NCBI GenBank assembly: GCA_002457195.1
Contig: NTJU01000002.1
Location: 1-42,760 of the forward strand
Length of the DNA: 42,760 bases
DNA from: Marine Group II euryarchaeote MED-G33
GTDB taxonomy: Archaea; Thermoplasmatota; Poseidoniia; Poseidoniales; Thalassarchaeaceae
Reading direction: 5' to 3'
The notes below the pieces were generated by a model. It did no database searches and was not told the DNA's origin. It was given only the letters and a program-made list of their open reading frames with translations. The translations under genes and the position numbers were made by a program. Within the stretch, counting starts at the first letter, position 1; every line of letters begins with the position of its first letter. Below are positions 1 to 42,760 of the stretch, piece by piece.

Positions 1-729
1 CTAGATTTGACTGTATTGTTTTTCCAACCCTTGTTTGAAAAAATGTCGCAATCTGTCTCGGTTGGTTTGTGCGGCCAAGGCGCTGATGAAATCCACGCTG
101 GGTATCCTCGTTACAGGGATTTGGAATCACATCGAAATTTAATTCACTCTAGGCTGAAATCCTGCGAGCACCCATTTTCTAACACCCTACTTTCCGGTTC
201 CATTACCACACCTGGTTGGCGCGGTAATCACAATCCAAGTTCTGCTTTTTCTGATTTAGAGACAACGCTTCAATACGAAATGAATCATGGCCAACTGACG
301 AATTTCCAGTTACGATTGGTAGATCGCCACAGTATGGCCCATGGTCTTGAGGTTCGTGTCCCATTTTTAGGAAACCCCCATCTCGATGCCAGCAGTAGAC
401 TACCAACTCATTGGAAACTCTCTGACCGTGTGGAAAAGCCGGCTCTTCGAGAGGCAGCAAATCTCACGAAGTTACCAAAGAACATTGTCCACCGCCCAAA
501 ACTACCCGCAGGAAGGGCGACATCACCAACAATGATTGATAATTTGTTAAACGAACTCAAAGGTCATGCTGCAGAATATGCAAATGACATCCCCTCAATT
601 TCGGGAATGTTTCACGGCCAGCCGGAGATTTCATTGGGGTTGCGCTTGTTCCGATCATTGCACATAGTGGATGGTGGACTCGGCCGCCACGGAAAGGATT
701 TGATGACTTTGTTGGGAGATGTTGATTGA
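1..729 (+). CDS. Asparagine synthase (glutamine-hydrolysing)-like, C-terminal synthetase domain; 5' end truncated by window
   Basis: Frame open from base 1 (LDLTVLFFQPLFEK...); motifs SVGLCGQGADEIHAGYPRY and DRHSMAHGLEVRVPFL typical of the AsnB ATP-PPase domain. Confidence 0.85.
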   Translation, partial: LDLTVLFFQPLFEKMSQSVSVGLCGQGADEIHAGYPRYRDLESHRNLIHSRLKSCEHPFSNTLLSGSITTPGWRGNHNPSSAFSDLETTLQYEMNHGQLTNFQLRLVDRHSMAHGLEVRVPFLGNPHLDASSRLPTHWKLSDRVEKPALREAANLTKLPKNIVHRPKLPAGRATSPTMIDNLLNELKGHAAEYANDIPSISGMFHGQPEISLGLRLFRSLHIVDGGLGRHGKDLMTLLGDVD

Positions 730-1862
730 TGTCATATCGCGGTCCAAATCACCTTTCCAATCTGGAAGAAAGGATTGAAGCCAAACGTCCAGAACTGGAA
801 GAATGGTTTGAATCTAAGAGACTCGAGTTGGATATGCCTCTATACGGTTCTGTAGATATTCGGGATGCACATTGGAAGGTTGCTGTCGTGGATGCCAATC
901 AGTATCCAGCAGGATTCAACAATTTACATGACGGGGATATTGGTGCACATTTGCGAGAATCCATTGGTGATCTGCGCCATATTCACATCTGGCCAGAAAG
1001 CCACAACCGGAATCCAGCCTACACTGAAAATATCACGTCACTGCAAACTATTTTGGAAAATGAAGGATATGCGGTTACCAAAGGGGTCCTCGAGATCAAA
1101 GAAGGGATTCCAGTTTCTATACAAGGGGCAGTGCCAGATCTCATTCTACTCAACAACGATCTAACAGAGGGCCCACTTCCAGAATTGGGTGTTCAAGTCT
1201 CTCCTCCTCCTCAAATGGGTTGGTATCAACGCCGGAAATCATCGCATTTCAGAGCGGTACAACCTTATCTGAATGAAGTCGCTGAAATATTGGAAATTGA
1301 CCCTTGGTTGTTATCCACACATTGGATTGTATCCGAAGACAAATGTCTCGACAAAGAAACATGCCGTACATTGTTGGCGGCAGAGGTTGATGATTTCATC
1401 ACTTATCTTCAAGAGAAGTATGATGAATATGGAATTGAAGGCAAACCCACATTATTTGTCAAGAATGATGCAGGGACCTATGGTCTGGGAATCCTAGAGA
1501 TCACATCTGGTGAAGAATTACTCAGTTTATCAAATAGGAAAATGAATCGTTTGACATATGGGAAAGGCGGTACGGATGCTGAGGATTTCCTAATCCAAGA
1601 AGGAGTTCCTAGTGCCCTCACTTGGGATTCAATGGTGATTGAACCGGTGGCCTATTGTGCCAATGGTAGAGTCGGAGGCTGGTTCTACAGAGCCAATGCC
1701 AAAAAGGGTGAGATGGCGAATTTAAACAGCCCCTCATCGGTATTTCTCTCGCCGGGAGAAATTCAGGATTATGCCATTGAGTCAAGACGAAATCACTGGC
1801 ACATGTTGGTGGCGGAAATTGCGATGCTTGGAATGGCTGCTGAGATTGCTTCAATCCGTTGA
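726..1862 (+). CDS. gshA: Glutamate-cysteine ligase, GshA family (proteobacterial/'ferroox' type)
   Basis: Motifs YGSVDIRDAHWKVAVVDANQYPAGFNNL and LFVKNDAGTYGLGI resemble the GshA (PF08886/TIGR02049) family; ATGA-type overlap with upstream gene. Confidence 0.75.
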   Translation: MMSYRGPNHLSNLEERIEAKRPELEEWFESKRLELDMPLYGSVDIRDAHWKVAVVDANQYPAGFNNLHDGDIGAHLRESIGDLRHIHIWPESHNRNPAYTENITSLQTILENEGYAVTKGVLEIKEGIPVSIQGAVPDLILLNNDLTEGPLPELGVQVSPPPQMGWYQRRKSSHFRAVQPYLNEVAEILEIDPWLLSTHWIVSEDKCLDKETCRTLLAAEVDDFITYLQEKYDEYGIEGKPTLFVKNDAGTYGLGILEITSGEELLSLSNRKMNRLTYGKGGTDAEDFLIQEGVPSALTWDSMVIEPVAYCANGRVGGWFYRANAKKGEMANLNSPSSVFLSPGEIQDYAIESRRNHWHMLVAEIAMLGMAAEIASIR

Positions 1863-2141
1863 ATCGACATCTGCTAAATCCGGCGGAGCATCCATTCCTG
1901 TAATTTCGTAATTTGATGGGAATAGAGCAACCAATATACCTGCAATTCCAGTGGCCAAGGCCCACCAGAACATTTTGTAGACAATCGCCATTTCCAATGC
2001 GATTACCATCAGTAACAAACCACCTATATTGGAAATCCAAACCAGTCGCTTGAAGGTGGCCAGGCCAACACCCTTGGTCGTACCCGAAATGGATTCAGGC
2101 CCGAACTCTGCTCCGAAGCGCACTGGATCATCATCGCCCAT
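1851..2141 (-). CDS. Small membrane protein (about 2 TM), unknown function
   Basis: 96-aa ORF with two hydrophobic segments, at the end of the respiratory operon. Confidence 0.6.
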   Translation of the reverse strand: MGDDDPVRFGAEFGPESISGTTKGVGLATFKRLVWISNIGGLLLMVIALEMAIVYKMFWWALATGIAGILVALFPSNYEITGMDAPPDLADVDSTD

Positions 2142-2175
2142 GTCAATCGCTCCAGTTCACAGTAATCAATGGTTT

Positions 2176-2508
2176 TCAACGGTCAATCATGATGATGGCA
2201 TCAGTTGGACAAGCCAATACACACAATCTGCATCCTGTACAGGGATCCCTCAATACCTTGGCCTTACGGTTGACATCAATATTCAGAATAGGACTTGCCA
2301 ATGGTGTATCATAAAGTTCGATTGCATCGTCATCACAGACGATGGTACATTGATCACATCCAATGCACAAGTCTTCCTTGACAAATGCGATTGTACCGGG
2401 TCCTCCCTTGACTTTCTCGCGCGCCTCTGTACGCATTGCATTCAGTGCGTATCGGATTCTTGCAGCTTCGCCTAAGCGGCGAGCCTCCAACTCCTTTCGC
2501 GATGTCAT
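2176..2508 (-). CDS. Dicluster 4Fe-4S ferredoxin-like protein
   Basis: CIGCDQCTIVC and CTGCRLCVLACP; likely start at MTSRKELEARR, internal to the 117-aa ORF (ORF start 2529). Confidence 0.8.
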   Translation of the reverse strand: MTSRKELEARRLGEAARIRYALNAMRTEAREKVKGGPGTIAFVKEDLCIGCDQCTIVCDDDAIELYDTPLASPILNIDVNRKAKVLRDPCTGCRLCVLACPTDAIIMIDR

Positions 2509-2544
2509 GATTGGCCGGGTGCGGCACATCTTCTCAAGACTTCC

Positions 2545-2802
2545 CTATGCAAAGAAGCTCAACCATAGCGGATGAATGGACAAAAGTACAGCCACACAAA
2601 AACCACATATTGTTCCCTTTGCCATATTCGGTCGGTCATATCCTAGCGCGATCAGGATTAGGAAAAACCCAATGATGAAATCGCAGACCATCCCAATCCA
2701 AGCTGCTTTCCAAGATAGCAGAATGGCGACGGTTGCCGTAGCCACTGGTCCAATCATGAATCCCGAGATCCAATCTCGGTCGATGGATACCAATTTCCTC
2801 AC
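2545..2802 (-). CDS. Small membrane protein, unknown function
   Basis: 85-aa hydrophobic ORF overlapping by 4 nt with the upstream cyt b/Hdr fusion gene. Confidence 0.65.
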   Translation of the reverse strand: MRKLVSIDRDWISGFMIGPVATATVAILLSWKAAWIGMVCDFIIGFFLILIALGYDRPNMAKGTICGFCVAVLLSIHPLWLSFFA

Positions 2803-5627
2803 GCCTGCTTCTTCGCCTCAACTTGTCTTGCGAGGAAAGACACAACATCTAGGATTTCGAAATCATGCTTTGGATCACCTTCGAATTTGAGACATTCAAA
2901 GTGAGATACGCATTTTGGACACGATGTGAGCATGATGTCTGCACCCGTTGCACGGACTTCATCGAATCTCTGCACACGTAGTGCGCGACTGTCCTCGTTA
3001 CAGGACATCATGCTGGACACTCCACAACAGAGTGCATCTTCACCATGGTGTTCCATCTCGACGAGTTCAACTCCATCTACGGCGGTAACCAGATCACGTG
3101 GGCCGTCGTAAATTTCCATCTGTCGACCCAATCTGCAGGGGTCGTGGTAAGTCACCGTAACATCTTCTTCAGCCTTGAGATTCATATCGAATCCATTCTC
3201 GGTCAAAAATTCAGTCGTGTGCATGACCTTGATGCCTTCGAGTTCGTAATCCTTGGCAAAAGTACGGAAGCATTCAGCACAGCTGGAAACCAATGTATCA
3301 ATTCCACTGGCTTGAATCTTCTTTTGATTGTAGGCCTTCAGCTTCTCAAAGACTTCATCCATACCTTGCCACTTCTGGTCGTGGCCACAACACTTGAGGA
3401 AGTCACGACCGAGGTAGGATACTTCCTTGTCCATTTCTTCGAATAGGGTGAATGCAGAGGTAGTTGCATCTCCAAGATTCATTTCACCTTCGTTGATGTG
3501 GCTGAAAATCATCTCTTGATCTAGATAGTCAACACAGCCAGGGTAATATCCAATACTGGAATCAATTGGATAATCTTCGACTGAGATGAAATCTGAATCG
3601 CGCTCCTCTTCTGCCTCAGCGGCTAGAACCGCTTGCAAGACTGTGTGTGGGATATTCGATGCTGGGGGGCCTCCGACGACGAGAGCCCTACGCATATCGA
3701 CATAGGAATCGTAGTCGACCAATTGCGGGCATGCATTCGAACAAGCAGAACACGTCAAACACGAGTACATTGGGACTCCATCATCCTCATTGTTCCAGGT
3801 ATTGTAAATAATATTCAATTTATCACCTGCATTGAATAAGCGAACCGGACATGCATCGTCGCAGAGATCGCATCCATAGCACTTGTTCATTTCATATTCA
3901 TAGCCGCGTGCCATACTACGCATCAACATGAAGACGATTGCACCTGTTCCAAAACAAGGAATGAATAGCGAGTAAATCAATTTGGCATCTAAACTCTTAG
4001 GATTCTTGTGATATGTTGGATTTTCAACTGTATAAGCAGAGAGGCTTGCAATATCCAATCCGATATCAGCCATAGTGAGATTCGCAGGGTCGTTGCGGTT
4101 CAGGGCTTGCCCATTGTCCCCCAGAAGAAGGGGTTGGTATGCTGCAACATTGACGCCGGCGAAGACTGTGTATGATGAGTTGACACCAGTCCACAAGGTC
4201 GAGAATTCGATTTTATATTCACCTGGGGCAAGTTTCAGAACGCTATTTTCACAAGCACCTTCGCTAATTTTCGAATCGGATGCGTCGCGAACAATCAGAC
4301 TACCGGCGCCTTCTCCGATGCCCCATTCACTCGACCGTTCACCACAAACCAAATCGACATATACCGTTTTGAGTCCAAAGTCTTCTATTGTCATATTCCA
4401 ATTTCCTTCAATCGAGATGTCACCAGTCTCATCATTTCCGGATTCAGCCCATTCTTGTGAGATTCCATTTCTACCAATACTGGTATCTTTGTGATGGTTC
4501 ACTCCACTAAAGTCGAGAATATTCCTTTGAACTGGTTGATAAATCCCCCAATTTAGGAAATGACTTGCACTGACTAGACAGAAATCAGAACGACTGTAGG
4601 CATCTTCACCTTCGAATTTCTCACTATTCCAGACTTCGCTGGCAATACTCTGCTCGTAGGTTAGACAATCGGCTTCAATCGATTCCCAGTGATGGCCTTC
4701 ATTGATGTCGACAAGTGTGTCAACTGGTTGTCCACGAAGTTCTTCCAAAGCTGATACTTCATCCATGGCACCAAGACCTCCTTGGTCCCAGAATCCGTCG
4801 TCATATACTGGCCATGTTACTGTGCAGAGTAGAACTGTAACGATGAGTGTACCCATTGAAACCTGTTTACCCAACTGTGGTGTGGTTCTGGCTCCAATTG
4901 ATTTGACCAAGAACCATCGAATCCCCATGTATAGGGCGATCCATATGAAAATCCCAGTCAAAATCCATGGAATGGCATTGAAAATTTCAGCGAGCCAAGG
5001 CTCTCGTGTTCCACAATTGAGCCCTGCGTGAGAATTGAGCTGACAGAAATCAGTCCTATTTTTCCCATACAGTTCAAGGAAGATATTGATTGAAAATACG
5101 CTGATGAACCAAATGTGAGCGAGATAAATCGTGCCCCACGTTGCATACCATGGATCTTCAACACCACGCTTGGCCCTCCCACCCAAGAATGGTGGTAGGA
5201 CCAAAATCATCACAGGAAGGCCTGTGATTGCAGCTCCCCACCAAGCAGCGTTCCACGAGATGACTGGCTGTCCAAAGAAATCTCCAATCGGCCCTGCTGG
5301 AATATCGAATTGAGGTAAGTATTCACCCCAGCGTAGATATCCGTAACTGAAGAGAACATACCAATCTGGGAATACGAATCCGGCTTGTGCGTATGGGTCT
5401 GCTGCACCGTGTAGGGGGGGTGGGATCAACCACGAATAGAAAGCAAGAACAGCGACCATCGCTGCTAGAATAATTCCATCCCTGAGCACTTCATGTGGCC
5501 AGAATGCATGTCCTACAAACACACGTCTACGTTCTTCGTCGGCTGATTGCAAACTATCCTTTTCACGTACATACGTGTCGGCAATCTTGCCTAGATTTTC
5601 GATGAGTCCCATGTCTAATCCCTCCAA
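2799..5627 (-). CDS. Fusion: cytochrome b C-terminal domain (subunit IV-like) + external domain + TM + HdrD/GlpC-like 4Fe-4S and two CCG domains
   Basis: N-terminal TMs with PDWY Qo-type motif; C-terminal CYGCDLCDDACP and CLTCSACSNACP clusters; two CCG modules (KCCGHDQ...SSCAEC and LCCGVSS...TSCPKC). Confidence 0.88.
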   Translation of the reverse strand: MEGLDMGLIENLGKIADTYVREKDSLQSADEERRRVFVGHAFWPHEVLRDGIILAAMVAVLAFYSWLIPPPLHGAADPYAQAGFVFPDWYVLFSYGYLRWGEYLPQFDIPAGPIGDFFGQPVISWNAAWWGAAITGLPVMILVLPPFLGGRAKRGVEDPWYATWGTIYLAHIWFISVFSINIFLELYGKNRTDFCQLNSHAGLNCGTREPWLAEIFNAIPWILTGIFIWIALYMGIRWFLVKSIGARTTPQLGKQVSMGTLIVTVLLCTVTWPVYDDGFWDQGGLGAMDEVSALEELRGQPVDTLVDINEGHHWESIEADCLTYEQSIASEVWNSEKFEGEDAYSRSDFCLVSASHFLNWGIYQPVQRNILDFSGVNHHKDTSIGRNGISQEWAESGNDETGDISIEGNWNMTIEDFGLKTVYVDLVCGERSSEWGIGEGAGSLIVRDASDSKISEGACENSVLKLAPGEYKIEFSTLWTGVNSSYTVFAGVNVAAYQPLLLGDNGQALNRNDPANLTMADIGLDIASLSAYTVENPTYHKNPKSLDAKLIYSLFIPCFGTGAIVFMLMRSMARGYEYEMNKCYGCDLCDDACPVRLFNAGDKLNIIYNTWNNEDDGVPMYSCLTCSACSNACPQLVDYDSYVDMRRALVVGGPPASNIPHTVLQAVLAAEAEEERDSDFISVEDYPIDSSIGYYPGCVDYLDQEMIFSHINEGEMNLGDATTSAFTLFEEMDKEVSYLGRDFLKCCGHDQKWQGMDEVFEKLKAYNQKKIQASGIDTLVSSCAECFRTFAKDYELEGIKVMHTTEFLTENGFDMNLKAEEDVTVTYHDPCRLGRQMEIYDGPRDLVTAVDGVELVEMEHHGEDALCCGVSSMMSCNEDSRALRVQRFDEVRATGADIMLTSCPKCVSHFECLKFEGDPKHDFEILDVVSFLARQVEAKKQA

Positions 5628-6494
5628 TCAATGTGGCTCGGCAATACCCTGTACCCAGACAATAAACAAGTGGACAATAATCAGTCCAGTGACAATGACA
5701 GGGAGGATGAATACGTGTAGGAAATACATCCTGGTTACAGTTTGGTATGAGAGACTGGTTCCACCAAACATCGCGCTGGCGACCCAAGGGCCAATCAAAG
5801 GTGTACTATTGGCCATGTTGATTCCAATCGTAGCTGCACCAAATGCAAGACTATCCCATGGAAGTAGATAACCAGAGTATCCGAAGAAGATCGTGAAGAA
5901 CATCAGCCCCACACCAATCAACCAGTTTAACTCACGTGGATTTCGGTATGCTCCCGTAAAGTAAACACGACACATGTGTAAGAATACAGCGGCCACCATG
6001 AAGTGCGTCGTCCAGTGGTGAATCGAACGGATGATGTAACCGAAAGGCAACTGCGTCATGATGAATTCCATGCTGGAGTAAGCGGGTGTAGGGTCGCCCT
6101 GCCCACCAGGGACGTAGTAAATTCCTAGAATCGTACCTGTGATGACGAGAATGATGAATGCCAAGAAGGAAATTCCTCCAAGACAATACAATGGGTACCA
6201 ATACCAAATGATACGCAATTTGTATTTCTCAGCATGTGTGAGTGGCATCTGCCGATGCATGCTGTGGTATGCATCTCTAGACATTGCCCAATAATCCTGG
6301 ACTCTAAAACGGGTGTCGAGCCAAGAAAACACCCAAAGGAATGTTTTCTCAACCAGTCCCAATTTCCCGGTGGATTCAACCGCACGCAGGATTTCCTTAC
6401 GGGGCATCTCCTCGTTTTCCTTTCTCAATGTGAATGCGACAGTCACTGTAATTACAGCAATGAAAAGTCCCAACAGCCAAACTTGTAACATCAT
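5628..6494 (-). CDS. Cytochrome b/b6 N-terminal domain
   Basis: IRSIHHWTTHFMVAAVFLHMCRVYFTGAYRNPRELNW, GYSGYLLPWD and FLHVFILPVIVTGLIIVHL; paired His residues for two b hemes. Confidence 0.93.
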   Translation of the reverse strand: MMLQVWLLGLFIAVITVTVAFTLRKENEEMPRKEILRAVESTGKLGLVEKTFLWVFSWLDTRFRVQDYWAMSRDAYHSMHRQMPLTHAEKYKLRIIWYWYPLYCLGGISFLAFIILVITGTILGIYYVPGGQGDPTPAYSSMEFIMTQLPFGYIIRSIHHWTTHFMVAAVFLHMCRVYFTGAYRNPRELNWLIGVGLMFFTIFFGYSGYLLPWDSLAFGAATIGINMANSTPLIGPWVASAMFGGTSLSYQTVTRMYFLHVFILPVIVTGLIIVHLFIVWVQGIAEPH

Positions 6495-6501
6495 TTACAC
6501 C

Positions 6502-7401
6502 TCAATCGCAGAATGTGTACCATTCCTGGTATGTGTCTAACCCTTCAATCACATCGTCGGTGACGACAAATGGAATGAGTGGGAGTCCCACGGGGGCTGG
6601 TCCACCCGTTAAGCGGACGCCAAAGTAGTCGAATGTTGATCCATCATTTCGATTTCGATTGGAATTCTTTTCGAGCATCGTAGGGTCATATCGTGATGAA
6701 TGGCAAATGCAGAATAATTTGTTCCCGCCTGCGTCGACGCCACCCGGTAGCCATGTGTCTGCTGTGAAATCATTGGCAACCAATTGCCAACCGGGGATAC
6801 AGCACAAATGGGGGCATCGACTGAACAACAGGAGGATATTGTCGTGTGGCTGTAATGCTAAATCTGGGGTGCCATCTTCAAGGGTTACGTCAAAAATCTC
6901 ACGACCGTGTCCGACGAAAGATCCTGCGGAATCTCTGCCTTCCCCATACTGGATTCGAGGTACACCCTCTGCAGGTGGTTTTGATTCATTTTCTTCATGA
7001 GGGATGTAAACGATGTTGACGGGAAGTCCACTCCAAACCCCTTGTGCACCAGCCATACCAGTATCTGAATTCGCAGCTTCCGCAACCAAATCAGATTTCT
7101 TCATGATTTGCTCGTGCATGGCGCCATACCAAACCGTATCTTCCTGTCCCTTCGGGACCCAGTATCTGACACCGGTATCCTCTGCACCTGAAGCGGCTTG
7201 TCCCATTAGGAAAGATGCAAAGCCGACAGCACCCAAACTCGCCATGGCAATGACACCACCGGCAGCGTTGAATGTGTATTTCATGAATCGGCGGCGATCA
7301 ATAGTTGTCGCCACATTGTTGGACGTTTCAGCGCCAGTGATGCCTGGCGAGGGTCGGAGTCTGAATTGTCTGGCCATGGTTACACCTTGTATTCTACCCA
7401 A
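6502..7401 (-). CDS. Rieske [2Fe-2S] iron-sulfur protein
   Basis: CPHLCC and CICHSS cluster motifs; RRRFMKYTFNAAGGVIAMASLGAVGFA Tat-like N-terminal signal/anchor; directly upstream of cytochrome b. Confidence 0.9.
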   Translation of the reverse strand: MGRIQGVTMARQFRLRPSPGITGAETSNNVATTIDRRRFMKYTFNAAGGVIAMASLGAVGFASFLMGQAASGAEDTGVRYWVPKGQEDTVWYGAMHEQIMKKSDLVAEAANSDTGMAGAQGVWSGLPVNIVYIPHEENESKPPAEGVPRIQYGEGRDSAGSFVGHGREIFDVTLEDGTPDLALQPHDNILLLFSRCPHLCCIPGWQLVANDFTADTWLPGGVDAGGNKLFCICHSSRYDPTMLEKNSNRNRNDGSTFDYFGVRLTGGPAPVGLPLIPFVVTDDVIEGLDTYQEWYTFCD

Positions 7402-7829
7402 CTTTCGGAATCCTTTGGTCCGATGAACTTGTTTCTACGATGCTTGACAATGACAGTGTCTGGCATGACCCACTTCAGATACACGATACCCATGATGATC
7501 AATGTTGTCAGCATCATTGCCATGAAGAATGAGAGCAATTGTTGATCCCAGTGGTTGAATAGCCCGTAAGCCAAACCACCTGACCAGTAAATTGTCCAGA
7601 ACAATCCCCATACAAAAACGAATGTAACCAACCAAGAAGATGCACTTGGGGATATGCTGGAACGGACAATTGTTCCGGGCTCAGGCATGTTGAATACACC
7701 ATGGTCAATTGCGGTAACGTACTCTTCTTCAGTCAGGTTAACTCCATCCAAAGCCGCTCTTGCATCCTCAAGGCTGACGTCGCCTGATTTGACCTGCCTT
7801 AGCAGACGCATCACAACATCATCACTCAA
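7380..7829 (-). CDS. Small membrane protein of the Rieske/cyt b operon, unknown function
   Basis: 149-aa ORF with two TM segments and an N-terminal SHOCT-like helical stretch; overlaps neighbouring genes in the operon. Confidence 0.65.
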   Translation of the reverse strand: MSDDVVMRLLRQVKSGDVSLEDARAALDGVNLTEEEYVTAIDHGVFNMPEPGTIVRSSISPSASSWLVTFVFVWGLFWTIYWSGGLAYGLFNHWDQQLLSFFMAMMLTTLIIMGIVYLKWVMPDTVIVKHRRNKFIGPKDSESWVEYKV

Positions 7830-8653
7830 AGTTGATCACCTCTTCGTAGATGCTTCATACGAAGCCGCACCAAATTGGACCTGCCTTCGTAATGACGGCT
7901 GAATCCATATCGTAAGAAGAATCCACAGAATACAATCACTGCGACCACTGCTCCAAATCCGAGAAGACCTAGCCAATGGGCGCGGAATGGCGCACCCATG
8001 TGGTGTAGATCCACATGACCGTGGTCATCGGCAGGTGGGGCGACATCGCCATTCCCTGCAAAAATAGTTCGGGTGCTACCAGAATCCTCTCCTTCACCCA
8101 GTGAGAATGAAAGTCGGTTCCAAGCATCTCCTGTTGGTGCACCGTCGCCATTGACACTGTTTCCAGACAACCAGAATGTAACATCACCAGCACCAGAGGC
8201 AGGTGCAGTCCATACGAAATCCCATGCCCGGTCGGTCGGGTTGCTACCTGCTTCAGTATGGGTCAGTGAGTTTTCGTCATCTCCATTTTGGACCATGTCC
8301 TCGTAGCCGGCTCCAGCTGAAAGTGCTCCATCAGAGACTAGCATCGAGAAGCCAGCAGATGCAGTTCCTCCGATTTCAGGGCCTCCAATGATTTCAATTT
8401 TCATCGTGTAGGCTTGGCCTGCTGTGAAGTGGAATGGAACATCTACAATCATGACTGTCACTGAGTCGTCAGGGGTGATTGCATTCCCTGAATGGCAAGT
8501 ACAACCGGTCTTGGCGACATCAGTCCCACCTTCGGCTTCATTGCCAGTGATGCCCGATGGACGGGCTTGTGTTGAGCCAGCAATCAACAAGACGACGAGT
8601 AGTCCAATAAGGACATGTTTCGTTCGACTGGTTGATACTGACATAGTAGCCAC
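7826..8653 (-). CDS. Secreted/anchored protein with CxCH motif and choice-of-anchor-V/reelin-like domain
   Basis: Signal peptide, KTGCTCHSGNA, SAGFSMLVSDGAL and WDFVWTAPASGAGDVTFWLSGNSVNGDG; C-terminal TM. Confidence 0.75.
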   Translation of the reverse strand: MATMSVSTSRTKHVLIGLLVVLLIAGSTQARPSGITGNEAEGGTDVAKTGCTCHSGNAITPDDSVTVMIVDVPFHFTAGQAYTMKIEIIGGPEIGGTASAGFSMLVSDGALSAGAGYEDMVQNGDDENSLTHTEAGSNPTDRAWDFVWTAPASGAGDVTFWLSGNSVNGDGAPTGDAWNRLSFSLGEGEDSGSTRTIFAGNGDVAPPADDHGHVDLHHMGAPFRAHWLGLLGFGAVVAVIVFCGFFLRYGFSRHYEGRSNLVRLRMKHLRRGDQL

Positions 8654-8802
8654 TCACCTACGGTGAACGTTCGACTTGAAATCCCTCCATAAACGTTCCC
8701 TGCTCGACACGAGCAAAACCGTCCGCAGTGGGTCGAATTTCGCGCGCACGCTCGCGAGCAGCCTAACGCAGTTGTGAATAGTCCCTAGGCTTTCCCACGG
8801 CC

Positions 8803-9108
8803 ATGGCGGAGCGAGCATGGGAAAACACCTACAATCTCTCAGATGAGCAATTTGAGCAACTTGAAGCGGCTGAGGTTTTGATGGAGGGGATGGATTTGTC
8901 CGGCGCCGAGAGATTGTTGTTGAGCATGCTTGAACAGGCCGAAGATTGTGTACCGGTTCTTTCCAATTTGGGCTACTTGTATGGCAAGCATCTTTCCGAG
9001 TTCGAAACCGCAGTTGAATACTATGATCGAGTTTTGGAAATCGAACCCGACAACCCATGGGCTCGTGATGCGCGTCGAAGATATTCAAGATATATTGGAC
9101 GAGATTGA
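8803..9108 (+). CDS. TPR-repeat protein
   Basis: LSNLGYLYGKHLSEFETAVEYYDRVLEIEPDNPWARDA TPR signature. Confidence 0.75.
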   Translation: MAERAWENTYNLSDEQFEQLEAAEVLMEGMDLSGAERLLLSMLEQAEDCVPVLSNLGYLYGKHLSEFETAVEYYDRVLEIEPDNPWARDARRRYSRYIGRD

Positions 9109-9147
9109 TTCACAAACCCTCATGACCCCCCTTGTTCAAGCCACATC

Positions 9148-10080
9148 ATGGAGGATGGTGCGTTACTCATTGCTGGTATCGGCAGTTTGGGTTGCACTTG
9201 GGCAAAAGCCGCACAATCCAGAGTCTCGGAATGGACGGACCTCACTTTGGTGGATGCAGATAATAGATCGATGGAAGATGCCCGCCATGCAAATTGCTTG
9301 CTGCTTGGAGACTCGCCTACCGAAGTTGGGTGCGCCGGTATGCCACAACTTGCTGAGGCTCGCATGCGCTCACTACAACCCATCGCCTCACATTTTCTAG
9401 AACGGGCTGAACTGGTTCTATTACTGACCGGGCTTGGTGGAGGTTCAGGATCGGGTGCATCCGTTGAATTTGCCCGACAAGCCGTACAGTCGGGTTGCTT
9501 GGTCATCTCTGTTGCCGCGATGCCGTTCGAATCTCAAAGCGAGCGTCAGAAAATTGCTGAAGAATCTCTTACTCGTTTGTCAAAAGTCAGTCATGTCTGT
9601 GTTGAACTCAGCCTTGATCGAATGGCTTGGCAGGCACGTGAGCGAGGGGTGGATTGGCAACAGGGTTCTGCCTGGGTGGAAGAACTCTGTGAGGGTCTAA
9701 TGCGAACCCTGGCCAATGTTGGACTAATCAATCTGGATTTGATGGATTTACGAGCAATTGTTTCCAAATCAGGAGCCTCCACCCTCCTCGTAGCAGAGGG
9801 GCATTGCGATGAAGCTCAGGAACTGTATCGGAGAGCCCGATCATCCCCACTCGCTGCGATGTCGGTTGGGGGTGCGACAGGGTGCCTCTTACAGGTTGAA
9901 GGAGGCCCGCATATGACACTAAAGCAGGTTGAAGCGGTTTCAGCAGCGTTTACAGACGGCCTTTCGGCCGATGCACAGGTCATTCTCGGGGCTCGGGTGT
10001 CACCCGACCTTGAAGAACGAATGCGGGTTGTAGCCGTCGTCAGTGGTTTGCCACGAGGTGCATCAGATGGGTTGGTTTAA
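9148..10080 (+). CDS. Divergent FtsZ/tubulin-superfamily GTPase-like protein
   Basis: GLGGGSGSGAS (T4 glycine loop), SVAAMPFESQSERQ, NLDLMDLRAIVS (NxDxxD T7-like) and VILGARVSPDLEERMRVVAVVSG match FtsZ conserved blocks; N-terminal T1 loop is degenerate (GIGSLG). Confidence 0.75.
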   Translation: MEDGALLIAGIGSLGCTWAKAAQSRVSEWTDLTLVDADNRSMEDARHANCLLLGDSPTEVGCAGMPQLAEARMRSLQPIASHFLERAELVLLLTGLGGGSGSGASVEFARQAVQSGCLVISVAAMPFESQSERQKIAEESLTRLSKVSHVCVELSLDRMAWQARERGVDWQQGSAWVEELCEGLMRTLANVGLINLDLMDLRAIVSKSGASTLLVAEGHCDEAQELYRRARSSPLAAMSVGGATGCLLQVEGGPHMTLKQVEAVSAAFTDGLSADAQVILGARVSPDLEERMRVVAVVSGLPRGASDGLV

Positions 10081-11447
10081 TCCAAATCAACCAATTCAAT
10101 ATCATCGTCTACTGTCACGGGTGGAGGTATATCGAGTTGGATTTCATTTCCTACATCATCCTCGACATCTACAGTGACTTCACCGTCGTAATCCTCTGAA
10201 GTCCCTTCGTGATGTTCATCGTCCACATGATTGTCGCCCCCGTCTAGTTCTTCTCTGGCCGAATCCAACCATCTGGAAAGTTGTCCTATTCTCCAAGCAT
10301 GAATCCACATCATGGTTCCCGCTGTGATCAGGTGGCCAATACCGATGGTTGCTGACATGCCGATGCCGCCAATCGCCCCGCCCGAAAGTTTCGACCCTAG
10401 TACTGCAATCATTGCGATTGAACCTGAATACGCCATACCGAAAGACAAGCCCCAGAATACCGCATTCTGTTTTGTAAACAGCTTGAATCCTCTTCGGTGT
10501 GTATCTTTGGCCAAACTCCAAATGGCCGCAATCACGGTCATGACCATCAGAACGAACTCTTCAATGACCAGGAAAACACCCCAGTCATCAGCAATGAATC
10601 TCCTGTAGGCGCTGAGGAGATGCCATGTGACGAAAAGTTGCATGAACAAACCCCAAGCAAAACCAAATGCAGCAGTGTCTTTTCGCTCAGAATCAATTAC
10701 GCGTCGTTCGGTTGTGTACCAGAACAGAATGCCTTGGATTCCGATTGCCGCCAGGCCGAATAACAAGGCCTTCAATGCTTCCAAAGAAATTAGCGAATCA
10801 CTGTTTTCAGCACCTTGTACAAGCCCCCAGTATGACAGCGTCGCAAAGGTTCCAATAATGGCCATATGCAGCGTCGTTGAAGTGAAGCGTTTGGATTTAC
10901 GTTGGATCGATGCAATCCCCACGGCCCTCCCTCCGACAAAAATCCGTAGACTGGATGAAAGAGCCCTTCCTTGCGCCAATGACCACACCACAAATAGGCC
11001 ACCAAGTGCCATCGCCCAATACTCAACTTGATCGGCACCAGCATCTGAATTGAGGAATCCTGCAATTAGAATAAAGGGGATTAAACCGAGTAATAACGGT
11101 GAAATCCAAGAGGTGATGACCCGGACAAAGAAAAGCATAATTTTCTCAGAAAATGGAATATCTTTAGGCAGAGGTTGGAAATGACTGAAACGATGGATTA
11201 TTTCCATTTCCTGCATCCAAGCAGTCATGGCATACCCAATCGAAAGCCCAACATAACCAGCAATTCCAATGGCGAATAATGAATCAGAATCAGAAGATGA
11301 CAGAAGATATAGGCCAGTACCTGCCAAACCCAAGAGGATGATGTGCGGTAGTGTGGCTGGACTCAATAGATTACGAATGACATCAGAGATTGTTGGTGAT
11401 ACAACCGCTTCCTCTGAATCATCCATCACTTCCTCAGAATCATCCAT
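10077..11447 (-). CDS. Polytopic membrane protein with acidic C-terminal tail, unknown function
   Basis: Long ORF with many TM segments; start moved to MDDSEEVMDDSEE to avoid overlap with the plus-strand Pop5-like gene (ORF track start 11657). Confidence 0.65.
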   Translation of the reverse strand: MDDSEEVMDDSEEAVVSPTISDVIRNLLSPATLPHIILLGLAGTGLYLLSSSDSDSLFAIGIAGYVGLSIGYAMTAWMQEMEIIHRFSHFQPLPKDIPFSEKIMLFFVRVITSWISPLLLGLIPFILIAGFLNSDAGADQVEYWAMALGGLFVVWSLAQGRALSSSLRIFVGGRAVGIASIQRKSKRFTSTTLHMAIIGTFATLSYWGLVQGAENSDSLISLEALKALLFGLAAIGIQGILFWYTTERRVIDSERKDTAAFGFAWGLFMQLFVTWHLLSAYRRFIADDWGVFLVIEEFVLMVMTVIAAIWSLAKDTHRRGFKLFTKQNAVFWGLSFGMAYSGSIAMIAVLGSKLSGGAIGGIGMSATIGIGHLITAGTMMWIHAWRIGQLSRWLDSAREELDGGDNHVDDEHHEGTSEDYDGEVTVDVEDDVGNEIQLDIPPPVTVDDDIELVDLD

Positions 11448-11499
11448 CAAACACTGCGAGTGTGCGAGGCCTGTTAAGTCCGACGACTGTCCGAGCACC

Positions 11500-11781
11500 A
11501 TGGCCAAGCGTTTGACCAAGGCACTCCGTGATAAGAGGCGCTGGGTTGGTTTGTCCGTCAATAGCTGTGCAAACCGGGCTGAGTTGAAATCAAAAATTGA
11601 AAAGATGGCTCCAGTTGATGATTGGAAACTGATGGACTTCTCTGATGGGAAAGCCATATTGAGGATACTACTGAAAAACCAAAATGAATGGAGAAAAATA
11701 TTGGAAAATCCCGATCAAGACATACATTCAGTCACAATGTCTGGGAAAATACGTTTGGTCCGTGAGAGATTAGAATTGTGA
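11500..11781 (+). CDS. RNase P protein component 2 (Pop5/Rpp14-like)
   Basis: 93-aa product MAKRLTKALRDKRRWVGLSV...SVTMSGKIRLVRERL; 'LRDKRRW' opening and 'SGKIR' near the end are Pop5-like; hidden inside the longer 11269-11781 ORF. Confidence 0.55.
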   Translation: MAKRLTKALRDKRRWVGLSVNSCANRAELKSKIEKMAPVDDWKLMDFSDGKAILRILLKNQNEWRKILENPDQDIHSVTMSGKIRLVRERLEL

Positions 11782-11816
11782 TTTAAACAGCCATTCTATA
11801 GAATTTATAAATTATT

Positions 11817-12374
11817 TTGATGATTTATCGCTCAGCCAAATTGATGTGCTTGGCGTGTTTCGGCGAACATATGGGAGGAGGCGGTGATGCTCCGAGCGTT
11901 CCGGTTTGGGACATGGCTATTCTTGCTGGTGCGACCATATTCTTGTCGACACTGGTCATTGTATCTCCTTGGACACAACCCCTCACATATTCCTTGGATG
12001 GGTCGCCCGAAGAAATCCTCACAGTCCACACAGGTATGTCCTCAGGGACATTGACTTTCGAAGCTGAATGTTTGGATGATCCCTGCCAAGTTCTCACTGT
12101 TTGGCTCATCCCTCACGATGGTGCTGAGAGTTGGGATGGCAGTTTATCTGGTGCACAAGAGGTGGATTTGTTGGATCAGAGCACCTCCGAAACCACAAAA
12201 TCACTCAATGATCCTCTATCGGGCGAATATCGAATCATCCTCGATGGGGATGGCGAGTATCTGTTTGAGGCCACTGTGAACCGTGACATACCGCACGAGT
12301 TCGTACCCGCAATTATTGGGGCATTGCTCGTTGTATGGGGGATTTGGAGAAAGCAGCAAGAGGACATGGATTAG
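11817..12374 (+). CDS. Membrane-anchored protein (TM - extracytoplasmic domain - TM), unknown
   Basis: Two TM segments flanking a hydrophilic beta-rich domain; true start may be MGGGGDAPSV; AT-rich TATA-like sequence upstream. Confidence 0.55.
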   Translation: MMIYRSAKLMCLACFGEHMGGGGDAPSVPVWDMAILAGATIFLSTLVIVSPWTQPLTYSLDGSPEEILTVHTGMSSGTLTFEAECLDDPCQVLTVWLIPHDGAESWDGSLSGAQEVDLLDQSTSETTKSLNDPLSGEYRIILDGDGEYLFEATVNRDIPHEFVPAIIGALLVVWGIWRKQQEDMD

Positions 12375-13780
12375 TCCCAGACCCAGTCAATGTCATGAGT
12401 AGATGTCACCAACCCATTTTTGGTTCTCAAGCCACCATTATCATCCAAACCATATGCGGTGGGGCGGCCTTCAGAAAGGCCACATCGCATTGCAGCATAG
12501 ATTGTATTGAGGACATCTTCTTTGTTTAATTCTGCAACCCGAGGATGGACCTCTAGTAGAGAAGATATCGATGCATGGATGATTGGTAACAGTTCCTCAA
12601 AGGAATATGGTGTTAATGTGGCCCATCCAGCAGTTTGATCTAAATTTGCAATGGGTTTTCGATTCATACCAATTCCCAATACAAGTTGTACATTCTCTCC
12701 CTGGGTTTTACCCTCCACTAGCACACCACATAATTTCCCAAATGCATCCTCTTGCCTCAGCCAAATATCATTGGGCCATTTCACCCGGACTCCAATTTCT
12801 TCCAAACGAGCCACATGAGACCAAGAATGACTGGGTAACCCCCAATCTAGTGTAGCGGATAAAGAATCCAATATTGCAATTGTAGCAGCCATTTGTATGA
12901 ACTCAGGGGACTGGTTTATAGAATTTACAGACAACGCCCAACTCCCCATCAAGCCTTCGGTTGAGTTGAACCATTCTCTCCCTGAGTAACCTCGCCCTGA
13001 AACTTGTTGATCCGTACTAACAAATGTCCCTTGTTGAATCATGCCTAAGCTGAAGATCTCGTCATTGGTGGATTGGCACGTCGGCAATCGTTTGCTCGAT
13101 GCACCTTCAAATGGTCGCCAACATGCGATTACAGTCAGCCTTTCATCACCAATCACTTTGTGGCAAACATTCCGCGTGGCCCATCCATTTCTGCGCCATT
13201 CACTTCCGATTGCCTCGCCAATCTGATTTGAACTGTGTAAGAATAGAATGACTCCCTCTTCATTCAAAAGTGTTGGATTCGATTGAATGGCTTGTAAAAG
13301 ATGAGTTGATTGGTGGTCTCCAATCAGTGCAGAGTCCTCCATTGGGCCCAATGAGTTCCGGGGGTCTGGCTCGATATAGGGCAAATTCCAAGCGATTACA
13401 TCAACGCCTTCTTCGGGCATCCACTGCCCGAAATACCCGGGGCCACCTTCTTTGATTTGCATATCCAGGTCGAATCCGTTTGCAGCAGCATTTCCGCGAG
13501 TTGCAGCGACTGCAAGAGGGTTGATGTCGCATGCGTTGACATTCCACCCACGCTTTGCTGCTGCGATTGTTATTGCACCACTACCGCACCCAATTTCAAG
13601 CAGACGTTTATTCTGCCCGGAACCCATCTCGGCGATGACCTGATCCAATAGGCTCGAATCCTCTCTCGGGGGGTAAACAGTAGGAGGGATATTCAGTACA
13701 ATTTCCCCCAGGCCACTCGCCAACCAATTCGCAACGGTGGCTTTCTGATTCATCAATTGGAGTTCTCTTTCTATTGACAA
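12371..13780 (-). CDS. Fusion: HemK/PrmC-like SAM-dependent methyltransferase + biotin-protein ligase (BirA/BPL) catalytic domain
   Basis: LLEIGCGSGAITIAAAKRG and AWNLPYIEPD (NPPY-like); then STNDEIF, GRGYSGREWFNS, VRVKWPNDIWL, GKLCGVLVEG and LGIGMN of BPL. Confidence 0.85.
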   Translation of the reverse strand: MSIERELQLMNQKATVANWLASGLGEIVLNIPPTVYPPREDSSLLDQVIAEMGSGQNKRLLEIGCGSGAITIAAAKRGWNVNACDINPLAVAATRGNAAANGFDLDMQIKEGGPGYFGQWMPEEGVDVIAWNLPYIEPDPRNSLGPMEDSALIGDHQSTHLLQAIQSNPTLLNEEGVILFLHSSNQIGEAIGSEWRRNGWATRNVCHKVIGDERLTVIACWRPFEGASSKRLPTCQSTNDEIFSLGMIQQGTFVSTDQQVSGRGYSGREWFNSTEGLMGSWALSVNSINQSPEFIQMAATIAILDSLSATLDWGLPSHSWSHVARLEEIGVRVKWPNDIWLRQEDAFGKLCGVLVEGKTQGENVQLVLGIGMNRKPIANLDQTAGWATLTPYSFEELLPIIHASISSLLEVHPRVAELNKEDVLNTIYAAMRCGLSEGRPTAYGLDDNGGLRTKNGLVTSTHDIDWVWD

Positions 13781-13981
13781 CTACGCCACACGCCCCCTAT
13801 TTGCCACTCCACACCTGTCAATTTGATGAATATTCGCCAAACCTTTATGTGAATTTTTGACTACGGAAGGTTGAGCGGTTCCGCCCCCGGAACTGAGGAT
13901 TATCCCCGAGCCACAGGCAGGACCTATGGCGTAAGGCTTTTGAATACCCCGTCGGTCCGCGGAAGGCCCAGAGACAGCCAT

Positions 13982-14055
13982 GGGCCTGTAGCTTAGCCAG
14001 GTAGAGCGTCCGGCTTTTAACCGGATGGCCAAGGGTTCGAATCCCTTCAGGCCCG
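13982..14055 (+). tRNA. tRNA-Lys (anticodon TTT)
   Basis: Acceptor gggcctg/caggccc, anticodon arm tccgg-cttttaa-ccgga, T arm aaggg-ttcgaat-ccctt; no encoded CCA. Confidence 0.95.
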
Positions 14056-14113
14056 CTCTATCTGGCTCGGTTGCGGGTTTTTTGGCCGATTTGGGAAAGC
14101 TGGGGGGCATCAA

Positions 14114-14701
14114 ATGGTCGTAAAGAGTTCAACGAAGAAGCGATTGGTAGAATTGGGAGTTCAAGAAGAACATGCCCACAAACTTGCTGACGATGCAAAT
14201 ATGGACGCCATCAAACAAATGAGTGTCGAACAGGTTGCAAAGAAAGTAGGGATTGACACAGACAGCGCTGAACTTGAGAAGATCATGGGAATTATTCGCG
14301 AACAAGGAACTCGCAAACGAACCCGTTCTCGCCGAATCACAATTTCTCAAAAGGCAATCGATGACGATGACATTCCAACTGGTAGCGATCGTTTCAATGC
14401 CCTAAATCACGAACTCGTACCTCACCACGAACTGTTGCCGTCCGAGGAAGAGGCAACAGCCTTGGCACCATGGAAACTGGAAATGCCAGACATTTCTGGT
14501 GAGGGTACGCGCCTGGCCAAAGAATTACTCCCCAAAATACTCATCACTGATCCAGCGGTTCAGGCTCTGAAAGAAATGGAAGAGACTGCGAACGACGAAT
14601 TGCCAGCAGGTTGGCTTACCAACCGCGTAGTTCGTGTTCAACGCTATAGTCGATCATCTGGCACTACGACTGCTTACCGCTTAATTGTGGAGGAAAACTG
14701 A
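14114..14701 (+). CDS. rpoH: DNA-directed RNA polymerase subunit H (Rpb5 C-terminal-like) with N-terminal extension
   Basis: FNALNHELVPHHELLPSEEE, LPKILITDPAVQAL and YRLIVEEN; position directly upstream of rpoB. Confidence 0.92.
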   Translation: MVVKSSTKKRLVELGVQEEHAHKLADDANMDAIKQMSVEQVAKKVGIDTDSAELEKIMGIIREQGTRKRTRSRRITISQKAIDDDDIPTGSDRFNALNHELVPHHELLPSEEEATALAPWKLEMPDISGEGTRLAKELLPKILITDPAVQALKEMEETANDELPAGWLTNRVVRVQRYSRSSGTTTAYRLIVEEN

Positions 14702-14713
14702 GGAGGAATCAAC

Positions 14714-17700
14714 ATGAAGGAAATTATCGAGAGCTACTTTCGCACACGAAGTTTGGTCAACCACCAACTTGCATCATACAATGATTGCATTCCGACCGCT
14801 GATTCGCAGAACAGTCGATTTGAGAAGATTGTTCGCAACATCCGCATTGGTACTGATGAGATTATCGAAGATGATGAAGGTGGAATCATCAAACTCGACG
14901 TTCTAGATCACGAGATTCAGGTTCGAATGAAGAACATGACTCTGGGACCCCCAACCATCCGTGAGGCAAATGGTGCCGAACACCCTTCCCTGCCCCTTGA
15001 GTGTCGTCTTCGAAAGTTGACCTACATGTCACCTGTATACCTTGATTTTACCATTCATCGGGACGACCTTCCTCAGCCGATCGTTGAGGAAAAGGTCCAG
15101 GTTGGAAGTGTACCAATCATGGTTAGAAGCCGTCGATGTAATCTGAATCCTGTGCATATTGATGCCAACCGAAATTTGTCCCCTGAAATCAGTGAAGAGG
15201 ACAAAGAGCACTACCATCGCTTGCTTCAGGGCAAGGGCGAAGATCCCCACGACCCTGGTGGTTACTTCATCATTAACGGAACTGAGAGAGTTTTGATTTC
15301 GATGGAAGATTTGGCTCCAAACAGAGTAACTGTTGAAAGGAACAAGCGATATGCGCGAAAGACAGAAGTCGCTAAGATTTTCTCACAGAAAGATGGTGTT
15401 CGTAAACCCCTAACCGTTGAGAAGCGAAAAGATGGTATGTTGATGGTGAAGATTAGCAGTGCAGGAACAACTCCAATCCCAGTCGTTCTCCTAATGCGTG
15501 CTTTAGGCATCGATAACGATCAAGAAATTTTCCAGGCCATTGCAGGCCCAACTGAAACGTTCAAGTTTATTGTCGCCAATTTGAATGAGGTCAAGGATAA
15601 CGAAGAATACGGTGTTGAAAGTGCTGCAGAAGCACACGAATGGTTGCAAAAGAAATTCGCAGCGGGTCAGCAGCGTGAGTATCGTGAGCAGAGGATTCAG
15701 AATCTACTCGACAAAGAGTTGCTTCCTCACCTAGAAACTCCACTCTCTGAAAAGGACAAGATCCGAATCGGACCTGACCTCGCAGAACAAGCTGAAGAGA
15801 GAACCGAGCGAAATCGCAAGAAGAAGGCTATCTTCCTAGGCAGAATCGTCAGACAAGTTCTGGAAATGGCAATCGAGAACAAGGAACCAAACGACAAGGA
15901 TCACTATGCAAACAAGCGTGTTCGCCTCGCCGGTGATTTGATTGAAGATTTGTTCCGTGTATCATTGCAACAACTTGCCCGTGATCTAAAGTATCAACTC
16001 GAGCGACACCACAACCGCAAGCGTGACCTGAAAATCACCTCATGTCTACGACCAGACGTACTCACCTCGAAGGTGATGCATGCTTTGGCTACAGGTAACT
16101 GGGTCGGTGGTCGCAGTGGTGTCAGTCAATTGCTCGATCGGACAACCTTCCTATCGGCATTGTCCCACATGCGCCGAGTGACAAGTCCGCTTGTCAGAAG
16201 CCAACCCCACTTCGAAGCTCGAGATTTGCACCCGACTCAATGGGGTCGTCTGTGCCCCAACGAAACACCTGAAGGTCAAAATTGCGGTCTGGTAAAGAAC
16301 GCTGCCCAAATGGTTGACATTTCTGAAGCGGTCAGCGAGATTGAAGTCAAAGATCTACTTGAAGAACAAGATGTTGAGCCCAATCCTAAGGGATGGTCAG
16401 AAGGTGCAAGAGTTCACGTCAATGGTGACATTTTCGGTCTGCACATGAATCCTCACAAGCTTGTTGAGCATTTCAAACGTGGCCGCCGTCGAGGTGTGAT
16501 TCGCCCCGAGGTCAGTATCCGTCACGATGCAGTGAACCGCGATATTTTCATCAACACCGACAAAGGACGTATTCTACGCCCTCTATTGGTTCTAGATAGT
16601 GGAAGTCTGGTGTTGTCGAAAGACAACCTGGAACAACTTCGAAGTCGTGAAATGTCATTTACAGACTTGGTTAACAACGGTATTGTCGAATGGGTCGATG
16701 CAGAAGAAGAGGAAGACCTTCTTGTCGCACCTCGTCCGTTCGATTTGCCACAAATGAGCCCTAAGAATGGTCGCCCACTTAACCCCGCAAATGTTGAATG
16801 GGTCAACATGGGTGAAGAAGGTATCAAGAAGGCGAAATTGAAGGCAGAAATCTTCATGCCCAATGGAAAAAAGGTCACTGAAACCTTCAGTGTCCCTCTA
16901 AATTACTATCAAGATGATGTGGACAAACTTCGCCGAAAGGAAAAGAAGTCAGGAGATGTATTGATTTACACTCACGTTGAAATCGATCCACAACTCATCC
17001 TCGGTGTGTGTGCTTCATTGGTACCCTACCCAGAACACAACTCGACACCCCGAGTTACTGGTGGTACTGCAATGGTCAAACAATCTCTCGGTTTGCCTGC
17101 GTCCAATGGCCGCTTGCGCCCAGATACACGCCAGCATATTTTGCACTACACTCAGAACTCTATGACAGGAACACGTGCGATGGATGCCACCAATTTCCTT
17201 CGCCGTCCAGCAGGACAAAATTTCGTTGTGGCTATTCTAAGTCACCACGGGTATAACATGCAGGACGCCGTGATTATGAATCGAGGTAGTGTAGAGCGCG
17301 CATTGGGTCGCTCAACATTCGTGCGCACATACAATGCAGAACGCAAACGATTCCCTGGTGGTCAGGTCGACGAAATTGAAATCCCTGGGACCGGCCTTGA
17401 TGAAGTCAAGGGTTTGAAGGCCCCTGAAGCCTATGCCCACCTTGAGGACGATGGACTGCCCACTCCTGAGACAGAAATCAGTAGCAAGCCGGAAGATCGT
17501 GATCGCGTCCCTCAAGTTCTGGTTGGAAAGACAAGTCCCCCTCGATTCTTGGAAGAGACTCACGGTGCTTTCCTCCAAGCTCAAGAACGTCGTGAATCGA
17601 GTATGAATGTTCGACACGGTGAAGGTGGATTCGTGGACAATGTGTTCATTACAGAATCTCTAGACTCTGGTCGCTTGGTAAGAACTACATTGCGAACTCA

Positions 17701-18450
17701 GAGAATTCCAGAACTTGGAGACAAGTTCTCAAGTCGACACGGTCAGAAAGGTGTCATCGGTCGTCTGGTCGACCCTGAAGACATGCCATTCACAGTCGAT
17801 GGTGTCGTCCCAGATCTACTGATTAACCCGCACGCGATTCCATCACGGATGACTGTAGCTCATATTTTGGAAATGATTGGTGGAAAGGTCGGCGCAATGG
17901 AAGGCCGTCTTATCGACGGAACTGCATTCAGTGGCGAGAAGGAAGATAGTTTGCGAGAAGGTCTTCTTCGACACGGATTCGCCCATACTGGTCGAGAAAC
18001 AATGATCAATGGAGAGACGGGAGAAGAATTCCCCACTCAGACATTCGTCGGCGTAATTTACTACCAGAAGCTGCACCACATGGTCAGTGGAAAAATCCAC
18101 GCAAGAAGCCGTGGCCGAGTGCAAATTCTCACCCGCCAACCTACTGAGGGTCGTGCACGTCAAGGTGGCCTTCGGTTCGGTGAAATGGAACGTGACTGTT
18201 TGATTGCACATGGTGCTTCGATGGTCATCAAAGATCGACTACTGGATGAATCGGATGGCTGGGAACTGTATGTTTGTGCCGAGAGTGGACACATAGCATA
18301 CTGGGATTGGCGCAAACGATGTTACGTCAGTCCGATACATGGGGATAAGGCGGAAGTCTTCCCCGTATCGACATCATATGCATTCAAGCTACTCCTGGAT
18401 GAGATGAAATCACTTGGAGTAGCCATGAGACTTGAACTGGAGGACCGAAG

Positions 18451-18454
<4 letters not shown>
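14714..18454 (+). CDS. rpoB: DNA-directed RNA polymerase subunit B (unsplit)
   Basis: Motifs GYFIINGTERVLISMEDLAPNR, RPDVLTSKV, NETPEGQNCGLVKN, HHGYNMQDAVIMN, GDKFSSRHGQKGVIG; aggagg ribosome-binding site upstream. Confidence 0.98.
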
Positions 18455-23108
<4,654 letters not shown>

Positions 23109-23151
23109 TATTCACCCATGAGAAGCAAAAGTGGAGAATGGAGGATTTAGA

Positions 23152-23451
23152 ATGGAACTTAGTAGAGAATTGAAAACAGCGATTAAGAATGGCGATCTGA
23201 CATTTGGTCAGAATCAAGCATCAGATGCTTGTGCTGAAGGTAAGGCAAAGTTGCTAATTTTTGCAGTAAATTGCCCACAAGAATACATCGACGGCCTCCG
23301 TGCACGACACCCTGATGTCCCAATGCACCGAACCGATTTGGTGAATCGAGAGTTGGGTGCGGCATGTGCCAAACCATTCCCAATTAGCACAATTTGCGTT
23401 CTTGGTGAAGGCGGAAGTGAACTGCTCAGCCTACAGCCGAACATTGATTGA
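23152..23451 (+). CDS. rpl30e: 50S ribosomal protein L30e
   Basis: MELSRELKTAIKNGDLTFGQNQASDACAEGKAKLLIFAVNCP; standard location downstream of rpoA''; ggagg before ATG 23152. Confidence 0.88.
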   Translation: MELSRELKTAIKNGDLTFGQNQASDACAEGKAKLLIFAVNCPQEYIDGLRARHPDVPMHRTDLVNRELGAACAKPFPISTICVLGEGGSELLSLQPNID

Positions 23452-23480
23452 GCTGCTCAAATCCGACTGCTCAGTAGATT

Positions 23481-23523
23481 TTCAACGGAGTGTTGAAGTC
23501 GGGTACGGTCGCCAAAGGCGACC
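23481..23523 (+). promoter_or_regulatory. Tandem stem-loops immediately upstream of the 23524 start codon
   Basis: TTCAAC-GGAGT-GTTGAA (23481-23497) and GGTCGCC-AAA-GGCGACC (23507-23523), both perfect inverted repeats. Confidence 0.55.
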
Positions 23524-24477
23524 ATGGAGTCTTTGATTCGCGATTTGCTCACCCAAATCGGTGCCTCATTGGACCCACCCCCCTCGCATACTCCTTGCCC
23601 CGGAATCTCATTGTTGGGAATCCTCGACCAACCACCTGCTACACGCGGAGGCCCGAAGTTGTCGATTGGTACTCACGTATGGCATGCACACGATGGTTGG
23701 GCGCCGTTGGATCATCTTGAGATTGAGAGGTGGTTGGTAGACGCCCCCACCGGCTCACATTGGATCCTATCTGAACGACCACTACGATTGGAACAACGCC
23801 CACAAAGAACAGATGTGGATTACGACGTTTGGGGACCTGACCGATTTGCACAATGGCTAGGAGATGCGATCCTCAACGGTGATTTGAACGCAAGTGTACC
23901 TCAAACAATTCCATCGACAGTTGTTGAAACTGAAGAAGTTGAAAGAACGACCCCAAATACTCAGCAAACAGGTCCTTCCGCCCTCCGCCCTCGAATCGAG
24001 TTGGAATCTGTATTGGAAAGACACACTTTGACCCATGCTGAACCTCGGCCAGTCCTCCTAAGTGCTCGAATATGGGTGGTCACTGGAATATTGCGAGGAC
24101 CAGGGGATTCTGCAGATCGGCAGTGGTGGGAATTACTTGAAGATCCATTCACTGGGGAAATCGACCACCTCGGTAAGATTGAAACTCTCGATTTCATACC
24201 AAATTTAGAGAGAATTGAACCCTCTCAGTGGGTCGATGAATCAGAGGTGGCACCTAAAATTGCGAGTCTTTGTGATGAACGTCGTCATTATACAGTAACT
24301 GAATCAACAGGTTCGAATCAAGTTCAGGGTAGTGTACTGCATTGGTGGAAATTAGATCCGTCAAGTGCAGAGATGACACCACGCCTAGCCTTACTGCCTG
24401 CATGGCAACTCAGAATACCGAATCGAGGATCAGCATTGGTTCATGGCTTGACAGGTCAATTGATCCCAATGCCCTAA
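23524..24477 (+). CDS. Conserved-looking hypothetical protein
   Basis: 317-aa ORF following rpl30e with no recognised domain. Confidence 0.6.
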   Translation: MESLIRDLLTQIGASLDPPPSHTPCPGISLLGILDQPPATRGGPKLSIGTHVWHAHDGWAPLDHLEIERWLVDAPTGSHWILSERPLRLEQRPQRTDVDYDVWGPDRFAQWLGDAILNGDLNASVPQTIPSTVVETEEVERTTPNTQQTGPSALRPRIELESVLERHTLTHAEPRPVLLSARIWVVTGILRGPGDSADRQWWELLEDPFTGEIDHLGKIETLDFIPNLERIEPSQWVDESEVAPKIASLCDERRHYTVTESTGSNQVQGSVLHWWKLDPSSAEMTPRLALLPAWQLRIPNRGSALVHGLTGQLIPMP

Positions 24478-25647
24478 TCAAGTAAGGACTTCATCAAGAC
24501 GATCTTGCTCGACAGCTTGACGAATCTCCATCGCGATACGTCGGCCACTACTCATTGGTTTGCGCCATGTTGCATTTCCATATGGGTGTCCAACATTAAC
24601 GTGAACATTTGTACCGCCTCCAACACGTGGTGCTACGTCATAGATGTAGTAATCCATGTCCTTGTCGATGCAAGTTTGCAAACAGAAAGGTCCAATGATT
24701 CCAGGGTCGTAATGCTCTTTGCTAGCAGTGATAAATTTCTCACCCAATTCAAACGCCTTCTCGAGTAAACTCTCTCGAATCGTAGCCGTATTGTGTCCAA
24801 CGACTGTCATTTCTGGAATTTGCTGATGGGCTGGCATGGTCATTTGCTGTGGTGCGGGTAGGCGAACATGCCCATCAAGTGATGATTCAAATCGCCAATC
24901 AACGCCCAATAACTCCAGTTTTGGCATATCCTCAGCTAGAGGACTATAGAAGAAGTTTAGATTGAATACAGGGCCAATCACATACCGCTCAATTCGTGCA
25001 CCATCTAAACTGGCTTGATCAATTACTCCTTCCTTGAGAAGTGTTGCTGCCTTCTCCGTATATTCTTCAAATGAAGAACAAGTGAAGAACCCTCTTTCGA
25101 GTTTCTTTTGTGCATGGTGTAATTTGACAATTACCAAGCAATCAATTTCCTCTGGTGTTTGAATGGCTTCAGGGTATGGTAAACCAGCCTGTTCCAAAAT
25201 CCAGTAGTAATCCTGTTCTTCAGTACGCTCTTCCATCCGCAACATGTTTCGGCTACCAAACAATGGGACACGGAAATTGTTTTCGACATCCTCGATAGAA
25301 CTGTAAGATGTGAATGATCGATTTGGGATATACACCACATTCCGCTCTCGCATCTGTTGCTGAAAATCTGGCGCCATCACATCGTTGAATGAATCGAGAA
25401 CAATGGCTTTGTCTACCATGCCTCTAACGACTCGACCTGAAGAATTACGCTTGGTTTTGAAATACTCGGAATAGGTTTTTTCCCGACCTTTTTGGCAATA
25501 GGCAACCGTCGGAAAACCCTCCTCGATTGCACCGTCGCAGAGGTCTAGTGCGCTATGACTGCCCGTCATGCCAATACGTAACTTGAGGCGGTCATATTCC
25601 TCAAGTATGGACTGAATGTCTTGAGAACCAATCATTGGATTAGCCAC
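24478..25647 (-). CDS. purP: Formate-dependent FAICAR synthetase (PurP) family ATP-grasp protein
   Basis: GMTGSHSALDLCDGAIEEGFPTVAYCQKGREKTYSEYFK; IGPFCLQTCIDKDMDYYIYDVAPRVGGGTNVHVNVGHPYG. Confidence 0.85.
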   Translation of the reverse strand: MANPMIGSQDIQSILEEYDRLKLRIGMTGSHSALDLCDGAIEEGFPTVAYCQKGREKTYSEYFKTKRNSSGRVVRGMVDKAIVLDSFNDVMAPDFQQQMRERNVVYIPNRSFTSYSSIEDVENNFRVPLFGSRNMLRMEERTEEQDYYWILEQAGLPYPEAIQTPEEIDCLVIVKLHHAQKKLERGFFTCSSFEEYTEKAATLLKEGVIDQASLDGARIERYVIGPVFNLNFFYSPLAEDMPKLELLGVDWRFESSLDGHVRLPAPQQMTMPAHQQIPEMTVVGHNTATIRESLLEKAFELGEKFITASKEHYDPGIIGPFCLQTCIDKDMDYYIYDVAPRVGGGTNVHVNVGHPYGNATWRKPMSSGRRIAMEIRQAVEQDRLDEVLT

Positions 25648-26530
25648 CGCGTTGTAGTGCCATCAATTCGTCTGTGGACAAAGTTTCACCAGACATGAGT
25701 TTTGACATGAGATCTTGGACTTCGACCCGAGCATTTACTCTGCCAGAATCGATACCCTGTTCTCTGTTATTTCTGGCACGGAGAATATCATGGATTGAGT
25801 GTAGACACCTTAGGCTGACGATGTAGGTTTGGTGCGCACGATCGGCTTCACGTTTCGCTCGTCGAACCTCGGCCTGGCTGGCATCGGCTTTTTCGCGCAA
25901 CTTATCCACTTCTTCGCTCAACTTCAACATGAGTTCATGAGCTTCTTGAGCAACTTCCTGAGTTTCAACAACAGATTGGTGGCAGGATTCCTGTGATTCC
26001 ATGGCAATTCGGAGTTTTTCGCGAGCATCTTTGAGTTCAACATTCGAATCCTCCTTTTCACTTAAATCACGTAATTTTCTCTTCATCGCTTTCATTCGAT
26101 GCATGGCCTTTTTCTCGTTGTTACCAGTATGCTTGCCAAGCTCGAATTCTCTTTCCAAAGTTTCGATTTGACGACGAAGTGATGCTGGAGTGTCTACCTT
26201 GTCCCGGCGCCCTCGGCGGTCATTTTGGCCACCTCTTCGCTCAGTTTCTGGGGATAATTCTCGCAATAGTTCCTTTGCGTCCTTTACTTCTTGATTTTTT
26301 TCTGCGCGTTGGGATTTAGCATCACGGACAGCAGCATTTGCTTCGTCACGGATTGCTTTTTGTTTTTGAACCTCAGTGATGAGATTTCGCACTCTGGTGT
26401 TGAATTCGTTTCGGGTTCCAATATGCTCCCTCATTTTACCGTTTAAACCGTCACGTACATCACGATTTTTAGTTGCTTTACCATCAACGGACCCTCGCAA
26501 ATCCCCAAGCACAGACAAGATATCATCCAT
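25640..26530 (-). CDS. Coiled-coil protein (COG1340-like)
   Basis: Long charged alpha-helical sequence; C-terminal SGETLSTDELMALQRGG. Confidence 0.75.
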   Translation of the reverse strand: MDDILSVLGDLRGSVDGKATKNRDVRDGLNGKMREHIGTRNEFNTRVRNLITEVQKQKAIRDEANAAVRDAKSQRAEKNQEVKDAKELLRELSPETERRGGQNDRRGRRDKVDTPASLRRQIETLEREFELGKHTGNNEKKAMHRMKAMKRKLRDLSEKEDSNVELKDAREKLRIAMESQESCHQSVVETQEVAQEAHELMLKLSEEVDKLREKADASQAEVRRAKREADRAHQTYIVSLRCLHSIHDILRARNNREQGIDSGRVNARVEVQDLMSKLMSGETLSTDELMALQRGG

Positions 26531-26701
26531 TTCAGATCACCACTTGACCTGACGTAGTCAGACCTTAGACATCAGTGCCAAATGGCGATGCCATATAATC
26601 GCTGCTCTCTACACATCGCCCCCTATGGGGGCGTATACATTTTTCACAATCGACTTGAGATAACGATTAAACCCCGCCCGTTCAACCCGCAATTGATTCC
26701 C

Positions 26702-27385
26702 ATGTTCATAGATGGAATGCCCGGAATGGAACGAGTACTTGCAACAGATGTGAACCCGCCCTACTTGACACTGGTAACGGGGCCACCGGGTTCGATGAAA
26801 TCCTCGTTCTGCCTGTCTCTTGTTTCGAACCATTTGCGACAGTCAGGTGGTTTTGGATTGTATTGCACAGTTGAAGAAACTACAAGCAGTTTGCTTCGAG
26901 CCTCACATTCACTTGGGCTCGCGCTGCCACCGAATCTCCAAATCACAGATTTCACAGAATTGAGAAATGAGAACGAAGATATGGATTACCTCAAATTCAC
27001 GCAGAAAATGATAGAGCACTTCAAACGAGAGAGGGGCGATGCGTTTTCAGTGTTTATTCTAGATTCACTAGGAGCAATTTACAGTTTGACCAGTGTTGAT
27101 GAAGAAATGAGAAAGAGAATGTTTCGCTTCTTTGAATTCTGCCGCAGCCAAAATCTGCACACATTTGTGATCACCGAAAGACAAGCGGGTGAAGCTGCCG
27201 AATTGGAGGGCAACGAAGGTTTCCTCGCCGATTGTATCCTGAATCTTGGATTGGATCGCCGGAATGGACAAATGGTCCGGACTCTCCAGATCGAGAAGAT
27301 GAGGCACGTCAGGCATTCGATGGAAAAGCAAGCGATGGAAGTCACGGGCTCTGGAGTTTCACTGCTAGGTCCCCTGTTTGACTAG
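26702..27385 (+). CDS. KaiC/RadA-like RecA-superfamily ATPase (single domain)
   Basis: IDGMPGMERVL, TGPPGSMKSSF Walker A, VFILDSLGAIYSL Walker B; likely start 26702 rather than ORF start 26582. Confidence 0.8.
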   Translation: MFIDGMPGMERVLATDVNPPYLTLVTGPPGSMKSSFCLSLVSNHLRQSGGFGLYCTVEETTSSLLRASHSLGLALPPNLQITDFTELRNENEDMDYLKFTQKMIEHFKRERGDAFSVFILDSLGAIYSLTSVDEEMRKRMFRFFEFCRSQNLHTFVITERQAGEAAELEGNEGFLADCILNLGLDRRNGQMVRTLQIEKMRHVRHSMEKQAMEVTGSGVSLLGPLFD

Positions 27386-27732
27386 GCCAAGTCAACAATT
27401 CGACCCGCCGCATTTTCAAGCACACTCCGTAGTGCGCCGACATTGGCCCCCACTCCTGATTGGATTAGCAACAATCGATTTTCATCTACCCGATGTGCTA
27501 ACATGAGTGCTTCACTCGTGCGGAGTAGCATTCTTACGGGTACATCTTCGAGTAGTGAATCCAATCCGAACCACATTGACACCGCCGCTTCAACAACTTT
27601 CGATTTTGGTGTAAAATCGATGGGGAGTGCATCAGGCCCTACGAGTGCAACCCACTCTACCTCGTCTTGGCCGAGTAAATCTTGCATGAGGCGTGTCCGC
27701 ATGAACCAATGCAATACTAGACAGGGCATCAT
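27382..27732 (-). CDS. Roadblock/LC7-like domain protein
   Basis: 116 aa; VEWVALVGPDALPIDF...LLLIQSGVGANVGALRSVLENAAGRI resembles the Roadblock fold pattern. Confidence 0.55.
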   Translation of the reverse strand: MMPCLVLHWFMRTRLMQDLLGQDEVEWVALVGPDALPIDFTPKSKVVEAAVSMWFGLDSLLEDVPVRMLLRTSEALMLAHRVDENRLLLIQSGVGANVGALRSVLENAAGRIVDLA

Positions 27733-28208
27733 TGTGACGATGCATTTGCATGCAGAGGGCCGAGCATTAACCAGCCATCATATCCGCGATAGAATCCTCT
27801 GAGACATCCTTTCGGCCTGAGCCCACGACGATGGTACATTTGTACGGCTCCAAAATTATCTTGTCGAACTTCAAGTTGAACTGTGCGAATCCCTGATGAT
27901 TGAGCTGCTCGAGCAAAATGTGACCAACCTTTCGAACCGTAGCCGTTGCCCTGCAAATTTTCAGCGACTGAAAATGCGAGTACTCTGGCATGTTTTTCTG
28001 ACATTTTCATTGCCCATAATAGTCCGTGATCAGTTAGGCCATCAGAGAGAATCCATAGTCCGAATTTTTCGTCTAATGGTAACTTCCTGAGGCGTGGTTT
28101 TTGGTAGGATTCACCTGTGGTTTGAATAATCAATTGGCGGATATTTTCCAGTCTAGATTCACTCCAATTTTTGAGGGACGATGTCGGGATCCACCTGAGC
28201 CCGTCCAT
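27729..28208 (-). CDS. GNAT family N-acetyltransferase
   Basis: LAFSVAENLQGNGYGSKGWSHFARAAQSSGIRTVQLEVRQDNFGAVQMYHRRGLRPKG. Confidence 0.75.
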   Translation of the reverse strand: MDGLRWIPTSSLKNWSESRLENIRQLIIQTTGESYQKPRLRKLPLDEKFGLWILSDGLTDHGLLWAMKMSEKHARVLAFSVAENLQGNGYGSKGWSHFARAAQSSGIRTVQLEVRQDNFGAVQMYHRRGLRPKGCLRGFYRGYDGWLMLGPLHANASSQ

Positions 28209-28212
28209 GTAA

Positions 28213-29229
28213 TCACCTGCGACGTTTTTCCTTTTCTTCGGGACTCAATGTCCGTCTTTTCCCGCGTGCGGCACCCGATTGTCTCGGTCGACGTTTTTTG
28301 GGTTCGGATTTTGGTTCGGATTTTGGTTTGGTTTTTTCTTTTTCTTTCAGTGAATCGAGTAGACTTCCACTGCCCAATAATGCGCTAAAATCTTCCATGG
28401 ACAAGGACTTCCCACTGTTCGCCCTGGCCTTAACTTCATCCAGTCTAGGCTGAATTTTTCGTCTACCGCGGTTACCTTTGTTGCCCTTTTTTCGAACGCG
28501 GGTGTAGGCCTCCAAGCGTCCGATTTCACGTTTGATACCTTTCAGTTCGGATCGGTGTGTATTGATTTTTTCAAGCATCTTAGCAATTCGCTCATTCAGC
28601 TTTCGAATTTCCTTCGGGTTTGCTTTTTGATTGGGCAATTCTTCACGCGCTTCTTCCGCGACTGATTTTTTTTCGTCATTCAACTTATCCAGTTGTTGCA
28701 GTTTGTCCTTTTGATTCCGCAACAATTCGATGTATTTCTGGTGCAATTGGTTCCCAATTAATTTCTGCGAATGCATCGCTTTCAGTTCAAAGAAGAACGA
28801 GAATAATTTCGTCTCATGTTTGCGGTTGGGCATTTTAGACAAATCATGGGGGATGGTTGCAAGCCGACGATGAGTTTCTATCAATCGCTGCTCAATTATT
28901 TCGAGTGGAGGAGGTACATTTTCATTGACTGTATCTCGTTCGGATTTGACTTTATTCGCCTCATCCCGAATCTTGCGGAATTCTGTAAGCAGGCCATTCC
29001 TCTCTTTACTGAATCCACGATTTGATTCCTGAATGTCGCGTAATGATTGAACCAAGGTGATTTCTGCATCTCGCTCCTGTTTCACCCTGCGTTGCTGCTC
29101 CCCCGTTGCAGTGGCCGTTGCTTTTAGGGATTCAAGTCGCTCACTGATGTCTGAATCAGATAGACTTTCCAAATCATCAAACAAACCTTTTTTTGGTTCT
29201 GAGTGGTGCTTTTTCTTGTCACCACTCAT
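28213..29229 (-). CDS. Coiled-coil protein (COG1340-like) with basic RQSGAARGKR tail
   Basis: Charged heptad-like helices; SGKSLSMEDFSALLGSG; PKSEPKSEPKK and RQSGAARGKRRTLSP at C-terminus. Confidence 0.75.
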   Translation of the reverse strand: MSGDKKKHHSEPKKGLFDDLESLSDSDISERLESLKATATATGEQQRRVKQERDAEITLVQSLRDIQESNRGFSKERNGLLTEFRKIRDEANKVKSERDTVNENVPPPLEIIEQRLIETHRRLATIPHDLSKMPNRKHETKLFSFFFELKAMHSQKLIGNQLHQKYIELLRNQKDKLQQLDKLNDEKKSVAEEAREELPNQKANPKEIRKLNERIAKMLEKINTHRSELKGIKREIGRLEAYTRVRKKGNKGNRGRRKIQPRLDEVKARANSGKSLSMEDFSALLGSGSLLDSLKEKEKTKPKSEPKSEPKKRRPRQSGAARGKRRTLSPEEKEKRRR

Positions 29230-30071
29230 TCTTCTTCACCACCGCTTGGTTTTATGGAAATTGGGAGCTCAGCATTTCGACGAAGCACGGTGGATTTCCC
29301 ACCAGATTCGACATCTTTTGCCGCTGTGAGTAATTTATCAAAACCGTCTTTGCTTGTATTTTCCCAGAAGGAGATCGCGGACCCTGATTGCTTGATCAGT
29401 GCACGGGACCGCTCGAGTTGACGAATCGAGTTCCGTAGTTCGGCACGTTTCTCAATAAATTCAGCATGAATCGGCTCGTTTTTCTCGACATGTGTTAGCA
29501 TTTCCTGATGCAGTTTGTCGGCTTGAGTGAAGAGTTTCTGCATTTTTTTACTCGAATCAACGTATTCAGCCATCTCGGGGTTGCTCTTTTTCCTTTGATC
29601 TAACCACTCCTCATTCTTTTTCAGCAAGGCCTTCCTTTCTGAAATCAATCGACGTTCATCGGTTAGTGACAAGGCTTCCTTCTCAATTTTGTCTTCGATC
29701 GCTTGAAGGGATTCTTCGAGTTTGGCCTTCGCCCATTTCGGATCGAGATTTTTGAGTCCGCCGGACTCTTCCAATTTGGACCTGATTGTTCGTGTTTGCT
29801 TGAGTAATCCGCGTGCTTCCTTCTGTGCATCATTCCGCCGTTTTTTCAATTCAGCAATACGATTTGAGTGCATGTCTCTTGCCAATCGCAATTTTTCGAC
29901 TTCTGGAGACAGGGTATCAGCATCTTCAGACATTGCCTTCTCGATTCCAGGCAATGCTTCAGCCAGAAACTTTCGACGCTCCAGAATCTTAGAAGCGAGT
30001 TCCTCCGGTCCGAGGGCGAGAAGGTCTGAAACATTCATGCAGAACGAGTTCCGGAACCACGGGTTCCGCAT
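29226..30071 (-). CDS. Coiled-coil protein (COG1340-like)
   Basis: Charged helical ORF, ATGA-type overlap with the next coiled-coil gene. Confidence 0.7.
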   Translation of the reverse strand: MRNPWFRNSFCMNVSDLLALGPEELASKILERRKFLAEALPGIEKAMSEDADTLSPEVEKLRLARDMHSNRIAELKKRRNDAQKEARGLLKQTRTIRSKLEESGGLKNLDPKWAKAKLEESLQAIEDKIEKEALSLTDERRLISERKALLKKNEEWLDQRKKSNPEMAEYVDSSKKMQKLFTQADKLHQEMLTHVEKNEPIHAEFIEKRAELRNSIRQLERSRALIKQSGSAISFWENTSKDGFDKLLTAAKDVESGGKSTVLRRNAELPISIKPSGGEEE

Positions 30072-30138
30072 AAAGGTTCAGCGATTAGGGTGCCCAATTT
30101 AGGCAAGGGTCTTGAACTGTAACTGGCCGAGCACATAC

Positions 30139-32718
30139 ATGACCAAAGGTCATGGACGTGGAATTTGGGTGGTTACCCTCTTGCTCATGTGTTCCTCCAT
30201 GCCTCTCGCATCAGCATCAGGGGGGGGACTTTTGTTGTCAGGTGATAGTTTCAACATCATCGGTGATCAGGAAGTTGGATCGGGCGATGTCAATATTAGC
30301 ATCGATATCGTTGCCCATGGTGTGAATTCAGTTGGTTTTGTTGAGATGACCTTCACGGCAGAAGACAACACCCCGTTGGCTTTGGATAATCGCAGTATTT
30401 CTCTCTCAGCCGGGCAATCCTCTTCTGAGACATTTGACATATCGGATGTCCCCATCGGGACACACACATTGTCATTCCAATTGTGGGGGGATGTCGGAAC
30501 CAATTTCGAAAACAATGTTTCGCAATTCCAAGTGTTTGTACAGCGTTTGTCTCCAGGCAATGCATCCTTAGATACCCCGGGCGGTTGGTCAATCGTTTCA
30601 TTTGACCCGTCTCAAGGTGAGCCTAGTGGAAATGCCTCCCTACGCGATGGCGATCACGCTTGGGTAGTTGCAACAGTGAGTAACTCAGGAGATGTAGAAT
30701 GGCAAGGGAATGCCACAATATTTCTTGGAAATACTCTTTTTTCAACTCAGGTGGTTAATGTTGTAGGTTTGACAACCAGTTTTGTCAATTTCACGATTGG
30801 GCCTTTGTTTGAAGGAACAAGTCAGATTTCAATCGAATTGTCCTATAACCAATCAGTTGTAGACGTTGAAACAATGGGTGTCGATATCGGTCCACCTCCA
30901 TTGGCCCGTCCGATTCTATCGATGACCCCAGAAACATATACACCAGACCTTTCAGAGACAATTAACTGGACCATATCGGTGGAAAATCTAGGTGAATCTA
31001 ATTTCTCAGGGTCGATTTCTTGTGATTACCCAATTGGAGTTCAAATCTACTCCTCAAACCTCTTGATTCCCACAAATGGCAATCTGACATGGAATGTTAG
31101 CATCGATGTTCGGCCGGGAGTCATTGAGTGTCAAATCGCAAATTCCACAAGAATTCATTTCGATTCCTTGATCACCTCGGCCCATGTTTACGATATGCCG
31201 GCCGGCCATCTAATGAGGGCAGGAGGTGATGGCCTTACAGTAACAGGTGGCCCATTCCATGTCGGGGACGCTGCGCCACTTGCAATTCTAATTCACAACG
31301 GTGGTGATTTCTCTGGAACGGGGTCCCTCGAGGTCAGAGAGGGATCATCAGATGGAAATGACATGGGTGATTGGTCCTTACTTGAATCTCGAGTACTTGA
31401 GGTTGGAAGTAGCCTTGAGCTGGGCTCACAATACATCACCAGTGTTTCTGGAGAGAGAATGATTGAATGGCGGGTCGTGAGCCAAGACAGTTTGGTTGCA
31501 AACGATTTGTCGGGTTCATTGATCCTCACCATCCAGCCCTCACAATCTCTTGATTCCAGCATATCCTCGTATGGGTGGACTTTGCAAGATGGTCTTTCAA
31601 TCGAAGTGACGACACAACTGTCAGCAGGTGAAGGTCGTCTTGTGTTATTTGAACTAGGTACAACGACCACATCTGGAGATGCGACTCAAATTTCAACAGA
31701 GATTTTCCTATCCCCTGGTCAACGGACTTTGAACTATAATTTGGGCCATCCAACTTCTTCGTCTGATGTGTGGGTCGAGTTGACACCCATTTCTTGGGTC
31801 TCTTCCACGGTTGCACAAGATCAAATCACTTTGGTATACCCAAATCCTGTTGTATCGGTCATCATCGATTCAATATCTCCTGAATCCCCAGCTCCTGGTG
31901 ATGATGTGACCATATCCTACTCATTGTTGAATGAAGGGAATGCGGATACTTTGGCGGGCACGATCATGCTCATTGACATGAAGAGAGATGGCGAGGTCTT
32001 GTGGCCCGTGCCCGGTTCCTCATCTGATATCGACCCTGTTGAATCCGGTGAGACTGTAAGCGGTGAAATTGAAATCAGATGGCCCAAGGGTTCTGTAGTC
32101 GATTTTAGTTTGATTTGGCAAACACCACATACGGATGTAACCGGTTCGGCTTCATTCCTTTCTCAGGTGGATGATACAGTAGAGACCGATGCAACCATTG
32201 ATTGGATGTCAATTGTGTATGGCTCTCTCGCAGGTTTGTTCATTGGACTTGTTACGCGAACGGTCATGCGTGCGCGTGCGGGTGAACCATTACTCTCCCG
32301 TCGAGAGCGTGGTGAACGGAAGGAAAAGCCGAAGAAATCTCCAGAAAAAGTAGTTGCCGAAAAGGTCGAGGTTGCCTGTCCAGCTTGTGATCAAAGGCTC
32401 CGGGTGCCGGCGACATACAGTGGTTCTGCACGTTGTCCTGCCTGTGCACAAACGTTCCCAGTGGTAGCCACGCATGAACCCCCCTCTGACCCTTCAGACG
32501 CTGAAGAAACTGAGTCTGAAGAGGAGTATGAATCCGATGATGAGGTTGTTGAAGTGATGTCTGACCCCGAACCTGAAGAAGAAAAGTCGTCTTCTTCATC
32601 GGATGATGTCATCAAATGTCCAGATTGCGAACAGAAACTCAAAGTCCCATATGACCGCCGTCCGGTTAGAGCCCGATGTCCAGCATGCAAATGTGAGTTC
32701 CGAGCATTAAAGAGGTGA
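30139..32718 (+). CDS. Surface protein: signal peptide, CARDB-like beta domains, C-terminal TM and two cytoplasmic zinc ribbons
   Basis: LLLMCSSMPLASAS signal; repeated Ig/CARDB-like segments; TM MSIVYGSLAGLFIGLVTRTV; CPACDQRLRVP..CPAC and CPDCEQKLKVP..CPAC. Confidence 0.8.
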   Translation: MTKGHGRGIWVVTLLLMCSSMPLASASGGGLLLSGDSFNIIGDQEVGSGDVNISIDIVAHGVNSVGFVEMTFTAEDNTPLALDNRSISLSAGQSSSETFDISDVPIGTHTLSFQLWGDVGTNFENNVSQFQVFVQRLSPGNASLDTPGGWSIVSFDPSQGEPSGNASLRDGDHAWVVATVSNSGDVEWQGNATIFLGNTLFSTQVVNVVGLTTSFVNFTIGPLFEGTSQISIELSYNQSVVDVETMGVDIGPPPLARPILSMTPETYTPDLSETINWTISVENLGESNFSGSISCDYPIGVQIYSSNLLIPTNGNLTWNVSIDVRPGVIECQIANSTRIHFDSLITSAHVYDMPAGHLMRAGGDGLTVTGGPFHVGDAAPLAILIHNGGDFSGTGSLEVREGSSDGNDMGDWSLLESRVLEVGSSLELGSQYITSVSGERMIEWRVVSQDSLVANDLSGSLILTIQPSQSLDSSISSYGWTLQDGLSIEVTTQLSAGEGRLVLFELGTTTTSGDATQISTEIFLSPGQRTLNYNLGHPTSSSDVWVELTPISWVSSTVAQDQITLVYPNPVVSVIIDSISPESPAPGDDVTISYSLLNEGNADTLAGTIMLIDMKRDGEVLWPVPGSSSDIDPVESGETVSGEIEIRWPKGSVVDFSLIWQTPHTDVTGSASFLSQVDDTVETDATIDWMSIVYGSLAGLFIGLVTRTVMRARAGEPLLSRRERGERKEKPKKSPEKVVAEKVEVACPACDQRLRVPATYSGSARCPACAQTFPVVATHEPPSDPSDAEETESEEEYESDDEVVEVMSDPEPEEEKSSSSSDDVIKCPDCEQKLKVPYDRRPVRARCPACKCEFRALKR

Positions 32719-33374
32719 GCTGTGTGGATGACCCGATCAAGGAATTTGAGGAAATGTATCTCAAAAAATTGTATGAGTTTTACGCAGAGAACCCAGCGCA
32801 ACCGATTCGCAATAGTAGAATCGCCAAGGAAATGGGTGTTAGTCAAGCATCCAGTAGTGAAATGATTCAAAGATTAGCGGGTAAAGGAATTTTGTACCAC
32901 ATCCCATATCGGGGGTCGACTCTAACCGAAGATGGTCTTGCAGCCGCAGCCAGAATCAAGCGCAGAGAGGGTTTGATGGAAGTTTTCCTGGTTCGTATGA
33001 TTGATTACAAAGGTGATGTCAAAGCTGCGGCTTGTCGTCTTGAACACGCATTAACCGATGATTTAGAGGCCGCAATCGATCGGTTGTTGGGCTATCCTGA
33101 AACAACACCTAGTGGGGAATCTATACCCGGCGTATCTAGGCAAATCGAGCCAGTTGGTAAGTCGATGCTCCTCCCATTACACGCCCTACCAGTGGGACAT
33201 TCAGGAACCGTCGAGTTGTTGGTTTTGGAGGGTTCTGATGCGAAGACAATCTCTGGATTTGGGATTGTCCTTGGTTCTCAAATTGAATCAGTGGATGGGG
33301 GATTTTCATTCAACGATAAATCGTTGATGATTACACCCGAACTTTCCAGCCAAATATTGATTCGAACATTGTGA
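32715..33374 (+). CDS. DtxR/MntR-family metal-dependent transcriptional regulator with FeoA-like C-terminal domain
   Basis: wHTH NSRIAKEMGVSQASSSEMIQRLAGKGIL, LTEDGLAAAARIKRREGLMEVFL, AAACRLEHALTDDLEAAIDRLLGYP; GTGA overlap with previous gene. Confidence 0.85.
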   Translation: MSCVDDPIKEFEEMYLKKLYEFYAENPAQPIRNSRIAKEMGVSQASSSEMIQRLAGKGILYHIPYRGSTLTEDGLAAAARIKRREGLMEVFLVRMIDYKGDVKAAACRLEHALTDDLEAAIDRLLGYPETTPSGESIPGVSRQIEPVGKSMLLPLHALPVGHSGTVELLVLEGSDAKTISGFGIVLGSQIESVDGGFSFNDKSLMITPELSSQILIRTL

Positions 33375-35044
33375 TGTATTTTTGGCGCAATGGCCTTATG
33401 CGCGCATGGATACGCGGCATCATGGGAGCCGAGAAAATCTCGACAGAGGATGCTCTGGATTTGCTCGCTCCCTCCGATGATGCCATCTCCACAGAAGAAG
33501 CAATTTCAGCAACACAGAAACCTTCTGATGGACGCCCCACTCTTTCAGATATTGACGCCGTTGAAAACCGGATGGAGAAGCTTCGAGGTCGTGAGCGTCA
33601 CCTACTCCGGTTGGACCGATTGTTTTTGTCTAGAGGCATCCATCTTTCACTCACCTTACCCATTTTTGCACTCGCTTTACAGTTGGTCGGACGTCGCTAT
33701 GCTGAAGGTTCCCCTGACTGGTGGATTTCCAGTGTTGAATCAGGTTTCCCTGAAGCCACTCTCAGCATCGTATCTGGTCTTTTAGCGACTATTATTCTCC
33801 TGGCATGGATGGTGTCTCTTTCAGTCGTACGTTCTTTACACAATACGTCGCGCAAGGTCTTCCTCGCGGAAGGGGAATCTTTCATGCTCCGTGGCCGCCC
33901 CTTTGAGAGCCTACACGGATACGAGGCGATTAATGACGTAACTCGAATGGCCATCACACGTGTCTCAGGAGTACTAACGATTGTCACTTTCTCTGCGATT
34001 GCTCAATTGGCTGCCACATTAGAGGGTGGTCTCAGTGATGCAGGCGGGGTGCTTGTTGGATTCGCAATCGGTGGCACTTTCGCAGCGATTGGCCTAGACT
34101 TACTTCGAGGAGGTACCCACCACAACACCGTCGAAAGATGGGGTTTGTTGGAAGCATACGAACCACCCCTGCACCCTTCGTGTCCCGACCGTGTATTCAC
34201 AGAAATCCTCACCACTTGGATGGACCCTGTTCTCCGTGCAAGATTCGATGCTCACATCCAATCTCTTCGTGATGGCCTTCAACCTGGAAAAGACATCCAC
34301 TCTGCAATAGAACACCTCTTGCACATGCGGTATTTGGAAGCCAAGGGTGAACTGACCAATCGTCAGGTTCGCCAATCGATGGAACATTATTTCCGATTAG
34401 ATCGGTTGCCAGAATTGTTTGAAAATGACTGGTTTGATGAAGAAACGTGGACCAATCTGTTCTTACATGTAAAAGGAAAATGTTCGCCCTTTTTCCGTCT
34501 TCTTTCACGACTTCAGCATGATTTGTCCGACGACCTAGAATCATTGCGTGCAGATACACTACATTTTGATGTCGACATGCAAAATGTAGTCAGTGGTTCT
34601 GGGCATCTCTTTGCATATTTACACAATAGTGGCGAAGATAGTCGAAAGATTGTGATTAAAGTTCAGACTCCAGATTTCCAGCCCCATGAAAGTTCTTTCA
34701 CACTCACTCTAGAATCGAGTACAGCTCTCGAAGGATTAGATGCCCACCTCCCCACAAGATCCAGTACGACAGATGACGTTCACGATGTACTTGCGAGAAT
34801 GATGGGCCATGGTGAAATCATTTGGCAAACTTTACTGCCTCAGCATGACGGTGAATCGACAGTTACGGTCAGATTAGAGGATACTGAAGGGAATCTGCTC
34901 GGTGGCAAGGTTCTCGCAGTCCAGGTACGACCCAAATTGCAAGAACGTATCCGTCTCCGAGGCGGAATGGCTGCAGTCACGGCTGGAATTCTCGCCGTAC
35001 TTTACCGGGTTGTCCCATGGGTTGCATCATTGGCAGCGCTGTAA
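33371..35044 (+). CDS. Membrane protein, unknown function
   Basis: 557-aa ORF with several TM segments and a hydrophilic C-terminal half; start could be MGAEKIST at 33422. Confidence 0.65.
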   Translation: MMYFWRNGLMRAWIRGIMGAEKISTEDALDLLAPSDDAISTEEAISATQKPSDGRPTLSDIDAVENRMEKLRGRERHLLRLDRLFLSRGIHLSLTLPIFALALQLVGRRYAEGSPDWWISSVESGFPEATLSIVSGLLATIILLAWMVSLSVVRSLHNTSRKVFLAEGESFMLRGRPFESLHGYEAINDVTRMAITRVSGVLTIVTFSAIAQLAATLEGGLSDAGGVLVGFAIGGTFAAIGLDLLRGGTHHNTVERWGLLEAYEPPLHPSCPDRVFTEILTTWMDPVLRARFDAHIQSLRDGLQPGKDIHSAIEHLLHMRYLEAKGELTNRQVRQSMEHYFRLDRLPELFENDWFDEETWTNLFLHVKGKCSPFFRLLSRLQHDLSDDLESLRADTLHFDVDMQNVVSGSGHLFAYLHNSGEDSRKIVIKVQTPDFQPHESSFTLTLESSTALEGLDAHLPTRSSTTDDVHDVLARMMGHGEIIWQTLLPQHDGESTVTVRLEDTEGNLLGGKVLAVQVRPKLQERIRLRGGMAAVTAGILAVLYRVVPWVASLAAL

Positions 35045-35098
35045 TACGCTCACCTCCCTCATCGTTCTATTCAAATGGGGAAAGGGGGTCGGCAGTTC

Positions 35099-36118
35099 AT
35101 GACGGAATCCGAAGAGGTCGACAGCAGTGATGCTGACCTCCGTGATCAGTTGAAGTCGATGGAGGCCAAACTCCGCCGTCTTCGCGACATCCGACAGCAG
35201 CACAATGATGCTGGTAAAAGGAATGCAGACTCGCGCAATTCGATTCAAAAAGAGTACAAAAAACTCCGAGAAGAAATTGATTTGAAGTTGGCCGAAAATA
35301 AGGAAATTCGCAATAAGGCAAAGGCACATCAGGCGAGACGCGATGCAATTCAACAACAAATCCGCGAACTGATTGGTCAAGCAAAGAATTCTCGTGGAGA
35401 AAAAGGTAAGAAATCCCCCGTTCTTGAATTGAGTGAGATAAATTCTCAGATTGATAAACTTGAGAATATGCTTGAGACTGATGGTTCGATTAAACTCGAG
35501 AAGGAAAATAACATCCTTAAATTAATCAAAAAGCATTCAAATCGAAAGAAGGAATTGGAACCCTTGGTCGAAGAGGCCTTGCGCATCAAGATCGATCTAG
35601 ACAATATCGAAGGCAGTATACAAGAACTCAAGGTCGAGGCTGATTCAGAGCATGCGGCCATGGTTGGTTTCCATGAAGAAGCGGATAAGTTGTGGGTGAC
35701 AATCAAACCGCTCTTTGAAGAACGTGATTTCAAGAAAGCCGAAGGTGATCGGTTGCACGAAGCATTCCTTGAATGTCGTAAACAAGCCGACGAAATTCAC
35801 ACCCAAGTTGTCGCAATGCTCGATCAGGTAAATCAGATTCGTGACAAACTCAAGCAAGAACGCCTTGAGGCCCAGTCTTGGATTGATGACCACAACGAAT
35901 CAGTTCGAACGGCCTTGAAGACACCTGACCAGGACGAAAAATTGGCGGGTTCATTGACACAAGCCCTACTCGCAGGGGCTTCCATCAGTCTGGGTGGAAG
36001 TGAAACAGGTTCCAATGCAAATACCCGCTCCGACGGCCGTTCTTCTCGGAAAGCCAATATGCGCCGGAGTGGTGCTGCAAGAGGCAACAGGGGTCGTTCA
36101 AAACCCCGTGAGGACTAA
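35099..36118 (+). CDS. Coiled-coil protein (COG1340-like) with RRSGAARGNRGRSK tail
   Basis: Charged helical protein with C-terminal tail resembling that of the 28213-29229 product. Confidence 0.75.
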   Translation: MTESEEVDSSDADLRDQLKSMEAKLRRLRDIRQQHNDAGKRNADSRNSIQKEYKKLREEIDLKLAENKEIRNKAKAHQARRDAIQQQIRELIGQAKNSRGEKGKKSPVLELSEINSQIDKLENMLETDGSIKLEKENNILKLIKKHSNRKKELEPLVEEALRIKIDLDNIEGSIQELKVEADSEHAAMVGFHEEADKLWVTIKPLFEERDFKKAEGDRLHEAFLECRKQADEIHTQVVAMLDQVNQIRDKLKQERLEAQSWIDDHNESVRTALKTPDQDEKLAGSLTQALLAGASISLGGSETGSNANTRSDGRSSRKANMRRSGAARGNRGRSKPRED

Positions 36119-36175
36119 TTCCTCGCATCCGTGTCCGGGCGCATCCTCAAATAGGCCCAATTATCCGCCGGGGCT

Positions 36176-36412
36176 ATGGCACGTTCAGGCCCTTACAGGT
36201 CATATGACCGGTCTTGGGAAGAAATCGAGACCATGCTCGATATTGCCGAAGAACGTGTTCATGAATGGCAAGATTGGTTTGAAACATGCCAGGATGAAGG
36301 CGACCGTGAAGGAATGAAAGAAGCCGCCAGGAATTACAAGGCATTGCAAGGCGTCGTCAAATGCCTAAAATGGGTCCTCGGAGAAGAGGGGATCCCCAAC
36401 CCACTCGAATGA
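36176..36412 (+). CDS. Small hypothetical protein
   Basis: 78-aa amphipathic helical ORF filling the gap between neighbouring genes. Confidence 0.5.
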   Translation: MARSGPYRSYDRSWEEIETMLDIAEERVHEWQDWFETCQDEGDREGMKEAARNYKALQGVVKCLKWVLGEEGIPNPLE

Positions 36413-37399
36413 TCAGTGTCCACGTTGGTCCATTCGCACATCGAGTTTTTCGATTTCCAAACCATCCATCGGCCTGCCTGCCATCATCGTACTGGCTTCT
36501 GCCACTTTCTCTGCATCATCAAAGTGGTGTGTTGCCATGACGATTGCTTCTGCGGTAGTAATCGGATTTTCAGATTTGAAAATTCCCGAACCAACGAAAA
36601 CACCATCCATACCATGTCGCATTAGCAGAGCTGCATCTGCCGGGGTTGCAATACCACCTGCAGAGAATGTCACAACAGGCAAGCGGCCCATTTCACGGAC
36701 CTCACCAAGAACTTCCAGCACATCAACATGCAAATCATTCAGGGTTCCAAATGGAGTGTCAACAACATCGAGCATGTGCTCGGAAGCAACTTCAAGTCGA
36801 CGGAAACCACTGCTAATGGTCGAAGCGATGGTTTCCAATTCCTGTGAATTTGAACGCTGAATCAAATCGATTTCAGCGGCGACGATCCGGGCGTGTTGAA
36901 CTGCTGCGACAACATTTCCTGTACCGGCTTCACCTTTGGTTCGAATCATTGCTGCACCTTCGACAACACGACGTACTGCTTCTCCAAGGTTGGTACAACC
37001 GCAAACAAACGGGATGGTAAAATCATTCTTTGGGATGTGATAAAACGGGTCTGCGGGGGTCAAAACTTCAGATTCATCAATCATGTCTACGCCCAAGGCT
37101 TCGAGAACACGCGCTTCAGCGTCATGCCCAATACGTGCTTTTGCCATCACTGGGATGCTCGTCGTTTCGATAATCCCATTGATCAAGTCAGGGTGACTCA
37201 TTCTGGCCACACCTCCATCAGCACGGATATCGGCAGGAACACGCTCCAATGCCATGACGCTACTGGCACCAGCATCTTCTGCAATGTGTGCCTGCTCAGG
37301 TGTGACGACATCCATGATGACGCCCCCTTCCTGCATTTTAGCGAAGCCTCGCTTGAGCAATTCGGTGCCCTTGCGCATGTGAGTTAGGTCAATCGACAT
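36413..37399 (-). CDS. pdxS: Pyridoxal 5'-phosphate synthase subunit PdxS
   Basis: [71 protein letters not shown]; start MSIDLTH proposed (ORF start 37429). Confidence 0.97.
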
Positions 37400-37450
37400 T
37401 CCAATCGGTCTAATCGACCGTTGCCGCACATTAGAACTTTCGTCAGAGCC

Positions 37451-37732
37451 CTAGTCGTCAGCGAGAATCGGGGAATCTCCCTCGGCAATCTCGGCATCGA
37501 CACATTCTGTTTCGTTCTTCTCGATCCACGCCTCTTCTTCATCGGGAACATCAGTGTCTGCGAAAATCGCTTCAACTGGACATTCCGCGATACATGCACC
37601 GCAATCAATGCACTCATCCGGGTCGATTACGAGGTATGTGGGGAGTTCACGAAAAGCCTCTACAGGGCAAACAGCAACACAATCTTGGTACTTGTGGTTT
37701 ACACAAGCTGAAGTCACAACGTGGGTCATCAA
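37451..37732 (-). CDS. FdxA-like ferredoxin
   Basis: [18 protein letters not shown] and [16 protein letters not shown]. Confidence 0.88.
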
Positions 37733-37794
37733 TACTTAGGAACGGGCATCATAATATGAATCCTTGTAATTAGGCTGGCCTAAAACTGGGTGTT

Positions 37795-38265
37795 TTACGA
37801 TTCAAATTCTTTGGGCAAATTCTCAGCATTTGCCTTCGCAGCGGCTGCAACCAACATATCCCTTGCATTCTGAACCGAATCTTGACCCGGATAAACTTCC
37901 AGTTTGATCCGACCTTTAATCTGCTCACCAAAACCATCTGATAATTCTATAGAGCCTGATACTAGAGATGAAATTCTCAGTCGGATATGCAAATTATTTT
38001 GTTCGTCGATTCGCTTATCGAGATCAGCGGATTGTGATAACCGTTCGAGCAATTCTGGACCCAAATGCGAGATGCTTTGTTTGGCGGCTTTCTTTTGCTT
38101 AATTCGGGCACATAACATCGTCATTCTCGCACCGTGATAGGATTTGACTTTCTCTTTAGAAATCTCAGCCAAGCCACCAGTTATCCAATTGATTGCGTCT
38201 TCAATCGCCTGGGTAGAACCAACCCCGCTAGAGGTTGCATTCCAAGTTACGTTGTGCACGGCCAC
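37795..38265 (-). CDS. COG1325-like exosome-associated RNA-binding domain protein
   Basis: YHGARMTMLCARIKQKKAAKQSISHLGPELLERLSQSADLDKRIDEQNNLHIRLRISSLVSGSIEL resembles the family pattern (GhhGn..., Rld..Ded..lylRldKQ). Confidence 0.6.
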   Translation of the reverse strand: MAVHNVTWNATSSGVGSTQAIEDAINWITGGLAEISKEKVKSYHGARMTMLCARIKQKKAAKQSISHLGPELLERLSQSADLDKRIDEQNNLHIRLRISSLVSGSIELSDGFGEQIKGRIKLEVYPGQDSVQNARDMLVAAAAKANAENLPKEFES

Positions 38266-38292
38266 AATTGTTGCGTAAGGTGTGCAGCCTAT

Positions 38293-38367
38293 GACCCCTA
38301 CGGGGTCGAAGCATGGCGTTCAAATACCCGGGGCAGGTCGGCGACTCGCTAGTGGGGTAGCCCCCGC
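38293..38367 (+). promoter_or_regulatory. Structured leader upstream of rps3ae (two GC-rich hairpins)
   Basis: GACCCC-TAC-GGGGTC (38293-38307) and GTGGGG-TAGC-CCCCGC (38352-38367). Confidence 0.4.
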
Positions 38368-38388
38368 GACAATCAGGAGATGAAAAAA

Positions 38389-39348
38389 ATGGCCAGCAAG
38401 GGTGCAGCATCACGAGCAGAAGCTCGAAAACAGAAAGACAAATGGAAGGCAAAAAGATGGTACACAATTCGTGCACCCCGACAACCTTGGCACTTCAAGG
38501 TAATCGGCGAAACCCTGGGCGAAGAAGACGAACTCCTGATCGGTCGCATGTATGAGATCACACAGCAAGAAGTCGATGGCGATTTCAGCAAGATGCACGT
38601 AAAACTCAAGTTCCGTGTTACTGAAGTCGTTGGTCAAGATGCTATTACACAGTTTGCAGGACATGAAGTCCTCAAAGATCACGTCCGAAGACAAGTTCGA
38701 CGATACCGCGGTAAAGTTGACGATGTCATCGATGCGATTACAGATGATGGATACTATGTCCGCATCAAGCCATTCCTGATTACACAAGGTCGAGTGAAGA
38801 CCAGCCAAAAGCAAGGCATGCGCGATGCTTGCCGCGATGTTGTGTTGCAAACAGCAGCACGTAACACGTGGATTGATTTGCAGAAGCAAATCCTATCTGG
38901 TGAACTTGAACAAGCACTTGAGAAGGCAGCTCGAAAGATTGCAGCCGTCAAGGTTGTAATGATTCGAAAGAGCCAGTTGATCCAAGATGGAGTAATCGTA
39001 GAAGACGGTCCAACTCTCGATGAAATCCGTGAAGATGAGTCTAGAGTGGCTGCTGCCAAGAAGGCAGCCATCGCTGCAGCAATGGATGAAGAGGATGCAG
39101 AAGACGAAACTCCTGACGTTTTGGCAGCAGCAGAAGCAGCTGCTGACGACGATGATACATCCGACGAGGAAGCGGAAGCCGATTCCGAAGACGAATCTAC
39201 AGAAGAGGAAGTTGTTGAAGAAGCGGCCGCTGATGATGCACCTGATTATGCATCGATGAAGGTCGCCGAACTCAAGGAATTGCTCAAGGCGGCTGGGAAA
39301 CCAGTCTCCGGAAAGAAGGACGAGTTGATCGCCCGCTTGATGGAGTAG
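38389..39348 (+). CDS. rps3ae: 30S ribosomal protein S3Ae with acidic linker and C-terminal SAP-like domain
   Basis: KWKAKRWYTIRAP, LKFRVTEV, VRIKPFLITQGRVKTSQKQGMRDACRDVV; C-terminal YASMKVAELKELLKAAGKPVSGKKDELIARLME; AGGAGA 8 nt before ATG 38389. Confidence 0.88.
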   Translation: MASKGAASRAEARKQKDKWKAKRWYTIRAPRQPWHFKVIGETLGEEDELLIGRMYEITQQEVDGDFSKMHVKLKFRVTEVVGQDAITQFAGHEVLKDHVRRQVRRYRGKVDDVIDAITDDGYYVRIKPFLITQGRVKTSQKQGMRDACRDVVLQTAARNTWIDLQKQILSGELEQALEKAARKIAAVKVVMIRKSQLIQDGVIVEDGPTLDEIREDESRVAAAKKAAIAAAMDEEDAEDETPDVLAAAEAAADDDDTSDEEAEADSEDESTEEEVVEEAAADDAPDYASMKVAELKELLKAAGKPVSGKKDELIARLME

Positions 39349-39357
39349 GTGAGGCCA

Positions 39358-40113
39358 ATGGCCCGCCTCACAGTGCTGTGTGGCACCGGAATGACCGAGT
39401 TGGCCACATCTACCGATGGCGCTGAAGTCGAGACGTTTCGTTCTGACACACCATGGGGTGAAGTTCCTTGCACATTGGTTCACACTGGGGGGCATGAGAT
39501 TCTATTCATCTACAGGCATCACAGCCCAGATGGCAAAGTAAACCCCCCTCACAGTATCGAGCACCGTGCAAATGTGCATGCTGCAACTTCGTTTGGTTCA
39601 AATGCAGTCATCAGCGTATGGTGTGTAGGGACCATGGATCCGGATTTTCCACCTGGTGTGGTCGGTGTAGCCGATGACATGCTCGATATATCTGGGACCG
39701 TTTGGACATTCCACGATTCTTCAGCCGTACATGTCAATCGAACAGAAATGTTTGACAGAGCACTGTCTGAAATCGCAGCAAATGTTCTCAAATCGCAGGA
39801 TGGCGCAGGTCCGAATGCTTACAGGCAAATCGTTGGACAAGCGAGTGGACCACAATTTGAAAGTCGTGCTGATGTGGAAGCATACCACCGTTTGGGTGCC
39901 ACCTGTGTCAACATGACCATTGGCGGTGAGGCTCGTTGCATGTCGGAAAAACCACCTGCCCACGTCGGTCTTCTCCTCTCAAGTAATTGGGCTGCTGGAA
40001 AAGACCCAGCGGACCACCTTGCACCCGTTGATCATCACAGTGTCGAGAACCTAGCTGCTTCCATGCGTGCACGGGTCTGGGCTGCTATTCTCGCGATTGC
40101 CGACACACAGTAG
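39358..40113 (+). CDS. Purine nucleoside / methylthioadenosine phosphorylase-like (MTAP family)
   Basis: RHHSPDGKVNPPHSIEHRANVHA, ASGPQFESRADVEAYHRLGATCVNMTIGGEA, SSNWAAG. Confidence 0.8.
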   Translation: MARLTVLCGTGMTELATSTDGAEVETFRSDTPWGEVPCTLVHTGGHEILFIYRHHSPDGKVNPPHSIEHRANVHAATSFGSNAVISVWCVGTMDPDFPPGVVGVADDMLDISGTVWTFHDSSAVHVNRTEMFDRALSEIAANVLKSQDGAGPNAYRQIVGQASGPQFESRADVEAYHRLGATCVNMTIGGEARCMSEKPPAHVGLLLSSNWAAGKDPADHLAPVDHHSVENLAASMRARVWAAILAIADTQ

Positions 40114-40144
40114 GTTCATCGTCCTCAGTGTCGGTGATGATGCC

Positions 40145-40537
40145 ATGACAAGGCCAGTGGATGTCGATGAATGGGGCAAAGTAGACTTTTCAGAGGAACC
40201 AGATGGTTCCTGGACGACCATGATGGGTCGCGTTGCACGCTTCCACCTCAAGCACGATTTTGCCAATCCGGAAAACAACGGCCACGACATGGGGTATCGA
40301 CTTGCCCTCGTCATCGAAGAACTCGGTGAATTGTCAGCAGCCATTACGAAGGGTAAACCGAAGGAAGAAGCCGCAGAAGAGTTGGCCGACGTCTTCATCT
40401 TGACCCTTGGCAATGCATTGGCCATGGAAGTTGATTTAGAAGCAGAATTTCACAAGAAATTAGACAAAATCATGCAACGCCCAGCCAGGCGTGGTGGGAT
40501 GGGAATTCGTGTCACTGAATATCAGGGTGAGAGATAA
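40145..40537 (+). CDS. MazG-like nucleotide pyrophosphohydrolase
   Basis: GYRLALVIEELGELSAAITKGKPKEEAAEELADVFILTLGNALAMEVDLEAEFHKKLDKI (EExxE...ExxD). Confidence 0.8.
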   Translation: MTRPVDVDEWGKVDFSEEPDGSWTTMMGRVARFHLKHDFANPENNGHDMGYRLALVIEELGELSAAITKGKPKEEAAEELADVFILTLGNALAMEVDLEAEFHKKLDKIMQRPARRGGMGIRVTEYQGER

Positions 40538-40600
40538 GATTGGTGATGATAAATCAATTCTGCAAGTAACATTTATACTGTTATTTCATAATTTTAGGCT

Positions 40601-41380
40601 ATGTTTGAGGACCTTACACGGGTACGCCTTGTTGTCAATATCAAGACACTATACGTTTCGATTCTCGCAGTCGGTTCGATGATTATCTGTCGAGAATATG
40701 GAATCGAGGGTAGTTTTCCACTGACGTTAATTTCGACTGCGATTATTTTCCCAATCGTTTTCTCGATTGGTGGAGCTTACAAACGTCGTGAGAATGCTTT
40801 GGCACATTATGGGGCCATCAAGGCCCACGGTAGAGCGATATTCTATGCTGTCCGAGACTGGATGCCAGAGTCTGATCGAGACAGTCTATCCCAAACCCAA
40901 GGTGTGATGAGAGAATTGATGGTTGGTATGCGTGAACTTTTCACCAATCCTGAAGAAGAGATGCGTGAACATGAAACTGCAGTTTATTCTGCATTCTCGA
41001 AACTCTCGTTGTTAATTCGTGTTGAACTTCGCGACAAGGGTCTCCCTGGAGGCGAATGTTCCCGTCTCTATGCGTACATGTCGAAGATGATGGTGGCCTT
41101 TGAAAATACAAAGCATATTTTCCAGTATCGCACACCTCGCTCATTACGGGCTTACAGCGATTTCTTCATTCTTGTCTTGCCGATCATGTATGGTCCATAT
41201 TTCGTCGCATCTAGTACCTCTTACTCGATGTATTTGGAATACTTGATGCCACTTTTATTCACATTTATTTTGGTAGGTTTGGATAATATCCAAGAGCATC
41301 TTGAGAATCCATTCGATCAAATTGGTGTTGATGATGTGGCAATTAATGCTGAAACATTCGTCAAGAGTTTAGAACACTAA
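40601..41380 (+). CDS. Membrane protein (about 4 TM), bestrophin-like architecture possible, unknown function
   Basis: Two N-terminal and two C-terminal hydrophobic segments; tttatac TATA-like box upstream near 40572. Confidence 0.6.
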   Translation: MFEDLTRVRLVVNIKTLYVSILAVGSMIICREYGIEGSFPLTLISTAIIFPIVFSIGGAYKRRENALAHYGAIKAHGRAIFYAVRDWMPESDRDSLSQTQGVMRELMVGMRELFTNPEEEMREHETAVYSAFSKLSLLIRVELRDKGLPGGECSRLYAYMSKMMVAFENTKHIFQYRTPRSLRAYSDFFILVLPIMYGPYFVASSTSYSMYLEYLMPLLFTFILVGLDNIQEHLENPFDQIGVDDVAINAETFVKSLEH

Positions 41381-41400
41381 TGCGTTTGTCTCGATCGTGA

Positions 41401-42132
41401 TTAATTTCGAATATTGGACATTCCCCCATCCAAATGCAAAATCTGACCCGTTAGGTTGTCCGGAGCTTGACACAATAACCATTCGATTGTGGATGCGATT
41501 TCATCGGGTTGGTTGATTTTTTTCAATGGAATCATCCCAACCGCTGCTTCTCGAATCGCATCCGATTTGAGTATATTTTCAGCCAAGCGAGTTTCGGTTA
41601 ACCCTGGTGCTACAGCATTGACTCGAATTCCCCTTTGACTGTAGGTTGAAGCCGCGGATCGAACCATTGATTCAATTCCACCCTTCGCTGCTGCAATGGC
41701 TTCATGATTGACCAACCCTAGACTGGCGGCTACACTCGACATGAATACCACACGGCCACCGCCAGAACGAAGCATTGCTTTACAAGCGATTGAAAGTGTC
41801 AAAAATGCTGTTGAAAGATTCGTATGAATGACTTCATTGAAATCATCAATTTTGATTGCATGTGGGGGGCGAATCAACATGGATCCAACCATGTGCGCAA
41901 CCCCTGCGATTGTCCCTCCTCCTCGTTCGAGAGAAGTTCGTACGGCCTGATTTACAGATTCAGGATTCAGTGCGTCGCCTTGGACGACTTCCACTCCTAA
42001 TGCTTGTAGTTCTTCACATCGCGATACATCTCGGGCCAGAACTGTAACGCTGGAACCATTGTTGAGTAATCGTTTCGCTAGAATGATTGCAATGTCGCTA
42101 CTTCCACCAACGATGAGATATGATTCGGGCAT
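41401..42132 (-). CDS. Short-chain dehydrogenase/reductase (SDR)
   Basis: LIVGGSSDIAIILAKRLL, VVFMSSVAASLGLVNHEAIAAAKGGIESMVRS, RVNAVAPGLTETRL; note HEAIAAAKGG where YxxxK is expected. Confidence 0.85.
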   Translation of the reverse strand: MPESYLIVGGSSDIAIILAKRLLNNGSSVTVLARDVSRCEELQALGVEVVQGDALNPESVNQAVRTSLERGGGTIAGVAHMVGSMLIRPPHAIKIDDFNEVIHTNLSTAFLTLSIACKAMLRSGGGRVVFMSSVAASLGLVNHEAIAAAKGGIESMVRSAASTYSQRGIRVNAVAPGLTETRLAENILKSDAIREAAVGMIPLKKINQPDEIASTIEWLLCQAPDNLTGQILHLDGGMSNIRN

Positions 42133-42208
42133 GTTGAGAAATTTTCAATTGGACATTTATACCTCTGTTTACAAATAGAGTCACAGATTGATCCTAGAGT
42201 TTCTCAAT

Positions 42209-42760
42209 TCATTGTTCCCAATGTTGCCATTGTTCCTGAGTATGTGCAGTTCTGTACCACCAATCACCACTTGATTCAGGCCATTCGTACCACTCGTAAC
42301 CATCGCCCTTCTGGACTCCCACCACACCCAATGGTGGTGCACTTAACCCAATTTCTTGTACCTGCGGGGGCCCCGAAGGTTCTGGACCACTCCATGAAAT
42401 TGAGGGCAGTGTCTCTTTCTCTTTTTTACGACCAAACATTGCTGGCCATGCAAATAATAGCAAGAAGCTTCCAAGTCCAATACTGCTTCCAGTCACGAAT
42501 ACCAAAGTTGAGGTACTCATGCCATCTTCCTCATCAGAGGGTGGACATCCGTTTGGTTCTACATATCCGACTGAATTGGCGCACTCATCGACACCATCTG
42601 CAACACCATCACCATCTGAATCAATGAGGTTATCACAGCCGTATGGGACTCCATCTCCGTCGATATCGATTGTGTCATTATGTCCTTCACAAGCATCGAT
42701 TGAATCTTCGACACCGTCATCGTCTGAATCAATTAGAGAATCACAGCCATCTGGAATTTG
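42209..42760 (-). CDS. C-terminal part of a TSP3-repeat (calcium-binding) surface protein with TM anchor; continues past the window end
   Basis: Minus frame continues upstream of the listed ORF as DSDGDGVADGVDECANSVGYVEPNGCPPSDEEDG then TM LVFVTGSSIGLGSFLLLFAW and an aromatic tail. Confidence 0.8.
   Translation of the reverse strand, partial: QIPDGCDSLIDSDDDGVEDSIDACEGHNDTIDIDGDGVPYGCDNLIDSDGDGVADGVDECANSVGYVEPNGCPPSDEEDGMSTSTLVFVTGSSIGLGSFLLLFAWPAMFGRKKEKETLPSISWSGPEPSGPPQVQEIGLSAPPLGVVGVQKGDGYEWYEWPESSGDWWYRTAHTQEQWQHWEQ

Follow-up and report, generated by a model that had tools for sequence, protein, structure and literature searches.

A cytochrome b half fused to an HdrC/HdrB-type iron-sulfur module in complex III of Marine Group II archaea: a candidate cytoplasmic port for ferredoxin

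Marine Group II archaea have only one complex III, and in it a cytochrome b C-terminal half is covalently fused to an iron-sulfur module of the HdrC/HdrB type. We propose, with a probability of roughly 0.45, that this module provides a port at the n-side of the complex, through which a candidate ferredoxin would feed the quinone site via HdrBC-type clusters. Here, we describe the anatomy, conservation, synteny, single-copy status and HdrD-like ancestry of the fusion, starting from contig NTJU01000002.1 of MED-G33 (positions 1 to 42,760, hereafter the window). Marine Group II (MGII) corresponds to the order Poseidoniales, in which MGIIb is the family Thalassarchaeaceae and MGIIa the family Poseidoniaceae. 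The features discussed are listed below by window position, with (-) marking the minus strand:

7826 to 8653 (-), choice-of-anchor V protein with an extracellular domain and a C-terminal TM helix (NF041895, 7.5e-29), first gene of the cluster
7380 to 7829 (-), 149-aa membrane protein with weak similarity to DUF7318 (PF24002, 1.8e-4, below cut-off)
6502 to 7401 (-), Rieske protein with CPHLCC and CICHSS motifs and a twin-arginine-like N-terminus (TIGR01416, 4.2e-10, below the equivalog cut-off)
5628 to 6494 (-), cytochrome b N-terminal half (PF00033, 1.5e-41)
2799 to 5612 (-), fusion protein, 937 aa from the ATG (942 aa from the TTG at 5627)
4893 to 5510 (-), in the fusion: cytochrome b C-terminal half with PDWY and one of two extra TM helices (residues ~40-245, TTG numbering; PDB profile search)
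3996 to 4799 (-), in the fusion: extracytoplasmic insert, mostly beta-sandwich, found only in Poseidoniales (AF2, alignment)
3909 to 3995 (-), in the fusion: sixth TM helix, returning the chain to the cytoplasm (hydropathy, AF2 helix 540-568, loop charges)
3678 to 3908 (-), in the fusion: HdrC-like pair of [4Fe-4S] motifs (Cys583/586/589/593 and Cys623/626/629/633)
3228 to 3560 (-), in the fusion: CCG domain 1 (PF02754; Cys698, 746, 747, 783 and 786)
2838 to 3170 (-), in the fusion: CCG domain 2 (PF02754; Cys831, 867, 868, 903 and 906)
2545 to 2802 (-), 85-aa small membrane protein, variable between lineages, whose membership of the complex is uncertain
2176 to 2529 (-), RnfB-like 2[4Fe-4S] ferredoxin (Fer4_21, 6.6e-13), putative partner of the port
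1851 to 2141 (-), P96, a 96-aa membrane protein whose gene co-occurs with that of the ferredoxin (synteny)

On the minus strand, positions 2799-5627 form one uninterrupted frame of 942 aa from a TTG at 5627, and the plus-strand reading of the same positions contains many stops. The likelier start is the ATG at 5612, which has a GGAGG sequence upstream and yields a protein of 937 aa ending at the stop at 2799. A sequence-only reading of this DNA had described a single frame combining a PDWY motif, an insert, a TM helix, two [4Fe-4S] motifs and two complete CCG motifs, and our profile and motif searches recovered every one of these parts. Some of its details had to be revised, as the minus strand carries the frame, the TM helices number six instead of four, the insert spans ~270 rather than ~290 aa, and the ATG replaces the more upstream start. 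At 58 loci the fusion frame continues in frame and without any gap from the stop codon of the cytochrome b gene (window 5628-5630), which is TGA at 54 of them. Separate initiation at the ATG behind GGAGG is a simpler reading of this junction than read-through. A single-chain model of cytochrome b plus fusion, in which TGA was read as Trp for modelling only, had a mean pLDDT of 60 and a pTM of 0.38, too low to be informative. Elsewhere in the window, several long coiled-coil-like proteins of similar make-up are encoded close together (25640-30071 and 35075-36118).

Pfam recognized the CCG domains (PF02754, 8.9e-23, in two stretches) and a Fer4_8 match (9.5e-7) in the fusion protein of the window, leaving its N-terminal part unrecognized. 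A profile built from 12 sequences of this part matched QcrB (3.6e-8) and b6f subunit IV (4.1e-7) in the PDB, and PF00032 scored above cut-off in the relatives from two families of another Thermoplasmatota class (f22 and f25). Three of the six TM helices belong to the cytochrome b half, two are extra and one follows the insert. Hydropathy, AF2 helices and loop charges agree on a topology with the N-terminus inside, the PDWY loop and the insert outside, and the iron-sulfur module inside, the first [4Fe-4S] Cys being placed on the n-side ~10-15 residues past the sixth helix (AF2, loop charges). The insert (residues ~277-544) is acidic, with 42 D+E versus 11.5 K+R per protein, and the conserved Cys residues 195/205, 321/350 and 428/459 of the fusion all fall in outside parts, where they may pair as disulfides; both features fit a location of the insert outside the cell. 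AF2 modeled the insert as a block of eight strands with pLDDT ~80-90, and a fold search with it returned only weak jelly-roll or GOLD-like matches. The AF2 models, moderate to low in confidence, yielded no heme-cluster distance, and a search of a viral fold library gave nothing useful.

The neighboring genes encode the remaining core of a Rieske/cytochrome b complex. The cytochrome b N-terminal half has two bis-His heme pairs with b6-type spacing, and its best PDB match is cytochrome b6 (1.3e-41). Its Cys104, kept in 97% of MGII rows, aligns opposite the heme-ci Cys35 of b6, so that this cytochrome b, with split halves and a candidate heme-ci Cys, can be assigned to the b6f type on its sequence features. 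In the Rieske protein, Cys196, His198, Cys201, Cys231, Cys233 and His234 are 100% conserved. Together with the PDWY motif of the Qo site, these ligands and the profile matches support the earlier proposal that the fusion is part of a Rieske/cytochrome b complex. Among 60 MGII genomes, cytochrome b (PF00033) was single copy in 56, present twice in one (G030, 97% complete with 3% contamination) and missing from three. As this cytochrome b adjoins the fusion and is single copy, the fusion complex is the only complex III of Marine Group II. Searches with Pfam and NCBIfam found no cytochrome c1 or f family among the eight proteins of the cluster, and no NAD(P), flavin or FAD domain in the operon.

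The cluster is strongly conserved. The genes for the anchor V protein, the 149-aa protein, Rieske and cytochrome b lie upstream of the fusion in all 71 Thalassarchaeaceae loci with enough flank, and the ferredoxin and P96 genes lie downstream in 71 of 72 MGIIb loci. In MGIIa, the ferredoxin-P96 pair adjoins the fusion, in either orientation, at 10/11 loci, and a ferredoxin gene also adjoins the complex III locus in f22 and in the sister order of Poseidoniales (f3), which we take to be MGIII since the class holds two orders in GTDB. Among the conserved genes of the cluster, only that of this 2[4Fe-4S] protein encodes a soluble redox protein; the best NCBIfam match of the ferredoxin is rnfB, at 44.2 bits against a cut-off of 68.7 and hence below it. 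Close relatives carry the gene for the 85-aa protein on the same strand; many other genera have it inverted in place. A GCTCHSG motif is invariant in the anchor V protein (7826-8653), with Cys51, Cys53 and His54 100% conserved, and this CxCH may be a metal or heme site.

Our survey of relatives with the same domain order covered Thermoplasmatota genomes. Matches were found in 99/99 genomes of the family and 116/116 of the order, a few fragmented genomes holding only pieces or a paralogue. We recovered 112 near-full-length open frames, of which 87 are distinct and come from both Poseidoniales families; the intact fusion occurs in many independent assemblies, including some with single-cell-like names (AG-, AH-) and a one-contig MGIIa genome. 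The 87 distinct intact sequences rule out an assembly error as the source of the fusion. The full fusion, without the insert, is also present in f22 and f25. Thus, the two halves are not separate genes in all relatives, the finding that would have spoken against the sequence-only reading. The only split version is that of MGIII, in which one gene encodes the cytochrome b C-half plus 2[4Fe-4S] and the next gene of the same cluster the CCG pair, so that the break separates the CCG part from the [4Fe-4S] pair, not cytochrome b from the iron-sulfur module. The insert was not found in the MGIII, f22 or f25 versions and is therefore a Poseidoniales feature. In f25, cytochrome b itself is fused to four Big_5 Ig-like domains, and its f22 counterpart carries a similar-looking N-terminal extension (L136 788-3610 and L135 10089-11975).

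Within the fusion, conservation is highest in the iron-sulfur module. Mean pairwise identity was 94% for the 2[4Fe-4S] part and 85% for the CCG part, compared with 78% for the cytochrome C-half, 83% for the separate N-half and 48% for the insert, the least conserved region. All relatives have the eight ferredoxin-type Cys, which are 100% conserved in the 87 MGII rows. Of the ten CCG Cys, the five of CCG1 are 98-100% and the five of CCG2 100% conserved in the same rows; those of CCG2 are also present in relatives, and both motifs are complete in f22 and f25. Each MGIII version readable in full lacks one CCG1 Cys (CSG or CAEG) and has CCG2 intact. These data leave hardly any room for the idea that the module is structural or vestigial, or the fusion an artefact: the Cys losses of MGIII could be read as decay, but 87 distinct intact sequences keep all cluster Cys in MGII, and we consider this explanation refuted by the comparative data.

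The module carries the hallmark of Hdr proteins, an HdrC-type 2[4Fe-4S] pair followed by two CX(n)CCX(n)CXXC motifs. Profile searches with it returned EtfD, HdrC (6.7e-14) and HdrB, and fold searches EtfD, LutA and HdrB (5odc_B, E 1.4e-7). No curated Hdr/Tfr equivalog cut-off was reached, the best being TfrB with 105.3 bits against 385. In the tree, the cytochrome-b-linked modules (those of Poseidoniales, the f22 and f25 fusions and the split version of the sister order) formed one clade (100/97). The nearest other rows were soluble HdrD-like proteins, with moderate support (93/88 and 91/80), several of them encoded beside HdrA/MvhD genes. Of the earlier label 'HdrD/GlpC-like', the Hdr part thus holds and the GlpC part does not; an origin from GlpC/LdhH was rejected, since the NCBIfam matches fell far short of the cut-off and HdrD-like proteins linked to HdrA are the closest relatives. 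In f25, the fusion is followed by an HdrA2-like protein with an FlpD/MvhD domain, whose score of 128.8 bits is far below the curated cut-off. We infer recruitment of the module from an HdrA-linked complex, followed by the loss of HdrA or its replacement by ferredoxin.

By both sequence and fold, the PDB entry that matches the module best is EtfD (9ojn), which, like the fusion, places membrane helices, 2[4Fe-4S] and two CCG domains on one chain. Its membrane part differs, comprising five NarI-like TM helices with b heme, whereas that of the fusion is a cytochrome b C-half. In EtfD, one CCG1 Cys is replaced by Thr and His583 is used (PMC13083937); the fusion has Cys747 and Glu785 at these positions. 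More generally, EtfD/EMO proteins carry CCG ligand substitutions (CTG/CSG, CPHC) and form a separate clade, lying beyond a 100/100 branch from the module of the fusion, which shares neither trait. It is accordingly very unlikely that the CCG domains serve, as those of EtfD/EMO do, as a docking site for ETF or some other flavoprotein dehydrogenase, even though ETF alpha is encoded in 58/60 MGII genomes. In most MGII genera, a true EMO is encoded by a gene of its own. It was missing only in genomes of g1, g7 and g17 (G000, G002, G007, G013, G024 and G111), and ETF-QO (PF21162) scored above cut-off in exactly these lineages, in 5/6 genomes; the EMO type and the FAD-type ETF-QO are thus mutually exclusive across MGII genera. 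Genera with ETF therefore have their own ETF quinone reductase, EMO or ETF-QO, and ETF does not need the fusion. This mirror pattern, the tree and the CCG ligands together disfavor ETF docking.

HdrA, the ancestral flavoprotein partner, is also gone: it was not found in 59/60 MGII genomes, which rules it out as a partner of the MGII fusion apart from the one genome with a real match (G022). In that MGIIb genome, an HdrA-like fragment, a CCG protein, ETF alpha and a second EMO-like gene lie close together (G022:C9:79573-86392). Likewise, NuoF (PF01512) was not found in 54/60 MGII genomes, which makes ferredoxin a plausible general donor. This observation contrasts with the published description of MGII complex I as a canonical NADH dehydrogenase (PMC6336850). 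A precedent for electron transfer between these partners exists in Methanosarcina acetivorans, in which ferredoxin reduces HdrB2C2 directly, without HdrA (PMC5296606).

Our preferred reading centers on the neighboring 2[4Fe-4S] ferredoxin, the probable partner of the putative port. The 937-aa protein is subunit IV of the sole MGII complex III, extended by a cytoplasmic HdrC/HdrB-type module. At the p-side, menaquinol (menaquinone being the presumed quinone type) would be oxidized via Rieske and heme bp as in any Rieske/cytochrome b complex. At the n-side, a chain made up of the CCG clusters and both HdrC-type [4Fe-4S] clusters could carry electrons between ferredoxin and heme ci/bn, the site at which quinone would be reduced. 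Flow would most likely be inward, from reduced ferredoxin to the n-side quinone site, and complex III would double as a ferredoxin:quinone oxidoreductase. Cofactor occupancy, the partner and the direction of flow are deduced here from sequence. The sequence-only reading had suggested a second, cytoplasmic electron outlet or inlet; the covalently attached HdrC/HdrB-type cluster chain partly supports this, and the topology and the candidate heme-ci Cys fit a port on the n-side. Of the directions and partners it named, indirect evidence favors input from ferredoxin.

Several observations speak for the inlet: the [4Fe-4S] and CCG parts are more conserved than the cytochrome halves, the ferredoxin-P96 pair adjoins the fusion, HdrA and NuoF are absent from most MGII genomes, and ETF has a quinone reductase of its own. 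Others count against it. A complex I lacking NuoF could already oxidize ferredoxin with proton pumping, which would make a second entry wasteful; the f25 neighbor is an HdrA/MvhD-like protein and not a ferredoxin; and gene adjacency is no proof that ferredoxin binds the complex. In addition, a plain relay would not need CCG motifs with all five Cys, yet these are strictly retained in organisms exposed to oxygen.

It is possible, if doubtful, that complex III is also a catalytic enzyme of the Hdr type, its CCG clusters trading electrons with a cytoplasmic thiol/disulfide or a low-potential carrier. If so, bifurcation or confurcation in a single complex would connect a third redox pool, in the cytoplasm, with quinone and the Rieske branch. 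A rival reading would have the CCG clusters couple a cytoplasmic dithiol/disulfide to the quinone pool via cytochrome b, comparable to HdrDE with a different cytochrome b. The HdrD-like clade, the fold match to HdrB and the retention of all five Cys per CCG in MGII, f22 and f25, where EtfD has Thr and His (PMC13083937), are in its favor. The fully readable MGIII versions, however, lack one CCG1 Cys and still keep the complex, which there does not depend on cleaving disulfides at two clusters. We know of no thiol substrate in these aerobes, HdrA is missing from 59/60 MGII genomes, and we regard this reading as unlikely.

Another rival is an outlet. Here quinol oxidation would bifurcate: Rieske and the oxidase would receive one electron, and the other would travel via heme bn/ci and the Hdr clusters to a low-potential cytoplasmic acceptor, ferredoxin or another. 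Anammox Rieske/cytochrome b complexes, in which the high-potential branch is proposed to drive an n-side reductase (PMC12954380), are a precedent, and MGII are aerobic, so that a strongly oxidizing branch exists (PMC6336850). Yet the operon lacks an NAD(P) or FAD domain, and electron transfer from menaquinol to ferredoxin runs uphill. Heterotrophs that make reduced ferredoxin from 2-oxoacids must dispose of it, not make it. An outlet thus seems improbable to us.

This complex has traits in common with several known ones and differs from each. As in b6f and other Rieske/cytochrome b complexes, cytochrome b is split into a four-helix half and a subunit IV-like half, with PDWY, Rieske ligands, bis-His pairs and the heme-ci Cys; unlike in b6f, cytochrome f and c1 are missing from the eight cluster proteins, and subunit IV bears a beta-domain plus the HdrC/HdrB module. 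The anammox complexes (Kuste4569-4574 and Kustd1480-1485; PMC12954380) likewise combine a b6f-like core with a cytoplasmic iron-sulfur redox module, but there a separate flavin subunit acts as cytoplasmic NAD(P) reductase, whereas in MGII an Hdr-type CCG module is covalently attached, a ferredoxin accompanies it, and there is no flavin or NAD domain. HdrDE and HdrABC share the HdrC 2[4Fe-4S] and the HdrB double CCG with complete Cys, and the nearest soluble relatives of the module are in HdrA operons; in contrast to HdrDE, the membrane partner in MGII is a b6-type cytochrome b and not HdrE, with no HdrA and no known CoM/CoB role.

A close published case is that of Angelarchaeales, a related order from the same phylum, for which a single sentence names the same gene ingredients (hdrD-like and rnfB-like genes near complex III) and proposes the same entry of ferredoxin (PMC9038741). 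An hdrD-like gene near complex III and the ferredoxin-entry idea are thus already published; the passage concerned describes neighboring genes, without a fusion, a cluster analysis, an origin or a distribution in MGII. The covalent fusion, undescribed in the open-licence papers of our non-exhaustive literature search, its universality in Marine Group II and its origin appear to be new.

Complex III of MGII had previously been described only as lacking a canonical bc1 (PMC6336850). These archaea abound in surface oceans worldwide, and our analysis shows what replaces the canonical bc1 throughout both families. The old question of whether ferredoxin enters a b6f-type complex at the n-side by heme ci becomes testable in a system in which the putative port is covalently attached, and a module of anaerobic bifurcating enzymes has here been carried into an aerobic respiratory chain.
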